A DNA stretch of 64,000 nucleotides from a virus, in the IMG/VR virus record IMGVR_UViG_3300010885_055964, positions 62,001 to 126,000 of that record. One strand, 5' to 3'. Below are positions 1-64,000 of the stretch, piece after piece; position 1 is the stretch's first letter; the number at the start of each line of letters is the position of its first letter. The translations under genes and the position numbers were made by a program. The notes below the pieces were generated by a model that saw only the letters and a list, made by a program, of their open reading frames with translations, had not been told where the DNA came from and made no database searches.

Positions 1-100
1 ACAATGGGATTGGTGCTCTGATGTGGGTAGCAATATACTAAAATTAGTAAGGTTTGCTAATAGGGGCTATGTCAATGCTAAACCAAAATATATTCACTGA
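1..100 (+). CDS. 3' end of an unidentified gene (partial)
   Basis: An open frame runs in from the left edge and ends at TGA 98-100, giving 32 C-terminal residues starting QWDWCSDVGSN and ending AKPKYIH. The composition looks coding. The stop overlaps the stop of the reverse-strand gene that follows by a few bases, a normal convergent arrangement. Too little is present to name a function. Confidence 0.55.
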   Translation, partial: QWDWCSDVGSNILKLVRFANRGYVNAKPKYIH

Positions 101-1242
101 TACATAATAGGATAAGAACGATTTAGCACAGTTAGTCTATTATATAATAATCGGTGTATCATAAACATGTCGAATAATATAGACTGATCAACCATACCAG
201 CACCTAGTAGAGAAAGATGTTCGACAATACATTGTTCCTGCTCGGTGATATTAGATAATACGAATTTCCACTCTTTAAGTGGGATATTCGATTTAGCCAT
301 TAGATGATCTCGAGTATCGATGGGTTCGAGTATTCCGCCTAATGAACTAAATGACTCATGAGTAATGAACCCTTTTACTTTATTCCACAGGTGGGCACCA
401 CCATGATTAGAGCAATGATTGTCTTGCCATAATAAATGTGGAGCGGTATTCCTTTGATTAGAAAAAGGTGCTGTGTCTATCTCAATCGCATATGCATTAA
501 CAGCACCACGCCAATAAGACGACTTAGGAGGAAAACGCCCTTCGTCGGTGTATGGCTCTGTCAATCGTTCATATCCATGCCTGATGAATATGGAATCTCG
601 ATTAATATAAAAATATGACAGGACAGGCCTTAAATATAAATAGAATGCATCAATAGTCGATTTAATGTCTTTATCTAAAATGCCATATGTATATGCATAT
701 CTGCCATCCACCCATTGTCGATGGTCATCATATCTTCTTAATTCTATGCGATCCGCCTTGACTAATGTCCATTCGGTCTGTTGATCAACTACACCAGAAT
801 GGCGGTATGTGATAGGTTGCAATTGATTGTAGAAGTACTCGAGATGTGTGTCATGGAGTGGTTGTGCATAGCCATTTGTTTTAAGGAAATCGTGCAGAAT
901 GATTGATACCCAAGTATGTGGATTGATAGTTGAATCTATAAGATAAGCGATAATGCAGCTGCAGATGCCATGGAAGAATCCATGTTCGACATCGTTAAAG
1001 TATGCTTGTATCATTGATTGGTCGAATGGCTTAAATGGGGTTAGATATTTGTTTATTTTGCTATAGTTATGGATTACATTTTTTTTATTAGTATGGGCCA
1101 ATCCTAGCTCGGTTAGGTATTTGATGTTACCGAAAGAACACCTAGTGCATAGGTCATATTTGATCTTTTTGAGACAGACAGATATAGAAGTGTATTGTTT
1201 AAGACATAATTGTCCACGTATATGTTGGTCGAGAGAGGCCAT
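94..1242 (-). CDS. HD-domain-like protein (putative phosphohydrolase)
   Basis: A 382-residue protein. About 90-170 residues in, an HD-like pattern can be read: FFHG, then ILHDFLK (the His-Asp pair), then LVKADRIELRRYDD, which supplies a later Asp. This order (H...HD...D) is typical of metal-dependent phosphohydrolases acting on nucleotides or similar substrates. Four Cys near residues 30-45 may be structural. The start is taken at ATG 1242 because GGAG sits six bases upstream; the longer frame would use GTG 1254. It is divergent from the UDG-like gene, and the short gap between them probably carries promoters for both. The family call is an inference from motif order only; the substrate is unknown. 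Confidence 0.5.
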   Translation of the reverse strand: MASLDQHIRGQLCLKQYTSISVCLKKIKYDLCTRCSFGNIKYLTELGLAHTNKKNVIHNYSKINKYLTPFKPFDQSMIQAYFNDVEHGFFHGICSCIIAYLIDSTINPHTWVSIILHDFLKTNGYAQPLHDTHLEYFYNQLQPITYRHSGVVDQQTEWTLVKADRIELRRYDDHRQWVDGRYAYTYGILDKDIKSTIDAFYLYLRPVLSYFYINRDSIFIRHGYERLTEPYTDEGRFPPKSSYWRGAVNAYAIEIDTAPFSNQRNTAPHLLWQDNHCSNHGGAHLWNKVKGFITHESFSSLGGILEPIDTRDHLMAKSNIPLKEWKFVLSNITEQEQCIVEHLSLLGAGMVDQSILFDMFMIHRLLYNRLTVLNRSYPIMYQ

Positions 1243-1303
1243 GTGATTCTCCACTTAAGTATATTTTAGTGATATGTAGCACAAGTAATTATATTGGTGT
1301 ATT

Positions 1304-2026
1304 ATGAAGCATAGTAGTCGTAGAAGCTTTTACGAATCAGGTTTGAGGATAAATAAGCACTCTAATGATAGGTTATCGGAAGAGATAGAAGAATTCGATT
1401 GGCACAATAAGAATATTATAATAACAAAGGTTAATAAACCTAAACAATTGATAGTCGCTGGTTTAACCGAAACAGAAGTAGAGCAGAAGGATAAATTTAT
1501 AGGACAGTTATACACCGCATGTATGACTTGCTCTATTTGCCCTATCGGAACCGAGTGTGTTAGTAAAGACGGTATTTATAGGGATCCTCACTTATTGAGC
1601 AATAGAAATATTTCGAAATATGTTATGGTGTGTGATAGACCAACGTGGGATGATATTACTAATAGGGATAATGATGGGCATGCTAGCGAAATAGAAAAGT
1701 TAACGCAGGTCAAAGAAATATTAGATAGATTATATATAACATATCTTGTTAAATGTAGTAGCATTGATAGAGGTGATTATTACGAAAATTGTCGCCCATT
1801 TATACAATTAGAAATGAATATATTAAAACCCACATTAATCATATCATCAGGTCAGGAACCTTTCGATAGACTCAAGGCAGATAGTAGTTTAGAATATAAA
1901 GATAATGTTAAGAAGATAACGAATAGTATATTTAATATTAAAATGCTAACCATAGCGGATATATCTGACGTACGATTTATTGATCATATAAAAATAGTAA
2001 GTAAACTGATAAGCAGATTAGAATAA
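1304..2026 (+). CDS. uracil-DNA glycosylase family 4-like Fe-S protein
   Basis: 240 residues. Cysteines at 73, 76, 79, 85, 151 and 163 include a CxxC near the start of the domain and the pair VKC...ENCRPF, which resemble the [4Fe-4S] ligands of family 4 uracil-DNA glycosylases. The stretches YITYLVKC and LKPTLIISSGQEPF match the strand-loop landmarks of that fold (a nearby 'NxVKC' and 'kP.lIv.lG'). The usual catalytic GEAPG loop is not clear: the equivalent position reads MVCDRPTWDD. It may therefore be a repair glycosylase, or a UDG-fold protein with another role, as seen fused to some phage polymerases. It lies between two reverse-strand genes, close to the replication block. Confidence 0.5.
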   Translation: MKHSSRRSFYESGLRINKHSNDRLSEEIEEFDWHNKNIIITKVNKPKQLIVAGLTETEVEQKDKFIGQLYTACMTCSICPIGTECVSKDGIYRDPHLLSNRNISKYVMVCDRPTWDDITNRDNDGHASEIEKLTQVKEILDRLYITYLVKCSSIDRGDYYENCRPFIQLEMNILKPTLIISSGQEPFDRLKADSSLEYKDNVKKITNSIFNIKMLTIADISDVRFIDHIKIVSKLISRLE

Positions 2027-2036
2027 GTAGATAAAG

Positions 2037-2450
2037 TTAGTCATTATATGGGATAAAAATATAATGAGGATTACCTTGCACTTTGGCCCTAGTAATCGAA
2101 TATGGATTCCCTTTTTCCCGTAACAATTTTTTCATTCTCAGTGTAAATGCTGAAGAATTGGGTATTTTATCACAAACAAGATTTAGTATCTCACTACAAA
2201 GAACACCGTTTTCACCAGATTGAGCGATTTTGTCATAAGCACTCTCCATTGCAGAAGTAATATGATCTGTCGCCTGATTCTTAGCTATTGTTTGCTTGTC
2301 TCGAAGGGCGTCCCTTTCCTTGGCTACACTGATGGCTGTTTCGAGTTCTTGTTTCGCTTGTCCAGTGAGTTCTTCGACTCCTTCGGCTATCAGATCTTGG
2401 ACATTATAGCCCAAATCGATCGGTATGATAGTAATTTTGGTTTTGGACAT
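2037..2450 (-). CDS. unknown protein with possible winged-helix C-terminus
   Basis: 137 residues, starting at ATG 2450 with TGAGG five bases upstream; the longer frame to 2504 would run into the divergent neighbour. The N-terminal half is helical and rich in Glu/Lys/Ala (about 30-85). The C-terminal part, GVLCSEILNLVCDKIP...LRMKKLLREKG followed by a strand-rich end, resembles a helix-turn-helix with wing, as in small DNA-binding regulators. No family is recognised. It is divergent from the zinc-finger gene at 2472, so a shared control region lies at 2451-2471. Confidence 0.6.
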   Translation of the reverse strand: MSKTKITIIPIDLGYNVQDLIAEGVEELTGQAKQELETAISVAKERDALRDKQTIAKNQATDHITSAMESAYDKIAQSGENGVLCSEILNLVCDKIPNSSAFTLRMKKLLREKGNPYSITRAKVQGNPHYIFIPYND

Positions 2451-2471
2451 TGAAGCCTCAGGGAGATAATA

Positions 2472-3227
2472 ATGAACATTTGTGTTGTTTGTGGCGAAGA
2501 CCAAAATTTAAATACCAAGTTAACTATAGTCATAAATAATGAAAATATCGTAGTTTGTTTATGTGACGAACATGCAGAAGATACGACTGTAAAAATGGCT
2601 AGAGAGAAATATTTGGAAAGGCAGAACCAAATAGATTTACTAGTAGAACAAGCTAAGAAATTGGGGTTAGATACTAGTAGCTTAATGAAAAAAGCGGCAG
2701 CCTCGTCCAATGAATCAAAGCAGGTAGCTAATCCTAACCCACAGCCGTCAAGAGAGGATAAAACTACGAGCACAGAGGAGCAGAGTTTAGAACCTGACGA
2801 AGGGTGGATAAGCACTAAAAAATTCGAAACAGTCGAGTCTAAAGGCTTTACTTCTGTCGGTGGTCAAGGCGTTGCCTCATATAACAGTTATAAAGTAATA
2901 GGTCAATCCGATGTGCTGGATGAGAGCGTACGTCAGGGTAAAGTGAAGATGGGTGTAGCCGAAGGTCGTGGTGGTAGCCAGATTCCTGTTCCGTTAGAGA
3001 GAGTAGACGGTACCGGTACTACCCGGATTCGAATTAACAACGCCGAGACAGATCAATCATTGCAGCGTAGATTTAAGAATATGGCAAATAATCAGGAGCA
3101 TCAGCCCGACTTTAGACAAGGATATAATGATGCTACTAGGAATTGCCCTATATGTCGTGGCGAATGCGTGGTGAATGGGAAAGATTGCCCAAAGTGTAAA
3201 GGTAGTGGGATAATTAGTGTCTACTAA
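2472..3227 (+). CDS. zinc-finger protein of unknown function
   Basis: 251 residues. The N-terminus carries CVVCGE and CLCDEH (about residues 4-34), one probable zinc site. The middle is hydrophilic and probably disordered (Ser/Glu/Pro-rich). The C-terminus has CPICRGEC and CPKCKGSG, a DnaJ-type cysteine-rich pair of CxxCxG-like repeats. Such a double zinc module could bind nucleic acid or unfolded protein. It begins just beside the divergent gene at 2450 and precedes a small membrane protein. No family name can be given. Confidence 0.65.
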   Translation: MNICVVCGEDQNLNTKLTIVINNENIVVCLCDEHAEDTTVKMAREKYLERQNQIDLLVEQAKKLGLDTSSLMKKAAASSNESKQVANPNPQPSREDKTTSTEEQSLEPDEGWISTKKFETVESKGFTSVGGQGVASYNSYKVIGQSDVLDESVRQGKVKMGVAEGRGGSQIPVPLERVDGTGTTRIRINNAETDQSLQRRFKNMANNQEHQPDFRQGYNDATRNCPICRGECVVNGKDCPKCKGSGIISVY

Positions 3228-3296
3228 CCGATGCCCCCAAAGGTGTACGGACGAGATAAAATATGGTAGCAAATCAAAGACGCTCATGAGAGAGTA

Positions 3297-3659
3297 GTGG
3301 AAAAGATACTAGAAAGAAAGAAACAAATGGACACAGCCGCTCACATTGAATATTGTCTACGCGAACTCGAGGTTGAATCAGTACAACAATTTGGCGACGA
3401 GGAAAAACAAAAAGTAGCTGCTAAGTGCTTAAAACATATCAATGTATGGATGATAGAGTCATATCAGTCAGGTGTGGCTTACACTAGAAATGATCGACGG
3501 AGGCTAAAAAGGGATTGTTTTAACTCTGTCAAGGAAAGTGTGATCAAGGAGTATCAAGAGGAATATGGATTCGCTATATTATCATTTTTGTTAATATATG
3601 TCGTGTTACCAATGGTTTTAAAATGGTTAATAGAAAGATTATTCAATAAACTAAAGTGA
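3297..3659 (+). CDS. small protein with C-terminal membrane anchor
   Basis: 120 residues from a GTG start preceded by GAGAG; ATG 3327 is an alternative start. It is charged and helical for about 90 residues (R-rich RNDRRRLKRDC), then has one hydrophobic segment, AILSFLLIYVVLPMVLKWLI, close to the C-terminus. The topology would leave the charged domain in the cytoplasm. It could be an anti-host or lysis-related membrane protein, but nothing shows this directly. Its stop nearly abuts the stop of the reverse-strand gene at 3662. Confidence 0.6.
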   Translation: MEKILERKKQMDTAAHIEYCLRELEVESVQQFGDEEKQKVAAKCLKHINVWMIESYQSGVAYTRNDRRRLKRDCFNSVKESVIKEYQEEYGFAILSFLLIYVVLPMVLKWLIERLFNKLK

Positions 3660-3661
3660 TA

Positions 3662-3868
3662 TTATATCTGATTGCCTGGTAAGCGTATATTAAAGAATTT
3701 TCGATGTTTATTTTTTGTCGGTATTCCGCTAGGCTGCTCTGTAGCCCCAGAAGATCTGGCAGCAGCATCTATGCCAGCATTAGGATTATATAAATGTGGC
3801 GTGTGAAGTGCAGGCCGGTTAAATAACCTAGAACCGTGTAATCCGGCATTTATCCTTTTAAGCTTCAT
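3662..3868 (-). CDS. small basic hypothetical protein
   Basis: 68 residues starting at ATG 3868, which overlaps the stop of the upstream gene (ATG..TAA overlap), suggesting translational coupling. The protein is basic, with Pro/Asn/Arg-rich sequence and no clear hydrophobic segment. Not recognised. The longer frame to 3910 would begin inside the neighbour and is not preferred. Confidence 0.45.
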   Translation of the reverse strand: MKLKRINAGLHGSRLFNRPALHTPHLYNPNAGIDAAARSSGATEQPSGIPTKNKHRKFFNIRLPGNQI

Positions 3869-4403
3869 CCATGTGCCCCGGGCTCGTATCGCCTTCTTCG
3901 AAATCAACATTAGACTCCATAGGCCAGTCTTCTACATCTTCGATTGTAAAATCTAGAGGCTGTTCTGGTTGACTGGCATCAATAATCTCGTCCATCTTAG
4001 GATTGAAACCGAAATCTTTTTCTGCCCATTCTGCTTGGTCATCTTTAAGTTCCTTGATAATAGAAGGAACGAATTTGGCGGCTTTGGCTCTTTCTTCAGC
4101 AGGTACTGCTTGAGCCACCATCTCTTTCTCCATGGCTGTCAAGAATGTAGGATCATCGAGGTATTTATAACTATGCACTTTGGTAAATGATTGGCATACG
4201 CCGTTGGCATGATTAAGCTCAGCGGCTTTTAATGCAAACATTTCGTCAATTTGGTTGTGTAGATATTCGTAGCCTCTTTCAGCCCGGCCAGATTGTTCAT
4301 GGTCAGAACTATGCATCTTAAGACCAAGCTGGGCATCATGCTGCAGCATGGTTTTGATGCTCTCGAGTAATGTCCGCTCGTCTTCAGTGAATTTATCGCT
4401 CAT
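3858..4403 (-). CDS. hypothetical acidic protein
   Basis: 181 residues from ATG 4403 with a clear GGAG seven bases upstream. It is mostly helical, with an acidic C-terminal tail (FEEGDTSPGHMDEA). No motif is recognised. It is divergent from the small gene that leads into recA, with a gap of under 40 bases that must hold the replication operon's leader and this gene's promoter. Confidence 0.65.
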   Translation of the reverse strand: MSDKFTEDERTLLESIKTMLQHDAQLGLKMHSSDHEQSGRAERGYEYLHNQIDEMFALKAAELNHANGVCQSFTKVHSYKYLDDPTFLTAMEKEMVAQAVPAEERAKAAKFVPSIIKELKDDQAEWAEKDFGFNPKMDEIIDASQPEQPLDFTIEDVEDWPMESNVDFEEGDTSPGHMDEA

Positions 4404-4441
4404 GATTACTCCTTAATAATTCCTTTTTAGTTTTGAATCGG

Positions 4442-4705
4442 ATGGATAATCCTGGACAGAGAATAGAAAGGTTCGATCAAGTACGGTTACTTACCGTAAA
4501 AAATGTGTCTTATTTATCTGCCCCACCTAATACTATAGTTACACCTCAAGGTATCTGGTCTGTAGCGGCTGTGGTCGGCCAGAATGATTTGATATTAGCT
4601 AAGGATAATGCCATTATCAGGATCCCAGCTACTGATGTGTTAGTAATATCAGACTACGACTTAGAAGGCTTAAACGATATACTTGGGAGACTATCTGATG
4701 GCTAA
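4442..4705 (+). CDS. small conserved-looking protein upstream of recA
   Basis: 87 residues from ATG 4442 (a TTG at 4433 in the same frame is an alternative). It is a compact beta-rich sequence (RLLTVKNVSYLSAPP..GIWSVAAVVGQNDLILAKDNAIIRIP) that looks like a small SH3- or OB-like barrel. Its stop overlaps the recA start, so it is the first gene of the replication operon. Function unknown. Confidence 0.6.
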   Translation: MDNPGQRIERFDQVRLLTVKNVSYLSAPPNTIVTPQGIWSVAAVVGQNDLILAKDNAIIRIPATDVLVISDYDLEGLNDILGRLSDG

Positions 4706-5819
4706 ACACAAGAAATCGACTCCGATTGCTAAAGACGAAAAGGATTTGATAAGTATAATTGAGAAGACATATGGTTCAGGGTCGATAATGCTTGGTGAGG
4801 GAACTATAGTCAAAGTAGACTCCTTTTCAACAGCCGTGCCATCGATAGATTTAGCAATGGGGTGTGGAGGCTTACCGCAAGGAAGAATAATAGAAATATA
4901 TGGGCCGGAGAGTGGTGGTAAGACTACTACCTGCTTACAGTTTATAGCGGCATGCCAGCAACATTATTTTGATGCTAAAGAGCGTAGTGGTCGAGCTGCC
5001 TTTATCGATGCTGAGCATGCTTTCGACCCAGAATGGGCAAGGAAAATCGGTGTTAACGTAGATAAATTATTATTCTCTCAGCCTAACAGTGGAGAAGAAG
5101 CTTTTGATATTATGGAGGTGCTGATCAAATCCAAGCTAGTCGATTTGATCATAATAGATTCAGTGGCGGCCCTGACCCCACAGGTAGAATTAGATGGCGA
5201 ACTAAGTGATTCTAGCATAGGCGCACATGCTCGCATGATGAGTAAGGCATTGCGTAGGCTAAAGGGAGAGATCAATAATTCTAAGACTACCATAGTGTTT
5301 ATTAACCAGATTAGAGAAAAGGTCGGTGTGATGTTTGGTAGCCCTGAGACAACACCTGGTGGCAGGGCGCTGAAATTTTATGCTTCTATTCGTGGTGAGG
5401 TGCGTAGAGGCCAGACTATCAAAGAGGATGATGATGTTCTAGGGTTTAGAACCAGCATCAAAATGGTTAAAAACAAAGTAGCAGCCCCATTCAAAAGAGC
5501 TGAATTCGACATCTGTGTTGGACATCCATCACGTCCGATCTATGGCATTGACTCTATATCTTCTCTATTTGAAGTAGCTAAAGAATGCAAGGTGTTGACC
5601 TCCACAGGCAGTTGGTACGTTTATAATGACAAAAAGATAGGCAACGGAGTCAACGCTACATTGTCTTACTTGCGAGAGAATGCAGATATATTAGCCGAGA
5701 TAGAGAAAAAGACATATGATATAGCTTTTAAGACGTATGTGACCAGTGCAGTATCGATTGAAGACTCTGATGAAGATTCTGACGAGCTAGATGATAAAAT
5801 ATTGGATGGAGATGAATGA
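4698..5819 (+). CDS. recA: RecA-type recombinase
   Basis: 373 residues from ATG 4698, which has GGGAGA seven bases upstream. It forms ATP-dependent filaments on single-stranded DNA for strand exchange and recombination-dependent replication. Walker A reads GPESGGKTT at 69-77 (E. coli has GPESSGKTT). It is followed by IDAEHAFDP, Walker B LIIIDSVAAL, and the L2 region NQIREKVGVMFGSPETTPGG, all characteristic of bacterial RecA rather than T4 UvsX. The C-terminal tail is acidic (DEDSDELDDK), as in RecA. It overlaps the preceding small gene and the following helicase gene (ATGA), so the three are one transcription and translation unit. A viral RecA beside a gp32-like SSB and a UvsY-like protein is an unusual mix. 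Confidence 0.95.
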   Translation: MAKHKKSTPIAKDEKDLISIIEKTYGSGSIMLGEGTIVKVDSFSTAVPSIDLAMGCGGLPQGRIIEIYGPESGGKTTTCLQFIAACQQHYFDAKERSGRAAFIDAEHAFDPEWARKIGVNVDKLLFSQPNSGEEAFDIMEVLIKSKLVDLIIIDSVAALTPQVELDGELSDSSIGAHARMMSKALRRLKGEINNSKTTIVFINQIREKVGVMFGSPETTPGGRALKFYASIRGEVRRGQTIKEDDDVLGFRTSIKMVKNKVAAPFKRAEFDICVGHPSRPIYGIDSISSLFEVAKECKVLTSTGSWYVYNDKKIGNGVNATLSYLRENADILAEIEKKTYDIAFKTYVTSAVSIEDSDEDSDELDDKILDGDE

Positions 5820-7165
5820 GCATGTCCACTCTGGATATACTCAATAAATCAGAAGAGCAAGATGATATTGTAAGGCCATTTGGGTCTTATGAAGAAGAGG
5901 CGATTATTTCGCTTGCTCTAGATTATCCTGAATTCTTTTCGGCGATTAGCGGCTTTCTACAGCCCAGCTTATTTAAAAGATCCGAATGTCAATGGGTCAT
6001 AGCAGAAATATTAAACGCTTTCGAAGAGTTTAATACGATCCCTACTAGAGAGATCTTATATGATAGAATATCGGCTAAGATAACTGAAGATGATCCATAT
6101 GACCAAGTGCTTGGCTTAGTTAAGAGAAAATCTAATCATCGTGAAATACCGATGGTTAAGGATACATTATTAAAATGGGCGAAAGATAGACAATACGGCA
6201 TGCTCTATAGTGATGAAGCTATAGAAGCTTACCGTATGGGTAATTATGAAATATTAGAAAATTTAGTAACTCAAGCTAATAGAATAGCTGATGTGTCTGA
6301 GGGCGGTTTTTGGTTCTTCGAGAATTTAGAACTGCTATTTCAAGAAGACATCATAGATCACCGTACTACAGGCTTTCCTAAACTAGACCGACTGCTTAAC
6401 AATGGTGGTCCTTCAAAGAAAGAAGTCGTATGTTGGTTGGCTGGAACCAATGTCGGCAAATCGATATTGTTATGTAATAATGCAATTTCATCATTGCAGA
6501 GTGAAACTGTAAACGGTGAAATTGGACAAGATGTTCTTTTGATTACATTCGAATTAGATAGCATTAAGACAGCTCTACGATGCCTGGGTGCGGCCACGGG
6601 TGTCCCGTTAGCAAGCTTAGCAGAACATAAGGACTTGGTTAGACGTAAGATAAAGACCATAGAACGAACATATAAGAAAAAATTCGCCATTTACGAGTGG
6701 GCCCCAGAAGAATGCAGTGTCAATCATATATATGCTTTGCTCGATAATCTAAAACGCACCAAGGGATGGAAACCAGACGTAATTATAATAGATTATATGG
6801 ATTTAATGATTAGTCGTGTTGCCGAATTTAATAAGAAAGACTATGACAGGCAAAAGCATGTTGCTAATGAGATAAGAGGTTTAGCTAAAAACGAGAATGT
6901 ATTAGTTTTTACAGCCACTCAGACCAACAGGAGTGGTACTTCCGGTGACGAAATGGTAGCGGACTTGAATAAAGTGGCAGAAAGCTACGCTAAACAATTC
7001 GCTCTTGATTATATAGTTAGTCTTAATCAAAGTGATACTGACCGCAAAGCTGTGCCACATCCTCGTATTCGATTTTTCGTAGCTAAAAATCGTAACGGGC
7101 CAAAACACGCGCAAGTCGAATGTGAAATTGAATATGACAAAATGCAAGTAAGGGAATTGATATGA
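5816..7165 (+). CDS. replicative DNA helicase (DnaB/gp41-like)
   Basis: 449 residues. The N-terminal domain (about 1-165) is helical, as in DnaB. The RecA-like motor carries Walker A AGTNVGKS at 209-216, Walker B DVIIIDYMDL, and FTATQTNRSG further on, matching motif H4-type sequences of SF4 helicases. It is the hexameric 5'-3' helicase that opens the fork and would partner the TOPRIM primase encoded at 51400. The start ATG overlaps the recA stop as ATGA, with GGAG just upstream. The length is close to T4 gp41 and DnaB. Confidence 0.9.
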   Translation: MSMSTLDILNKSEEQDDIVRPFGSYEEEAIISLALDYPEFFSAISGFLQPSLFKRSECQWVIAEILNAFEEFNTIPTREILYDRISAKITEDDPYDQVLGLVKRKSNHREIPMVKDTLLKWAKDRQYGMLYSDEAIEAYRMGNYEILENLVTQANRIADVSEGGFWFFENLELLFQEDIIDHRTTGFPKLDRLLNNGGPSKKEVVCWLAGTNVGKSILLCNNAISSLQSETVNGEIGQDVLLITFELDSIKTALRCLGAATGVPLASLAEHKDLVRRKIKTIERTYKKKFAIYEWAPEECSVNHIYALLDNLKRTKGWKPDVIIIDYMDLMISRVAEFNKKDYDRQKHVANEIRGLAKNENVLVFTATQTNRSGTSGDEMVADLNKVAESYAKQFALDYIVSLNQSDTDRKAVPHPRIRFFVAKNRNGPKHAQVECEIEYDKMQVRELI

Positions 7166-7335
7166 AATTGAAGATTAGTATCGAAGTAGAAGTCTCCCGC
7201 TCGATGGCTGATACCATGCAGAGAAGTGGATTTACAGTCTGTCCAGACGGTTCAGCAATGCAGGTAAAAGTAGGCAACTCGCCAGCTATACCGAAACGCA
7301 AAACCAAAGTGGTCTATGAACATTCTGACAAGTAG
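7162..7335 (+). CDS. small hypothetical protein after the helicase gene
   Basis: 57 residues starting MKLKISIEVEV. The ATG overlaps the helicase stop (ATGA), so it is translationally coupled. It begins with a beta strand of alternating hydrophobic residues and ends basic. Not recognised; the position suggests a small replication accessory or a filler gene. Confidence 0.55.
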   Translation: MKLKISIEVEVSRSMADTMQRSGFTVCPDGSAMQVKVGNSPAIPKRKTKVVYEHSDK

Positions 7336-7358
7336 ATAACCCAAACAGGAGGATCGAG

Positions 7359-7808
7359 ATGGCGATACCTAAGAGCAAAGTAGCCCAGCAGTTAGACGAT
7401 AAGAATGATACGTTCGTCTCTAACGATCCCCCCAAGGGAGCGAAGACTCTAGTAGCTAAAGTAGACGAATCAGTAATTATTATCAAGCCTGTAGTGTGTC
7501 ATAACAATTATGTTGCCATTTTACAGACTGAGATCGAATCAGCTATACAACTAGCTGGTACCGAGGGTCAGTACAAGAATGAAGGGGTAGTCATCGGGGT
7601 CGGTCCTGGCTTATCTGATGGAAATGGCGGGAGGCTACCGCTATCTGTTAATCTAGGTGATTATGTCATGATTGGATCCAAGAATCACGTTGCGACATTG
7701 ATGCCTGATAATGGGCATTATAAGGGTAAGAAGGTCGTAATTGTTTCAGAGAATAATATTATATGTGAAATACCCACTGATATTAAGTTTAATGTCAAGC
7801 CATGGTAG
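7359..7808 (+). CDS. GroES-like co-chaperonin
   Basis: 149 residues with a strong ribosome site (AGGAGG) before ATG 7359. After an extended N-terminus (about 45 residues), the sequence has the order of a Hsp10/GroES barrel: VVCHNNYVAIL (first strand), a mobile-loop-like stretch around AIQLAGTEGQYKNEGVVIGVG, the dome/VGPG turn, then LGDYVMIG and a late strand IICEI. T4 gp31 and related viral co-chaperonins cap host GroEL to fold the large capsid protein. Here it sits inside the replication operon. The first 40 residues are not part of a standard GroES. Confidence 0.65.
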   Translation: MAIPKSKVAQQLDDKNDTFVSNDPPKGAKTLVAKVDESVIIIKPVVCHNNYVAILQTEIESAIQLAGTEGQYKNEGVVIGVGPGLSDGNGGRLPLSVNLGDYVMIGSKNHVATLMPDNGHYKGKKVVIVSENNIICEIPTDIKFNVKPW

Positions 7809-7922
7809 TCCCTATTAGAATATGTCTATCCCGCTACATATATCACCGTGTAATACAACGCATCAAATATAGTTAGATAAGTATATACATTGAGATCGAT
7901 GATTTAATCAAGCAGGTGGCAT

Positions 7923-8375
7923 ATGCCTAGATATAATTATGAATGTAACGTATGTAAGAAACAAGCATATAAAAATAATAAAGATCTGCTGCAGATAAAT
8001 AATTCCGGTGATAAAGAACTTCCGATCGAATTATATGAAGAGTTAGTATTATTCGAGACACAACACTCGATGAGTGCAAATGAGAAGGAGCTAAAGGAAG
8101 CTCTAGAATGCCCTAGGTGTGGAAGTACTGACTGCACTAGAACTGTATATGGTGCACAGATAACTAGTTTTATTAGAGGGTATGGATTTTTGGATAGAGC
8201 TGGTGCAAGACGAGATATGAATCGATTTAAGTTAACCACAGATGATCCTTATGCCCAATACCGTGTTGCCGGTGAAGTAGACCATATAAATGAGACTTTG
8301 AAAAAACAAGGCCGGCATGATCCTAAAACTAAGCACTTTTTAGCATCTGCCCCTAAAGAGAAAAAAGACAGCTAA
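7923..8375 (+). CDS. zinc-ribbon protein, FmdB-like
   Basis: 150 residues. It opens PRYNYECNVCKK, like FmdB-type zinc ribbons, but the second cysteine pair (CPRCGSTDC) comes about 60 residues later after a helical insert. The rest (ITSFIRGYGFLDRAGARRDM...) is helical and basic. It probably binds zinc and perhaps nucleic acid or a transcription partner. A 114-base gap upstream (7809-7922) breaks the operon and may hold a promoter, though no clear one was identified. Confidence 0.6.
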   Translation: MPRYNYECNVCKKQAYKNNKDLLQINNSGDKELPIELYEELVLFETQHSMSANEKELKEALECPRCGSTDCTRTVYGAQITSFIRGYGFLDRAGARRDMNRFKLTTDDPYAQYRVAGEVDHINETLKKQGRHDPKTKHFLASAPKEKKDS

Positions 8376-8415
8376 TTAATCCTTTAATCGTGATACCGCC
8401 TGTATTAAGTCGGTG

Positions 8416-9609
8416 ATGGGTGACCTTTGCGTTTATACACTGTTCGACCCTAAAACTGGCAAACCAAGATGCACAGGTATAAAGGATGGTGATATAGTCA
8501 AAGTATGTGATCTATATAGGCCTGGTGCTGGTAAAACAATACAAAAAATAGACAAGACCAAGAATCTTATCAGACAGATAATACTAAAAGCCAACGCCGA
8601 TAATAGGCGGATTTTAACTTCAGATTTCAAATCTCATATCCTATCTTTTGACTTACCAAGAGATAAGAGAACGTACAATGTCTATGATCTACAACTGCCC
8701 GAAATATTACCGACAAACTCTAAATCAAAAGATGAAATAATTATAAAAAGAATATTGGAAAAAATTTCTAATAAGACTACAGCCGCATATAATCACGTTA
8801 TAGCGAATAGTGCTGTAGTTTATCAATACCTTGAAGACAATGGTATCTTAGTTAATTCTATGCTCGAGAGGCCCAAGTGGTCACAAAAAACGTTTTCAGG
8901 TAGGAGTAAGACCACAAGTTATAACATACAGGGGTTAGCAGACGACTACCATGTAGTATCATCTAGTGGCAAAGAACCCGATGTCTTAATCATGTTCGAT
9001 TGGATATGTGCAGATATAAGGGCAGCTTCATTAATGTCCAACGATGATATTTTGATAGAAACATTTGTCAAATCGGACCCGTATACTGTATTGATGGAGG
9101 TTTTAAATAGAGGATCAGACGATACGATGACCAGATCTGAGAGCAAAAGATATCTATTAAAATCTATAAATTCTATGGATTTTACAAGCACAGCTTTGAC
9201 AGATGTGTATCCGAAATTAGGACAATGGATTAAAAGATGCAAATTATCGATATCTGAAGGAAAACCATTACAAACTATTTTAGGTCGCACTTTCAGACCG
9301 GCTCACGCAAAAAACGAATTGGCTGTTTTGAATGGTATAATGCAGGGTACAGTAGCACATGCGATGCAGATAGTGTTGCGACGTATATGGGAGAGAGCAC
9401 CAGATAGTATAGTTTGTGAAATCCATGATTGTCTTATCATTTCTTCACCACCAGATCCTCAGCAAATTAAGGCCTTAATCAGCACAGTTGCTCCTATAAT
9501 GGCTAGACCTTTCGAAGGATATTTAGATAGTAATCCATATTTTCCAGTTAATGTAAGTATCGGCAATAAGTGGAAACAGTGGAAGGTGTACAAGACATTT
9601 AGGGAGTAA
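8416..9609 (+). CDS. family A DNA polymerase, palm/fingers only, divergent
   Basis: 397 residues from ATG 8416 (GTG 8413 possible). Motif A is FDWICADIRAAS, with D195 as the first metal ligand and D200 where Pol I has Glu. Motif B aligns as R240-x3-K244-x3-L248-x3-N252-S253, so the usual Tyr-Gly ends as Asn-Ser. Motif C is EIHDCLIIS, with H337-D338 kept and the next Glu changed to Cys. GRTFRP and NGIMQGTVAHAMQ are further Pol A landmarks. It lacks the 3'-5' exonuclease domain and most of the thumb, so those may be encoded by separate genes outside the window; the 5' nuclease is the separate gene at 11683. It is probably the replicative enzyme, but an inactive or specialised role cannot be excluded. 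Confidence 0.8.
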   Translation: MGDLCVYTLFDPKTGKPRCTGIKDGDIVKVCDLYRPGAGKTIQKIDKTKNLIRQIILKANADNRRILTSDFKSHILSFDLPRDKRTYNVYDLQLPEILPTNSKSKDEIIIKRILEKISNKTTAAYNHVIANSAVVYQYLEDNGILVNSMLERPKWSQKTFSGRSKTTSYNIQGLADDYHVVSSSGKEPDVLIMFDWICADIRAASLMSNDDILIETFVKSDPYTVLMEVLNRGSDDTMTRSESKRYLLKSINSMDFTSTALTDVYPKLGQWIKRCKLSISEGKPLQTILGRTFRPAHAKNELAVLNGIMQGTVAHAMQIVLRRIWERAPDSIVCEIHDCLIISSPPDPQQIKALISTVAPIMARPFEGYLDSNPYFPVNVSIGNKWKQWKVYKTFRE

Positions 9610-9612
9610 GTT

Positions 9613-9894
9613 ATGAAAGGCGAGAAAAAGATCAAGACGTACCGCGCCAAAGTAAGAGCAGTAGCAAGAAATAGAAAGCGTAAGATTAAATTATTAAAAC
9701 AGGCCCAGAAACGTAAGAAGTCATGGGATAAAAATAAGAACATACGAATGCAGTTAAAGGAACAATTATCTCCTACGTTTAGTAGAGCTGCATATATGCC
9801 AGATCATACTATTGCCGTATCAAAAAAAGATGTATTAAAGGTAGATAAATTCAATATGAATAAATGGCAGCCAAAACCATCAGTTGATAAATAG
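9613..9894 (+). CDS. small very basic protein
   Basis: 93 residues, extremely Lys/Arg-rich in the first half (RAKVRAVARNRKRKIKLLKQ). It probably binds nucleic acid, as a DNA- or RNA-binding accessory of replication. It starts three bases after the polymerase stop and is followed closely by the UvsY-like gene. No family recognised. Confidence 0.6.
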   Translation: MKGEKKIKTYRAKVRAVARNRKRKIKLLKQAQKRKKSWDKNKNIRMQLKEQLSPTFSRAAYMPDHTIAVSKKDVLKVDKFNMNKWQPKPSVDK

Positions 9895-9901
9895 GTACAT
9901 T

Positions 9902-10423
9902 ATGCCCAGACCAAAAGAATACTCCGATTGGATCGAGGCCAATGTACCGGTAGAATTAATTAATTCTAGCCTGTTTAGATTCGAAGTATCTCTAAGGATT
10001 CCTGATCCTGAGAATCCTAAAAAATCTAAAAAAATATTAGTTGATATATTATCAGATTTAGATGTGAATATGGATATATTAGAAGAGCAGATGCAGAACC
10101 TTCCATCTCAATATGCATATTGGGCGGCTGTATACTCAGAGTTAAGGGTAGCAGTGGCTGTAGCAGAACGAAATCTCAAAGTTCGTAAGGGAAAGGCGAC
10201 AGACGAGACAACACAAAGAGTAAAAGAGTCTGGGACTAAAATAACTGCTGATCAGGTAAGGCAGATCATAGAGGTTAATCCTGCTCTAGTTGAAGCAGAT
10301 TTGAAATTAGCGAATGCCCATATGTTAGCAGGCAAGATATATCATATGATGGAGGCGGTAAAGATGAAGCACGAGGTATGTCGCTCACTAATAGGTATAA
10401 AGAAAGCGGAACACAGTAATTAA
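9902..10423 (+). CDS. UvsY-like recombination mediator (candidate)
   Basis: 173 residues from ATG 9902; the longer frame starts at a weak TTG. The body is helical: QYAYWAAVYSELRVAVAVAE, then a basic linker KVRKGKATDE, then a segment with TADQVRQIIEVNPAL and a long helix ending in a basic tail. This order (paired helices around a basic linker, a short 'threshold' segment, a C-terminal helix) resembles T4 UvsY, which loads recombinase onto gp32-coated DNA. Its place directly before the gp32-like gene supports the idea. Sequence identity looks low, so this is an inference from architecture and context. Confidence 0.45.
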   Translation: MPRPKEYSDWIEANVPVELINSSLFRFEVSLRIPDPENPKKSKKILVDILSDLDVNMDILEEQMQNLPSQYAYWAAVYSELRVAVAVAERNLKVRKGKATDETTQRVKESGTKITADQVRQIIEVNPALVEADLKLANAHMLAGKIYHMMEAVKMKHEVCRSLIGIKKAEHSN

Positions 10424-10496
10424 GGATAATTCGGATCGAATCGAACTGTATTTAATCCGAAGACTTCGATAGTAGTTTTAACCAAAAAGGTGTCAA

Positions 10497-11609
10497 ATGT
10501 CAAAGTACGATGTACAAGCTATACGTAACAAGTTGAAGACCACAATGTCTGGAAAGTTCTCTGATCCAGATGAATTCAAGCCAGAAAAGGCTAATAGTAC
10601 GACAGAGCCTCTCAAATATAGATTCTTTATCATGCCGCCGCTGCTTAAGGGCGATAAGCTCAAGAGTGGTGAAGTCAAAAAGTCTATGGATCAGTTCTTC
10701 ATCACACATGCCAACCACTGGATTAACGATAAACCATACCCTTGTCCTCGAGTGTGGGGAAGCAGTGAATGCAAAGTATGCCAGTTTGGCTTCGACTTGC
10801 TCAAGGAAGAAGCCAATCAAAAGGACGAAGACAAGCGTAGACAGATAATTCGCCAGTGGATGCCAACCACCTACCATATGGTTAATATATTCTTCCCCGT
10901 TTGGAAGGGTAATCCAGAAGAACTGCGTGGCAAGGTAAGGTTCTTCAACGCTTCCAAGACGTTGTTTGACCAATGGACGGCTACTTTGATGCGAGATGAT
11001 TGTGGCGATCCTGATGACCCACAGGCTTATGGTATTTTCTTCGATGAAAATGCAGCTTTCACTTATGAGCTGCAGGTGCTCAAGCAGGGACGGCAGAACA
11101 GTTATAAGACCAGTAAATTCTTGCCAAACGGTGGTGAGCCCACACCGATGATCAAAGCCTCGAATGGAGAAGTGAATGAAGAAATATTGGAGAAGCTTTT
11201 ACGAGCCAGGCACAACTTGTGGGATAAGATAGTTCCCCCCGATGTAGAGAAGCTGGAGCGTATCTTTAATGCCATGACTCTTGGTGATGATGAAGAAAAA
11301 GGCGATAATGGCGGGTTCGACCAGGATGAAAGTGCTTCTAACAAGGTGGCAGAGGGCAAGGCACGTTCTTCTAGAGAAACCACCAAGGTCGAGACATCCA
11401 AATCAGGCCAAGCTCGTACCAAGCCTAAATCTGACGATGATGAGGACAACGAGGATGGCGAAGATGTCGTTACTCATATGTCGGAGGATCTGTCTTCTGA
11501 ACAACCGATGGGCAAGAACACAGAAAAGGGTTCAAACAGCACCAAGGCCAAGGAAGATGATGATGCGAGTGATATCGATGACTTGCTGAGTCAGCTAGAC
11601 GACGACTGA
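10497..11609 (+). CDS. single-stranded DNA-binding protein, gp32-like
   Basis: 370 residues. The zinc site reads H71-x11-C83-x8-C92-x2-C95, nearly the spacing of T4 gp32 (H-x12-C-x9-C-x2-C). The OB-fold core follows (YHMVNIFFPVWKGNPEELRG; QAYGIFF). The C-terminus from about 265 is long and acidic, ending DASDIDDLLSQLDDD, the type of tail used to recruit replication partners. It coats single-stranded DNA at forks and in recombination. GC content and codon use look higher than in its neighbours, consistent with a strongly expressed gene, and it is followed by a strong intrinsic terminator. Confidence 0.9.
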   Translation: MSKYDVQAIRNKLKTTMSGKFSDPDEFKPEKANSTTEPLKYRFFIMPPLLKGDKLKSGEVKKSMDQFFITHANHWINDKPYPCPRVWGSSECKVCQFGFDLLKEEANQKDEDKRRQIIRQWMPTTYHMVNIFFPVWKGNPEELRGKVRFFNASKTLFDQWTATLMRDDCGDPDDPQAYGIFFDENAAFTYELQVLKQGRQNSYKTSKFLPNGGEPTPMIKASNGEVNEEILEKLLRARHNLWDKIVPPDVEKLERIFNAMTLGDDEEKGDNGGFDQDESASNKVAEGKARSSRETTKVETSKSGQARTKPKSDDDEDNEDGEDVVTHMSEDLSSEQPMGKNTEKGSNSTKAKEDDDASDIDDLLSQLDDD

Positions 11610-11635
11610 AATAAAACAGAATAATAACAACTCTA

Positions 11636-11670
11636 ACAGCCCAGCAGGTTATCCCCGCTGGGCTGTTTTT
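11636..11670 (+). terminator. intrinsic terminator after the SSB gene
   Basis: A perfect 10-base stem ACAGCCCAGC / GCTGGGCTGT with an 11-base loop is followed by TTTT. It lies 27 bases after the SSB stop and just before the ribosome site of the exonuclease gene, so it would set SSB transcription apart from the genes downstream. Confidence 0.9.
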
Positions 11671-11682
11671 GTAGGAGAACAA

Positions 11683-12522
11683 ATGCATAATTTACATATG
11701 CTGATAGATGCAAAAAATATATTATATAGAGCGATCTATGCTGTTAAAGCAGACCGCAGGTATGACGTAAAATACCATTATATCACTGTGCTTCTACGAC
11801 AATTTAGTAATTGGATTAATATATATAGACCTACTTCAGTAAGCATTTTCTGGGATGCTCCAAGAAAGACAGTATGGCGTAGATCGATATTGACTTCATA
11901 TAAAGACAGATCAACGAACCACTATATTGGTGATATATCAGAAGAATTGAGAACCACCACGGAAACTGCAAAGGAGCTGTTCGAAGCTATTAATGTTAGA
12001 CAATTCGAAAGGGATAATATGGAGGCGGATGATTTGATATATGCTACTACATCTATCTTACATCCTGCCCAGAGCATAATCGTTTCTTCAGATAGTGATA
12101 TGGTCCAGATACCTTTTACTTTTAATTCATGCAAATTATATGATCCGGGAAAAAAGCGAGAGGTAGTGATGCCGAGTGTCAATCCTGTGATGCAGAAGGC
12201 TTTGGTAGGAGACAAGTCGGATTGTATAGACGGTTACAGGGGAATAGGAGAGAAGAAGAGCCAAATATTGTTAGCTGATCATCATACATTAAATGAATAT
12301 TTAGATACCAATGGGACCAGTAAATTTAATCGAAATTTGCTTCTTATCGATCTATCATTATGTCCCAAATTAATGCATAATAAAATATATTGCTTAAGAA
12401 AATTAGCTTCGAAGACGAATTTCGACCAAAAGTTGGTCAATGAATTAATAATAAAACATAAGATAAATGGATTATTACAGGAATACCATGATATAGTATT
12501 ACCTTTTAGAGTATTGACATGA
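11683..12522 (+). CDS. 5'-3' exonuclease / flap endonuclease (RNase H-like)
   Basis: 279 residues. Acidic metal-binding motifs of the FEN/Pol I 5' nuclease family are present in order: LIDAKNILYRA near the start, EADDLIYATT, SSDSDMVQI, and VGDKSDCIDGYRGIGEKKS, which includes the helix-hairpin-helix DNA contact. It removes RNA primers and flaps during lagging-strand processing, supplying the activity missing from the short polymerase. It starts right after the SSB terminator with AGGAG upstream and overlaps the next gene by four bases (ATGA). Confidence 0.85.
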   Translation: MHNLHMLIDAKNILYRAIYAVKADRRYDVKYHYITVLLRQFSNWINIYRPTSVSIFWDAPRKTVWRRSILTSYKDRSTNHYIGDISEELRTTTETAKELFEAINVRQFERDNMEADDLIYATTSILHPAQSIIVSSDSDMVQIPFTFNSCKLYDPGKKREVVMPSVNPVMQKALVGDKSDCIDGYRGIGEKKSQILLADHHTLNEYLDTNGTSKFNRNLLLIDLSLCPKLMHNKIYCLRKLASKTNFDQKLVNELIIKHKINGLLQEYHDIVLPFRVLT

Positions 12523-13295
12523 GAAAGTTTATAATACTAGCCCAACCAAGAACTGGCTCTACATTGATGACCAGCTTGATACAAAAAAGTGCACCCAAAG
12601 GAATAAGGTGTATCAATGAACCGATTAATCCTGTTGGGCACAAGCATCACATGAAGGGGCCATCTCCTCAATTAATACCACAAGAAATATTGTGTCACGA
12701 CATTACCAGAGCTTTAGACATATGCTTCGAACCGATATTTGAACATGTAGAAAATGATGTAAAACATGTATCATGGATAAAACATAGAAGAGATGGCCAT
12801 ATAGCCGCAGGTTTTAAGATAATGGCTCATCAAATTGAAGCACTACCACATGAACGTAAGTTTTGGGAATACTTACATAGGCACGATGTGAAGACTATCA
12901 TAATAACTAGAAATAATATATTAATGCAATGGATATCAGATTTGATAGTAAAGCAGACAAGGCAATGTGTCGTATGGAAGGGCCCTGTCATTAGAGCAAA
13001 GGTAGAGGTGCCATTAGCTGATATTGAATATAACCTTGATGAAATAATGCGCCAGAATAAGTATTTGTTGGATAAATCAGCTAGCTTAGATAGGCGTATA
13101 TTATGTTATGAGGATTTTAAAGATAATCATTTAGTGGTTGAAGAATCGTTACCATGGTTGTTGGGTATTAAATATGCTGTCAGTGCTCAGTGCAAAAAAC
13201 AAAATTCGGATGCATTATGCGCGAGAGTAACTAATTACGAACAATTGCGTTCTAGGATAATAGAATTAGGGTTAGAACAGTACTTAACAGATTGA
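12519..13295 (+). CDS. sulfotransferase-like protein
   Basis: 258 residues. The N-terminal loop AQPRTGSTLMTSLI is a PAPS-binding 5'-phosphosulfate motif of the sulfotransferase superfamily (Stf0-like). A later VKTIIITRNNILMQWISDL supplies the R...S-type 3'-phosphate site. It would move sulfate from PAPS to a sugar or other hydroxyl. The start overlaps the exonuclease stop (ATGA). It is the first of three sulfotransferase-like genes in the window and opens the carbohydrate-related region. The acceptor is unknown. Confidence 0.75.
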   Translation: MRKFIILAQPRTGSTLMTSLIQKSAPKGIRCINEPINPVGHKHHMKGPSPQLIPQEILCHDITRALDICFEPIFEHVENDVKHVSWIKHRRDGHIAAGFKIMAHQIEALPHERKFWEYLHRHDVKTIIITRNNILMQWISDLIVKQTRQCVVWKGPVIRAKVEVPLADIEYNLDEIMRQNKYLLDKSASLDRRILCYEDFKDNHLVVEESLPWLLGIKYAVSAQCKKQNSDALCARVTNYEQLRSRIIELGLEQYLTD

Positions 13296-13305
13296 GGGCT
13301 TAACG

Positions 13306-13572
13306 ATGGCTATCGAGGTACATGTTGCCAGAGTCGGTTTGTTTAACGTGGATGCAACAGGCAATATTATGAGAAAGAATGATCCAGATATATCAATAAA
13401 GCAGCAATTAACCTCTAGCTTGGAACACTTGGTTATAGAGGACGCGAGTGTTCCAAATTCTGTGGGGAATCCAACTGTGACTGAATATATTAAATTAGAA
13501 GCGACAGATAATTTCGTCGTTCATCACATGGATCAAACGATGATACTTACATACGGGCCCTCCTTGGCCTAA
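13306..13572 (+). CDS. small hypothetical protein
   Basis: 88 residues, beta-rich (VHVARVGLFNVDATGNIM), ending LTYGPSLA, with no recognised motif. It follows the sulfotransferase gene after ten bases with GAGGG upstream. It could be a small virion or accessory protein. Confidence 0.55.
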   Translation: MAIEVHVARVGLFNVDATGNIMRKNDPDISIKQQLTSSLEHLVIEDASVPNSVGNPTVTEYIKLEATDNFVVHHMDQTMILTYGPSLA

Positions 13573-13632
13573 GTTATTTAGTAGCAATGGCTTATGCCCG
13601 ATGACCATTGTTTAGAATAGAAGGAACAACAT

Positions 13633-14325
13633 ATGGGTAATAGGATAATGGTATGCTTAGCTCCTGACTTCGATGCTGAGTTAGCTCCAATACCAGCTAT
13701 TAGATATAGAAATTGGTGGGAAGATAATAGAGCCACCCAGAATCATGCACGCCATTGTTTGCCATTAAATATGGCTAACAGTCTTGGATTTTACATTCTA
13801 TCGCCTGGTACATTTAAGGTTAGATGGAATGGTGATGTTCATTCTAGGGCCGTGATCGAACATATAGATAAATCATCACATTACGAGGTAGATGATCATG
13901 CTTCGTTTGCCAGTTTTACAGTGCAAGCAAAATTTATCCCTGTTACTGATGATCCAGGAGACTTTGTGTATATCAAAGGCATACCTAATATGCGATGTAC
14001 ACCATATACTTGTATGGAAGCGATAATAGAAGCGTGGTGGAGCGTTGCTAACTTTGGTTTGGTTTTTATGATTAATCAGCCCGGTGAATTTACTATAGAA
14101 AAAGGCCATCCTATCGCTCAAATGTTCATGTATCATGGGGCAGCTGGGGCCGCCATAGGTGAATTACATCATGGGCATCCAGAAGGTCATCGAGAATGGT
14201 TAGCACGAAGATCTAGACCAGATTATGTCAAAGATTATGATTATTTGAAGGGAAATAACTTTTCAGGTGACAGCATTGAGTCGCATGTAAGTAATTGGAA
14301 AGATGCAGCCAAATTCAGAAAGTGA
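13633..14325 (+). CDS. DUF6065-like protein of unknown function
   Basis: 230 residues. Features such as ARHCLPLNMANSLGFYILSP, EAWWSVANFGLVFMINQPGEF and KGHPIAQM match the general pattern of a conserved family (DUF6065) found in phages and bacteria, which I recall without being able to check. It has a cupin-like or jelly-roll feel, with many Gly turns and His, but no catalytic site can be assigned. It lies four bases before the 2OG oxygenase gene and may act with it. Confidence 0.5.
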   Translation: MGNRIMVCLAPDFDAELAPIPAIRYRNWWEDNRATQNHARHCLPLNMANSLGFYILSPGTFKVRWNGDVHSRAVIEHIDKSSHYEVDDHASFASFTVQAKFIPVTDDPGDFVYIKGIPNMRCTPYTCMEAIIEAWWSVANFGLVFMINQPGEFTIEKGHPIAQMFMYHGAAGAAIGELHHGHPEGHREWLARRSRPDYVKDYDYLKGNNFSGDSIESHVSNWKDAAKFRK

Positions 14326-14328
14326 CCT

Positions 14329-15132
14329 ATGTCTATAGATAACTGGGTAAATCCGATATATTTGCAAGATCGGGTAGTGGAAGATATCAAAGAATCAATA
14401 CTAGCTAAGCCTGTTGTTAAATATGCTGTGTTAGATAATTTCTTCATAGAAGATAAGATAGATCTATTAATAAATAAGCATCAGTCTTTGGCTTTTAGCG
14501 AAGCAGCAGACAGAGTCACCACCAGCGGTGTAATATTGCCGTATGATGGGTCAGTGAAATTCGCTGACAAGAATGATGTAGGTGCTGATTTGTTTTTTGA
14601 TCCAGAATGGCATAGATATTGTGCTTATATTACTGGCACCGAATTATCTGATCCTGCTGGTACCGAAGTTAAACTACGATATCATCGAGGCATGGCTGAT
14701 GGATTTTGGATCCATACCGATTCGACCATAAGGGATTTAGTAATAATAGCATATTTTAATAAGGGATGGACCGCTGCCGATGGAGGATTATTACAATTAT
14801 GGAGGGTGGATGAGACACATGACATTAATGCATATAAAGTAAATGCACCTAGTGGTCGTATGGATTTTCTAAGAACTAATAGCAGAATAAGCACAGTTAC
14901 CCCTGGAGGTGGTTTTCCTGATAAAAGACCACATGATTTGGTTCTGATAGACCAAGTAGTGCCCACATATAATCGAGTTTTTATATGTAACCTCAAGGCA
15001 GAACCTGCTTATCATAGCGTAACACCGAGCAATGGAAGAGAACGCTTGGGCTTTGTGCAGTGGTTATATGATTTGAGGAATGGAAAGAGAAGAGAAGAAC
15101 ATATCCCAGATTATAAGAATAATCATAAGTAG
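14329..15132 (+). CDS. 2OG-Fe(II) oxygenase (prolyl 4-hydroxylase-like)
   Basis: 267 residues. Iron ligands H129-x-D131 (WIHTDS) and H229, with R239 for 2-oxoglutarate (PAYHSVTPSNGRERLGF), give the HxD...H...R signature of the double-stranded beta-helix oxygenases. GGLLQLW after the HTD motif fits the same fold. Such enzymes hydroxylate proteins, sugars or nucleobases and are common in large marine and freshwater phages. It is followed by endonuclease VII. The substrate is unknown; nearby glycosyltransferases make a glycan or protein target plausible. Confidence 0.8.
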   Translation: MSIDNWVNPIYLQDRVVEDIKESILAKPVVKYAVLDNFFIEDKIDLLINKHQSLAFSEAADRVTTSGVILPYDGSVKFADKNDVGADLFFDPEWHRYCAYITGTELSDPAGTEVKLRYHRGMADGFWIHTDSTIRDLVIIAYFNKGWTAADGGLLQLWRVDETHDINAYKVNAPSGRMDFLRTNSRISTVTPGGGFPDKRPHDLVLIDQVVPTYNRVFICNLKAEPAYHSVTPSNGRERLGFVQWLYDLRNGKRREEHIPDYKNNHK

Positions 15133-15144
15133 GGTATATAATGC

Positions 15145-15582
15145 ATGAACGATTACGTTACTAGTAATAAACTGAGTCAATACCGTAAAGATGAGAAACC
15201 AGAGAAATGCCCTATTCTGGATGTGGCTGATTTTAAACCAGTAGTCGACCACGACCATGTGACTGGGAAAGTCAGAGGAGTGATATCTTCAGAAGGTAAT
15301 GTGTTAATAGGTAAGATCGAGAATTGTTTTAGATCTAGGTGTGTCGATAGCGATTTAGAATTGCCGAATGTTCTTAGAAGAATAGCATTATATCTTGAGC
15401 AGGATCAAGGACCATATCACCCAGTAGGTGTTCGGCAATTGGTCAAGCGTTTTGCTAGAATGGTAAAAGAAGACCAATATACGATATTATTGACCCATTA
15501 TTGTGTCGAATCTATCGAGGAGTGTAGTAATTCTACCGACAGGGCAAAGTTATATAGAAAGATGTTAGTCGGAGAGCAATAA
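15145..15582 (+). CDS. endonuclease VII-like Holliday junction resolvase, zinc ligands lost
   Basis: 145 residues. VVDHDHVTGKVRG (D35-H36-D37-H38) and the downstream N52 match the His-Me finger active site of T4 endonuclease VII (HLDHDH...GKVRG...CN). The later helical part with YHPVG also fits. T4 uses two CxxC pairs for zinc; here they read CPIL and SSEGN, so three of the four cysteines are gone. Endonuclease VII resolves branched replication products before packaging. It may fold without zinc or be impaired. Confidence 0.7.
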   Translation: MNDYVTSNKLSQYRKDEKPEKCPILDVADFKPVVDHDHVTGKVRGVISSEGNVLIGKIENCFRSRCVDSDLELPNVLRRIALYLEQDQGPYHPVGVRQLVKRFARMVKEDQYTILLTHYCVESIEECSNSTDRAKLYRKMLVGEQ

Positions 15583-15725
15583 TGGCATGTAGCTCCTGTG
15601 GTAGAGCGGGTGCGATCAGATCTACAGGGCTGGTAGTGAAATATTCTGCACAAATGCCTATTAGGATTAGAGCTTCATCAACGGAGCCGTTGAGACCTGC
15701 TAACGACGCAGATAAGAGGCGATAA
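15582..15725 (+). CDS. small protein with N-terminal CxxC
   Basis: 47 residues beginning MACSSCGRAGA. Its ATG overlaps the endonuclease stop, and its own stop overlaps the next ATG (TAATG). The sequence looks like a truncated zinc ribbon with one CxxC only. Tight coupling on both sides supports it being translated. Function unknown. Confidence 0.5.
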   Translation: MACSSCGRAGAIRSTGLVVKYSAQMPIRIRASSTEPLRPANDADKRR

Positions 15726-16009
15726 TGTGTTGTGGTAAGTCGAATAGTTCTAACAAGACTATAAGAACACAGAAAATACAGAAGCAGCGAGTCGTTAAGC
15801 CTAGCAAGCAGGCTTCTGCACGAGAAATATCAAGAGCTAAAGCCGCTACGAGTAATACTATAAAGACGTCATCTATCCCGGCACAAAGACAAAGGATGAC
15901 TAGAACTGATCGATGTAGTGAATGTAATCATCCTGTGGTTATGGTAAATATCGCAGGCAGAGAAAGAGAGCAGTGTTCTAATCCAGGATGTAGAAAAATA
16001 AAAAGATGA
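15725..16009 (+). CDS. small zinc-ribbon protein
   Basis: 94 residues. A basic Ser/Lys-rich N-terminal two thirds with MCCGKS at the start is followed by a C-terminal zinc ribbon, RCSECNHPVV...REQCSNPGC. It is coupled by overlap to genes on both sides. A nucleic-acid or protein-binding role is likely, but no family is recognised. Confidence 0.55.
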   Translation: MCCGKSNSSNKTIRTQKIQKQRVVKPSKQASAREISRAKAATSNTIKTSSIPAQRQRMTRTDRCSECNHPVVMVNIAGREREQCSNPGCRKIKR

Positions 16010-16452
16010 TAGAAATATCTATAATACTATTGAGTATAATACTATTATCTTTGGCTGTTGAAGCAGTCACCGAAATAATAACATCGTCAGAGATAGCCAA
16101 ACCTGTTCATGCTATGATATATCGATTGGCTTTTACTAATCCCCCTGTAGACACCATGGCTACTAGAATATGGTCATGGGCATATAAGTTAATAACTTGC
16201 GGTTATTGTACGAGTGTTTGGGTATCTCTATTGGTATGTCTATTGCTAAGCCACACTATCATGCACGAATACATTAATATTGTAATATTAGTTTTTGTGA
16301 TACATAGACTGTCTAACTGGATTCATGTTATTTATGAATTAGTTAGAAAGGGTAGAGTAAATACTCTTGATATAGCATTAAGCGTGGAGGAGAAATCAGA
16401 TGGAGGCATTAGAGAAAGCATTACAGAGGGAGGGCCAGAAGCTGGGTCCTGA
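16006..16452 (+). CDS. membrane protein, DUF1360-like
   Basis: 148 residues with three or four hydrophobic segments (about 5-20, 60-80 and 85-105). The motif ITCGYCTSVWVSLLV between them matches the CxxCxxxW pattern of small phage and bacterial membrane proteins grouped as DUF1360. The C-terminal tail is cytoplasmic-like and charged. It overlaps the next gene by about 50 bases. It may act at the host membrane late in infection. Confidence 0.5.
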   Translation: MIEISIILLSIILLSLAVEAVTEIITSSEIAKPVHAMIYRLAFTNPPVDTMATRIWSWAYKLITCGYCTSVWVSLLVCLLLSHTIMHEYINIVILVFVIHRLSNWIHVIYELVRKGRVNTLDIALSVEEKSDGGIRESITEGGPEAGS

Positions 16453-16909
16453 TATATTTAATCAGGTCGAAGTTAAAACATTAGCAGATATACAAAGAAT
16501 ATTAACTGAATTTGATCCAGCAAAGAATAAGCCCCATAACGATATTCCAATATCTACTATACTCAACGAGGTAGAGGGTGGCAAGAATGTGGCATATAAT
16601 GTATCGGCTTCTACTAAATCAAAAAGTAAAAGAGACATGTTGGTAGAAGGAATGGCATTGATACAAAGAAGGCTAGAAACGTCAGAAGAAATAGCTAATG
16701 CTACTGAAGAGATTGAGATAAATGGTAGGTATGTCAAGCCAGCTATATTGCGTAGCAACACACAAGGACATGCATGGGTAGATCCATTGATTAAGCAATG
16801 GACCGGCGGTAGAAGAGATGGAACATTAATCGTTTGGGACTTAGATGATGGCTATCAATACAGGTACGAGATCTTCACCCACAAGCTCACCCGGATTAAC
16901 AAGCAATGA
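16400..16909 (+). CDS. hypothetical protein
   Basis: 169 residues. A helical N-terminal part (about 1-110) with charged repeats is followed by a short beta-rich end (GTLIVWDLDDGYQYRYEIF). GGAGG occurs just upstream of ATG 16400, inside the end of the previous gene, so translation from within the overlap is well supported. No family recognised. Confidence 0.6.
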   Translation: MEALEKALQREGQKLGPDIFNQVEVKTLADIQRILTEFDPAKNKPHNDIPISTILNEVEGGKNVAYNVSASTKSKSKRDMLVEGMALIQRRLETSEEIANATEEIEINGRYVKPAILRSNTQGHAWVDPLIKQWTGGRRDGTLIVWDLDDGYQYRYEIFTHKLTRINKQ

Positions 16910-17219
16910 TAAGACGCAACTGCCGCCATTAGCCTATCATAGACCAAGGTCACTATACAGTCCTGTATATGGTGATTTAGTGGTGTGGTCTAAGTGGTTT
17001 ACCACCTGGTACGGTGTAGTAATAAACTATGACGCCAAAAGCAGTAAGATGGAAGTCATATTTGAGGGATTGCCCATACTATTGTTCACTATGAACGAAC
17101 AAGCACAGTCTGAGAACATTTTTACTCTGGATTATTTGGAGCTTAAGAATGCGAAGAACGGCAAGTACGCTATCTTACAACGAGATCCCACGACCAGAGA
17201 GCCCATCTGGTATATCTAG
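16845..17219 (+). CDS. hypothetical beta-rich protein
   Basis: 124 residues. The first 30 or so residues are low-complexity Ser/Thr-rich and overlap the previous gene. The rest, SPVYGDLVVWSKWFTTWYGVV and onward, looks like an SH3-like barrel. The start is uncertain because no strong ribosome site precedes ATG 16845. Function unknown. Confidence 0.55.
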   Translation: MMAINTGTRSSPTSSPGLTSNDKTQLPPLAYHRPRSLYSPVYGDLVVWSKWFTTWYGVVINYDAKSSKMEVIFEGLPILLFTMNEQAQSENIFTLDYLELKNAKNGKYAILQRDPTTREPIWYI

Positions 17220-17799
17220 GAGCACTCTGCCAAAAGTACTACCATACACCATATTAGAACCACTAGCCGTTGATGGACCATTAAAGAATATATTTTGTTA
17301 TATTATAAAGTATTATGGTGAAGAAGGATTATCTGTCCTTATTTATAGGCAAAAATCAAAAGATCAAGTGGTGACCATATTTGGTGACTGGCACGGAAAT
17401 AGCATTGACATTACACAAGGAGAAAGTTCAGACACTAAGCTGTGTTCATCCTTCATACAATCAGACTTGGTAAATGTGTTAGACATGATGCGTGTTATAA
17501 ATATAGACCAGGCACAATACTTTTTTGGTGTTGATCAGCATGGATTAGTGCTGTGCGACGTACAGATATCGATTAATAAGATGGTTGGCCCTGGCATGGT
17601 AAAGGATGTATTTGGTAAGATATTGAGAACACAGGATGTGATTAAGACAGAGATATTAGATGACAGGGCCATGGAAGCTATTATCAAAGGTAACGGATCT
17701 TATGAAGGAGATTTAATAATCAAACCTTCAAGATTTCGATTAAATCATAAAATGGAAGATCAGTCTTATCAACCATTGTACGCTAAGGTAATCAGATAA
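17149..17799 (+). CDS. hypothetical protein
   Basis: 216 residues. ATG 17149 lies inside the end of the previous gene but has GGAG seven bases upstream, so the 71-base overlap is credible. The body is mixed alpha/beta with no clear motif. It ends exactly at the start of the large glycosyltransferase gene (TAATG), suggesting they are expressed together. Confidence 0.55.
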   Translation: MRRTASTLSYNEIPRPESPSGISRSTLPKVLPYTILEPLAVDGPLKNIFCYIIKYYGEEGLSVLIYRQKSKDQVVTIFGDWHGNSIDITQGESSDTKLCSSFIQSDLVNVLDMMRVINIDQAQYFFGVDQHGLVLCDVQISINKMVGPGMVKDVFGKILRTQDVIKTEILDDRAMEAIIKGNGSYEGDLIIKPSRFRLNHKMEDQSYQPLYAKVIR

Positions 17800-19790
17800 T
17801 GCCTTATTATATAAATCCTAATCCATATATAGTGCCTCTAGTAGGGGCTGATGGGTTAGTAATAAGAATAAGACCACATTCTAAGATAGAATTACCTGCT
17901 TATTTTGACCGATATGTCAGTCGCGGATTAATAAGGGCAGTAGGTTCGGGAGAATTGAATATAGAAGCTAAGATACAACCAAAGTTGGCTGAGCTGAAGA
18001 GAATAGCAAGAACTGGTACTAATAAACCCATCGTCGACGCTGGACAGAATAAACATACTGAGATATTGGGGATAGACAAGTCAAAGCTCAAAGATCGACG
18101 CACACTGAGAAGCCAGAAGAATACAGTAAAACAGAGTAAGCCAAATAAAACCAGAAAGCCTACTGAGCACCAGAAGCGTACACCTGAGATAATCGATCGT
18201 TCTACATCTGATATAGAAAAAATAGTCGGTATAGCTGTCAATAAGAAAGCCCATATATCGATGTCTTCATATTTAAATGGAGAACGAGTTCCATTGAGTA
18301 ATAATATCGGAGTAGGAATACTATCTTATCAACGGTATAAGAGCCTTAAGAGATTAGTAACATCTATACGTCGGCACACTAATATATATAAAACAACCGT
18401 GTTTATTAGTGATGATGGTAGCACAGACCCAGAATTGGTCGAATACCTAAACGAATTAGATGCGTCCGGTGATTTTACGATTATTAGAAGCACACACAGG
18501 CTGGGTGTGGCTGGTAATAGTAACCGACTGCTCAGGTGTTTAAGCAGATTTAAATATGGCATATTGTTAAATGATGATGTAGAAGTTTTAGATGAAGGAT
18601 GGGAATACTTTTATACGCGCGCTTTAGAACAAACAGGAATGCATCATTTGATGCTCAGGCAGAATGGCATATATGGTGCTAAACAAGGAGTGCCGGTTAA
18701 CGCTAGCGGGATCATACTGAATAAGGTCGACGATAAACCACAAGGAGCTGTGTTAGTCTTCACCCACAAGATGCTGAACAGTTGTGGTTATTTCAATGAG
18801 CAATATGGTTTATATGGAATGGAACATGTCGATTGGTCCGCGAAAGCACACGAGTTCGGCTTACAGCAAAGAGGCTTTTATGATGTGATGGGCTCAGACA
18901 GATACATGATGCTGCATGATGAAAGATCAGCGGTGAGTGATAGAGAAGCGTCACTTGCCAAGGCAAAAGCCATCTTTAAGGACAGAGAGCCTAGACAGAA
19001 GGTGCCTCCTAGTGCAGTATCAGCCGTAGATGAAATAACATATATTATACCTTTTAGAGACCATGAGAGAACAGGTGCTATCAAAACAGTATTAAATAAT
19101 ATTAGGGCACAGCGGTTTCCTGTGATACATATAATCATATCTGAACAGGATGTGGTTTCCCGTATAGACGTCCAAGCGTATGAACCGGTATCTTATGTAA
19201 TGGCCAGCAAAGACGAACAGCTTTTTAATAAGTCATATGCTTTTAACCAAGCAGTGGTTGTAGCCACCAGTGATAAATTGATATTACATGATGCTGACAT
19301 GATGACATTCGGAGATTATGCTAGGAAAATATGGCAAATATTAGAACATGCTGACGCATGTCATATTGGCTCTAGAGTATTGTATACAGATAAACAATCA
19401 TGTGAACAAATCAATATCACTGGAGAAATGGGAGAGTCGACGATATGTGAACGAGTGGTCGGTTATTATGAGGGTGGCTCGTTAGCATGCACAAAGAGAG
19501 CATATTGGCGTTGTGGTGCTTTTAATGAAGATTTCTATGGATATGGATGCGAAGACTGTGACTTTTACAAACGCTTGTCTGAGTCATCCAATTGGTGTGG
19601 AGATCGTGACTATGATCTGATTCACTTATGGCACTCTCGAGTAGAAGGATGGAATGACCATCACGATATTAATAAAGAGCTAGAATCATATCTGAAAAAA
19701 TTATCAGTAAGCCAAAGAATAAACAAACAAATAACCCAGCTTAAACAAAATGGGTATGGACAGACTTTAAGAGAGATGGGCATATCGTGA
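17799..19790 (+). CDS. bifunctional glycosyltransferase with two GT-A domains
   Basis: 663 residues. An N-terminal region (about 1-165) is a small beta domain (NPYIVPLVGADGLVIRIRP) plus a basic linker. Domain 1 is a GT2 fold: VGILSYQRYKSLKRLVTS, FISDDGS and the DxD-like LLNDDVEVLD. Domain 2 starts near 405 (YIIPFRDHERTGAIKTVL), has LILHDADMM, and ends with FYGYGCEDCDFYKRL, the acceptor/nucleotide motif of galactosyltransferase-type C-terminal domains. It probably builds an alternating or branched sugar chain from nucleotide sugars in the cytoplasm. It overlaps the next glycosyltransferase gene (GTGA). Confidence 0.8.
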   Translation: MPYYINPNPYIVPLVGADGLVIRIRPHSKIELPAYFDRYVSRGLIRAVGSGELNIEAKIQPKLAELKRIARTGTNKPIVDAGQNKHTEILGIDKSKLKDRRTLRSQKNTVKQSKPNKTRKPTEHQKRTPEIIDRSTSDIEKIVGIAVNKKAHISMSSYLNGERVPLSNNIGVGILSYQRYKSLKRLVTSIRRHTNIYKTTVFISDDGSTDPELVEYLNELDASGDFTIIRSTHRLGVAGNSNRLLRCLSRFKYGILLNDDVEVLDEGWEYFYTRALEQTGMHHLMLRQNGIYGAKQGVPVNASGIILNKVDDKPQGAVLVFTHKMLNSCGYFNEQYGLYGMEHVDWSAKAHEFGLQQRGFYDVMGSDRYMMLHDERSAVSDREASLAKAKAIFKDREPRQKVPPSAVSAVDEITYIIPFRDHERTGAIKTVLNNIRAQRFPVIHIIISEQDVVSRIDVQAYEPVSYVMASKDEQLFNKSYAFNQAVVVATSDKLILHDADMMTFGDYARKIWQILEHADACHIGSRVLYTDKQSCEQINITGEMGESTICERVVGYYEGGSLACTKRAYWRCGAFNEDFYGYGCEDCDFYKRLSESSNWCGDRDYDLIHLWHSRVEGWNDHHDINKELESYLKKLSVSQRINKQITQLKQNGYGQTLREMGIS

Positions 19791-20746
19791 ATATTTTATT
19801 ATGCCACCGACCGGATGGTGCTTTTGGATACATTTCTGATGGGTGGCAAAACGCTCTACACGATAAGGGCCATCAAGTAAGAAGATGGGATGGGCGAATA
19901 GAATCATGGCGTGAGTTTAAACCAAAAGTATATATTGGCTGTTCAGGCCATAAACAGCCTATACCAAAAGAACGAAATGATTGCAAAATAGCATTGCACG
20001 TCAACCCACATGGTCCTGTAGAAATAGAAGGAATAAACGAATCACTTGATAACGTACAATGGGTAGTAGAGCAGAAGCCCGATGTTGTGTTTGGCTACGG
20101 TCATGATGATGATGGCATAATGTGGAGTGGGTGGTCCGCTCAATATGGTATCGATTGGGTACCCATGCCTTGTGCAGCAGATCGAGTATTATTTAAAAAA
20201 GTTAAATCATATGATGATCGTGATTTGGATCTAGTTTATTTAGGTGGTAGGTGGAAATATAAAGCTAAAACTATAGATGCATATTTAATACCTGTGATTG
20301 AAGAACTAAAACTACAAAATCGGAAAATGGCTGTGAGGGGTTGGGGAGAATGGCCAGATAAAATATGCGGTGGCACACTAGCCAGCGATCAAGTTAATTC
20401 TTTTTTGAACAGTGGTAAAATAGCTCCTTGTATATCTGAGCAGCACACCCACCAATACGGGATCGATATACCAGAGAGAGCTTTTAAGGTGGCTCTTTGT
20501 GGTGCGTTAGTGATACACGATTCTGTATTACACCTGAGGCGTATGATACCATCAGCATTAGTAGCTGCAAATCCCCAACATTTTAGAGATTTATGTTTGC
20601 ATTATATAAATAATGACGCAGAGAGAGTCGAAATAGCTCGTAAGCAACATGATGAGGTGCTGGCTAATCATACATATCATCACCGTATGGCTGGTTTGTT
20701 AAAGTTGCTTGGGTTTGAGGACCAGGCTAAGCAAATGTTGGTGTAA
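19787..20746 (+). CDS. glycosyltransferase, CgeB/GT-B-like
   Basis: 319 residues. The C-terminal part IPERAFKVALCGALVIHD followed by HTYHHRMAGLLKLLG matches the end of CgeB-like 'glycosyl transferases group 1' proteins, where the E and the CG segment contact the sugar nucleotide. The N-terminus is a Rossmann-like half (MNILLCHRPDG). It starts with GTG at the end of the bifunctional enzyme and is followed by a sulfotransferase, fitting an operon for making a sulfated glycan. Confidence 0.65.
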   Translation: MNILLCHRPDGAFGYISDGWQNALHDKGHQVRRWDGRIESWREFKPKVYIGCSGHKQPIPKERNDCKIALHVNPHGPVEIEGINESLDNVQWVVEQKPDVVFGYGHDDDGIMWSGWSAQYGIDWVPMPCAADRVLFKKVKSYDDRDLDLVYLGGRWKYKAKTIDAYLIPVIEELKLQNRKMAVRGWGEWPDKICGGTLASDQVNSFLNSGKIAPCISEQHTHQYGIDIPERAFKVALCGALVIHDSVLHLRRMIPSALVAANPQHFRDLCLHYINNDAERVEIARKQHDEVLANHTYHHRMAGLLKLLGFEDQAKQMLV

Positions 20747-20747
20747 T

Positions 20748-21392
20748 TTGGCATTAGCTACTGACAAGTATCTGTTTTTACATATTCCAAAGACCGGGGG
20801 TGTATGGTTATCACAAATACTGAGAAAGATATCGGCACCAATAGAAGTCGGGCATCAACATTCTCATTTTCCGCAACTGTGTCAAATATATGAGCCAGAT
20901 TGGTTTATAAGTAAATTTATATTCACAATGGTCAGGCACCCTATTACTTGGTATCAGTCTAGGTGGGCTTTTAGAGTAAAGTACGGCTGGCATTCGAGTC
21001 ACCCATTAGACTACAATTGTGCCAGTAATGACTTTAATCAGTTTGTAATCAATGCTCTGGAATATAAACCTGATGGATGGTACACATACGAGATCGATCA
21101 ATTTATGTGTGGTGTACCAGGCGGAATCAGGCATGTGATTAAACTAGAAGATGGTCTAAATGGAGTGATTGAAGCCATCAATCAAATAGGCCTGCAATAT
21201 GATATAAATGTTATAAAATCTATACCTAGGGTTAACGATTCAGATATGGGTGGGCGAACATCAAAATATTGGGCTAAATACCGACCGGATGTGTATAAAC
21301 GAGTGATCAACGTAGAGAGACGAGTCATCGACCGATATTATTCTGGGCATAAAATCAATCCCAGCGACCATGTAGGTCCACGACCTTGGTAA
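20748..21392 (+). CDS. sulfotransferase family protein
   Basis: 214 residues from TTG 20748 right after the upstream stop; a further TTG at 20709 would add residues overlapping the neighbour. YLFLHIPKTGGVWLSQIL is the classic 5'-phosphosulfate loop (HIPKTGG) of Golgi-type carbohydrate sulfotransferases. TMVRHPITWYQSRWAF is the 3'-phosphate motif (RHP...S). It would transfer sulfate from PAPS to a sugar. Its 3' end overlaps by 38 bases the end of a convergent glycosyltransferase gene. Confidence 0.8.
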   Translation: MALATDKYLFLHIPKTGGVWLSQILRKISAPIEVGHQHSHFPQLCQIYEPDWFISKFIFTMVRHPITWYQSRWAFRVKYGWHSSHPLDYNCASNDFNQFVINALEYKPDGWYTYEIDQFMCGVPGGIRHVIKLEDGLNGVIEAINQIGLQYDINVIKSIPRVNDSDMGGRTSKYWAKYRPDVYKRVINVERRVIDRYYSGHKINPSDHVGPRPW

Positions 21393-22104
21393 CATTACGT
21401 TCTTTCCACTGAATATATTCTAGATCACTATCATTATTGAGATGGGTGACCAATAAGTTACTGTTAATACCTATGAAAGCCTTGCGTCGGTGAGCTGATA
21501 GACAAAGATTACCATCATCAGCCCCATATAATTGTTGGTCATAAAAGAGGCCGACTGACTCGAAAAACTGGGTATCAATGATTAATAGAGGGCCTGCTGT
21601 ATGTCTGTTGTAGTAAAGCCCAGGATAAAAGTCGGGTGAAGCTTCCAGTATGCGAGCATCGTGCATGATTAATTGATGCTCAAGCTGATATTGCCATGTT
21701 TGATGAGGGAGATTACATATCGCTGGTGCTATTAATCCGACCTTAGTGCATCTTTTGACGTAATAGAATGATCGTTGAAGTTCTATAAGCCATTCTGCTG
21801 GTACTACTATATCCGAGTCTATAGATATGAAGTGCTGTAGAGTATTGTGCCGCATAATAGTATTATACCATTTATTCACTGCGGCTCCTTTTCCGATATT
21901 GTAATCATTAGCATATATAGTGATATTTGGGTGTTTACTATATTGATATAGGTATGAATCAATATGACCTGCAGAATTGTCGATTATAGATAGATGGTAT
22001 GGGCACTCTGTATTATTGAGAATCGAATCGACGCAATTAGTGAAGTCATTGGGCCTATGATATGCCACCATTATGATTTGTGTAGGTTGGATATCTAAGA
22101 GCAT
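21355..22104 (-). CDS. glycosyltransferase family 2 (reverse strand)
   Basis: 249 residues. TQIIMVAYHRPNDFTNCVDS begins a GT-A fold; HFISIDSDIVVP supplies the DxD metal motif; YNIGKGAAVNKW is a typical GT2 nucleotide-binding segment. LYGADDGNLCLSAHR near the C-terminus corresponds to the ED acceptor motif. It lies on the opposite strand to the rest of the glycan genes and is convergent with the sulfotransferase, so it may have been added separately. Confidence 0.8.
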   Translation of the reverse strand: MLLDIQPTQIIMVAYHRPNDFTNCVDSILNNTECPYHLSIIDNSAGHIDSYLYQYSKHPNITIYANDYNIGKGAAVNKWYNTIMRHNTLQHFISIDSDIVVPAEWLIELQRSFYYVKRCTKVGLIAPAICNLPHQTWQYQLEHQLIMHDARILEASPDFYPGLYYNRHTAGPLLIIDTQFFESVGLFYDQQLYGADDGNLCLSAHRRKAFIGINSNLLVTHLNNDSDLEYIQWKERNVTKVVDLHGRWD

Positions 22105-22134
22105 AATCTATTTATCGAGTGATGTATGTATACA

Positions 22135-22165
22135 ACAAAAGGGTGCTTTTGTCGCACCCTTTTGT
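22135..22165 (-). terminator. hairpin terminator between two reverse-strand genes
   Basis: ACAAAAGGGTGC / GCACCCTTTTGT forms a 12-base perfect stem with a 7-base loop. On the reverse strand it follows the stop of the gene at 22191-22418 and precedes the glycosyltransferase gene, so it most likely ends the small gene's transcript. The T-rich 3' arm supports termination. Confidence 0.75.
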
Positions 22166-22190
22166 ATGTTAAGAACGGTATTAGTAAATA

Positions 22191-22418
22191 TCAGCGAGAG
22201 ACGAATGTGATCAGTTTAAGCTTGCTTAACTGTTGGAGCTGAGCCTCGTCAAGACGTACAGTCTCGAGAGACAACTGAGCACCAGGAGTAACGAAGGTCT
22301 GATTGGTTACCTCTGGTTTAAGATCGGAATTAACATTAACGCTAGCATATCCGATAGAATTGACTAAGATCGGAATGCTTTGATTAGAGATGTTGGTGAT
22401 TGTCGTGATATTGGCCAT
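22191..22418 (-). CDS. small protein, possible virion component
   Basis: 75 residues from ATG 22418, preceded by GGAGG at five bases; the longer reading from TTG 22430 would start inside this ribosome site. Its pattern (TNISNQSIPI, a PGAQLSL turn, QLQQLSKLKLI) resembles the 87-residue protein encoded at 43094, just before the tail sheath gene, suggesting a related small structural protein. The strong ribosome site and private terminator suggest high, independent expression. Confidence 0.65.
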   Translation of the reverse strand: MANITTITNISNQSIPILVNSIGYASVNVNSDLKPEVTNQTFVTPGAQLSLETVRLDEAQLQQLSKLKLITFVSR

Positions 22419-22461
22419 AATTACCTCCAAGGTTAAAGCAGGTTTACTTTAAATTTGATCA

Positions 22462-23328
22462 ATGCCCGATTTCTCTATTATTAGCTGCATATCACAGCCA
22501 GACGTTTTTGACAGGTGCCTTTTAAGATCTATATATGCTGCAAGAAAAGAATATGATATAGAAATAATTCCTATTTTTAACTATGAAAACAGATATTCAG
22601 CCAGTAACGCTTTGAATATAGGGGCGGACGTTGCCAGATCGGACAAGTTGATTTTCGTGCATCAAGATGTTAGATTATTATCCGATTGGTTTGATATATT
22701 ATATGACAACATTAACAAGATGCCTAAAGATTGGGCTGTACTAGGATCAGCAGGAATAGATCTGAGATATAATAGAGCTGACATAGGTAAGTGGGGAGGG
22801 GCGGCTAACCAATCCACTGTTGCAGTGGGATCAGTATGGTTCAGTGATGAAACAGTAGATCAGCCTCCTGAATGGGGTGGGACTAAGGAATTATCTCTAA
22901 CGCATTGTGTTGATGAATGTTTGATGGTAGTGAATAAGAGATCGGGTCTAAGGTTCGATACGATGTTCAACGGCTTTCATTTTTATGCAGTAGATTTATG
23001 CCTGCAGGCAAGATCAGCAGCATACCCAGTATATTGCGCACATCTGCCAATAGTACATTACGGGAAATATTCTGCGAGCATATCAGACGACAACAGGTAT
23101 TGGCCACAGTTACGTTATTTGCATCATAAATGGAAGATGAGATTCCCAGAATTGTTAGGTACACATATGCATTGGGCCGAAAATGAATTAACGAGCTATA
23201 TTCCTATGTCTATAGTTTCTGATGATCTACAAGAAGTACGAATAAAGGCCATGGGTTTAAGTCAGGTAGTGCTGGCTACCGATAAACAACACGGCATACT
23301 TAATGTAAAAGACAGGAGCAGACCATGA
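22462..23328 (+). CDS. glycosyltransferase-like protein (GT-A)
   Basis: 288 residues. SASNALNIGADVARSDKLIFVHQDVRLLSD is the region around the DxD-like motif (HQDV) of a family of GT2-related proteins. FYAVDLCLQAR is the later acidic acceptor motif, with a His-rich end (CAHLPIVHYGKYS). It is divergent from the small reverse-strand gene, with about 40 bases between them, and overlaps the next gene (ATGA). The sugar is unknown. Confidence 0.65.
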   Translation: MPDFSIISCISQPDVFDRCLLRSIYAARKEYDIEIIPIFNYENRYSASNALNIGADVARSDKLIFVHQDVRLLSDWFDILYDNINKMPKDWAVLGSAGIDLRYNRADIGKWGGAANQSTVAVGSVWFSDETVDQPPEWGGTKELSLTHCVDECLMVVNKRSGLRFDTMFNGFHFYAVDLCLQARSAAYPVYCAHLPIVHYGKYSASISDDNRYWPQLRYLHHKWKMRFPELLGTHMHWAENELTSYIPMSIVSDDLQEVRIKAMGLSQVVLATDKQHGILNVKDRSRP

Positions 23329-24230
23329 TACGAGCTATTGTATTGATGCATCCACAGTCAGCAGATTTGTTACCTAAGGACGTTTTTAAATCTAAGCTGG
23401 TTAAATCTATAGGAATATCATGTGGTGCTTCTAAAGTACCTGGTGCTGACTTATCAGAGGCGGCCGATTTCTTTCCGACTTATGCGTCATGGAATTCCGC
23501 TTTGTTTGAGACATCGATAATATTAACTGTATGGGAGCACGCAGACAATTTAATATCAAACGATCATGTGGCTTTTCTACATACTGATATACGCCCACAT
23601 TTCAAGGCGTCAGAGATATGGAGCAAAATCCATAAACAATTAGATGCAGAACCTGACTCTTCTTTGGCTTTAACAGCTCCGTTAGGATATCAAGGACTTT
23701 GGAATGATTGGTTGGTACGCGAGTCTGCTAAGCTAATACCAAAGAATGACCCATATAAGATACATTGTTTTGATAATGGGATCTTTGTGTGGGATATAAT
23801 CAAGAAATATGATCCAGATATTTATGAGTGGGCGTTTGATACACAACCGAACATGATATATAGCCACCAGTTCGCGTGTTCGAGGTCCACATTGAATTAT
23901 TTGGGCAATAAGTTGACTAGCGTGGTTAGTAAACTCAGGCTAACTGATGTGGGATTTTGGACTCCTCATGTGTTTGAAAGGCTGATAGCCCTATATCTAG
24001 CATATAAGGGGCGTCCAATATTAACAACAGCGTTTTGGCATTACCAATCATCTGGTGTGTATGGGCCAGGACACCATAATTTATATGGCCCCAGACCAAT
24101 TAGATATTATAAGGTCAAGTCTAATAGGACAGTTATAGGAGAGTCGCATGCATCAAAGTCAGAAAAGCTGCTTGAACAGACTCATACCAATCATCATCTA
24201 GATCCTCTATCGTTGATATCCCGATATTGA
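23325..24230 (+). CDS. probable glycosyltransferase-like protein
   Basis: 301 residues, translationally coupled to the previous glycosyltransferase gene. NDHVAFLHTDIRPH has the layout of a metal-binding 'HxD' or DxD-type segment. KIHCFDNGIFVWDII and FACSRSTLNYL follow as in DUF4422-type glycosyltransferases. The motifs are weaker than in its neighbours, so the call leans on context. Its last 100 bases overlap a convergent reverse-strand reading frame. Confidence 0.5.
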   Translation: MIRAIVLMHPQSADLLPKDVFKSKLVKSIGISCGASKVPGADLSEAADFFPTYASWNSALFETSIILTVWEHADNLISNDHVAFLHTDIRPHFKASEIWSKIHKQLDAEPDSSLALTAPLGYQGLWNDWLVRESAKLIPKNDPYKIHCFDNGIFVWDIIKKYDPDIYEWAFDTQPNMIYSHQFACSRSTLNYLGNKLTSVVSKLRLTDVGFWTPHVFERLIALYLAYKGRPILTTAFWHYQSSGVYGPGHHNLYGPRPIRYYKVKSNRTVIGESHASKSEKLLEQTHTNHHLDPLSLISRY

Positions 24231-24459
24231 TATTGAGAGGAATATTTGCAGTAATAGTCTTGCTTGGCCAATCAAGCACTACAGGGTCGATTCTAACATC
24301 CACTCCGAATGGTTGGGTAGGTAGATCTTTGCCTTTTTTCCTTTTAACCACGGCGTAAATATATGCATCAAAATGGACTATTTGTGGTGGTATTGCCTCA
24401 ATAAAAGGGCTGGTGAGCCTCTTAGTCACTTTGATAACAGAACATTTTGATTTTTTCAT
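24133..24459 (-). CDS. hypothetical reverse-strand protein
   Basis: 108 residues starting MKKSKCSVIKVTKRL from ATG 24459 (ATG 24492 possible). It fills a stretch without another gene (24231-24480). The sequence is beta-rich and balanced (VHFDAYIYAVVKRKKG, ITANIPLNINIGIS) with a helical end (DDDWYESVQAAF), so it looks coding. It overlaps the end of the forward glycosyltransferase-like gene by about 100 bases, which lowers confidence. Not recognised. Confidence 0.5.
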   Translation of the reverse strand: MKKSKCSVIKVTKRLTSPFIEAIPPQIVHFDAYIYAVVKRKKGKDLPTQPFGVDVRIDPVVLDWPSKTITANIPLNINIGISTIEDLDDDWYESVQAAFLTLMHATLL

Positions 24460-24480
24460 AACTGTATCTACTGGAGTGGC

Positions 24481-24876
24481 ATGATGGTACATCTGACTGA
24501 TCTAGCTGACGACGGTGGCGGAGAGGTCGACGTTCTTGAGCGGCACGCGGTAGAGGTCGACCTAGAATTGGCGAGAAGAGCAATAGTGTTACAAGCACAA
24601 ATCGATACTTTATCAGAAGAATTGGCTAGTGTGAAAGGAAAATTGAGGCTAGCAGCACTAGGACGAACAAAAGAGATATTGGTAGAAGGGGTTGGTAAGG
24701 TGCATATTAGTGCGCCGTTTGCCGGAAGTGAAAAAACGATCTTAGTGCTAAACGATGAGCGGATAAACACTGACCCAGACTTACGCCAGAGATTGCTAGA
24801 TGATGAAGTAATTATGCATCAGATTAAAAAGGTGTCTGCTAGTGTGGCTAGGGTAACTATCAAAACCAACATTTAA
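24481..24876 (+). CDS. hypothetical coiled-coil protein
   Basis: 131 residues. The first 60 are acidic then helical with a short coiled-coil (LQAQIDTLSEELASVKGKL). The second half, VEGVGKVHISAPFAGSEKT, is beta-rich. The first 100 bases are more GC-rich than the surroundings. An internal ATG at 24484 is an alternative start. Function unknown; the Gam-like layout (coiled coil plus small domain) is only a passing resemblance. Confidence 0.55.
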   Translation: MMVHLTDLADDGGGEVDVLERHAVEVDLELARRAIVLQAQIDTLSEELASVKGKLRLAALGRTKEILVEGVGKVHISAPFAGSEKTILVLNDERINTDPDLRQRLLDDEVIMHQIKKVSASVARVTIKTNI

Positions 24877-24928
24877 CGTATTTAATGAGCATTGGTGGAA
24901 GTATGGGTGCACTTAAATGAGCACCTAT

Positions 24929-25044
24929 CCGGTGTAGCTCAGCTGAAAAAGAGCTAATTCATGGGTATCACCTGTGAAGAGTAGTCCAGAGCGGCGGTCC
25001 TAAAACCGCAGGTCGCGGGTGCAAATCCTAGCCATCGGCCACCA
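24929..25044 (+). tRNA. degenerate tRNA-like sequence with an insertion, isotype unclear
   Basis: The ends pair as a tRNA acceptor (CCGGTG 24929-24934 with CATCGG 25033-25038) and CCA is encoded. A D-arm GCTC/GAGC, an anticodon-type hairpin GCGGT-CCTAAA-ACCGC and a T-like arm can be drawn. Departures: a 38-base segment (24950-24987) between two copies of AGAGC, a six-base anticodon loop, a mismatched T-stem and two extra C before ACCA. It may be a tRNA remnant or a tRNA needing unusual processing. The rest of the gap 24877-25092 shows nothing else. Confidence 0.45.
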
Positions 25045-25092
25045 ATATGTTAATTATGCTAAGAAGTTAATAGTAGGAATCAAGTGTTTGGC

Positions 25093-25458
25093 ATGAACCG
25101 TAGAAATTGGTTTCAGAGTTTAACAGGTTTGTTTGTAAGCGGTTCTGTTGTCAAACAACCTTCATCATCGCCATGCATCACGCCGGCTTACGCAGGTTTT
25201 GATGGCGTTTTGAGAATCGGTGGCAGCCACGGAGGATGGTATAAATTTATTTTGCGTCGAGGGTTGGTGGATAATCCTTTCCGTTACACGGGTATACGTC
25301 ATAATGAATTAGCTGTGTGGAAAAACCACGATGGCTCAGTATCCAAATTACTGTACCGTAATCGCGACGGCAAATTCTTTGACTTACAGTTCGTTCCTAT
25401 AGATGATGAAATTAAAAACCCAGGAAGTTCCTCTACCTCGCCTACTAGCGTGGCATAA
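25093..25458 (+). CDS. small protein with apparent twin-arginine leader
   Basis: 121 residues from ATG 25093 (a GTG at 25084 is in frame). It begins MNRRNWFQSLTGLFVSGS, with RR directly followed by a hydrophobic stretch, resembling a Tat-type signal peptide. The rest is a small beta-rich domain (GGSHGGWYKFILRRG, WKNHDGSVSKLLYRNRDGKFF). If exported, it would act outside the cytoplasm. Signals of this form are frequent in planctomycete proteins, which is a weak hint to the host. Not assigned to a family. Confidence 0.5.
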   Translation: MNRRNWFQSLTGLFVSGSVVKQPSSSPCITPAYAGFDGVLRIGGSHGGWYKFILRRGLVDNPFRYTGIRHNELAVWKNHDGSVSKLLYRNRDGKFFDLQFVPIDDEIKNPGSSSTSPTSVA

Positions 25459-25570
25459 ACATATTTTGAACAATATCTGGTTAGTATGTGTGTCGGTAAG
25501 GCTAATATTATAAATAATTGATATCATATTTAATAAAAAATATTATGAACATAATTACAGGAGAACCGCC

Positions 25571-26536
25571 ATGGTTATTTGGTCAGTCAGCTTTAATTTA
25601 GCTTATAATGATGGTACCGCATCGATATTAGAAATAACCAAAGATGAGAAGTCCATAAATCTGCGGAAAAGTAATAATGTAACATGGAGCATTTGCAAGA
25701 GACTACCCAAGTTCGCTAGCTTTATCGACAGTCTGGGTGGTAGTGTATCGTCCATGATTCCAGATAATGTGGCTGACTATAATTTTAGATTTACGGCAAC
25801 AACCACGAATGGCCATATCCACGTTTTGGGCGGGTCAGATGCTTTAGAGGCCGAGACTGTATGCAATGTGGACATTGCTACCATCTATGCCGAATTATGT
25901 GCTGACCCACGATTCGCTTTATATTTCTTACCATGTGCCGTATTCATCAACACCGACTACGTTGATTATAGACCAGGTAGAAATAGTGCTGAAGCATCCA
26001 ATCTGATAGATACATTGACATCATTTGGTAGGAGTGTTTCGACATTCGTTGATATAACGTCCGCAGGATTCGAAGAAGCGTTATCCGCGACTAGTATGTT
26101 ATTCATACCTGAGATGGAAAGAGATTACTTAATATTAGACCCTGCCGCAAAAGAGGTCATTAAACAATGGGTAAGCAATGGTGGGACATTCTTTGCGTTT
26201 TACTATCTGGCTGATGAACTAATCAACGATGTTTTTGATTTGTCGATAACTCAGCTTGGTGAAGGATACGGTGGTGCTACCAAGTCCGCTGCGGCTGTAG
26301 GATCACCGCTCGAGAATGGTCCTAATCAGATATGGGATAATGATGCCACGAGTAGTGTGGATATCGCATCATTACCGCCTGGATCCAAGTCATATTATGA
26401 TTCGAGAGGCACGCAGAGTTATGTAGCTTCAATCCCATATGGTAATGGTAAGATAATATTTATGGGGTGGGATTGGTATGAGCCTTCGAATAATGATCCC
26501 GGATGGTTAACTGTGCTAGATTTATTGACTCAATAA
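25571..26536 (+). CDS. protein with class I glutamine amidotransferase-like fold
   Basis: 321 residues, AGGAGA before ATG. The first 115 residues form a beta-rich domain. The second part, from about 120 (FALYFLPCAVFINTDYVDYRP), reads like a flavodoxin/GATase-1 fold, with MLFIPEMERDYLILD, VIKQWVSNGGTFFAFYY and IPYGNGKIIFMGWDWYE at the positions seen in ThuA- and DUF4350-type proteins. No catalytic Cys-His-Glu triad is evident, so a binding role is more likely than amidotransfer. An ~110-base gap (25459-25570) precedes it with nothing recognised. Confidence 0.5.
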   Translation: MVIWSVSFNLAYNDGTASILEITKDEKSINLRKSNNVTWSICKRLPKFASFIDSLGGSVSSMIPDNVADYNFRFTATTTNGHIHVLGGSDALEAETVCNVDIATIYAELCADPRFALYFLPCAVFINTDYVDYRPGRNSAEASNLIDTLTSFGRSVSTFVDITSAGFEEALSATSMLFIPEMERDYLILDPAAKEVIKQWVSNGGTFFAFYYLADELINDVFDLSITQLGEGYGGATKSAAAVGSPLENGPNQIWDNDATSSVDIASLPPGSKSYYDSRGTQSYVASIPYGNGKIIFMGWDWYEPSNNDPGWLTVLDLLTQ

Positions 26537-26551
26537 TACGGTTTATGGCAT

Positions 26552-27601
26552 TTAATAATCAGGGCTGACTATAGAAACGAATTCTTCAAACTTGTAATCT
26601 GGGAATGCTACAACTGGTTCGAGTACGACCTGCACATCAGCGAGTAATTCCTGTATTTCACATATCAGTCGATCAGCGTCACGTATCCCATCAGACATAT
26701 ACTGAAGAGTAACGCTATCCAACTGTGTCTGGATGAGTTTAAACCTGGTAATAGCATATTTCTCATAAAAAGTACGACTACCAAATATAGGCCATTTGCG
26801 TTCACCGTTAGGCATTATAAACATATTACGCACTCGACCATAAATATAAGTGATTGTTTGAAGCGAACGTCCACATGTGCAAGATCCTAGCTGTATATGA
26901 TCACCGTGATTATATCTGGTTATATATGGATTGGTTAATGTGGTGATAATCAGGCCACCATCTTCCGACACTTCGACTAATTGATTTTCCATCACGTGAT
27001 AGTTGCTGGGTACATCTGGGCATTGGATGGCAATTGTGCCGCATTCTTCGCTAGAATACATGGTTCCACCACGTTCTCCTGTGCCCTTCCAGTCTAATAG
27101 ATTGGTTACATTAGACAGATCCAAAGCATCGCGGATAGAAGGGGCACAAGCCAAATAATGAGGGTTTATTTGTTTGATCCATGCCTGTAAATCAGATACT
27201 TTTTCACAGCCTATTTTATGACTCGCACCCTGAATAGGAGCTAATCGTCTTGGTAGCCCCCAGTTAGGGCTTGATTTACGCACCTCGCCCGGCTTGACGA
27301 AAGCTAGCACTTTACTATAGTCCCAATTCCTCCACTGATACTCTCGAATATTGGTAGCTAGCAACCATATCTGATCATCGATAGTTTTTTGAACTGTGAT
27401 AGGCTCGCCAGTTGAACCGCTAGTACGAACGCAAAATAAACCTGGCCGCATTGGTGTGTGATTAAGCTGACTACGGGAGATGATTGGTCGATCTTTAATT
27501 AAATCGAAATTCGGCGTGTGATCCCACTGGCTGGCATTAAGCTTATCTATTAATGATAGAGTTTCAGAGGTGATAAACCGCATTTGATCATGGCTAATCA
27601 T
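26552..27601 (-). CDS. adenylate-forming enzyme, PaaK/CapK-like
   Basis: 349 residues from ATG 27601 (GTG 27613 is in frame). TSGSTGEPITVQK is the Ser/Thr/Gly-rich ATP loop (A3) of the AMP-binding superfamily. GTMYSSEECGTIA is the A5-type region. ITRYNHGDHIQLGSCTCGR is the A7/GD motif with a Cys pair, as in phenylacetate-CoA ligases. IYGRVRNMFIMPNGE is A8. The C-terminal small domain is present but short. Such enzymes activate a carboxylate as acyl-AMP and pass it to CoA or another acceptor. The start overlaps the stop of the methyltransferase-like gene (ATGA), so the two are coupled. Both lie opposite to the forward operon. Confidence 0.75.
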   Translation of the reverse strand: MISHDQMRFITSETLSLIDKLNASQWDHTPNFDLIKDRPIISRSQLNHTPMRPGLFCVRTSGSTGEPITVQKTIDDQIWLLATNIREYQWRNWDYSKVLAFVKPGEVRKSSPNWGLPRRLAPIQGASHKIGCEKVSDLQAWIKQINPHYLACAPSIRDALDLSNVTNLLDWKGTGERGGTMYSSEECGTIAIQCPDVPSNYHVMENQLVEVSEDGGLIITTLTNPYITRYNHGDHIQLGSCTCGRSLQTITYIYGRVRNMFIMPNGERKWPIFGSRTFYEKYAITRFKLIQTQLDSVTLQYMSDGIRDADRLICEIQELLADVQVVLEPVVAFPDYKFEEFVSIVSPDY

Positions 27602-28083
27602 CGAAAATCCCACATAAAGAATGAATAATCTGCTAGAATCGTTGAAGATTGAGGTTTGATATTAAAGTCAGAAGTTTGAGGGAAATAAGCGGCTATTCGC
27701 ATGAGAGGTAGTTTGTAATTGAATGAACGTACTATTAGTCTCTTGCAATAACGAGAGGACATATTTATTATCCCATCGGCTAACTCTTGGGTGAAGTTGA
27801 GTACGCCATCCCCTATGATATTATCATAATGTGTGCTATTGGATAACCAATCTGCTATAATCATCGTATCTGGAATATGCAAAGGGTCGACATCCATCTG
27901 CCTGTGAGATAAGGGGACTAAATTATGGGTACAGCCAAGTAGCAAAGTCGTACCTTGAATCAGACTGTTTTGATAAAAAAGTGCATCATCACTACTAGGA
28001 GAATATGGGGGTAATAGACTGTTCCAGTAATATTTATCGGGCAAGGACATAACTGGTAGATGATAGAAGAAAGATGGCGGCAC
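27598..28083 (-). CDS. class I SAM methyltransferase-like protein
   Basis: 161 residues from GTG 28083. TTLLLGCTHNLVPL resembles the first Rossmann strand and glycine loop, MDVDPLHIPDTMIIADWL the acidic loop and second strand region, and YDNIIGDGVLNF the motif IV segment of small methyltransferase-like proteins. It is shorter than most, lacking a full C-terminal sheet. It may methylate the product of the coupled adenylate-forming enzyme, or act as a SAM-fold partner. The start codon is uncertain, because the ribosome site is weak. Confidence 0.5.
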   Translation of the reverse strand: MPPSFFYHLPVMSLPDKYYWNSLLPPYSPSSDDALFYQNSLIQGTTLLLGCTHNLVPLSHRQMDVDPLHIPDTMIIADWLSNSTHYDNIIGDGVLNFTQELADGIINMSSRYCKRLIVRSFNYKLPLMRIAAYFPQTSDFNIKPQSSTILADYSFFMWDFR

Positions 28084-28221
28084 CTATTATATTCGATTGA
28101 GAATTCACGGGTATAGATAGTAGTGTAACATATGCTGGTCGCCGTAATCACTAAAATAGGATCAGAGGCTAATAGTATTAGCATCGACTTTCTCAAAATG
28201 GTGAGACCCATCTAGGTTATT

Positions 28222-28372
28222 ATGATTAATCTTACAGAGGTTAAGACTTAAGACTTCTTCTGCGAGAAATACGATGGACAATGTGTCGTTTTGTATGTCG
28301 ATGCTGATATGCTCGGTTGGAAGCCTGTTCACGATCTGGTTACTATATTGGCGTGAACGCCCCTTTGATTAA
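28222..28372 (+). pseudogene. possible broken or frame-altered small ORF
   Basis: The gap 28084-28388 holds no intact longer gene. ATG 28222 reads MINLTEVKT then TAA, and the same frame continues DFFCEKYDGQCVVLYVDADM to a stop near 28353. The stop lies in a tandem copy of AAGACTT. An alternative frame, MDNVSFCMSMLICSVGSLF (28274-28372), would encode a 32-residue membrane peptide. Either could be real; the evidence is weak. Confidence 0.25.
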
Positions 28373-28388
28373 CAGCTAGAAGGATAAC

Positions 28389-28667
28389 ATGAAAAAGCCG
28401 AGAATAATCGTGTTGTCAGGTAGTACCGACACAACGTTCAGCTGGCTGTCGGATGGGTGGTATGATGTAAAGAAGCGTGGCGGCGAAAATGCCAAAGCCT
28501 TGATGGCGAAAGCGAGGCAGGCTATCGCGAGTGGCTCAGACGTCCCAGACACAATCAGCAAGCTCGAGGCGGTTGGATTTGAGGTCACGCAGGACCCAGA
28601 TTTTTCCCTTCTTTATAGACGCTTGGTCGAACAGCCTGGGTGTTATTTTAGACACTATAATGTGTAA
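28389..28667 (+). CDS. small hypothetical protein
   Basis: 92 residues, AGAAGGA before ATG. It starts KKPRIIVLSGSTDTTFSW and ends LVEQPGCYFRHYNV. GC content is higher than in the neighbours, suggesting separate origin. A reverse-strand frame covers the same bases, but the forward one has the better ribosome site and coding bias. Not recognised. Confidence 0.5.
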   Translation: MKKPRIIVLSGSTDTTFSWLSDGWYDVKKRGGENAKALMAKARQAIASGSDVPDTISKLEAVGFEVTQDPDFSLLYRRLVEQPGCYFRHYNV

Positions 28668-28728
28668 ATCGATCAAAGATAGGTTTGAGGCACAGGTGCT
28701 TTAGGAATTCCGCAGGACGAGGTTATAA

Positions 28729-28986
28729 ATGGTTATTTTCTCTTGGGACGAGATCAGTGGTGAGTGGGCTACGCACCAACTACCGATTGACACAAAGGAT
28801 CCAATCGAGATCAATCGGGCACTCGGAGCTTCATTAGTAGACTCGGAAGTAGGTGTCGATGCCTTGGGTGATGAATCGCCTGACGGATGGGTGGTTGAGT
28901 CGAGTGGCTGGTCTGGTCCAGTGTTGACGATCGTATCACGCGATGAAAGGAATCATCTAGCTGTAACTGTAGCCATTTATGAGTGA
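28729..28986 (+). CDS. small hypothetical protein
   Basis: 85 residues, acidic, beginning MVIFSWDEISGEW and ending VTVAIYE; GAGG lies upstream of ATG. It looks like a compact alpha/beta domain. No motif. It belongs to a run of small accessory genes between the adenylate-forming pair and tRNA-Glu. Confidence 0.5.
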   Translation: MVIFSWDEISGEWATHQLPIDTKDPIEINRALGASLVDSEVGVDALGDESPDGWVVESSGWSGPVLTIVSRDERNHLAVTVAIYE

Positions 28987-29031
28987 TTCTACCTAGAGAC
29001 TGATTCAGCGAGTTCTCCAACTGGGGGTATA

Positions 29032-29520
29032 ATGGCTAACAATCGACCAGAAATAGCAATAGTAGGCAGTACATTTAGCGGCTATCCTAAAAATGCCGAT
29101 CCAATAGATGTATTAGCAGGCATATATCATGTAGCATATAGTGTTAATATTAATGGCGTACGCGGAATGGCTCTATTGATCTATGAGTTCGATGAACGTG
29201 ATATAGTACGCGAAGATGTGTATTCAACGCCACAGATAGCACAGCAGCTCAAGATATATTTAGGAGAACAGAGTCCTCTGACATATTCCTTGCTGTCATT
29301 ACCGGATGAACCCGTCCAATCGAGTGGGCGTAAGAATTCGAGCAAGGACTCGAGCAAGGAATCGGTGGCCAAAGCAAAAAACTTGTGCACCGTTTTGGTC
29401 TATGGTGAGAATCCAATGAACGAGAGCGACGTTCAAGTGGTCGCCAATATGATAACAGAAAACATAGACGATAATAATGGGATTGCTGAAATTAGCGAGC
29501 TGCTCCACATAGATAATTAA
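29032..29520 (+). CDS. hypothetical protein
   Basis: 162 residues. A beta-rich N-terminal half (PEIAIVGSTFSGYPK) is followed by a Ser/Lys-rich linker (SSGRKNSSKDSSKES) and a small C-terminal domain that ends acidic. GGGGG-type ribosome site before ATG. No family recognised. Confidence 0.55.
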   Translation: MANNRPEIAIVGSTFSGYPKNADPIDVLAGIYHVAYSVNINGVRGMALLIYEFDERDIVREDVYSTPQIAQQLKIYLGEQSPLTYSLLSLPDEPVQSSGRKNSSKDSSKESVAKAKNLCTVLVYGENPMNESDVQVVANMITENIDDNNGIAEISELLHIDN

Positions 29521-29559
29521 AGCTGCGTGGGGGATTGCTGGCCGAGACAGAGGCTGAGT

Positions 29560-30003
29560 ATGCGACTTAACCAACTATGGTTAGAGTATAAAGGATATCA
29601 TCATGCACCAAATGCAGAAAATGGTGCCCCATTATATGATTTAAAGACTATATATCCTGATGATATATATTCAGCAGATGGTGCAAGAATATACGGTGCG
29701 CGGTGGTGGGGGAAAGTGGATGAAGAAGGAGAATCATATGATGAATTTGCTATAACCATATTGCGGTTAGCTCGAGGCGACCCAGATCGTCAGATAAAGG
29801 TGTACAGAGCTGTCCCGAAATCATTACCATCAGATGTACATATTAACCCAGGTGATTGGGTAACTATTACAAGGCAGTATGCAGAATTGCACGGTGATTA
29901 TGCTTTTAAAGAGCCGTATAAAATATTAACCAAGACCGTAAGAGCCAAGGAGTTATATACTGAGGGTAGTAGTATACATGAATGGGGATACAATCCATCT
30001 TGA
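29560..30003 (+). CDS. protein with possible ADP-ribosyltransferase-like domain
   Basis: 147 residues from ATG 29560, chosen for AGAGG six bases upstream; a GTG at 29527 is in frame. QIKVYRAVPK supplies an Arg in a strand, INPGDWVTITRQYAELHG a middle element, and SIHEWGYNP a late Glu, which is the order of R-S-E ADP-ribosyltransferases. I recall the same block in large phage and plasmid polyvalent proteins. The middle serine is not clear, so activity is unproven. If active, it could modify host proteins early in infection. Confidence 0.4.
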   Translation: MRLNQLWLEYKGYHHAPNAENGAPLYDLKTIYPDDIYSADGARIYGARWWGKVDEEGESYDEFAITILRLARGDPDRQIKVYRAVPKSLPSDVHINPGDWVTITRQYAELHGDYAFKEPYKILTKTVRAKELYTEGSSIHEWGYNPS

Positions 30004-30032
30004 CATCTGTAATACCTTCGCATTCGCACTGT

Positions 30033-30161
30033 ATGAAATTAGACGATTCACGAGTACAGATATGTTACGTCAATGTTTGGGAAGCGTCGCGGACGATGCG
30101 GATAGGTACCATCTATATAACTCGCGATGATGGTTCGATAGTCGAAGTAAGCCTTAAATAG
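30033..30161 (+). CDS. possible 42-residue protein
   Basis: MKLDDSRVQICYVNVWEA through to EVSLK, ending at TAG 30159-30161, the last base being the first of the tRNA. It has a beta-hairpin-like pattern (MRIGTIYITRDDGSIVEV) and looks coding, but the ribosome site is weak. Confidence 0.35.
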   Translation: MKLDDSRVQICYVNVWEASRTMRIGTIYITRDDGSIVEVSLK

Positions 30162-30233
30162 CCCCGTTCGTCTAGATGGTCAGGACGCGGCCCTTTCAAG
30201 GCCGAAACGCCGGATCGTTACCGGCACGGGGTA
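30161..30233 (+). tRNA. tRNA-Glu (TTC)
   Basis: A full cloverleaf: acceptor GCCCCGT/ACGGGGT (first pair G-U), D-arm GTCT/GGAC, anticodon stem CGGCC/GGCCG with loop CTTTCAA and anticodon TTC, and T-stem GCCGG/CCGGC. The T-loop is ATCGTTA instead of the usual TTCRANN, so the standard T54-A58 pair is replaced. CCA is not encoded. It may help translate GAA codons of the AT-rich genome. Confidence 0.85.
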
Positions 30234-30250
30234 TTATTGGTACCGGTGTG

Positions 30251-30355
30251 ATGGGAAACATCGAATATAAAATAACGATCGATACTGATGTATTAGAAAT
30301 GACGTTTGGATGGTGGATAGTTATTACTTTAGGAGAAAAGAAATGCGTTACTTGA
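30251..30355 (+). CDS. possible 34-residue peptide
   Basis: MGNIEYKITIDTDVLEMTF ending KKCVT, from ATG 30251 with GTG/weak upstream signal. It overlaps the start of the secreted-protein gene. It has a hydrophobic patch (WWIVITL). Weak evidence. Confidence 0.25.
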   Translation: MGNIEYKITIDTDVLEMTFGWWIVITLGEKKCVT

Positions 30356-30750
30356 TTATGTTAGTAATAGTGTCGATGCTTGGTGTGACTGCTAATGCCG
30401 GTGAATCTACATTGGTAGGTGATTGCTCAAGTGGCCGGTGTAATATAAGTTCTTCCAAGGCTCGTCCGGTTATAAACGTTGTAAAGGCACCAGTAAGTGC
30501 TGTAATCAATGTAGTGAAAGTCCCGGCAAGTGTTGCTTTGAATGTGGTCAAGGCTCCGATCATAGCAGTTGACCGCATAATTGATCGTCCCCGTGAGCAT
30601 GTGCGTGAGGTCTCTAGCAATTCTCATTGCGGTTGTGGCTGCGAGAGGTCCACTGTAGTATCTTCTCTATCAGAAAATAGCTGCCAAACCAGTTCTTCTG
30701 GCAGTTGTCGCAGCCGTAGGGTCTTTTCTAATATGCGGCGATGCAAGTAA
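30343..30750 (+). CDS. secreted Cys-rich protein with VVKAP repeats
   Basis: 135 residues from ATG 30343 with AGGAG eight bases upstream. The first 19 residues (RYLIMLVIVSMLGVTANA) form a clear Sec signal peptide ending ANA. The mature part has CSSGRC, then three or four repeats around INVVKAPVSA / INVVKVPAS / LNVVKAPIIA, and a Cys/Ser-rich tail (CGCGCER, SCQTSSSGSCRSRR). It would be exported and perhaps disulfide-bonded. Similar small exported proteins occur in planctomycetes, as I recall. The role could be superinfection exclusion or lysis, but nothing shows it. Confidence 0.6.
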   Translation: MRYLIMLVIVSMLGVTANAGESTLVGDCSSGRCNISSSKARPVINVVKAPVSAVINVVKVPASVALNVVKAPIIAVDRIIDRPREHVREVSSNSHCGCGCERSTVVSSLSENSCQTSSSGSCRSRRVFSNMRRCK

Positions 30751-30834
30751 GATTCCTTGGGCAAATATAATACGGAGACCGAGGAAATAAAAATCTAAGG
30801 TCGATGTAAAAAGTTAACCAAGGAGACACTGCTC

Positions 30835-31221
30835 ATGTCTGCACAGCCCGCAAACACGGATATTTCGGTTTTCCGAAGCATACGTAGTTATCGGCAGGCA
30901 CACCGGCATGAATCCGTAGCCGCCTTGATCAAACGGCTCCGCCCGCTGGTCATGAGCATTCCCGGCGACGAGGTTCTTGTCGAGGTCCTGACCCGTGACA
31001 CCAACGTAGTCGACTTCAGCCCATACATGGGTGAGGCTCGTCACACTGCTTCACGTGGTTTCCCGATTGTTGTTGGCCTTAAGCCGGTCGTATCGCTTGA
31101 GGATGCACAAGAGGGTATTCCTGATGTTGATTTCGCCTACCAGATCGGTGGCGACGTCTTCCTTAAGAATACCGCCGCAGGCCTCTCTGGCGACCTTCAT
31201 GGTGATGCTCGCGCACTTTGA
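30835..31221 (+). CDS. hypothetical protein, GC-richer than neighbours
   Basis: 128 residues, AAGGAG before ATG. Helical N-terminus (SYRQAHRHESVAALIKRL), then a small alpha/beta part (GDEVLVEVLTRD, GFPIVVGLKPVV). The codons favour G/C at third positions, unlike adjoining genes. It is followed by a strong hairpin, so it looks like a self-contained insertion (moron-type gene). Function unknown. Confidence 0.6.
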   Translation: MSAQPANTDISVFRSIRSYRQAHRHESVAALIKRLRPLVMSIPGDEVLVEVLTRDTNVVDFSPYMGEARHTASRGFPIVVGLKPVVSLEDAQEGIPDVDFAYQIGGDVFLKNTAAGLSGDLHGDARAL

Positions 31222-31242
31222 AGTCGATCAGTGCTGGTAAAC

Positions 31243-31276
31243 GCATTCGGCCCAGTAGTATTACTGGGCCGAATGC
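31243..31276. terminator. strong inverted repeat after the GC-richer gene
   Basis: GCATTCGGCCCAGTA and its exact complement TACTGGGCCGAATGC form a 15-base stem with a four-base loop, 21 bases after the stop. There is no U-run afterwards, so it may be a bidirectional or processing hairpin rather than a textbook terminator. Confidence 0.6.
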
Positions 31277-31346
31277 ATATCCGGACATAATGATAGACAC
31301 AGACCCATTAATACTTCTCGCCAAACCTAAGATAAGGAGATAACAC

Positions 31347-31610
31347 ATGTCATTCGAGACCATAGTAATATATCGAGATCTGCCAATAAAAAACGGTTAC
31401 GTACAGATACCCCCCAATAATCCAAGACTCAATAGTATGGTTCAGGCAGATGTTGCTGCTGAATTAACTAATAATCAGATAGTTAGACTGTCATCTGGTT
31501 CAGGTAAACCAACAGGGTCTGGATACGGCCAGCAAGAATTTTTAAGGTTGGTCGGTATCAACCCAAATTCATGGTATACTGTCGATCCAGTAAGCCAATT
31601 GCTCGATTAA
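31347..31610 (+). CDS. small protein at the head of the structural block
   Basis: 87 residues, AAGGAG before ATG. Beta-strand-rich start (FETIVIYRDLPIKNGYVQIP), then GSGYGQQEFLRLVG. No motif. It is the first gene of the neck/fibre block, after the hairpin, so it is likely to be a small virion protein. Confidence 0.5.
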   Translation: MSFETIVIYRDLPIKNGYVQIPPNNPRLNSMVQADVAAELTNNQIVRLSSGSGKPTGSGYGQQEFLRLVGINPNSWYTVDPVSQLLD

Positions 31611-31629
31611 ATTTATAGAGGAGTCGAAC

Positions 31630-32172
31630 ATGCCCAGATTGGTACCATTTACATTGCACATTAAAATAGTACCTGATCACGGATCGGGTATACTAAAGAG
31701 CAAAAGATTAGAATATGTAAGAGATATGCAGAAGATAGCTAGTTTGATGTATAAGTCTGTTAGCAACATAGCTGGAATCCAATTGGCACAGCCTGGTGGT
31801 GGCCAACATGCATCTTATTATGGTGGAGACCACAACAATAGCGGCATGGTGAGTGGTATGGCAGTCAAGCCTCAATTTGGGGAAACGCCTGCACAGGTTA
31901 TGATAACTGGATTTGCAAACGATTCAGGATCAGCTAATGTCCAGAACTATGTCGAGATTCAACGTATATCTGGTAACGAAGTGTATACTGGATATGCCCC
32001 TAGTAGAGCTGAGTACAATCCGACTTCGAATCTTGATGATTTGGTGAGTGATCTTAAGGATTTAGTAACTAACGCTCTAGCTGCCGATTTACCATCTGGT
32101 ATAGTATATGATATCTTTAGAATAGAGATGTCGGGGGTGATTTATGGAGACAGAGGTTATCATTTTCCATGA
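31630..32172 (+). CDS. putative virion structural protein
   Basis: 180 residues, GAGG before ATG. It has a helix around KRLEYVRDMQKIASLMYKSV, a Gly/His-rich loop (QPGGGQHASYYGGDHNN) and a C-terminal beta part (GIVYDIFRIEMSGVIYG). It overlaps the next gene by four bases. No homologue recognised; position suggests head/neck. Confidence 0.5.
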   Translation: MPRLVPFTLHIKIVPDHGSGILKSKRLEYVRDMQKIASLMYKSVSNIAGIQLAQPGGGQHASYYGGDHNNSGMVSGMAVKPQFGETPAQVMITGFANDSGSANVQNYVEIQRISGNEVYTGYAPSRAEYNPTSNLDDLVSDLKDLVTNALAADLPSGIVYDIFRIEMSGVIYGDRGYHFP

Positions 32173-32354
32173 AAATGGCAAAGGAGGATCTTCAAAGAAT
32201 TAGGCACATAGTCGCTTTTAAAGGTGTTGAGATGACACCAGACCAGATAATCCAACTACTCCGAGAAGTAGAGCCTGATATCAGAATAGTAGAAGAGCCG
32301 GGTTTAGTGACGCTTATTAAGGAATTAGAAAATGGCGATAATAGCACCGGCTGA
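32169..32354 (+). CDS. small helical protein
   Basis: 61 residues. It is helical and charged (KEDLQRIRHIVAFKG, DQIIQLLREVEPDIRIVEE). It overlaps genes on both sides (32169-32172 and 32332-32354), so it is coupled. It may be a neck-assembly chaperone or accessory. Confidence 0.5.
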   Translation: MKMAKEDLQRIRHIVAFKGVEMTPDQIIQLLREVEPDIRIVEEPGLVTLIKELENGDNSTG

Positions 32355-33114
32355 CCTACCATCGGTGCTAAAGCTCCGTAGTGAGCCAATGAAGAAGTAT
32401 GTATTAACTCAACTAGGCCATCCTGTTACCGAAGTAGAGATGACCGAGGACCAATGGGAAACCATATGGAAAGTAGCAGGTGATTTTATAGCTGGTTACT
32501 TTCCCAAAGAACAAAAGTTGGGATTATTTTACACGCATCCTTTAGAATCAACATACCCATTACCTGATGATGCTTATTGGATCCAAGAAGTGCATTGGGA
32601 TCCAGTAACCACTCGGATAGATGATGTTTTTGGTGCTGAGTCATTCCTATTCAACATAGGAAATATATCAGGAATACAGAACATATTATTAGATTACCAT
32701 TTACTGCAAGCGTACAGAAAATTCTCACAGAAGATATTAGGGACTGAAGGTCATTGGGAGGTGATAAATGAGGGGGTTAGTCATGTTCAAGGTGACAGTT
32801 TAAGTGCTAAAGATCAGAGGATAAGATTGTACCCAACCCCAAAGGGCGCATTTCCTGTAGTGGTTCTTTACATTCCAGTGATCAATCATTTTAGAAGCCC
32901 TCAAGCTAGAAGAGTATGTTATGATATGATGCTGGCAGAGGCAAAGTGTGTGTTGGGACATGCAAGGCGTAAAATACAGGGTATGCCAACACCAGATGGT
33001 GGTTCTATTAATTATGATGGTAATGATCTGGTCCAGGAAGGTGAAAAGATGAAGACAGAAGTACTCGAGATGGCGATTAAATTAGGTGAACCTCTCGGTG
33101 TTTGGACCTGGTGA
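32332..33114 (+). CDS. probable neck / head-completion protein
   Basis: 260 residues. The C-terminal region FRSPQARRVCYDMMLAEAKCVLGHARRKIQGMP and VQEGEKMKTEVL matches a pattern I recall from large myovirus neck-type structural proteins, with long helices and a conserved charged stretch. The N-terminal half (HPVTEVEMTEDQWETIWKV) looks like a small all-alpha domain. It precedes fibre genes. The exact T4 counterpart is uncertain (gp13/gp14 region). Confidence 0.5.
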   Translation: MAIIAPADLPSVLKLRSEPMKKYVLTQLGHPVTEVEMTEDQWETIWKVAGDFIAGYFPKEQKLGLFYTHPLESTYPLPDDAYWIQEVHWDPVTTRIDDVFGAESFLFNIGNISGIQNILLDYHLLQAYRKFSQKILGTEGHWEVINEGVSHVQGDSLSAKDQRIRLYPTPKGAFPVVVLYIPVINHFRSPQARRVCYDMMLAEAKCVLGHARRKIQGMPTPDGGSINYDGNDLVQEGEKMKTEVLEMAIKLGEPLGVWTW

Positions 33115-33198
33115 TTATTTAGATATCGATTGGGTATAGTGCATCTATAATCAAATATAAAGCGACGACCGATTAAAATATTATAAAACGTTGGTGCT

Positions 33199-33906
33199 AT
33201 GGTGCACACCTACATTAGGAATCAGCGTGCTCCTTATGATAATATAAGTATTGAAACAAGCCCTATTATCAATATGACAAGCATACGCGGCAAGATAGAC
33301 CAGACATACCAGTTGGAGATCACCGCTAACAATAAAATCATAATACCAGGCCAAGAACCTACATCTGCTGTATCTGCTCCTAAAATATCACCATATAACC
33401 CAGTAAGACATGATTATAACGTAATGGTCGATTATAAAGATGTGCTAGAAGCTATTCCGGGCAGTTATATAAAGTACGGCATGAATTTTAACAAGGGATC
33501 AAGACAAAAATGGATAGTATTCCCTCCATCGAATTACGATTGTCCCTGTGAGCCTAGGAAAGATTATTATCAAATATTAAGTACATTACCGTGTACAACA
33601 CCTTCAGTCGCTGAAGAATATGATAGGTGTGATATGCTAGGTATGGGTTATTGTCCATCACCTGATTTCGAACAAGAAGGTGCGTGCCCCACACCACAAC
33701 CTTATGTCAGAGAGGATTGTCCAACACCTTGCCCCAAGGGTCCTGTAGGACCAGTTGGACCACCAGGCCCTCCAGGAGATACGGTAACCAAGCTAGACCA
33801 GCTAATAGATGTGGTAGCACCACAACCAGTAGAAGGAAGTGGGCTCAGATATATCGATGGGGTCTGGAGGGATGTGCCAAATATCGTGGATGGCGGTGAA
33901 TTCTAA
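33199..33906 (+). CDS. structural protein with collagen-like segment
   Basis: 235 residues. The N-terminal 115 residues are beta-rich, followed by a Cys/Pro-rich section, then a short collagen-like run, GPVGPVGPPGPPGD (Gly-X-Y repeats). The end is a fibre-like segment TKLDQLIDV...GLRYIDGVWRDVP closing in VDGGEF. Collagen-like runs are typical trimeric spacers in phage fibres. It begins the fibre series and shares its C-terminal ending with the next two proteins. Confidence 0.65.
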   Translation: MVHTYIRNQRAPYDNISIETSPIINMTSIRGKIDQTYQLEITANNKIIIPGQEPTSAVSAPKISPYNPVRHDYNVMVDYKDVLEAIPGSYIKYGMNFNKGSRQKWIVFPPSNYDCPCEPRKDYYQILSTLPCTTPSVAEEYDRCDMLGMGYCPSPDFEQEGACPTPQPYVREDCPTPCPKGPVGPVGPPGPPGDTVTKLDQLIDVVAPQPVEGSGLRYIDGVWRDVPNIVDGGEF

Positions 33907-33917
33907 ATGAGATTATG

Positions 33918-34625
33918 ATGCCTGTTTATGACAATATTCGAATTCGACGACGCACAAGTGGAGCAGGTGGTCCACCAGCTTCGTTGCTCAATGCTGAACC
34001 TGCATATAATGAAGTAAACGATGTATTATATATAGGTGTAGGCCAGGGTATAGATGGTAAGGCACAGACGATTAAGGCTATCGCTGGTGCTGGAGCTTTT
34101 GCTACTAATGAATATGTCGTATCAGCCGTCGCTGGCGTCACGTCGCAGTTAGCCAACTATCTTACGATTACTGCTGCTGCGTCGACTTATTTAAGAATAT
34201 CGGTCGCATCTACAACATACCTGACAAGGGCATCTGCGAGCAACACATACGCACCACTCGACTCAGCCCATCTAATAGGCATACCGACCGCTCCTACTGC
34301 TGAGAACCTAACCAGTACGACACAAGTCGCCAATACTGCTTTTGTACAAACGGCAGTAGGATTGGTCAAGGGCGAAGTACCACAATCACTAGACACTCTT
34401 AAGAAGATAGCGGACGCCATTGGCTCAGATGCTAGCTTTTCAGAGACGGTTGTAAATGCATTAGCAGCAAAACTAAATCAGACGTCCAACCTTTCAGATT
34501 TAACTAGTACTAGTGATGCTAGGGAAAATCTAGAGCTTGGTACTATGGCGGTGCAGAATGCTGATAATGTATCCATCACTGGTGGATCTATTCAAAGCGT
34601 AATCATCGATGGTGGGTCTTTCTAA
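33918..34625 (+). CDS. tail fibre protein
   Basis: 235 residues from ATG 33918; the preceding ATG 33915 gives one extra residue, but paralogues begin MP. The N-terminus IRIRRRTSGAGGPPASLLNAEPAYN is a virion-attachment module shared with the next fibre. The middle has APLDSAHLIGIPTAPTA and TTQVANTAFVQTAV, typical fibre repeats. The C-terminus has a helical and then beta region ending IIDGGSF. It likely forms a trimer with a receptor-binding or connector role. Confidence 0.75.
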   Translation: MPVYDNIRIRRRTSGAGGPPASLLNAEPAYNEVNDVLYIGVGQGIDGKAQTIKAIAGAGAFATNEYVVSAVAGVTSQLANYLTITAAASTYLRISVASTTYLTRASASNTYAPLDSAHLIGIPTAPTAENLTSTTQVANTAFVQTAVGLVKGEVPQSLDTLKKIADAIGSDASFSETVVNALAAKLNQTSNLSDLTSTSDARENLELGTMAVQNADNVSITGGSIQSVIIDGGSF

Positions 34626-34675
34626 AACCAAAACGACCCGTGTGAGTAAGTATTAACAACTTTTAGGAGTCGATA

Positions 34676-36040
34676 ATGCCAAACCCTATTCGTATTAAGA
34701 GGACTACTACTAGTAACCGCCCGGCAAGTTTGCAAAATGCCGAGATGGCGTTTATAGAGGGTAGCCAGATATTGACGTATGGTATTGGTACTGGTGGGGC
34801 TGGCGGCACTGCTACCAGTATAATCGATATTGGTGGTATTGGTGCTTTTCTGGGGTTGGCTAGCAATCTGACTCAGACTGCTGCCGGAACATACACGTTT
34901 TCTGGTACACTCAATTCAGTAACACAGTCTAGCTCTGATAATTCGACCAAAGTAGCAACCACTGCGTTCGTAAAGAATCAGGGTTATTTGACCGCTGAGA
35001 CGTATCTTGGCACGGTTACTAGTGTGTCATTGAGCCTGCCAAATATTCTGACTGTTTCTGGATCTCCGGTCACTAGCTCTGGTACGCTAAGCGCTACGCT
35101 GGCTACACAGACTGCGAATTACGTCTGGGCTGGGCCGACGACAGGCAGTGCATCCAGCCCAACGTTCCGTGCACTGGTTGCAGGTGATATTCCAACTCTA
35201 ACGGCCAGTAAGATCTCGGATTTTGCAACGACGGCTCAGGGCTATCGCCTTGACCAGTTTGCTGTGCCGACTGGTAGCGTGAGTTTTAACTCACAGAATA
35301 TTACCAATCTGGCTGACCCTACAAATGCCCAAGATGCAGCTACCAAAGCCTACGTAGATGCTGCACGTTCTGGTCTGGACGTCAAGCAGTCGGTGCGAGC
35401 GGCAACAACGGCAAATATTACGCTCTCAGGTACACAGACTATAGACGGCATTAATTTGGTGGCTGGCGATCGCGTGCTAGTTAAAAACCAAAGTACTGGT
35501 AGCCAGAATGGTATTTATGTCGTAGCGGCTGGGGCTTGGTCTCGAGCTACTGATGCCGATAGTAGTGCTGAGGTAACACCGGGACTGTTTACGTTCGTTG
35601 AGGAGGGCACGGTCAATGATAATTCTGGTTGGGTGTTAGCTACCGATCAGACGATTACACTTGGTACAACTAGCCTGACGTTCGCACAATTCAGTGGTGC
35701 TGGACAGATTACCCCTGGCGATGGTCTGACCAAAAACGGTAATCAAATAGATGTGGTGACGGCTAGCTCTACCCGAATCGTAGTAAGTGCTGATAGTATC
35801 GATCTGGCAACGACTGGCGTGTTGGCTTCGACCTACAAGAGCGTCACGGTCGATACTTACGGCCGTGTGACAGCCGGCACCAATCCTACGACACTTGCTG
35901 GGTATGGTATCACCGACGCACAAAGCCAGATCACTTCAGTAGGTCTGTTAAAGGGGGCCGGTGCTGGGTCGATTTCAGCAGCAGTGGCTGGCACTGATTA
36001 TCTCTCCCCTAGCAGTGATATTGATGGTGGCAGCTACTAG
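34676..36040 (+). CDS. long tail fibre protein
   Basis: 454 residues, AGGAG before ATG. N-terminal attachment module IRIKRTTTSNRPASLQNAEMAF; beta-rich shaft with TVTSVSLSLPNILTVSGSPV and KVATTAFVKNQGYL; a helical/beta segment NLADPTNAQDAATKAYVDAA; and NGIYVVAAGAWSRATDAD, known from phage fibre domains. The end has GTDYLSPSSDIDGGSY. It ends just before the GC-rich block. Role: host recognition or adsorption. Confidence 0.8.
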   Translation: MPNPIRIKRTTTSNRPASLQNAEMAFIEGSQILTYGIGTGGAGGTATSIIDIGGIGAFLGLASNLTQTAAGTYTFSGTLNSVTQSSSDNSTKVATTAFVKNQGYLTAETYLGTVTSVSLSLPNILTVSGSPVTSSGTLSATLATQTANYVWAGPTTGSASSPTFRALVAGDIPTLTASKISDFATTAQGYRLDQFAVPTGSVSFNSQNITNLADPTNAQDAATKAYVDAARSGLDVKQSVRAATTANITLSGTQTIDGINLVAGDRVLVKNQSTGSQNGIYVVAAGAWSRATDADSSAEVTPGLFTFVEEGTVNDNSGWVLATDQTITLGTTSLTFAQFSGAGQITPGDGLTKNGNQIDVVTASSTRIVVSADSIDLATTGVLASTYKSVTVDTYGRVTAGTNPTTLAGYGITDAQSQITSVGLLKGAGAGSISAAVAGTDYLSPSSDIDGGSY

Positions 36041-36059
36041 TAAATAACTAGGAACTGTT

Positions 36060-37187
36060 ATGCCACGCAAGAATAAAATAATAATACGTAATGGTACGGG
36101 TGCGCCCTCGGCTTCGGACTTCGTGACGGGCGAGCCTGCGTTTGATTCAAGCGCGGGCTCGTTGTATATCAAAAACGCTGCCGGCACGATGGCCCAGATT
36201 ACCGGTGGTGGCGGCGGCAGCGTCCCAGACCCCTACGAGCTGGGTACCTATCCGCTGATCACGATCTCCGCGCAGCCGTCGGCGACAAGCGTGACGGCTG
36301 GCAACAGCGCGACGTTCACCGTCACGGCCGCGGCCACCCTGCCGACGGCGGCGATCTCCTACCAGTGGCAAGTCTCCACCGACGGCGGCTCGACGTGGAG
36401 CAACGTCAGCGGTGCCGCGTCGTCGTCGCTCACGCTCACCAATCTCCAGATCAGCAGCAGCGGGTATCGCTATCGGTGCAGGTTAACGGCGAACCTGTCG
36501 CAGATTTTTTCGTCGTCAGCGACGTTGACGGTAAATATTGGGTTAAATCAAGCTGTCTTGTTGACGAGCGGAACAAGCTACACGGTGCCAAATGGTGCGA
36601 CCAGCATGAAGGCGTGGGCGGTGGGTGGTGGGCAGGGATACGCTGCTAACTTTGGCGGATACGGAAACGCCGCAGGCGTGGCTTACAAGACATGGAGCGT
36701 AAGCGGAGGAGTCACGGTCACGTATTCAGTTGGATCGGGAGGCACGTCAGGCGTGTACGGCGGCGCAGGAACTGATAGCACTGTGACATTCTCCGGCACT
36801 ACAATTACGGGCGGCGGCGGCAAAACACAAAGCACAGGCGGCACGTTTTCAGGTGGAGACGGAGGCAGCGCGGGCGGTCTTTCGCCGGGTAATTTTTCTT
36901 TCCAAGGCACCTATGCTGCTGCTGGTGGCGCAGTTGGCGGAAATGGAACAAGAGCAAGTTGCGGGCGATATCCGGCAACAGACATCAGTGGATTGCTGGC
37001 TGCTGTAGCATTGGCTGGTGGAAAAACAACCGAGGATTGCGGAGCAACTGCTGCATTTGGAAGCGGCGCAGCGGCTGTAAAGTACGGCACCAGTTTGGCT
37101 GCTGGGTATGGAGGTGGTGGCGCATATATCACTGGCGCGACAACTCGGAACGGTGGAGGCGGCGCGGTTGTGCTGTATTTCACATGA
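36060..37187 (+). CDS. chimeric tail fibre: phage attachment module, Ig-like domain, Gly-rich tip
   Basis: 375 residues. The first 30 residues (IIIRNGTGAPSASDFVTGEPAF) match the attachment module of the neighbouring fibres. After about base 36090 the DNA becomes markedly GC-rich. Residues about 65-160 form an Ig-like domain (SATSVTAGNSATFTV, ISYQWQVSTDGGSTW). The C-terminal 190 residues are Gly-rich (VGGGQGYAANFGGYG, NGGGGAVVLYFT), like adhesin tips. It looks like a native N-terminus joined to imported receptor-binding parts. It overlaps the next gene (ATGA). Confidence 0.8.
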   Translation: MPRKNKIIIRNGTGAPSASDFVTGEPAFDSSAGSLYIKNAAGTMAQITGGGGGSVPDPYELGTYPLITISAQPSATSVTAGNSATFTVTAAATLPTAAISYQWQVSTDGGSTWSNVSGAASSSLTLTNLQISSSGYRYRCRLTANLSQIFSSSATLTVNIGLNQAVLLTSGTSYTVPNGATSMKAWAVGGGQGYAANFGGYGNAAGVAYKTWSVSGGVTVTYSVGSGGTSGVYGGAGTDSTVTFSGTTITGGGGKTQSTGGTFSGGDGGSAGGLSPGNFSFQGTYAAAGGAVGGNGTRASCGRYPATDISGLLAAVALAGGKTTEDCGATAAFGSGAAAVKYGTSLAAGYGGGGAYITGATTRNGGGGAVVLYFT

Positions 37188-37666
37188 GCAATGTGCTGAG
37201 ATCGCCAACAACTAACAACGCGATTCTGCTTACACCCAGATCCGGCTCGCACTCACTTGCGGCTGCTGCCATGCAAGTGTTCTGGCCCGGTGTGGAAGTT
37301 GTCGATAATCACCCGGCCTCGTACTTTCCTAACGACGAATGGTGGAGCGATGCGACAGACAATTGCGCAATCGTCGTCCGAAATCCCGTAGAACGCTTCA
37401 GAAGCATGTGCGCACATGTGCCGGGACGACCGCTAGAAGAGCATCTTGCCAATCCGATTTACGGCCCGCTGCCGCAAGGCAACTTCGTCCGCTACTTCCG
37501 TTTTGAGGATCAACTGAACGACGCCGCCGAATGGCTAGGCTTGCCAACGCCGCTGCCGCACGAGGACGCGACCGACCCCGCGGCGAAGCCCGCGTTGACG
37601 CCGGATCAGGAGGCTCTCGTGCGTCAAATCTTCGCCGCGGACATTGCCTTGTGGGAGTCGATCTGA
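37184..37666 (+). CDS. small sulfotransferase-like protein inside the fibre cassette
   Basis: 160 residues from ATG 37184, overlapping the fibre stop (ATGA). LLTPRSGSHSLAAAAMQ is a sulfotransferase 5'-phosphosulfate loop, and NCAIVVRNPVERFRSMCAH supplies the R...S 3'-phosphate motif. It is shorter than cellular sulfotransferases, at about the minimal catalytic core. Being in a fibre operon suggests it modifies the fibres or a surface glycan. It ends overlapping the next ATG (TGATG). Confidence 0.65.
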   Translation: MSNVLRSPTTNNAILLTPRSGSHSLAAAAMQVFWPGVEVVDNHPASYFPNDEWWSDATDNCAIVVRNPVERFRSMCAHVPGRPLEEHLANPIYGPLPQGNFVRYFRFEDQLNDAAEWLGLPTPLPHEDATDPAAKPALTPDQEALVRQIFAADIALWESI

Positions 37667-37863
37667 TGGCCGTCATCAACACACAACGCGGCACAGCCGC
37701 AGCACTGACAGCGACCAACCCCGTGATCGCGGACGGGCAGGTCGTGTATGAGACCGACACTGGTCGCTTAAAAATTGGCGACGGCGTAACGGCGTGGGTG
37801 TCGCTGCGCTACGTGACGATCAACCACATCGGCGCTTACGCCGCATCAATCCTCTTCGGGTAA
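37666..37863 (+). CDS. Mtd N-terminal domain-like fibre protein
   Basis: 65 residues. INTQRGTAAALTATNPVIAD and YETDTGRLKIGDGVTAWVSL match the small N-terminal domain of major tropism determinant-type fibres, which attaches tip proteins to the virion. It occurs here as a stand-alone protein with a short extension (YAASILFG). Upstream in-frame extension to 37531 is a shadow of the sulfotransferase gene. Confidence 0.75.
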   Translation: MAVINTQRGTAAALTATNPVIADGQVVYETDTGRLKIGDGVTAWVSLRYVTINHIGAYAASILFG

Positions 37864-37870
37864 AACGAAC

Positions 37871-38242
37871 ATGGCCGCACCAAACGCCAGCGCACCAACA
37901 GCCGTCCGCCTGAAGTCTCTCGCTGGATCGCTGACAACAACGAGCGAAACCGCCATGCTCACGAACGCCGCGAGCAGCGGACTTGCGCAGCGAGTGCGGT
38001 CAATCACGGTTGCAAACAATTCGTCGGCTGGCACAGCCGATGTCACGGTGCGCTACTACGGCGCGGCCAGCGGCGGAACAGCACTGTTCACCATCGGCCC
38101 GCTCACCGTGCCGGTCGGCGGCGCTGGCATCGCGATCGGCTCGGAGAACGTGTGCAATCTCGAAGAGGATCGACGGCTCACGATCCAGGCCAGCGCGGCG
38201 AATTACCTGTCGTGGCTCGTTTCCTATGACGAGGTGTCGTGA
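37871..38242 (+). CDS. small virion protein of the fibre cassette
   Basis: 123 residues, beta-rich with Ala/Thr/Ser and Gly turns (RSITVANNSSAGTADVTVRYYG). It looks like a small beta-sandwich as found beside phage fibre genes. It starts seven bases after the previous gene and overlaps the next by TGATG. No catalytic motif. A decoration or tip role is likely. Confidence 0.55.
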   Translation: MAAPNASAPTAVRLKSLAGSLTTTSETAMLTNAASSGLAQRVRSITVANNSSAGTADVTVRYYGAASGGTALFTIGPLTVPVGGAGIAIGSENVCNLEEDRRLTIQASAANYLSWLVSYDEVS

Positions 38243-38670
38243 TGCAGCCCGGCGACCAGTGCTGGCGTGACGCCGCGGGCGTCTCGCACCTCGATCTGCC
38301 GTGGCGTGTGGTGTTGCCCGATGGCACCACGCGGACTGACCCTGCACAGTGGTCCGAGGACGCCGACGTTCTCGCCGCGACCGGCTGGACTCGATCCACG
38401 CTCACCGATTCCGATGTGGCGGCCTTGACGCCGCCCGACCCGGAGCCGGTGGGCTGGCTCACGCCCGGCGGCTGGCGGCTCGGGACCACGCCCGAGGACG
38501 TGTCGCGACTGACGGCCGCCTACGTACTCGCCGCCCGCCGCGAGCAGCTGCGGATGCCGCAGGCGATCACCGTGGCCGATACAAACGGCGAGCGGCACGC
38601 CATGACGTTCGCGGAGTTCGATTCGCTGATGCTGGAGTTCGGCGCGGCGATGGAGGCCACAAATGGCTAG
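38242..38670 (+). CDS. putative tail-fibre-associated protein
   Basis: 142 residues, ATG 38242 overlapping the previous stop. A Pro/Gly/Asp-rich front (GDQCWRDAAGVSHLDLPW) is followed by a helical C-terminus (RLTAAYVLAARREQLRMPQ). This layout recalls tail fibre assembly or DUF4376-type proteins of phage tail operons, but identity is uncertain. Confidence 0.5.
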   Translation: MQPGDQCWRDAAGVSHLDLPWRVVLPDGTTRTDPAQWSEDADVLAATGWTRSTLTDSDVAALTPPDPEPVGWLTPGGWRLGTTPEDVSRLTAAYVLAARREQLRMPQAITVADTNGERHAMTFAEFDSLMLEFGAAMEATNG

Positions 38671-39439
38671 GCCAGCCGGCGGGTATATCTCGGGATACAC
38701 CGCACCGACAGTCAACGCCGCCGTAGGCGTGTGGTCGCTGCGTGACACGTTCCAGTTGCAACGCGCCAGCGCGTGGTTAGGCGTTGATCCATACATTGCC
38801 AACGTGCAGCTGCTTCTGCACGGCGAAGGCAGCTCGGTCGTGGATTCGTCGCCGGCGGCTCGCACGGTGACAAGCTACGGCACGGCGGGCGTCAGCGCGA
38901 CGCGATCCAAGTTCGGCGCGCAGTCGCTTTCTACGCCGACCACGTCGTCCGGGTTTTCTGTGCCGCGAACCGCGTCGCTGCTTGTTGGTTCCTCCGACTT
39001 CACGATCGAGGCGTGGGTGTGGGCGTCGTCTGTGAGTCAGTCTGGGACTATTCTCTTCGGTCCGGCCGCGTTTTCGTGGGCAATATATGTCGGGATTGGT
39101 TCGTGGGGATATTACCTCTCTACGAACGGAACCTCATACAACGTCGCTAACGGCACCAGCATGGGGACGCCCATTGCCAGCCAGTGGAACCACATTGCAT
39201 TGGTGCGCAGCGGCAGCACGTTCAGCCCGTACATCAATGGCGTTCGAGGCATTACGGCAACGTCATCGGCTGCAATTGCCGCGCCTACATCAACGGTTGG
39301 CGCAACGGTCGGCGAAGGGTTTGGCGGCACGTACGGCTACGCGGGGCTGTTCATCGACGACGTGAGGCTGACCATCGGGACGGCGAGGTACAGCGGGGCG
39401 TCGTTCACGGTGCCGACGGCCGAGTTTGCGAACCGCTAA
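38663..39439 (+). CDS. LamG/concanavalin A-like adhesin
   Basis: 258 residues. From about residue 48, NVQLLLHGEGSSVVDSSP begins a laminin G-like (Laminin_G_3) jelly roll, with FTIEAWVWASS, WNHIALVRSGSTFSPYING and FIDDVRLTIGTARYSGASF in the standard order. Such domains bind sugars and occur in phage adhesins. The first 45 residues are an attachment segment. It overlaps the upstream gene by eight bases. Confidence 0.8.
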   Translation: MARPAGGYISGYTAPTVNAAVGVWSLRDTFQLQRASAWLGVDPYIANVQLLLHGEGSSVVDSSPAARTVTSYGTAGVSATRSKFGAQSLSTPTTSSGFSVPRTASLLVGSSDFTIEAWVWASSVSQSGTILFGPAAFSWAIYVGIGSWGYYLSTNGTSYNVANGTSMGTPIASQWNHIALVRSGSTFSPYINGVRGITATSSAAIAAPTSTVGATVGEGFGGTYGYAGLFIDDVRLTIGTARYSGASFTVPTAEFANR

Positions 39440-39495
39440 AAACACACGTTGACAGCCGTACACACCCGGATAGGTAATGTTTCAACAGGTGGCAC

Positions 39496-39750
39496 ATGGC
39501 ATTATCATTTCCAGCCAGCCCCACAATTGGGCAATCCAGCGTGCAAAACGGTCGCACCTACACATGGGACGGCTACGCATGGAATCTTTCCGGGTCTGAC
39601 ACAAAACACGCTAGCACACACGGCCCGTCAGGCGCCGACCCGATTGCAATTGACGGCAGTCAGGTCACGACCGGCACCGTGACCGACGCGAGGCTATCAG
39701 CCAAAGCGAACACAATGCTCAATTTGTACCTTTGGCAAAACTTCCGCTAG
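39496..39750 (+). CDS. small fibre-type protein
   Basis: 84 residues. LSFPASPTIGQSSVQNGRTYTWDGYAWNL is a common phage tail motif, here split into two quoted parts of one stretch: LSFPASPTIGQ and GRTYTWDGYAWNL. The second half, KHASTHGPSGADPIAIDGSQ, is a fibre linker of a kind often found at trimer joints. A forward frame at 39449 overlaps it and is rejected. Confidence 0.6.
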   Translation: MALSFPASPTIGQSSVQNGRTYTWDGYAWNLSGSDTKHASTHGPSGADPIAIDGSQVTTGTVTDARLSAKANTMLNLYLWQNFR

Positions 39751-39758
39751 GAGCAATC

Positions 39759-40142
39759 ATGGCAGCATCACCAGCATTCGCAGCCACCCCGCGTATCGGC
39801 TCAGTTTCAATCGCCACGGCAGATTCTAGTTACACAGCGCCCACGAACGTGGGTTCTCTGATCACTGGCGTAGCAGCGGGTACAAAAATCAACGAGATCG
39901 TCTGCAAATGCGCAGCTACGAGCGCGGCAGCAATCGTAAGAATATTTCTTTATGACGGCACGACCTACTGGCTTTTTGACGAAATAACTATCGCCGCCGC
40001 GACCGGCTCGTCCACCGTGCAGCAGACCCGTGTCAGCACGAGCTATAACAACTTGATCTTGCCGACAGCGTTGTGGAGTGTGCGTGTCACAACCAGCGTG
40101 TCTCAGGCGACTCACGTTACCGCTTTTGGGGCAGACCTATGA
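39759..40142 (+). CDS. small virion protein of the fibre cassette
   Basis: 127 residues from ATG 39759, chosen for AGGAG just upstream. It is a beta-sandwich-like sequence (IGSVSIATADSSYTAPTNVG, ALWSVRVTTSVSQATHVT). It overlaps the next gene by ATGA. No family recognised; probably a tip or decoration protein. Confidence 0.55.
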   Translation: MAASPAFAATPRIGSVSIATADSSYTAPTNVGSLITGVAAGTKINEIVCKCAATSAAAIVRIFLYDGTTYWLFDEITIAAATGSSTVQQTRVSTSYNNLILPTALWSVRVTTSVSQATHVTAFGADL

Positions 40143-40993
40143 ACAACGGCATTTATGGTCTGGCTACTAATAGCTTGACCGGTGCCTCGACTTTCAGCCT
40201 CAACGGCGTCACTGCACCGGTGGCTGTGCGGGCGTTGACTGTCGCTGGCGGCGGCGGCGGTGGCGGTGCGGCATACGGTGCGCCGGGTGCTGGCGGCGGC
40301 GGCGGCGGAATGCTTGAGCAGACGGTGGTCGTGCAGCTTGGCGTGGCCTACGCGGTGCAAATCGGCGCGGGCGGTGCTGCCGGCACAGGAACGTCTACTA
40401 GTGGTGGTGCTCCGGGCAGTCCCGGCAGTTTCTCGCGGTTCGGTTCGGTGATTGCTATCGGTGGTGGTGGCGGTGCATTTTCCAACGGTGCGCTCTCTGG
40501 TGCAGGATCGCCCGGCGGCAGCGGCGGCGGAACGATCGGTGCTGCCGGATACGCGACGCTTTGCTCTGCGCAGGGCAACGCCGGCGCGACGTTGAGTGGC
40601 GGCGGCGCAGGTGGCGCGGGAGTCTCCGGCTCCGCGTCGCAGCGGGCAGATGGCGGTGCAGGCCGCAGCAGCACCGTGCCTGCGGTGCCTCGCAATTACG
40701 CCGGCGGCGGTGGCGGGGGCGCAGGCACTGGAGTCCCGGGCGCTGGGGCCGGGGTGGACGGCGGCGGCAGCGGCGGCGCGAACTCAGGTACGGCCAACAC
40801 AGGCGGCGGAGGCGGTGGCGGCTCGACCAACGGTGGCTCGGGCGGCAACGGCGGCAGCGGTGTTGTAATTGTGAGGTTCAACAACGCGCTGCTGATGACA
40901 GCTACCTCCGGCCTGACCTACACAACGCAATTCTCTGGCTCGGACGCAATCGTCACGTTCACGGCAGGCACCGGCACGGTCACGTTTTCTTGA
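40139..40993 (+). CDS. polyglycine-rich fibre tip protein
   Basis: 284 residues. A short N-terminal region (NNGIYGLATNSLTGASTF) is followed by a long run of glycine clusters (VAGGGGGGGAAYG, GGGGGAGTGVPGAGAG) ending GGNGGSGVVIVRFNN, a common close for Gly-rich phage domains. A C-terminal beta segment follows. Runs of Gly may pack as polyglycine II helices, as in the S16 gp38 adhesin, giving a receptor-binding face. Reverse-strand ORFs here are composition artefacts. Confidence 0.65.
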   Translation: MNNGIYGLATNSLTGASTFSLNGVTAPVAVRALTVAGGGGGGGAAYGAPGAGGGGGGMLEQTVVVQLGVAYAVQIGAGGAAGTGTSTSGGAPGSPGSFSRFGSVIAIGGGGGAFSNGALSGAGSPGGSGGGTIGAAGYATLCSAQGNAGATLSGGGAGGAGVSGSASQRADGGAGRSSTVPAVPRNYAGGGGGGAGTGVPGAGAGVDGGGSGGANSGTANTGGGGGGGSTNGGSGGNGGSGVVIVRFNNALLMTATSGLTYTTQFSGSDAIVTFTAGTGTVTFS

Positions 40994-41000
40994 GGCAAGC

Positions 41001-41291
41001 ATGGCTCACTACGCATTCGTTGACGCAGACGGCAACGTGGTGGAGGTGATCGTCGGCCGAGACGAAGGCGAGCTTGGTATCGACTGGGAGCAGTACTACT
41101 CCGAGTTTCGTGGCCTGCGGTGCCTGCGAACTTCTTACAACACACTTAATGGCGAACACACGAAAGGCGGCATTCCGTTTCGCGGAAATTACGCGAGTAT
41201 CGGCATGCGCTACGACGAAGAGCTTGACCAATTTGTGCCGGTTATGCCTGTGGTTATGCCTGTTGTAGAAGGAGGTGATAGGGTCGACTAG
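41001..41291 (+). CDS. fibre-associated protein, C-terminally truncated
   Basis: 96 residues. HYAFVDADGNVVEVIVGRDE and RTSYNTLNGEHTKGGIPFRGNYASIGMRYDEE match a small protein common near tail fibres in cyanophages and other aquatic phages, as I recall it. Family members usually continue with PYPSW...W.APVPYP; here the protein ends PVVMPVVEGGDRVD, exactly where the DNA returns to AT-rich. It appears to be cut by the cassette border. Confidence 0.6.
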   Translation: MAHYAFVDADGNVVEVIVGRDEGELGIDWEQYYSEFRGLRCLRTSYNTLNGEHTKGGIPFRGNYASIGMRYDEELDQFVPVMPVVMPVVEGGDRVD

Positions 41292-41315
41292 TATTATCGT
41301 GTACAAATATATTAT

Positions 41316-41948
41316 ATGGGTATACATAAATTTAGCGTTGATACTGGACAGACTAATCCAGACCAATTCGATACTATTTTGACTAGTAATAGGTCAGAAG
41401 TAGAACAAAGACATACTCCATTAGCTATTCATGACAATGAATCAGCCGATATAAGAATGGCTAGGAGGCAAGCAAGGGAGATAATAGACATATCTGGTGC
41501 TGAGGTAACCGTGTACCTTCGCACAGATAATGCCGATTATGATAATGTATGGGATGAAGACCCTGATCCTACTTATTGGAATCCTATTAAATTAAAAGGA
41601 TTTTTTAAACCTCAACCACTAGAAGCTATCCTACAACAGTGGGGTGCTGAGGTTATAAATAAGACAGAAATGACTTTCGATCATTTTGAAATCAGACAAA
41701 TGACTGGTGAAAGGATGATCAGAGTAGGAGATGTTATACAGCTACCATACCGAGCTTCGACAGAAGCGATTAGCCCGAAAAATTATAGAGTATTAAATGC
41801 AACCCCGAGTGGCAATTATAGATACACATGGCTATATCTTACTTGCCAATTAGAGACATTGACTGCAGATCTGACAGTAAGACCAGAACAAGATATGCCT
41901 GAAGAGGAGCAAATAAAGACCAATGGCCAATACAGAGAAAGTATCTGA
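41316..41948 (+). CDS. probable neck / head-closure protein
   Basis: 210 residues. The first part is acidic and disordered; the core DADYDNVWDEDPDPTYWN...RVGDVIQLPYRAS looks like a small beta barrel, of the sort seen in head-closure or neck proteins. ATG 41316 has no ribosome site and lies 24 bases after the cassette border, so the normal leader may have been replaced. AT-rich composition resumes here. Confidence 0.5.
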   Translation: MGIHKFSVDTGQTNPDQFDTILTSNRSEVEQRHTPLAIHDNESADIRMARRQAREIIDISGAEVTVYLRTDNADYDNVWDEDPDPTYWNPIKLKGFFKPQPLEAILQQWGAEVINKTEMTFDHFEIRQMTGERMIRVGDVIQLPYRASTEAISPKNYRVLNATPSGNYRYTWLYLTCQLETLTADLTVRPEQDMPEEEQIKTNGQYRESI

Positions 41949-42225
41949 ACAGTTAACCAGGATCAAAGACGGCTTTGATAAATCGAACCACACATTTTTA
42001 ACCCGCTTAATGTCTGGGTTGCAAAAGAGAATAGCCGACACAGTACCTGAATTAGAAGTTACGCCTACTGGTAAACAAGCGACTGTAGGGCATATTCGAG
42101 TTAATATGATTGGAAGTAAGGTAGTCGAAGACGAGACTGTCTTAGCTGACAATCAAAGGAAAATACGTCAATTGATGGATATTATGAAGAACCCGACCGC
42201 TATTATTGGAATAATAGGTGAGTAA
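41923..42225 (+). CDS. small structural-block protein
   Basis: 100 residues. Helical N-terminus (VSEQLTRIKDGFDKSNHTF), beta centre (LEVTPTGKQATVGHIRV) and helical end. It overlaps neighbours on both sides. A neck or tail-completion role would fit its place, but no motif proves it. Confidence 0.5.
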   Translation: MANTEKVSEQLTRIKDGFDKSNHTFLTRLMSGLQKRIADTVPELEVTPTGKQATVGHIRVNMIGSKVVEDETVLADNQRKIRQLMDIMKNPTAIIGIIGE

Positions 42226-43019
42226 TGGGGCAGTATGACTGGAGCACTGATTTTTCAGTCAAGGCGGGTGCTAATAATACGGCACCCAATATGGTTCCTC
42301 ATGGGTTAACAGAAGTACCTTCAATCAGGCAGATGAGCCACGCTGAAGGAGGACGAAACCCATTTGATGGTACAGATTTTTTGTCTTATCCTAGCCATGT
42401 TGAAGAGTTTCTTCAACCAGGGTTTAGGTCTTTAGATGATGCGATGAAGCAATATTGGTCAGGCATTAGAGTGCCGACAAAAGACACTTATAGGTTTATG
42501 AGAGTAAAGATAGCAGGAGGTGATAAGAGCTTATTAATATGGAGCGATGATCTTAAAGAGGGAAGAGCCAGATTACCACTGGCTGCTATAAGTAGAGAGG
42601 GAGCTGAATTCAATCCCGAGAAGTATAGTCCTAACATATTGCCTATGGCATTACGTTATTTGGGCAGAAGAGGAGATTTGGCCGCACTAATTTACAGGCC
42701 TTCACCCTGGTTAGTTAATTATAAAATAATTATATGGGCCGAACACAAAAGAGATGCAGAATATATATTATATCAAACATTGACTAGATTCAATCCACTA
42801 GCTGAATTCAAGATGTATGATGGTAAATTACAGGGAAATATACAGCTGAGGTTCACAGGATCGACTGATGCAAGTGATAAAGAATCGGGATATGATCAGC
42901 ACGCAAAAGTAAGATATGAGATTGGTTGCACAGCCGAAGCTTGGCTACCTCTTCCAGAAAAGATAGTGAAGACTGTGCTTGGCAAAACAGTTAGCCTCAA
43001 AGAGACCTACGCTCAATAA
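42225..43019 (+). CDS. putative tail-completion / neck structural protein
   Basis: 264 residues. The C-terminal region NYKIIIWAEHKRDAEYILYQTL, LQGNIQLRFTGSTDASD and KVRYEIGCTAEAWLPLP has the strand and helix order of tail-terminator-type proteins. The N-terminus has a charged linker. It lies directly before the sheath region, where T4 gp15/gp3-like genes would be expected. The assignment is by context. Confidence 0.45.
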   Translation: MGQYDWSTDFSVKAGANNTAPNMVPHGLTEVPSIRQMSHAEGGRNPFDGTDFLSYPSHVEEFLQPGFRSLDDAMKQYWSGIRVPTKDTYRFMRVKIAGGDKSLLIWSDDLKEGRARLPLAAISREGAEFNPEKYSPNILPMALRYLGRRGDLAALIYRPSPWLVNYKIIIWAEHKRDAEYILYQTLTRFNPLAEFKMYDGKLQGNIQLRFTGSTDASDKESGYDQHAKVRYEIGCTAEAWLPLPEKIVKTVLGKTVSLKETYAQ

Positions 43020-43093
43020 TTCGCATCGCATCTTGCGTTCTTGTTCAACAGTCGTCTCAGATCGGGTCGAAGATCCTAAGAAGGAGTGATCAG

Positions 43094-43357
43094 ATGGTAA
43101 AAGCTCAAAAGTCACATGTCATCAGAGTCTATAACAATAGTAAGCAGCTAATCCAGCTTCATATGAGGCCACCAGGAGGTGATTTTTTCACCAATGAATC
43201 ACAGGTCAGAATATTACCGGGTATGGAAGTATTGTTACCAAAGACACATTGCAGACAAGATCAATTAGATAATCTGTCAAAAAAGGGTTTCATTAAGATC
43301 ATCTATGACAGTCAAGCTGTAGCTGATAGACAAGAAGCAGCAATAAACGGAAATTGA
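43094..43357 (+). CDS. small protein before the sheath gene
   Basis: 87 residues, AAGGAG before ATG. HVIRVYNNSKQLIQLHMRP, a PGMEVLLPK turn and QLDNLSKKGFI suggest a small beta barrel. The layout (N-S-x-Q-x-I, PG, QL-x-x-LSK) resembles the protein at 22191-22418. Likely a small virion or sheath-associated protein. Confidence 0.55.
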   Translation: MVKAQKSHVIRVYNNSKQLIQLHMRPPGGDFFTNESQVRILPGMEVLLPKTHCRQDQLDNLSKKGFIKIIYDSQAVADRQEAAINGN

Positions 43358-43409
43358 CAACGTCAAAAATAAGTGTAGAAGCCAACCTAGAGGGATGGAG
43401 TAATAAAAG

Positions 43410-46268
43410 ATGGCAGTATACTTAAGTCCAGGTGTCTTTCCTCGTGAGATAGACCTGAGCGTTCTTCCTACAGCCATTGGCCCGCTGAGGCCCGCTTTCA
43501 TAGGGACAGCCAATAAAGGCCCTATGAATGAACCTAGACTGGTGAGCAATGCTACACAAGCATTGGAGACATTCGGTGAACCGAAGTCAGACAGCTATTT
43601 GATGTATGCAGTATTGGCTTACCTTGAGGAAGGTAACGCTGCCTATGTCATGCGAGTTGGTGTAGAGTTAGAGGAAGGCCAGCCTACCGAATTGTCTGAC
43701 ATATGCATCGATACATCAGGTGGTCGTGTGCAAGGTTGGGGTCGTATCCCACTGTTCACTGGCATTGACTATGGCCGTATAAACCTTAGACGAGTTGGTG
43801 ATGGCACTAATGGAGTATTGCCTTTAGATTTTCATCCGGCATCAACCTCATCTGTCGTTTACAATGATGCCGATTTGTCTGGCACCAATGGTCCGACGTC
43901 TGCTAGTGGCACTGTCTCAGGCACCTATACTGGTGACATTGACGATTCTTGGGTTATGGTAATAACGGGAGCACCAGACTCAGGTGAGTCTCTGGTGGGT
44001 GCGACATACGAAATTGTTCGTAACAGCGACGGTGTTATAGTAGCGCTGGGTACACTCGCTGATGCTAATAACAATGGTACATCTGACTCGATATCCATTG
44101 GCGATGGCCTGTCAGTGACAGTTACAGTCGCGTCTGGAGAGTTAGATGAAAACGATACTTTGACGTGGGGTGCAGCACCAGATAATAGAGATTTGGAAGT
44201 CTCTGTGGAAGGTGCATCACCTAACTCGTACACGATGCCGACTGCCACCTACACTTCAGTGACTGACTTCGTAGATGCAGCTAACGCATTACTGTCAGGT
44301 GAAGATTACTTGTTCATTGAGTATACATTAGATGACGGTGAGACAGTAATCCCTCAGATTATTACCACCATCGCTGGTGATAGAGTCCAACTGGCTGGTT
44401 CTGCTGCCTTTGCTCTGGAAGTAGGAACCAGACAGTACGCATGGGATATACCCCGTGGATATCTGTTAGGTCTTGATTCTGGTCCGCATAACATCACGAC
44501 CCAGAACAACAGGGTCAAAATCAATATGATAGGAGAGAGCAGCACTACAGAGGTAGTGTTCAATCTGCCTGTCGGCTTGAGCCAGACGACCGAGTCACTG
44601 GCATCGGTAATAGATGCTGCCGGGGTGGTAGCTGGAGAGGTGTTGTGGAACTCGTACGCACTAACTGTGCCAGGTAATGAATCACATCTGGTGATTGAGG
44701 CATCAGTAGGCAGACAGTCTAATACAATCCAGCTTAAGTCAGATTATTCGAACCTACGGACGTTAAGGTTTGCCGAGCAAGTCAACATACCTTATCCTTA
44801 CCGTAAGTCTTACCGAGGATATAACGACGGTAGAGTCTCTTTGCCAGAAGCTGGCGAGAATGATCCGGCTACCCCTTTGTCATGTGAAACCGATCCTCTT
44901 GCTTCAGATTGTGCTGCTGACGCTGCTTATTTTTCTAACATAGTTGGATGGTTAGTAGCACCAACTCCAGGTACGTGGGTCGGCGGATATTCGGCCTCGC
45001 TTGAGGTATTTACTGATGGTGTTGGTGACACCTCCGGCAGATACACGTTAGCCATCAAGGACCGTAACAACCAGCCAGTGGATGTGGTCAGAGATATCAC
45101 TTTTGATAAGAGGGACGCACGCTATATTGGTAACGTGGTTAATCCTGGTACGAGTCTTGGCGGGACTAACGGTAATGCGTGGATCAATTGGGAAGAGAGA
45201 CCTGCTTTCCTTGCAAACAATATCAATGACCAGGCCACGTTTGAGGTAAGACTGCCTTCAGCTTTTAACAAGAAGTCATTCGTTGGACAGGCCGACGGCA
45301 TTCCTTACGATCCGGCGTTCTCGTCAGAGTTGGATTCTGCAGTAATCGGTAACCCAGCATTGGCTACCGGTATCTATGCCTTCCAGAATCCAGAGGCTTT
45401 GGATATCAATTTGCTGCTAACTCCTGGTTTTTCGACTGGTGCTGTCATCGGCACTGCATTGCAAATGTGTGAAAGCCGAGGCGATGTACTTTACATAGTT
45501 GATCCTCCATTCGGTCTCAGGCCTCAGCAGGTAGTTGACTGGCACAATGGGATGTTACTGTCCGACTTGAAAGCAGCCGTTAATAGCAGTTATGGTGCTC
45601 TTTATTGGGGTTGGATACGGTACTTTGACCAGTTTGCCTCTGAAGAAATCTGGATCCCGCCAAGTGGCCACGTAGCAGGCGTCTTTAGCCGCACGGCTAG
45701 AGAAGCTGAGCAATGGTTCGCACCTGCTGGCTTGCGGCGTGGTAAACTGTTGACTGCACTAGATGTAGAATACTCGCCCACGCAGGGAGAGAGAGACCTA
45801 CTGTACGGCTCTGGTAATGCAGTAAACCCGATCGTCAAGTTCCCCCAGGATGGCATCACGGTCTGGGGTCAGCGGACTCTGCAGAGATCTGAGTCAGCGA
45901 CTGGACGAGTAAACGTCAGGATGCTTTTGATCGGTATCAAGAAGAATCTGACGCGGCTGCTGCGAAACTTCATCTATGAGCCGAATGACAGAATCCTTTG
46001 GCGGCAGGTATTGGCGACTGTTGATCCATACCTTGGAGACATCCAGTCTCGTCGCGGGTTGACCGCTTACAAGGTGATTGTTGACGAGACGAATAATACA
46101 CCTGAGCGAATCGATCGTAATGAGTTGTGGGTGTCAGTGTTCCTCAAGCCAACGCGGGCTGTCGAATTCGTCGTACTGAATCTTGTAACACTCCGTACTG
46201 GTGCGAGCTTCTCGGCTGAGGAAGTCTTGGCAGCTGGCGGTATCGTAACTGGGGCTACAGCCGAGTAA
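43410..46268 (+). CDS. tail sheath protein
   Basis: 952 residues with GGAG upstream. The N-terminus (YLSPGVFPREIDLSVLPTAI, AFIGTANKGPMNEPRLV) and the C-terminal core (LTRLLRNFIYEPNDRILW, NELWVSVFLKPTRAVEFVV) are typical of T4 gp18-type sheath proteins, which form the contractile outer tube. It is much longer than T4 gp18 (659), mainly through an insertion of beta-rich sequence at roughly 125-480, probably an exposed domain. GC content and codon use suggest strong expression. Confidence 0.95.
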   Translation: MAVYLSPGVFPREIDLSVLPTAIGPLRPAFIGTANKGPMNEPRLVSNATQALETFGEPKSDSYLMYAVLAYLEEGNAAYVMRVGVELEEGQPTELSDICIDTSGGRVQGWGRIPLFTGIDYGRINLRRVGDGTNGVLPLDFHPASTSSVVYNDADLSGTNGPTSASGTVSGTYTGDIDDSWVMVITGAPDSGESLVGATYEIVRNSDGVIVALGTLADANNNGTSDSISIGDGLSVTVTVASGELDENDTLTWGAAPDNRDLEVSVEGASPNSYTMPTATYTSVTDFVDAANALLSGEDYLFIEYTLDDGETVIPQIITTIAGDRVQLAGSAAFALEVGTRQYAWDIPRGYLLGLDSGPHNITTQNNRVKINMIGESSTTEVVFNLPVGLSQTTESLASVIDAAGVVAGEVLWNSYALTVPGNESHLVIEASVGRQSNTIQLKSDYSNLRTLRFAEQVNIPYPYRKSYRGYNDGRVSLPEAGENDPATPLSCETDPLASDCAADAAYFSNIVGWLVAPTPGTWVGGYSASLEVFTDGVGDTSGRYTLAIKDRNNQPVDVVRDITFDKRDARYIGNVVNPGTSLGGTNGNAWINWEERPAFLANNINDQATFEVRLPSAFNKKSFVGQADGIPYDPAFSSELDSAVIGNPALATGIYAFQNPEALDINLLLTPGFSTGAVIGTALQMCESRGDVLYIVDPPFGLRPQQVVDWHNGMLLSDLKAAVNSSYGALYWGWIRYFDQFASEEIWIPPSGHVAGVFSRTAREAEQWFAPAGLRRGKLLTALDVEYSPTQGERDLLYGSGNAVNPIVKFPQDGITVWGQRTLQRSESATGRVNVRMLLIGIKKNLTRLLRNFIYEPNDRILWRQVLATVDPYLGDIQSRRGLTAYKVIVDETNNTPERIDRNELWVSVFLKPTRAVEFVVLNLVTLRTGASFSAEEVLAAGGIVTGATAE

Positions 46269-46283
46269 CAACGGGAGTCAAAG

Positions 46284-46862
46284 ATGCCAGGTTTTAACAT
46301 CAACGGTAGTGGTGGCCAGAATAATAACTCGCCAGCACACACTGTCGAAGTGCGTCGTAAGCACCGTTGGCACTTCGAGACACTAGGTCGCGGAACGGGT
46401 AACTGGTCGCAGACAGAGCTATTGATGCTCCAGTCTGCTTCACGTCCAAGTTTCAAGCTTGAAGAGCCGGAAATGCACCACAACCAAGAGATAGTGCGTT
46501 TTGCTGGCAAACAGAGTTGGGAGCCAGTTACTCTCAAGTGGTATGATGGTGAGCAGAATCCAGACATATCTAAGGGGATATATCACTGGATTGAGACTGT
46601 GGTGAATATGCAGTCGATCCAAGTCGCTCACCCACGTAATTATAAGAAGCAAGCATCATTGGTAGTGACTGATGGTACTGGTCAGACCAATGAGCGGTGG
46701 TCAATGTATGGCACATGGCCCACCGCAGTCAACTGGCAAGAGCTGGATTATTCAGCGACAGAATTGTTGACGTGCGAAGCCACCATGAGATACGATAGAG
46801 CGGTTAGAGACTGTGTCCAGTCCCCAGGGCCACGGACCATATCTCCAAGCTGCCCTAATTGA
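46284..46862 (+). CDS. tail tube protein 1
   Basis: 192 residues, starting MPGFNING. Its core (RKHRWHFETLGRG, QEIVRFAGKQSWEPVTLKWY, LDYSATELLTCEATMRYDRA) matches the gp19/tube fold, a beta-barrel ring that stacks as the inner tail tube. It follows the sheath gene by 15 bases, the usual place, and has high-expression codons. A strong terminator follows. Confidence 0.85.
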   Translation: MPGFNINGSGGQNNNSPAHTVEVRRKHRWHFETLGRGTGNWSQTELLMLQSASRPSFKLEEPEMHHNQEIVRFAGKQSWEPVTLKWYDGEQNPDISKGIYHWIETVVNMQSIQVAHPRNYKKQASLVVTDGTGQTNERWSMYGTWPTAVNWQELDYSATELLTCEATMRYDRAVRDCVQSPGPRTISPSCPN

Positions 46863-46892
46863 TTTGGTTATCGCGATTACCATCAAACACAA

Positions 46893-46927
46893 AGAAAAGG
46901 CCCCGCATTTAATGCTGGGCCTTTTCT
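46893..46927 (+). terminator. terminator after sheath and tube genes
   Basis: AGAAAAGGCCC / GGGCCTTTTCT forms an 11-base perfect stem with a 13-base loop, ending in a TTTTCT arm. It lies 30 bases after the tube stop and separates the sheath/tube pair from the second tube-like gene, fitting a need for more sheath and tube than other tail parts. The A-rich left arm would allow action on both strands. Confidence 0.85.
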
Positions 46928-46940
46928 ATAGGTGAACAAT

Positions 46941-47567
46941 ATGCCAGGATTCAATATAGCTACTGATAAAGCCATCAATTGTCCGGCCAACGACAGTAAT
47001 TTAACTAATACGCCAATATATCAAGGGCCTTCATATACTGAAGAAACAGCGAGGAGCTATAGATATAAGCTTGAAGTGTTAGAGCCATTAGGAACTACTA
47101 CAGGAAACGGAATATTGTTGTTTCTCGAGAAATGTACAAGACCCACACCTGAGGTAGATGAGATAGTAATACATAGTGGGCAGGATGAGATTATTAGACC
47201 AGGTAAAAACAGATGGAGTCCGATCGAATTTACTTTCTATGAGAAGCTGTCAGGAGCAGCCTCAGAAGATGGTGGATCCCCAATAGATTCCGTAGCAGAA
47301 AAGATCTACGAATGGTGGGGGTCTTCTATGATAGATTTAAAAACCTCATCGCACCGCCCAGTAACCGATTACTATAAAAGAGCTGAATTATCTATGAAGG
47401 ACGGATATGGTAATGATGTGTGGACATACTATCTGTATGATTGCTGGCCTGTTAAGGTCACACCAGGTAATCTAGATTATGCTGATAGTCAGATTGCCCG
47501 TATAACTGTGACATTGAGATATAATAAAGCACAAGAGCAGAAGAATAGTCATTCCAATACTATTTAA
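46941..47567 (+). CDS. tail tube-like protein 2
   Basis: 208 residues from ATG 46941 (AGGTG upstream; a GTG at 46932 is less likely). It begins MPGFNIAT like the other two, and has SYRYKLEVLEPLG, IRPGKNRWSPIEFTFYE and LDYADSQIARITVTLRYNKA at the same relative places as tube 1. Its loops are longer. It may form part of the tube base or tip in few copies, in line with its place after a terminator. Confidence 0.7.
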   Translation: MPGFNIATDKAINCPANDSNLTNTPIYQGPSYTEETARSYRYKLEVLEPLGTTTGNGILLFLEKCTRPTPEVDEIVIHSGQDEIIRPGKNRWSPIEFTFYEKLSGAASEDGGSPIDSVAEKIYEWWGSSMIDLKTSSHRPVTDYYKRAELSMKDGYGNDVWTYYLYDCWPVKVTPGNLDYADSQIARITVTLRYNKAQEQKNSHSNTI

Positions 47568-47577
47568 GGAACAGAAT

Positions 47578-48126
47578 ATGCCAGGTTTTAGAGTGAGCGG
47601 TATATCAGGGACATTCGGCGGAGCTGAGAAGCAAGCTGCTACCGCCGGTCCACCATCGACTCGCGACTATCATTATTCATACACATGGCAAGTGTTGGAA
47701 CTAGTGGGCAATTATGAATATCTATTAATCACCACTATCAAGGATATAACATTACCTACATTTACAGTGACCACAGAAACCGCACAGGGTGCGAGTCTAG
47801 AATATAAGTTCGCCAAGAGTGTGTCATACGATGATGTAAAGGTAACCTTTTATGATACAGTAGGATTATTGGCTAAGATGAAGGAATGGAGGATGTCAGT
47901 ATGGACACCACAGCAAGGATTAAAAGTGGCTAATGAATATAAGAAAAACTCAAGGATTAATGTGTTCACGCCAGAATGGGTAGCTGATAAACAGCAAAAC
48001 TTTACATTATATGGTTCTTGGCCATCGGTAATAAGACATGGCGAATTAACTTACGCCAATAGCGACGTGAAAATAGTAGAAGCGACTATAACATACGACT
48101 GGGCTGAAGAACAGCCGTCTGTATAA
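47578..48126 (+). CDS. tail tube-like protein 3
   Basis: 182 residues beginning MPGFRVSG. YHYSYTWQVLELVG, YDDVKVTFYDTVG and LTYANSDVKIVEATITYDWA correspond to the conserved strands of tubes 1 and 2. It is more distant. It may be a tube-initiator or hub-adaptor paralogue. It starts ten bases after tube 2. Confidence 0.65.
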   Translation: MPGFRVSGISGTFGGAEKQAATAGPPSTRDYHYSYTWQVLELVGNYEYLLITTIKDITLPTFTVTTETAQGASLEYKFAKSVSYDDVKVTFYDTVGLLAKMKEWRMSVWTPQQGLKVANEYKKNSRINVFTPEWVADKQQNFTLYGSWPSVIRHGELTYANSDVKIVEATITYDWAEEQPSV

Positions 48127-48201
48127 GAGTATAATGTAAATCAGAGCGTTGTAGGTAAGTATATATCCACGAGTCTACAGAAAATAATCGCAGAGGACGT
48201 T

Positions 48202-49302
48202 ATGGCAGACACTCCAGATGGGATTACCCCGGCTGATTTAGCTGGCAAGAAGATGCCTAATGAAGAACTACTAGATATAGGCTCGAATATAAAGCCGATA
48301 TCTAGTACTTCCAGTGCCGATAGATCGCAGAACAATAGCGATCAGGATGGTGGTACTAAAAATCACATGGAACAGCATGTGGCAGACCTACATAATGTAG
48401 CTGCTCCAGGAGATAATGTAGATGATTTTTTAGATAAATTATTACAGACTCCTGCTAATCAATTAATACCATGGGAAAATTGCTGGCTGCCTAGCAAAGG
48501 GCTTTACTACGATGGTGACTGGGACAATGGCCTAGTTAAGGTCAGGGCCATGGGCCAAACAGCAGAGAAGATATTGGCTACACAACGATTGGCTAAGTCT
48601 GGCCAATCAATAGATATGTTATTTAATGAATGTTGTCAATTTCCCGAAGGTTTCGATCCTATCAATCTGCTGTTAGGTGATCGTGTCTTCTTGTTGTACT
48701 TCTTACGTGGCATTACCCACGGTAACATTTATGAGTTCGCTTTCACATGCCCGAATGAAGAGTGCCAGAAGGTCTCTACGCATGCTTACGATTTGAACGA
48801 GCTGGCAGACACAATTACTTGGGCAGATCCTTCTTTGGGTAATGAACCGTTCAGGGTCGATTTACCATACTTGAGTAAGGCTACAGGAAGAGATGTGTGG
48901 GTAGGGGTTCGCTACTTGCGGGCGTACGATGCTAATGATCTTTTGGCTAAGAGGAAAGCCAAGGATAAGATGAAGGTAAAACCTGGAAATACGGTCCGAA
49001 CTCGAGGGCAGAGTGTCGCCAATTTCAGTAGAAATCAGCAACAAAGTGGGCAGTTAGATGATGCATTAACTGATAACCTCGAGAAAGTGATAGTGAGTGT
49101 GATGGGGTCGCAAGATCCCTTTAAGATTAGGCAATTCGTTCACCAAATGCACGCACAGGACACATCAACTGTAAGAGAATGGTTAAGAGAGCGTACTCCA
49201 GGTATCGATAACACAGTCATAGTCGGGTGCCCCGACTGTAACGCAGACCATACGGTGGAGCTTCCGATTACGGAGGCATTTTTTCGCCCGTCAAAGCGTT
49301 GA
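48202..49302 (+). CDS. T4 gp26-like baseplate / tail assembly protein (0-frame product)
   Basis: 366 residues. After an acidic, disordered N-terminus (about 85 residues), NCWLPSKGLYYDGDWDNGLV, LLLGDRVFLLYFLRGITHGN and a zinc site (CPNEEC...CPDCNADH) match the T4 baseplate gp26 family pattern (LPSxGxxY...R...G...Y...CPxC). Such proteins act in tail or baseplate assembly. The last codons run through TTTTTTC at 49279-49285, where a +1 shift would continue into the next frame (see next entry). Confidence 0.7.
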   Translation: MADTPDGITPADLAGKKMPNEELLDIGSNIKPISSTSSADRSQNNSDQDGGTKNHMEQHVADLHNVAAPGDNVDDFLDKLLQTPANQLIPWENCWLPSKGLYYDGDWDNGLVKVRAMGQTAEKILATQRLAKSGQSIDMLFNECCQFPEGFDPINLLLGDRVFLLYFLRGITHGNIYEFAFTCPNEECQKVSTHAYDLNELADTITWADPSLGNEPFRVDLPYLSKATGRDVWVGVRYLRAYDANDLLAKRKAKDKMKVKPGNTVRTRGQSVANFSRNQQQSGQLDDALTDNLEKVIVSVMGSQDPFKIRQFVHQMHAQDTSTVREWLRERTPGIDNTVIVGCPDCNADHTVELPITEAFFRPSKR

Positions 49303-49540
49303 GGAATACGAAAAGCATTGGGCGTCTTTAATGGAACAGCAGTTCCAATTAAAGCATTATGGTAAATTAAGTCTTTTTGAACAAAACCAGATGCCCGCTG
49401 AAGAACGTGCATGGTGGATGAGGCGATTGGATAGAGAATTCAAAGAGCGAAAAGAGAGGGAAGAAGCCCAAAGTAGGTCTGTTCCCAGGCCGAGCACTCC
49501 CTCTAAACCAAATATATCCATGCCGTCTATGAGACGATAA
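49286..49540 (+). CDS. +1 frameshift extension of the gp26-like gene
   Basis: About 85 residues in the +1 frame, from ARQSVEEYEKHWASLMEQQF to RPSTPSKPNISMPSMRR. The frame is open from 49223 and has no start codon until ATG 49331, which has no ribosome site. The sequence before that ATG (VEEYEKHWASL) is coding-like and continues a helix rich in charged residues. The site TTT TTT C can re-pair as TTC after a +1 slip. In tailed phages, tail assembly chaperones are commonly made this way. The separate-gene alternative would start at 49331. Confidence 0.6.
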   Translation, partial: ARQSVEEYEKHWASLMEQQFQLKHYGKLSLFEQNQMPAEERAWWMRRLDREFKERKEREEAQSRSVPRPSTPSKPNISMPSMRR

Positions 49541-49609
49541 TAATAGTCTCTATGTGATCATCTTGTCGACCAAATATAAGAGTATGGGGTCAGACAGGAG
49601 ACTTGACAC

Positions 49610-50443
49610 ATGAATAGTACGGGCCAAAATACTTTCCCAAGAATATCGGCCCGGCGTGGACAAGTAGTCGATCTGAATATCGATTTTTTACGTAATGGCA
49701 TACTTACCGACCCTTATGCAATTAGACGAGTCGAGATATATAAAACATCTATCGCTCCACATAATCTAATGGTGACTATCCCGATAGTAGGGATAGATCA
49801 AACAGATTATCCATCACCTCTACTTCCAACAGAGGATACAAACGGCAATGTGATATCTGGAAGCTATCATCTACACTACGCTATACCAGAAGATTTCCTA
49901 GCGCCTGACGTCTATTTTGATCTGTGGTATTATTTCGCCGACGACCCTATCGGTCATATGGGTACGGAAGTCAATCTAACTGAAGCTGACATAGACGATG
50001 ATAAGTATTCTAGTTTGTTGCTGAAGTCCTGCAATAGATTTTGGGTTTATCCAGATGGATGGTTTACTAGCGACGGTCTACAGACTGTGCGTTTTGGGTT
50101 TGAGCCACTCGATCAGAGATTCTACACACCAGAGAAGAGGCCATTAGAGATAGGACTAATGCCATTACCTCTATATGATTATAATTATAACTTAGTAAAC
50201 CCTCTTATACCATTTCTGACACCAAGCATATCTATAGAAACACAACATTGTGAGCTGTTAGTTGACAACGCTCCTGCAAGGATCGGAATAAGACAGGGGT
50301 CATACAGATCCAATCCTTGGGTTATCCAATATGATTTGGACACTTCTGCCTTTTTGAAGGGCACATACCGATATTCAATCAAATTATCGTTGCCCGATGG
50401 TTCGACTAGGGTTAGCCGTAAATTCATTTTGACAATCAGTTAA
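49610..50443 (+). CDS. virion structural protein
   Basis: 277 residues, AGGAGA upstream. It is beta-rich throughout, beginning with a domain of the form PRISARRGQVVDLNIDFLRNG and closing with TYRYSIKLSLPDGSTRVSRK, which resembles Ig-like or beta-sandwich structural proteins of large myoviruses. It lies between the tail assembly gene and the PAS protein. No catalytic motif. Confidence 0.55.
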   Translation: MNSTGQNTFPRISARRGQVVDLNIDFLRNGILTDPYAIRRVEIYKTSIAPHNLMVTIPIVGIDQTDYPSPLLPTEDTNGNVISGSYHLHYAIPEDFLAPDVYFDLWYYFADDPIGHMGTEVNLTEADIDDDKYSSLLLKSCNRFWVYPDGWFTSDGLQTVRFGFEPLDQRFYTPEKRPLEIGLMPLPLYDYNYNLVNPLIPFLTPSISIETQHCELLVDNAPARIGIRQGSYRSNPWVIQYDLDTSAFLKGTYRYSIKLSLPDGSTRVSRKFILTIS

Positions 50444-50997
50444 TGGATGGAAAAATGATAACAAAAGCTATTGATTTCGGTCCGACTAAGTTGGGCAGAA
50501 TCAGACAACTGACTGAGGAACTCAATTCGGACGAGTTAGCTATTCATTTATTCTTTAATCTAGCTCCTGATTTGTTTTGTATAGCAGACAGTATGGGTTA
50601 CATGAGGAAGATTAACCATGCATGGAAATTGATGTTGGGCTGGTCTGAGGAAGAGCTAACTAGAAAGCCATTAATCGAATTCATACATGCCCATGATGTA
50701 GCCAAGACTAAACAAATAATTGCTAAGATGGTAAGTCATGACATCATAAGATTCCACAATAGGATAAAAAGAAAGCCTGGTTCAGTGAATAGAATCAATG
50801 ACCCGAGTGGTAGCTGTGCAGGTGGCGACGATTATGTGGTTTTAGAGTGGAGTGCGACTGCATGGCATAATGATTTAACATATGCTGTGGCCAGACAGGT
50901 ACCAGTGAGTTGCCTAACATGTCCAGACGCACAAAATCGTTATGGTTGGCTACATCGAAGCATCGGCATGAACGGATCGAAGACTAATGTCCAATGA
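50443..50997 (+). CDS. PAS-domain protein
   Basis: 184 residues; the ATG overlaps the previous stop, with ATG 50455 as an alternative. LFFNLAPDLFCIADSMGYM, INHAWKLMLGWSEEELTRKP and IEFIHAHDVAKTKQIIAKM are the strand-helix order of a PAS fold, closely matching sensor-kinase PAS domains. A PAC-like segment follows (DYVVLEWSATAWHND, TYAVARQVPV). There is no kinase or cyclase domain. A PAS protein in a tail operon is odd; it could be a structural or host-signalling module. Confidence 0.75.
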   Translation: MDGKMITKAIDFGPTKLGRIRQLTEELNSDELAIHLFFNLAPDLFCIADSMGYMRKINHAWKLMLGWSEEELTRKPLIEFIHAHDVAKTKQIIAKMVSHDIIRFHNRIKRKPGSVNRINDPSGSCAGGDDYVVLEWSATAWHNDLTYAVARQVPVSCLTCPDAQNRYGWLHRSIGMNGSKTNVQ

Positions 50998-51379
50998 GCC
51001 GATAATACATGACTGGACAGAGTACAAAAGATTGGTTTTATCAGAGCTTGAGAGACTGAATCAGGCTGTGGAAAAACTGAAGGATCAATGTGTAGAAACT
51101 CAGACATTATTACATTTTGAAATAACCAAAGTCAAGGAATCATTGAACCAGAGGATAAGTGACCTTGATAGAAGTCATCCTACTAATATAGAGATCGAAC
51201 AATTCAAACGTGAATTGGATGAATTAGATAGCAAGTTTTTGGTATACAAGGAAGAGCAACAGGTAGAGACATTTGTCGCTCACCGATGGGAATTTTGGGC
51301 AGCAGTAATATCGATAGTCGGATCTTTAATAGTGTCGGTCACTAGTTTAATAATAACACTGTTGGGAAGTAAACCATAA
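50987..51379 (+). CDS. coiled-coil protein with C-terminal membrane segment
   Basis: 130 residues. A long coiled coil (about 15-85, LVLSELERLNQAVEKLKDQ) is followed by one transmembrane helix (WEFWAAVISIVGSLIVSVTS) and a short tail. This is the layout of XhlA-type haemolysin/holin-associated or spacer proteins in phages. It might be a holin partner, though no endolysin lies beside it. It overlaps the PAS gene by 11 bases. Confidence 0.6.
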   Translation: MSNEPIIHDWTEYKRLVLSELERLNQAVEKLKDQCVETQTLLHFEITKVKESLNQRISDLDRSHPTNIEIEQFKRELDELDSKFLVYKEEQQVETFVAHRWEFWAAVISIVGSLIVSVTSLIITLLGSKP

Positions 51380-51399
51380 TCGTATTAGAATAGCACATA

Positions 51400-52539
51400 A
51401 TGGTGCTATTGGTGGAAAAATATCATAGTTTTCGAACAAAAACAGGTAAAGGATGGAGGCAGATTCCATCAGACAAGATAGTCGCATGGATAGAGAAGAA
51501 TTTCGATTATAAGACGAGAAAGGATGGCTCAGAATATACAATATGTGATCCTTTTTCTGGTGATAGCAAATATAAATTTAATATAAATCCCGAAAATGGA
51601 GTATGTCATTCTTGGCATGGGGATGAGTGGGCAGGGCCGGTAAATCCAAAAACCGGTAAGCGTAACTGCTCAGTGGTTAATTTCGTCAAAACATTTAAAA
51701 AGTGTTCGTATAGACAAGCATTAGCGGAACTACTAGGTGACACCGAAGATATCTCGCAGTTCTTGAAATCAGATGGTAGAATAAATGGATTAGAAAAAGC
51801 AAGATCTGTAACAGTAGCACTGCCTGATGGCGTTGAAATATTATCGACATCACAAGATAAACAAGCATCAGCATTAAGACAATGGCTAAAATCTAGAGGA
51901 TATATAGAGAAAGACATAGAAAAGGCGGAGTTATATTATCTAGGTATGGATGTATATTGGCCTTACTTTGAATTCGAGGAATTAGTTTATTGGCAATCTA
52001 GATCAAGATTGAATAAAAGGTTCGAGTTTCCTCCTATCGAAGTCTTCGACAAGCAGGGAAATGTAATAGGTAAAACGATAGGCTCAAAAGGCGATTATCT
52101 ATACGGATTTGATAATGTAGAGATGGCATCATATTTGATAATAACAGAAGCGATATTCGACCAAAACACATTGGGCATACAATGTGTAGCATCAGGCGGA
52201 TGTGATCTTACAGCGAATCAAATAAATAAGATAAAAATATTGGGTCCTAAAAAAGGCGTTATCCTATCACCAGATAATGATAATGCAGGAATAAGTAGCA
52301 TAATACGTAATCGTAATTTATTAGAACCATTACAGGTGCCACTATTTTACAGTATACCACCCAAGTTACCATACACGATTAATGGAGAAACGAAACATAC
52401 CAAAGACTGGAATGAGATTGGAGAAAAGGTGGTCGGATTCGAAAGAGTGAGAGATTTACATGATCAAGGTATTAAAAAATTAACACTGCGTGAAGTTATT
52501 AAAATAAAAAGACTGCTCCCAAGAGGAAAATCCAGATGA
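51400..52539 (+). CDS. DNA primase with TOPRIM domain
   Basis: 379 residues. The N-terminal 110 residues (YTICDPFSGDSKYKFNIN, CHSWHGDEWAG) fill the place of the primase DNA-binding domain, but a canonical CHC2 zinc set is not seen. The TOPRIM core has LIITEAIFDQNTL (Glu) and GVILSPDNDNAGISS (DxDxAG), the metal-binding triad of DnaG-type primases. It would make RNA primers and pair with the helicase encoded at 5816. Finding a primase within the tail operon, 44 kb from the helicase, is unusual. It overlaps the next small gene (ATGA). Confidence 0.8.
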   Translation: MVLLVEKYHSFRTKTGKGWRQIPSDKIVAWIEKNFDYKTRKDGSEYTICDPFSGDSKYKFNINPENGVCHSWHGDEWAGPVNPKTGKRNCSVVNFVKTFKKCSYRQALAELLGDTEDISQFLKSDGRINGLEKARSVTVALPDGVEILSTSQDKQASALRQWLKSRGYIEKDIEKAELYYLGMDVYWPYFEFEELVYWQSRSRLNKRFEFPPIEVFDKQGNVIGKTIGSKGDYLYGFDNVEMASYLIITEAIFDQNTLGIQCVASGGCDLTANQINKIKILGPKKGVILSPDNDNAGISSIIRNRNLLEPLQVPLFYSIPPKLPYTINGETKHTKDWNEIGEKVVGFERVRDLHDQGIKKLTLREVIKIKRLLPRGKSR

Positions 52540-52775
52540 AATGGGTATTGATAGATGACGAGTCCTACAAAGGACTTGGTGGATCTGATTCCGAGCACCA
52601 AATACAGACATATGCCTTTATGATAGATGGCATCGGGTGTATCGTGTTGGTTAAGACTATGACTAGTAGCTCTACTACATTCGTCACTGGAACAAAGATA
52701 GTCGACAATAAACTAGTTATAATGGATGGATATAGATATATGCCTGAAGATGTCTGGCCCCACCCTACGGTATGA
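52536..52775 (+). CDS. small hypothetical protein after primase
   Basis: 79 residues, overlapping the primase stop (ATGA). It is a compact alpha/beta sequence (AFMIDGIGCIVLVKTMTSSS). Its stop lies 17 bases from the end of the convergent hub gene. No family recognised. Confidence 0.55.
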   Translation: MKWVLIDDESYKGLGGSDSEHQIQTYAFMIDGIGCIVLVKTMTSSSTTFVTGTKIVDNKLVIMDGYRYMPEDVWPHPTV

Positions 52776-52791
52776 AATTAAATAGTCAGTA

Positions 52792-54111
52792 TTACTTGCC
52801 TACTTTGCGAGCAACTGAATCATAATCAAATCTTGCACAATATAGATCTGTGTACCAGAATGCTCTGGTTAGCCTGTGGTGGAACCCATATACTACCCAG
52901 TTGCCAGTCATCCAGTAATGAGGTTTATCTATAAACGAGGTCTTACCTTTGGTCCAGTGGATGTATACTGTGTCTACACCTAACCCATCACAGTCTGACC
53001 ATTCTCCATGCCCTATTATTTGAAATTTTGCACGCATTACTGAATTGATCATATTCAAGTACATGCCCCGAGGTCGGCCGTCGATATAATCCTGATAATC
53101 AAGTCCTAGGTCACCAGCTGACCAAATTTCAGGTATCCCAGAAATGGAGGACCATCCTACCCTTGGTGGGCCAGCCCCAAGCTCATCAGGAGGTTTTGAA
53201 AAACTCCTGTCCATACGAGTTTTGGCTATCAGCTTATTGGGAGTTCTACTGTCTTTGACGACTATTTTTCGCTCATCAGCATCAGTTACTTTATCAAGAT
53301 ATTGGCCAGAAATGGCACTGATGCCTTGTGTTATCAATTTAGTCTGGGTTAGAGATAGGCCATGATCAGCTAATAAATCCCATGTTTTGATATCTGAATG
53401 ATTTTTATCAGCTAATAAAGTATAATACCCCCTTTGTTGTGACTTAAAGTCAGCTTGTTCTTTAAGTTCTAGACGAAAATCGTTAGGATTAAACATCCAG
53501 TGTGTCTTGCCTTTTGTTATGGACGAAGACCAGTCTATCATCGAAGCTATAAATGTCTTAGGATCCTGTCTATGCAACCACCATTTATTGTTTTGATCAT
53601 CAATGGTTTGGCTGATAGACAGGTCTATGTTAGGTGCATAGTCGTTAATCACTTGCTTAATCACATCGCTGGCTCTGCCTTTATATGCCTGACCGCCTGC
53701 ATCTCCCATATTAAGATAGTATGACGGTGGATCAATGGCGACGAACTCCAGAACGCCCTTGTCAGAACTATCAGAACTGCTATGTTTGAGAGTCAAAAGG
53801 CATGCCTGTTTGACTTTAGTAGCACTTTCAGGATATTTAGCCTCATTTTCAGGACCCCATCTAAGCTGGAATTTGACTTTGACACCCTTACTGGCATCTC
53901 TAGTGTTTTCGAAATAACCAGAATCGATAAGGGAATCTAATCTATTAAAATTAGTGTCAAAGAATTTACCTCTGATAATATAGCCACCGTTCACCATGGC
54001 CTTATATTCAAATGAAGATAACAGTGGGCCTAGATCGGTAAAAGGAGAGCCGGAATCGAAATCAAATGTTAAGTAGACTTGAGGCCTAGATTGTGCTTGA
54101 GTAGTTGACAT
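52792..54111 (-). CDS. baseplate hub protein (gp27/gpD-like), reverse strand
   Basis: 439 residues. It opens with a beta-barrel part (YLTFDFDSGSPFTDLGPLL, GGYIIRGKFFDTNF), has a tail-hub segment (SDVIKQVINDYAPNIDLSIS, WWLHRQDPKTFIASMIDW), and closes with a beta-rich C-terminus (MTGNWVVYGFHHRLTRAFWY). This is the order of T4 gp27 / P2 gpD-type hubs that join tube and spike. Unlike nearly all other tail genes it is on the minus strand. Its ATG shares the CATG at 54109-54112 with the ATG of the divergent gene. Confidence 0.7.
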   Translation of the reverse strand: MSTTQAQSRPQVYLTFDFDSGSPFTDLGPLLSSFEYKAMVNGGYIIRGKFFDTNFNRLDSLIDSGYFENTRDASKGVKVKFQLRWGPENEAKYPESATKVKQACLLTLKHSSSDSSDKGVLEFVAIDPPSYYLNMGDAGGQAYKGRASDVIKQVINDYAPNIDLSISQTIDDQNNKWWLHRQDPKTFIASMIDWSSSITKGKTHWMFNPNDFRLELKEQADFKSQQRGYYTLLADKNHSDIKTWDLLADHGLSLTQTKLITQGISAISGQYLDKVTDADERKIVVKDSRTPNKLIAKTRMDRSFSKPPDELGAGPPRVGWSSISGIPEIWSAGDLGLDYQDYIDGRPRGMYLNMINSVMRAKFQIIGHGEWSDCDGLGVDTVYIHWTKGKTSFIDKPHYWMTGNWVVYGFHHRLTRAFWYTDLYCARFDYDSVARKVGK

Positions 54112-54397
54112 GGAATTATATTACATCCTATATAATGCTAAAGGTAAAAGTCCAAGATATTTACTAGTATTTCCACTAGGTAGTAGAAATAACAAGCTAT
54201 GCATGATAGACACTACTGGCATGTCAAAGACAGAGATAAGCCGGGTCAAGTCAGCCATTCAAGACTTGGGTGCATTATCTTTGGAGGACAAGCTAGATTG
54301 GGCTAGTAAGCAGATTCCTAATGCTTTTAAGCGAGGCTACAAGGAGATATCGAATAGTAATTATAGAATTATTAGCATGCACAGTATTCACAAATAA
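54110..54397 (+). CDS. small hypothetical protein, divergent from the hub gene
   Basis: 95 residues. The ATG at 54110-54112 overlaps the hub ATG on the other strand within one CATG. It is mixed alpha/beta (YLLVFPLGSRNNKLCMID, LSLEDKLDWASKQI). No ribosome site can be separated from the hub gene. No family recognised. Confidence 0.5.
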   Translation: MELYYILYNAKGKSPRYLLVFPLGSRNNKLCMIDTTGMSKTEISRVKSAIQDLGALSLEDKLDWASKQIPNAFKRGYKEISNSNYRIISMHSIHK

Positions 54398-54431
54398 TCC
54401 CATCGGTGTAACAAAGTGGTAGGAGGATGAC

Positions 54432-54785
54432 ATGAGTTTTACACCATACTTTGACAGTGATATCAAAGAGACCATCGACAACCAATCCATGCACGATTGG
54501 GTAGAGATGATCCGTGTTGCAAATATGCAGCAGTTGAATGAGTACCACCAAGATCTGGTCACTGAGAGTCAGATCGACCCGGCCTTTAAGAGGTCCAAGA
54601 TCTTCCGCGTTGGCTGCAAAGCCATCGCTAGGGGTCTCCAACGTTGCCGACAACGTGGCGAATATCTGGTAGAGGATGTAGGCCAGCCGATTACTTTAGC
54701 GGGGGTGATTAGTTCTGCGATGAAGGGCTGGATCATCGGTGATGAATTCGCCAAGCGTTGGTCTGGTGAACGGTCTGGCTTCTAA
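54432..54785 (+). CDS. small hypothetical protein before the tape measure gene
   Basis: 117 residues, AGGAGG upstream of ATG. Helical throughout, with basic patch (KAIARGLQRCRQRGE). It takes the place often occupied by tail assembly chaperones, before the tape measure gene, but shows no frameshift signal. GC content is a little higher than around it. Confidence 0.55.
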   Translation: MSFTPYFDSDIKETIDNQSMHDWVEMIRVANMQQLNEYHQDLVTESQIDPAFKRSKIFRVGCKAIARGLQRCRQRGEYLVEDVGQPITLAGVISSAMKGWIIGDEFAKRWSGERSGF

Positions 54786-54808
54786 TGTCCATCGATCGTT
54801 TGGCTAGT

Positions 54809-54838
54809 TGAGAACTGCTAATAGTATTATATATAGAT
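54809..54838 (+). promoter_or_regulatory. candidate sigma-70-type promoter for the tape measure gene
   Basis: TTGAGA (54809-54814) and TATAGA (54833-54838) are 18 bases apart in the 93-base gap before the tape measure gene. The region is AT-rich, so a chance match is possible. Confidence 0.3.
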
Positions 54839-54878
54839 TATAGACTGTACATATCAAAAATACTCTAAGGAGTAAGAT

Positions 54879-57800
54879 ATGGCAGTCGATCCGAATGTAT
54901 ATGCGCTGTCTCTACAGCTGCAATTAGATTCTGCAGAAGCATTCGCTTCTTTAGATAGTTTTGGTAAAGCTGCTAACGATATGGAGCAGCAGGTATCCAA
55001 AGCTGCGCAGGGTGTTATTAACACCATATCTAATAATATAGATGATATGGCCATGAAATTATCTCAGGTGGCCGCGTCCGGTAATGAAGGATTTGATTCG
55101 GCCAGTACCACTTTAGATTCGTTGTCTGCCAAGTTCATAAGCATGGCCCAGAGTGGGGCGGCTAGTTTGGATGATATAAATGAGCGACTTAAAGTGCTTA
55201 GTGATATAGATCAATTATCAGATAAGACTGAAAAACATATGAAATTGGAGAAGAAATACTCTGATGACATGCTAAAGTTTTATGCTAAATTGCAAAAGGA
55301 TATAACTAATAAGAATAAGTTACATCAATCAGAAAATACATTGGTCGGCGACGAGGGCGAGTTATTACGTGAAAATGGGGATATTATCGGCAAAAACACA
55401 AGAAAAATAGATTTAGCTAATCAAGCATACAAAGCGATTGAGCAGCAAGTAACAGCTTTGAAAGCTGCGATCGTAGCGATTGATAGTGAAGCTGAAAATT
55501 TTGTGCAGACTAATTATAGGGCCTATGGTTCACAATATGGCTTGTTACAGAATGCGATGATGCTATCTGGTGAATATGGTGCATTGCGTAAGACCACCAT
55601 CGAAGCATATAAAGCACTCGCTAATGTACGGACCCCGAAAGAAGAGATAGATGGTCTGGCAGGAATAATATCTCAGGCTAATCGTTACACAGGTGTATCA
55701 GCTGAGACAATGGCTGAGTACACTCTGCGTTTGAGACAGGCTGGTCTGAGTGGTACTCAAACTACGCAGCAGATCAAGCTAATGACGTCGGCTATGCGTG
55801 TGTACGGACTAACAACGGCTGATGTAAATGGTCTGATGAATACTAGTGCTACATCAGCATTAGCCTTAGGCGAAATGTTTGGCGGGATCGATACAGATAA
55901 AGTGGAGGAAAGCAGGTTAGTATTTGCTGGTATGGCAAAGCAAATAGGGGTCAGCACAGCAGAAGCGGCCAAATTCTTCGAAACAATGGCTACTGATGCA
56001 ATGGCCATGCAGATGTTCGGCGCTTACGCTGATATGCAGATAAACAGCGCAGAAGATCTACAGCAAGCCATGGTTAAAGCAGGCGTGAAGACTCATGAAA
56101 GTATGGCTGAATTAAAAGCTGACTTGGCTGCTGGAGATATTGGGCAGGCAGAATTTAATATTAGAAGACGACAAATGATAGATCTATATTATGCAGGCAA
56201 CGAGGCTGCATTTAGAGCTTCGATGGAACTAGGAAAAGAGGCTAAACAATTAGGATTAACAGGTGAAGCTGCATCTGATTATGGTGATATAGCTAAAAAA
56301 TTAAGAAAAGATGCGATAGACCCTTGGAGCGAATCGAATAGGACTTTGACAGCTCAGTTAAGATTATTATATAACACACTACATGGTTTGATCGGACCAG
56401 TTATAGTCAGCATATCCGAAGGATTAATGTATCTAATGATGGCAGTCAATGCAGTTATTATACCTATATTAAGGTTTATCGTAGGTCTAGGTGAGCTGTG
56501 GGCCGCGATGGAGAAATGGCCTATTATAGGATATTTATTCTCTACCATAAGAATAGGTTTCTCCATTTTGTTGGGGTTAGTAGGTGTGCTGGCTATGGCT
56601 GGCTTATCGTTAATCACATTTGCATCATTATTCGCAGGTGCTACTAATATAGTTAGAGGAGCATTAAATATAATTCGTTATGTGGGTAGAGCCATAATAG
56701 AAGTAGCACAGGCTTTAGGGCAGGGCATAGCTGCCATATTATCCGGCATAGGACAAGGGCTGGCAGCATTGGGAACCGCAGTACGGCCTGTAATAGTGCC
56801 GTTGTTGCAATTATGTTTTGCGGTGCTGCTGGTAGGTGCTGGCTTTTACATGATGGGCCTTGGTATGGCCGCTGCAGCCCAACATGGATGGGCAGCAGTT
56901 GGTATGCTGGCAGCTATGACTGTCGCTATAATCACACTAATGGTGGCATTCGCATTAATAGCAGCAGTTGCTGCGCCTGTCATACCTTTAATGATTAGCC
57001 TATCAATAGTGGCACTAACATTAGGTGCTGCAGTAATGCTCGCTGGTCTGGGCATGTACATGATGGGGATGGCTGTTGAGAGCATAGCTAACTATGGACT
57101 ACAAGCAGCAGCAGCGATACCAGCATTGGCACTTGGATTGCTAGCGTTAGGAGGAGTTGGTTATGTGGCTTCGTTAGGAATATTGGCACTAGCTGCGGCG
57201 ATGTTGGCTTTAGCCATACCAGTCTTGTTGATTGGTGTAGGATTATCACTGCTATCAGCAGCTATAGATTCTATCCAAGTTGATAACTTGGCGCCAATGG
57301 CTGAGGCCCTGCTTGAATCAGCTTACTATTTCATACAAGCTGGTTTATTATTGATACCTGCTGCAGTAATGTTAATAGTTGGCTCTGCAGGAATACTAAT
57401 AGCATCAGCAATATTAGCAGCAGCTGGAGCTGCTGTAGCAATTGCTGTGCCAGTGGTAGCAGTGGCAGGAGCTGCTTTAGTAGTGGCTGCTGCGTTGTTG
57501 CTAGCTGGTTCGGTGATGGTGTTTATTTCTGGATTAATGTTGTCGGTGGGTTCAACAATGTTGTTAGCTGGGGCCGCCATATTAACACCTGCTTCGTCTT
57601 TGATAATTGCCTCTGCTTTTATTATAGGCGCGGCTGGTTATGCTTTATCAGCTGCTGTTGGGCCGTTGTTAATAGGTGCCACTGCATTATTCACAGCTGC
57701 AGCATTGGTATTAGCGTCCGGAGGTTCAATACTGGTAGGGGCATCAATGCTATTGAGGGGTGCTAATATATTATCGACAGCATCTGAAGCATTGTTAAAC

Positions 57801-59690
57801 GCATCAACACAGGCGATGTCTGCCGCATCTATGCTATCAGATGCAATGATCATACTGCTACCAGCATCTTTAAAGACCGTAGTATCAGGGGCCTTGTTGT
57901 TAATAGGTGCTGGCTTGATATTGGGTGCTTCAATCGCATTATCGATATCTGCTCTAGCATTGGCAGCGGTCGGTACTTTAGTAATTATAGCTGCAGCATC
58001 AATTCTATATGCTTCTGTAGCATTGTCGATAGCGGCTGTGGCGTTAACAGTAGCAGCAGCCTTAATGATATCCGGTTCTGGTATAATGTATATGGCTGCT
58101 ATTACTTATTTGATAGCTTCTGAAGCTTTACTATCAGCGGCTAATAAACTGGTTCCAGCAGCTGAACAATTATATTTAGCTGCTACTAATTTATTACCTG
58201 CTGCAGCGATGTTGTTGGTATCTGCATTCTTGATGTTATCTTCTATCCCAGCATTCGTGACCGCATCCATCGGTTATTTAGTAGCATCTTCTATCTTGTA
58301 CTTAGCATCTAGCATTTTGTCTGAAGCATCGATCATGCTTTATGCAGCTGCTGAGAATATATTGCCCGCATCAGCTATGTTAGCTGCAGCAAGCGGATTT
58401 CTGTTGGTTGGGGCAAACATTATATTCTTAGCTGCTCCAATATTATTGATTGGTTCAGGCATATTATTGATCGCATCTTTGGTGTTGCTACCAGCTTCGA
58501 TAGTGCTGGGCTTAGCCTCGAGTATACTATTACCCGCCTCCACCATGCTGTTCATTTCCAGCATATACTTGTTATTAGGGGCAACTGCACTATTAACTGG
58601 GTCGACTATACTAATAACAGGTGCTGCTATATTAGCAGTAGCCTCAGTTGCTTTACTATTCACTTTACCAATAATCATGTCGGCAGCAGTCGGCATAGTC
58701 GTAGCTGCATCAGTGTTACTAGTCGGGTCGACATTGTTAATTGCGGGTGCTATGTTATTGGCCGTTGCCTCAATAGTAATGCTGTCTGGTGCGACGACTA
58801 TGTTTATGGCGAGTGCTATTCTTTTAATAGCTAGCCCTCTTTTGATTATGGCATCTAGCGGCATGCTGATAGGTGCCTACATTTTAATCTCTTCTTCATT
58901 GGTATTGGTGAGTGGTGCAGTGGCTTTAATGGCCGCATCTTTGATCATGCTACCAGCAGCACTGATTCTTTATTTTGCATTGTCGATAGTGTCTAGTGCG
59001 ACGTCTAGATTCAAGCAATCCATTTCTGACATTGGCATAATGGGTAACGGGCTTAGGATGATGGCTCAGTCATTTACTGCACTGTCAAATTTATCGTTGC
59101 GAGGATTTAGTAAGACCATAGACGATGCACTATCGGCGATGCCAGGCATAAAAAAGCTAGCCACTGAACTATCATCCTCAGCTGATTTGTTACAGAATGC
59201 TGCTGATAAATTCACAAAACCTGTTGATCAAATATCTGAGAGTTTACAGCGACTTGGTACCACACTGGCTAGTGTTGGTAACCAAGGTCTCACAGTGCAA
59301 GCTGACATGGATAAAGTCAGCGCTCTATTAGATGAATACTCCACGCTATTAGAAGGCGCAGCACAACGGATAGAGATAGCTGTGGCTACAAAGGCTCAGC
59401 CTGCTATGGCTACAGCTCGAGATGAAGGTCTGGAACAGACAGTAAGATCCGAAGCGATTAATACAGTACAGGTAATGGATAAGAGAGAAGGAAGCGCAGA
59501 ATCGAATGATATGTCTTACGAAACTAGTATGTCTCAAATAGAAATACTAAAAAGCATAAATGAAAAGATGGATAATATGGGCAATACAGCAGATGTAAAA
59601 GAAATAATATCCATATTGATGGGTTATTTGCCTAATTTAGGCACAGGGTCGGAAGGTTTAACGACTGAATTTAACTCTTGGCTAAAATAA
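54879..59690 (+). CDS. tape measure protein with a very long hydrophobic region
   Basis: 1603 residues, AAGGAG upstream. Residues 1-500 are helical with coiled-coil stretches and a segment RYTGVSAETMAEYTLRLRQA, as in tail tape measure proteins. From about 500 to 1375 nearly the whole sequence is hydrophobic, Ala/Leu/Ile/Ser-rich, with recurring units like LLPAAAMLLVSAFLML and LLIGSGILLIASLVLLPAS spaced about 11-14 residues. The last 215 residues are amphipathic and soluble-looking. It sets tail length and is thought to help cross the cell envelope. The size of the hydrophobic part is striking. Confidence 0.85.
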   Translation: MAVDPNVYALSLQLQLDSAEAFASLDSFGKAANDMEQQVSKAAQGVINTISNNIDDMAMKLSQVAASGNEGFDSASTTLDSLSAKFISMAQSGAASLDDINERLKVLSDIDQLSDKTEKHMKLEKKYSDDMLKFYAKLQKDITNKNKLHQSENTLVGDEGELLRENGDIIGKNTRKIDLANQAYKAIEQQVTALKAAIVAIDSEAENFVQTNYRAYGSQYGLLQNAMMLSGEYGALRKTTIEAYKALANVRTPKEEIDGLAGIISQANRYTGVSAETMAEYTLRLRQAGLSGTQTTQQIKLMTSAMRVYGLTTADVNGLMNTSATSALALGEMFGGIDTDKVEESRLVFAGMAKQIGVSTAEAAKFFETMATDAMAMQMFGAYADMQINSAEDLQQAMVKAGVKTHESMAELKADLAAGDIGQAEFNIRRRQMIDLYYAGNEAAFRASMELGKEAKQLGLTGEAASDYGDIAKKLRKDAIDPWSESNRTLTAQLRLLYNTLHGLIGPVIVSISEGLMYLMMAVNAVIIPILRFIVGLGELWAAMEKWPIIGYLFSTIRIGFSILLGLVGVLAMAGLSLITFASLFAGATNIVRGALNIIRYVGRAIIEVAQALGQGIAAILSGIGQGLAALGTAVRPVIVPLLQLCFAVLLVGAGFYMMGLGMAAAAQHGWAAVGMLAAMTVAIITLMVAFALIAAVAAPVIPLMISLSIVALTLGAAVMLAGLGMYMMGMAVESIANYGLQAAAAIPALALGLLALGGVGYVASLGILALAAAMLALAIPVLLIGVGLSLLSAAIDSIQVDNLAPMAEALLESAYYFIQAGLLLIPAAVMLIVGSAGILIASAILAAAGAAVAIAVPVVAVAGAALVVAAALLLAGSVMVFISGLMLSVGSTMLLAGAAILTPASSLIIASAFIIGAAGYALSAAVGPLLIGATALFTAAALVLASGGSILVGASMLLRGANILSTASEALLNASTQAMSAASMLSDAMIILLPASLKTVVSGALLLIGAGLILGASIALSISALALAAVGTLVIIAAASILYASVALSIAAVALTVAAALMISGSGIMYMAAITYLIASEALLSAANKLVPAAEQLYLAATNLLPAAAMLLVSAFLMLSSIPAFVTASIGYLVASSILYLASSILSEASIMLYAAAENILPASAMLAAASGFLLVGANIIFLAAPILLIGSGILLIASLVLLPASIVLGLASSILLPASTMLFISSIYLLLGATALLTGSTILITGAAILAVASVALLFTLPIIMSAAVGIVVAASVLLVGSTLLIAGAMLLAVASIVMLSGATTMFMASAILLIASPLLIMASSGMLIGAYILISSSLVLVSGAVALMAASLIMLPAALILYFALSIVSSATSRFKQSISDIGIMGNGLRMMAQSFTALSNLSLRGFSKTIDDALSAMPGIKKLATELSSSADLLQNAADKFTKPVDQISESLQRLGTTLASVGNQGLTVQADMDKVSALLDEYSTLLEGAAQRIEIAVATKAQPAMATARDEGLEQTVRSEAINTVQVMDKREGSAESNDMSYETSMSQIEILKSINEKMDNMGNTADVKEIISILMGYLPNLGTGSEGLTTEFNSWLK

Positions 59691-59700
59691 GGAGTTAGTA

Positions 59701-60267
59701 ATGGGAGTATTTTATACTGGACATGATATAGCATTAGCCGAGGAATGTGAGCTACAATTACCGGACGGACAATTCGTCAATTTTCAGTTCGCTCCAAGAA
59801 TATTATCAGACAATAGAAAGGGAAATTGGAACGAAGGGGAACAGCGGGGCAAAGAACCTGTGGCTGTTTTTCAGAATTCAGGCCAAAGAGAGATGACCAT
59901 GTCTTGGTGCTATATAGTAGATGGGGCTAATTGGACTACTGAAGCAGTCGTATATGAAATAAAGAGGATAAGAGGATATTTCGCGAACGTGTTAGAGCCA
60001 AATGCTGAACAAAGGTCACTAATATGTGGGTTTAAATATGGGTTATACGGAAATCAACAAAGGTTTTCAGCAAGAATTAAATCAATAGATGTAAAGCATG
60101 GTGATACTTTGGTTATACCGAGTGTCGGAGGAATTCCAGACACTACTAAGGCTTTTCCATTAAAATCCGACATAACTATCGATTTGAGATTATGGACTAA
60201 AGGTGGTGATAGAAAAGTGCAGGATTTAAAAGGATTGATTACTAAAGAGACAGTTGACTGGTACTAG
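59701..60267 (+). CDS. probable baseplate / tail-tube-adaptor protein
   Basis: 188 residues, AAGGAG upstream. A beta-rich protein (ECELQLPDGQFVNFQFAPRI, YGNQQRFSARIKSIDVKHGD, ITIDLRLWTKGG) with a helix in between. Its position, after the tape measure gene and before gp53-like and spike genes, matches the T4 gp48/gp54-type tube-baseplate junction proteins. No stronger evidence. Confidence 0.5.
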   Translation: MGVFYTGHDIALAEECELQLPDGQFVNFQFAPRILSDNRKGNWNEGEQRGKEPVAVFQNSGQREMTMSWCYIVDGANWTTEAVVYEIKRIRGYFANVLEPNAEQRSLICGFKYGLYGNQQRFSARIKSIDVKHGDTLVIPSVGGIPDTTKAFPLKSDITIDLRLWTKGGDRKVQDLKGLITKETVDWY

Positions 60268-60277
60268 GAGATAAAAA

Positions 60278-60595
60278 ATGGCGGAATTCGACGAGTTTTC
60301 CAGATATAGATCCACCGAGCCTATATTTTATGATGATAATGAGACATTAGGCACGTGGGCCAAACCAGCTTTCTTATTAAATAGACCTAAAGAAGATCAA
60401 ATCGGAGTATTTAGGGTAACATCAGCTGTTGAAGGCAGACCAGATAAAATAGCCAATCAATTGTATGGTTCTCCACTGTTGGATTGGGTGCTGATCTCCT
60501 TCAACAATGCTAGGTCTGTTCTCAATTGGCCAAAGTCTGGTACCGCTATAGAATATCCGATTAAGTCAATCGTGATCCCGGAGATCGTTGGATGA
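60278..60595 (+). CDS. gp53-like baseplate wedge protein
   Basis: 105 residues, AGGAG upstream. VEGRPDKIANQLYGSPLLDWVLISFNN and a Trp-Pro (LNWPKSG) followed by EYPIKSIVIPE fit the T4 gp53 / LysM-type tail protein pattern, in which a small LysM-like fold joins wedge parts. It overlaps the spike gene by four bases (ATGA). Confidence 0.65.
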   Translation: MAEFDEFSRYRSTEPIFYDDNETLGTWAKPAFLLNRPKEDQIGVFRVTSAVEGRPDKIANQLYGSPLLDWVLISFNNARSVLNWPKSGTAIEYPIKSIVIPEIVG

Positions 60596-62724
60596 GTGAT
60601 AATATCAATGTGATATGGAATAAATTCTTTTCGCATAGAACTCGTACATTATGGGACAGATTTCCAGGATATTATAGAGCGTTGGTAGTAGAGACTAATG
60701 ACCCTCTAAATATGTATAGGGTTAGATTTAAATGTCCTGATATGCATGATTTTGATCTAGAACCAGATTGGTGTCCTTGGGCAGTGTCGTGCTTTGATTT
60801 GGGCGGTAAGAAAGCTGGCAGGTGGGTAGCACCTTGTATCGGTGACTGGGTTTGGATCACGTTTGAACGGCAGCATCCATACGGACCAATATGGACTGGT
60901 TTTGCTGATCCTACCAGAAGAAGATTTTATGCTTATCCTCAGGTGTTCGGCATTACACCTCTCAGTGTAAATGAAGAGGGTAAAAAAGATCTAAGACCCA
61001 AAGATTATGACACAAAATACCTCCCTAAAGATGGGAGGCCCATGAGCCATGGGTGGGCAGATCGATATGGCAATTTAGAATTACATTCTGCTGTAGGATT
61101 CTATCCAGCAGAGCATCAAGACCCTCCTCCTCCATCTGATCATGATGCGGTATCTGGTTCTGGGTTCAAGCAGAAGAGAAAAGAACCTTTAGTTAATGAT
61201 CCAGATAAGAAGTATATGGCTCGGGTCACTAAATATGGCCATATTTTTATAATGGGAGATCAGGGTTATCATTGGAAGAAGGATGAATCGCAAGATATAG
61301 GCGAATTCCATGGAGATGCGAAGAAGGATGAAAAATTCGAAACCAAGAGGTGGTTATTTTTACAACGGCTACTGAATGACAATAAGCCTAGAGCTAGTAT
61401 GAACGGTGGTGATCAGCGGAAACAGTTGATGATGACTAGGTATGGTCATCGTATAGAGATGAGGGACGTAGGTTGGGCTCAACAAGGGCCAATTGCTTCA
61501 CAATCTAGACAAGGTGAATTCGGCCCAGCTACTACGTTATCTCAAGAGTCTAATGTAGATCATAGATGGATCAAGATAAGAACCAAAGGCGGGATGTTAT
61601 TCCAAGCTTATGACAAGGGCTTTAACCCAGATAAAGACATATTTATCAAGCGTAAATTATTAGAAGAGTCAGGAGCCAAAAGCGAGCTAGAGGACAAATA
61701 TTGGAAAGATCGTGACGCCAGATGGATGAGAATGGTCACTCGTTATGGCTATAAATTCGTGTTGGATGATCGTGGCAGTAATGAAACAGATGCACGAAGA
61801 CGTGAGCTGCCAAGAGGTATGGGTATATTGATCAAGGGTAGAAGATCCCCATCAGCTAAGAATTTGCCTAGACGAGGTAATAGCAGAGGCTTTCATTGGG
61901 AGATAAATGAAAGAGATGATGCAAACCATACTACTTGGTGTACGCCACTAGGGCAAGCAGTAGAACTCAATGACAGATATCAATATGTGATTATGACATC
62001 ATCGCTAGGTAAAAAGTGGGTATCTAAATGGAGGCATGTAAAAGATAATGAATTTTTAAAAAAGCCTGTGATGATACGTGATCCAGAAATGACCACGCAT
62101 CATATGAAAATAGATCATGACAATGAGTATATTCGCTTCAAGACAAGAGCAAATAATGGTAGCAAACCTATTAAACCGGCTAATCCTAGTATGGTAGGAG
62201 CCGGTGAAATAAATCAAGGGGTAGAGGCTAGAGATGGACGTAAGGGTGATGGAGCTTGGGTGGAAATAGTGGACTGCCAACATAGGGGTATGTGGTTTTC
62301 AAAGAAATACAATATAGGCATTTGGAGAGCTAGAAAAAAGAGAAAAATGTATCAGTGGATGGACGAATCTGCGAGAAAGATAGTTATATTTAACGACGAG
62401 TCGAATGGCAGAATACAAATATTCGCTAATGGTGAAGTAAGCCTGACATCTAATCGTGACATTAATATTAGGGCAGATAGGAATATATTAATGAGGGCTG
62501 GTAATAATATATTCATGCAGGCGGGCGGGTCTAAATTTTCTATCTTACCGAGTGGAAGGATCAGTTCTAATACTGTTATCTTTACCAGAGGTGTTATAAC
62601 CCCTGTTAATGGTGGTACGGCTGTTTCAAGAAAAGCAAGTCCCGATCCTCCACCCAAATTAGAGCCTAGTGATAGAGGTAAAACATACAATAAGCCATAT
62701 GAAGCTTCGGAGGATGTCGAATGA
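60592..62724 (+). CDS. baseplate central spike protein (gp5/VgrG-like)
   Basis: 710 residues. Residues about 20-110 form an OB-fold (YYRALVVETNDPLNMYRVRF, WCPWAVSCFDLGG, GDWVWITFERQHPYGPIW), as in gp5 and VgrG. A long charged middle follows with repeated MTRYGHRIEMRD / VTRYGYKFVLDD-like units. The C-terminal part (GRIQIFANGEVSLTSNRDIN, ILMRAGNNIFMQAG) is a repetitive beta-helix needle. No lysozyme domain is recognisable, unlike T4 gp5. It would pierce the outer membrane at contraction. Confidence 0.8.
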   Translation: MSDNINVIWNKFFSHRTRTLWDRFPGYYRALVVETNDPLNMYRVRFKCPDMHDFDLEPDWCPWAVSCFDLGGKKAGRWVAPCIGDWVWITFERQHPYGPIWTGFADPTRRRFYAYPQVFGITPLSVNEEGKKDLRPKDYDTKYLPKDGRPMSHGWADRYGNLELHSAVGFYPAEHQDPPPPSDHDAVSGSGFKQKRKEPLVNDPDKKYMARVTKYGHIFIMGDQGYHWKKDESQDIGEFHGDAKKDEKFETKRWLFLQRLLNDNKPRASMNGGDQRKQLMMTRYGHRIEMRDVGWAQQGPIASQSRQGEFGPATTLSQESNVDHRWIKIRTKGGMLFQAYDKGFNPDKDIFIKRKLLEESGAKSELEDKYWKDRDARWMRMVTRYGYKFVLDDRGSNETDARRRELPRGMGILIKGRRSPSAKNLPRRGNSRGFHWEINERDDANHTTWCTPLGQAVELNDRYQYVIMTSSLGKKWVSKWRHVKDNEFLKKPVMIRDPEMTTHHMKIDHDNEYIRFKTRANNGSKPIKPANPSMVGAGEINQGVEARDGRKGDGAWVEIVDCQHRGMWFSKKYNIGIWRARKKRKMYQWMDESARKIVIFNDESNGRIQIFANGEVSLTSNRDINIRADRNILMRAGNNIFMQAGGSKFSILPSGRISSNTVIFTRGVITPVNGGTAVSRKASPDPPPKLEPSDRGKTYNKPYEASEDVE

Positions 62725-63446
62725 TAATTAATTATCCTACTGGATTGTATAATACCGTAATACCTTCAGATACTGAATCTGGCAATGTTACATTCACTGT
62801 TAGTAACCAGATGCCACCTCGTACTGATTTATTATACCCCAAGATACCCAAATCACTAGTGGGTAGAATTAAAGACCGTCGTTCGAGAGAGTTATTATCG
62901 AGACGTGCTACCATGGGTGAACTGGCATTCACTGTCACTAAATCTACCAGGGCCGAATTAGGCAACACAGAACGTGTATACGCTACTGGGCAGATATTAG
63001 ATTTCAACGATGATCCTATCAAAACGATCGAACCAATGTTGGTGGCTGATAAGACAGAGATAGTTCATGATTCATCCCAGATCAATTATAGAGGTCTAGA
63101 TATATTACAACAGGACGTTGACACTATACAGGCTAATGCGTTGGTTATTTATGAAAAATTAAAAAAACAATTAAATGTTATAATCCGTAAGCGGAAAGGC
63201 AATGAGGAGTTGATAGTCACTAATCAGAAAATAGTCAATGATGCCGATCGAACAATTAGTGCCTTAACTATCGTTAATAAAATCGAATATAATTCAGATA
63301 TAAATGGAATAATAATCAAAGCAAAGGCCAAAAAAGCAGACGCATCTAAGAAGATAGACCAAGCGATTATTATAGCGAATAACCTGGCTGTTCAAGCAAC
63401 AGCGATACAAGATCAAATAAGAGAGATATCATTGGTGATCAAATGA
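62721..63446 (+). CDS. coiled-coil structural protein
   Basis: 241 residues. A beta-rich N-terminal third (GNVTFTVSNQMPPRTDLL) is followed by an extended coiled coil (about 120-240, TIQANALVIYEKLKKQLNVI, KKADASKKIDQAIIIANNLA). It overlaps both neighbours by four bases, placing it within the baseplate operon. A wedge or spike-associated role is likely; no family name. Confidence 0.55.
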   Translation: MIINYPTGLYNTVIPSDTESGNVTFTVSNQMPPRTDLLYPKIPKSLVGRIKDRRSRELLSRRATMGELAFTVTKSTRAELGNTERVYATGQILDFNDDPIKTIEPMLVADKTEIVHDSSQINYRGLDILQQDVDTIQANALVIYEKLKKQLNVIIRKRKGNEELIVTNQKIVNDADRTISALTIVNKIEYNSDINGIIIKAKAKKADASKKIDQAIIIANNLAVQATAIQDQIREISLVIK

Positions 63447-63832
63447 CAGCCACATATTATGGTTTTAATCCTCCATTTTTGGGCGGCCCTCAAAACATTA
63501 TGTCTAGGCAAGAAGATGATAGATTAATAAAGAATGATATATTACAATTATTGTTAACTGTGCCGGGTGAAAGGGTAATGAGGCCTGATTACGGTGTGAA
63601 TTTAAGGAATTTTGTATTTGAGCAATTGGTCGATCGTGATTTGAGTCAATTGAGACAAGAGATAATCAGAGGCATAACAGAATTCGAACCACGAGTAGAC
63701 GTGGAAGAAGTAGTTCTTAAACGGCAAGATGATTCGAATAAGTTAACTATAAGATTGATAGTGACTTTAAAAAAAGATCCACGCAGACAATTGACCATAG
63801 AACAATTTATTAATTTATCAACACAGGCTTAA
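63443..63832 (+). CDS. gp25-like baseplate wedge protein
   Basis: 129 residues. RVMRPDYGVNLRNFVFEQLV is the signature of the gp25/GPW family (RxPxYG...L...F), followed by a helix (LRQEIIRGITEFEPRVDVEEV) and beta strands. In contractile tails it joins the sheath to the wedge and starts sheath assembly. It sits between the spike region and the gp6-like gene, the usual order. Confidence 0.9.
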   Translation: MTATYYGFNPPFLGGPQNIMSRQEDDRLIKNDILQLLLTVPGERVMRPDYGVNLRNFVFEQLVDRDLSQLRQEIIRGITEFEPRVDVEEVVLKRQDDSNKLTIRLIVTLKKDPRRQLTIEQFINLSTQA

Positions 63833-63843
63833 GGTTATTAAAA

Positions 63844-64000
63844 ATGGGCGACATACAGAAGACATTATTTGATCTGCCAAACGAGCCAGAGCAGTTTGGT
63901 GTTATATTAACCCCAGCTAAATTGAGAAGGATTGACTTTAGTGGGTTGGATTTCACAACAGCTAGAAGGGCGATAATAGAGTATATCAAGACATACTATC
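63844..64000 (+). CDS. gp6-like baseplate wedge protein (N-terminus, partial)
   Basis: The frame runs off the right edge. The visible 52 residues include LRRIDFSGLDFTTARRAIIEYIKTYY, quoted as IDFSGLDFTT and EYIKTYY, a typical gp6/J-type start (FsgLDFdt...Y). Following a gp25-like gene, this is the standard wedge order, so the identification is strong despite the truncation. Confidence 0.8.
   Translation, partial: MGDIQKTLFDLPNEPEQFGVILTPAKLRRIDFSGLDFTTARRAIIEYIKTYY

Follow-up and report, generated by a model that had tools for sequence, protein, structure and literature searches.

A probable +1 ribosomal frameshift at UUU_C in a gp26-type tail assembly chaperone gene

Frameshifting in tail assembly chaperones

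To our knowledge, only a small number of +1 frameshift sites have been confirmed in bacteria and phages, chiefly those of release factor 2 and of some Listeria phage structural genes. Frameshifting of tail chaperone genes may be of the -1, -2, or +1 type depending on the phage, with T4 as an exception (PMC5009743). In phage lambda, a single gene beside the tape measure gene yields a short and a long chaperone (gpG and gpGT), the C-terminal domain being added by frameshifting. The locus described here resembles it in layout, but lambda shifts by -1 and our locus probably by +1. The Mu tail chaperone also reaches the +1 frame, but by a -2 shift, which is disfavored for our locus. For T4-like phages, chaperones of the TAC-N/TAC-NC type have already been published (Vladimirov 2022, as far as cited in PMC10885494 and PMC12846349); they likewise belong to PF12322, follow the tail tube, and in several groups obtain the C-terminal domain by frameshifting. 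Frameshifting of the G/GT type is therefore already known for such chaperones. T4-like groups and jumbo relatives shift -1 at T_TTT_TTC and T4 itself has separate genes 26 and 51, whereas the site studied here is a candidate for +1 at UUU_C. An original prediction made from this DNA had called a +1 shift notable at this type of gene; direction and motif indeed appear to be new, but gp26-type frameshifting as such is not, judging from the citing papers.

At the level of the site, a +1 shift at TTT-CGC is predicted to connect two chaperone ORFs in HF1-group haloviruses (HF2, HSTV-2) (PMC7230728); we read this site directly in the sequence as AAG TTT CGC AGA TAG. Unlike the phage analyzed here, these are archaeal viruses, and their shift is a prediction only; HF2 gave no PF12322 match, and a control search likewise gave none. 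For influenza PA-X, UUU_CGU has been proven to be the +1 site (PMC3498833). Sites of this type (UCC_UUU_CGU in influenza A, fijiviruses, and amalgaviruses) share the P-site UUU_C and the A-site CGN with our locus, but are read by eukaryotic ribosomes and have UCC in the E site, whereas the family studied here has UUU or UUC.

Layout of the locus and its predicted products

The window analyzed here is a stretch of 64,000 nucleotides from a 178-kb IMG/VR virus record. The positions originally given for the 0-frame TGA, the TTTTTTC run, the open +1 frame, and its first ATG all held, and the locus comprises the following features.

46284..48126, + strand: upstream gp19-type tail tube genes; 46284-46862 and 47578-48126 match phrog_4542 / phrog_45, with 46932-47567 between them
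48202..49302, + strand: TAC-N, the 0-frame gene of a gp26-type tail assembly chaperone; 366-aa product with the C terminus EAFFRPSKR (stop)
49246..49278, + strand: stretch with suppressed synonymous change (about GTGGAGCTTCCGATTACGGAG), just 5' of the shift site; possible cis stimulator, clade-specific
49279..49285, + strand: putative shift site TTT TTT C, in frame with the 0-frame gene; P-site UUU at 49282-49284, re-pairing to UUC at 49283-49285; A-site codon CGC (rare) in the 0 frame and GCC in the +1 frame
49286..49540, + strand: TAC-C, the +1-frame extension; 84 codons plus the stop TAA at 49538-49540; ARQSVEEYEKHW...MPSMRR
49300..49302, + strand: 0-frame stop TGA, 21 nt from the start of TTT TTT C
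49331..49333, + strand: first ATG of the +1 frame, unconvincing as a start
54879..59690, + strand: probable tape measure protein of 1,603 aa, Ala/Leu rich, so named solely from its length, composition, and position

From 49223 to 49540 the +1 frame is open, and up to the ATG at 49331 it contains no start codon. Comparison supported the predicted gp26-like identity of the 0-frame product, which matched PF12322 (T4_baseplate, T4 gp26; E value of 3.6e-7, 30.5 bits versus a cut-off of 24.5) and phrog_150 "baseplate hub" (E value of 2.4e-11). TAC-N and TAC-C were folded with AF2 as two separate parts. The TAC-N model (pLDDT of 90) matched the "baseplate hub subunit" of SP-15 in BFVD (E value of 1e-18) and resembled other gp26-type proteins there, and the TAC-C model consisted of three helices with a pLDDT of >90 across the core. 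TAC-C displayed the invariant motif EQQFQLK..E..E..R.W, and HHalign related it to other TAC-C groups with E values of 4e-7 to 2e-4, among them the -1 group (4e-6, probability 87) and cyanophage gp51 (2e-4, probability 47); the direct match to the C terminus of T4 gp51 was weak (0.003, probability 10). Solved structures searched by sequence gave no match, and the solved chaperones HK97 2ob9 and YqbN 3klu gave only nonsignificant structural matches (E values of 6 to 8). These alignments establish homology to known TAC-N proteins and suggest it, less firmly, for known TAC-C domains.

The tail sheath gene is followed by the gp19-type tube genes, the chaperone gene, and the tape-measure-sized ORF, which is in line with the tail assembly role originally assigned: the tube genes lie directly 5' of the chaperone gene, and the tape-measure ORF lies 3' with other genes intervening. 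In the window genome, these other genes fill a gap of 5 kb, which counts against the chaperone interpretation, whereas in LIS04 the chaperone and tape measure genes are directly adjacent. No phrog match was found for the tape measure candidate. One ORF between chaperone and tape measure (50443-50994) encodes a PAS domain (PF00989, E value of 3.6e-8) within the tail cluster. At the tail-tube position after the sheath, three ORFs stand in a row (46284-48126), two of which match gp19-type tube families.

Conservation of the site and reading of the second frame

A scan with the +1-frame protein yielded 30 loci, in all of which a gp26-like ORF ended just past the site and the second ORF followed in the +1 frame. 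Homologues encoding the fused protein as a single ORF had been proposed as a check on the prediction; all 25 distinct close loci (window included) kept the two-frame layout, with no in-frame version among them. tblastn with TAC-C alone found no phage record, and a scan of genome contigs with SP-15 gp26 found no relatives. Since the site is a homopolymer, the split could stem from a faulty assembly or sequence, or from a frameshift mutation acquired recently. However, the same layout recurs in the 25 distinct loci, which come from many metagenomes, and in isolate genomes of other genera; agreement among so many independent assemblies excludes a sequencing error and leaves an explanation of this kind with a negligible probability.

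Site and selection counts were based on the 21 sequences left once near-duplicates had been dropped; these relatives are kin, so that their counts are not independent trials, and their synonymous divergence is high (pS of 0.64 upstream). Frame 0 was constrained 5' of the site (pN/pS of 0.29). Over the 15 codons from the site to the ATG, pN/pS was 0.50 in the +1 frame versus 0.98 in frame 0, and a +1-frame stop between slip+7 and the ATG occurred in 0 of the 21 sequences; 3' of the ATG, pN/pS in the +1 frame was 0.13. Judged from these ratios, purifying selection changes frame at the shift site, and the +1 frame is coding well before its ATG, as had been claimed.

The second ORF might instead be a separate small gene whose translation starts at the ATG at 49331, beyond the 0-frame stop, through reinitiation or leaky initiation. 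An ATG is found at this position in 24 of the 25 distinct loci, and in cyanophage relatives an ATG immediately follows the stop of gp26, the second ORF being annotated as a separate gp51. However, CTG replaces the ATG in one locus (L022), so that this start is not universal, and the lack of a ribosome site noted originally was borne out: the anti-Shine-Dalgarno energy at the ATG (-3.0) was near the random median (-2.0), compared to -5.8 and -7.4 for two neighboring genes. In addition, the 15 codons ahead of the ATG are conserved as coding and stop-free in the +1 frame, and the start position stays at a constant 52 nt from the shift site, with no length change in the +1 ORF up to it, while the 0-frame stop moves between 18 and 45 nt after the first T among the 25 distinct loci. 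A separate gene is thus improbable.

At the site itself, 20 of the 21 distinct close relatives read TTTTTTC and one (L024) TTCTTTC. The P-site Phe codon was TTT in 21/21 of these and in all 92 loci of the Mel-JY01/immuto clade described below, compared to 53% (TTT:TTC of 128:112 in the same genes) and 79% TTT among the other Phe codons. In all 21 close relatives, it was followed by C with CGN in the A site; the E-site codon was UUU in 20 and UUC in 1, and the PA-X-type UCC was found in none. The T6C site proposed originally is thus conserved among relatives, but the T6 run is not essential, because L024 and GXN1 carry TTC TTT C, which leaves UUU_C as the core. In both large clades, UUU was always followed by U or C, matching the requirement of a +1 slip of tRNA-Phe.

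The prediction had named -2 as well; such a shift, on U6, would insert one extra Phe. TTT TTT permits re-pairing two bases back, so that such a shift is physically possible in the window and in other TTTTTTC members, and both Mu and arteriviruses use -2 (PMC5009743). In contrast, the TTC TTT relatives (L024, GXN1, and 13 Mel-clade loci) keep the layout although -2 re-pairing of the P-site tRNA would produce a middle-base mismatch, so Mu-type re-pairing is not available to all members; the invariable U or C after UUU also points to +1. We consider the -2 alternative unlikely, and it is the +1 part of the prediction that is supported. The same TTC TTT variants argue against slippage of RNA polymerase on the T run, in which a fraction of the mRNAs would lose or gain a base. 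The T6 run, extended to T7 in many Mel-clade members, might invite such slippage, but runs of 6 to 7 Ts are short for it, and the TTCTTTC members keep the layout with just three consecutive Ts. This explanation is even less probable than a -2 shift.

This phage seldom uses CGC (52 of 16,067 codons across the window's long ORFs), which fits a stall with this codon in the A site. Four further in-frame TTT CGN occurrences are present in window genes, so that the tetranucleotide alone is insufficient to explain programming. Synonymous suppression was the strongest in the gene at 9-codon windows before the site (z of up to 5.8 with and 4.5 without the shift codons); such an upstream signal was absent from the Mel-JY01/immuto clade. 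Downstream, the hairpin obtained with RNAalifold was weak and lacked compensatory changes, so that a 3' structure was rejected; since no conserved RNA structure was found there, the stimulator is uncertain. An upstream hairpin (TTCCG-ATTA-CGGAA) was broken in divergent members, and an internal Shine-Dalgarno motif of the window (CGGAGG) was not retained in all relatives.

By comparison of relatives, both frames are conserved as coding, the frame changes at the site, UUU_C is fixed, and the second frame lacks a usable start. We consider it very likely that a tail assembly chaperone is made from this locus in a short and a long form via a +1 slip at UUU_C. Most ribosomes would stay in the 0 frame and produce TAC-N. 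In a presumed minority, tRNA-Phe would occupy the P site while CGC in the A site is slowly read, then shift from UUU to UUC, with reading resumed at GCC CGU CAA. The product would be a TAC-NC of 445 aa with a small helical C-terminal domain. Both the proposed tRNA slip and the fusion of EAFF to ARQSVEEYEKHW stood up to comparison, with a predicted +1 junction of ...EAFFARQSVEEYEK. By analogy with lambda gpG/gpGT, TAC-N would coat the tape measure protein, and tail tube subunits may be recruited by the rare TAC-NC.

Shift direction among gp26-type relatives

A C-terminal ORF directly after gp26 in the +1 frame was also found in Bacillus phage SP-15 (TTT TTT C), GXN1 (TTC TTT C), Listeria phage LIS04 (TTT TTT A), Flavobacterium phage immuto (TTT CTT T), LR756508 (TTT C), and Mel-JY01 (TTT TTT T). 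The deep relatives, to which 92 loci from metagenomes in the Mel-JY01/immuto clade also belong, had the +1 layout, in almost all cases at UUU_Y. In this clade, the P-site TTT is followed by T: 72 loci read TTT TTT TGG CCT, 13 read TTC TTT TGG CCT (falling among L130-L144), 3 read CTT TTT TGG CCT, and 4 had other sequences. A few loci (L141, L145, L232, and L233) did not fit the pattern. L145 and L007 have CTT T (CTT TGG) at the shift position instead of TTT Y, resembling the RF2 CUU_U site, and in L145 the +1 frame closes soon after it. In Alishewanella phage Slickus01 (L044, 2387-3208), a gp26-like gene has a +1 continuation resembling the C-terminal domain, with no obvious UUU_Y or slippery heptamer.

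In KVP40, P-SSM2, 121Q, PA5oct, Vibrio 2.275, Atu_ph07, XacN1, and LR756511, the C-terminal ORF lies in the -1 frame, with T_TTT_TTC or T_TTT_TTT as the site. In the cyanophage loci (L050-L129), TTTTTTC with a T before two Phe codons was kept ahead of the gp26 stop in 80/80; -1 frameshifting and reinitiation could both operate at these junctions, where the ATG right after the stop begins what is annotated as separate gp51 genes. T4 gp51 consists of PF12322 over residues 1 to 201, followed by a tail that matches phrog_634, to which the small KVP40/P-SSM2 ORF also belongs. T4 thus has separate genes for a short (gp26) and a long (gp51) form, in agreement with what Vladimirov, Gautam and Davidson (2022) proposed according to PMC10885494 and PMC12846349.

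In a tree built from the N-terminal domain, the +1 label required three changes, at least two of which were forced by well-supported branches, with long branches blurring the exact number. As judged from this family tree, the predicted shift direction has changed at least two times. We slightly favor a joint interpretation in which direction changed several times within one family (+1 at UUU_Y, -1 at U_UUU_UUC, and, in T4, duplicated genes in place of a shift) and UUU_CGN serves bacterial ribosomes as a +1 site without a stop codon or 3' structure. A +1 shift of a gp26-type chaperone at UUU_C, the UUU_CGN motif in this family, and the changes of direction within it appear to be new, as far as the 2022 paper is known from those citing it.

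The C-terminal extension is unannotated or appears as a truncated small ORF in the records of SP-15, immuto, GXN1, LIS04, and PA5oct (L005, L007, L008, L039, and L045), and we suggest reannotating these extensions as frameshift products. Public annotations of several phages (e.g., LIS04, GXN1, and SP-15) thus miss or miscall a coding extension. The family offers >110 divergent natural sites predicted to shift +1, with a common four-base core in one gene family, beside sister groups using -1, and would allow direct tests of what determines the direction of a ribosomal shift. If the joint interpretation is true, the motif known from PA-X would serve as a general +1 signal across domains of life.
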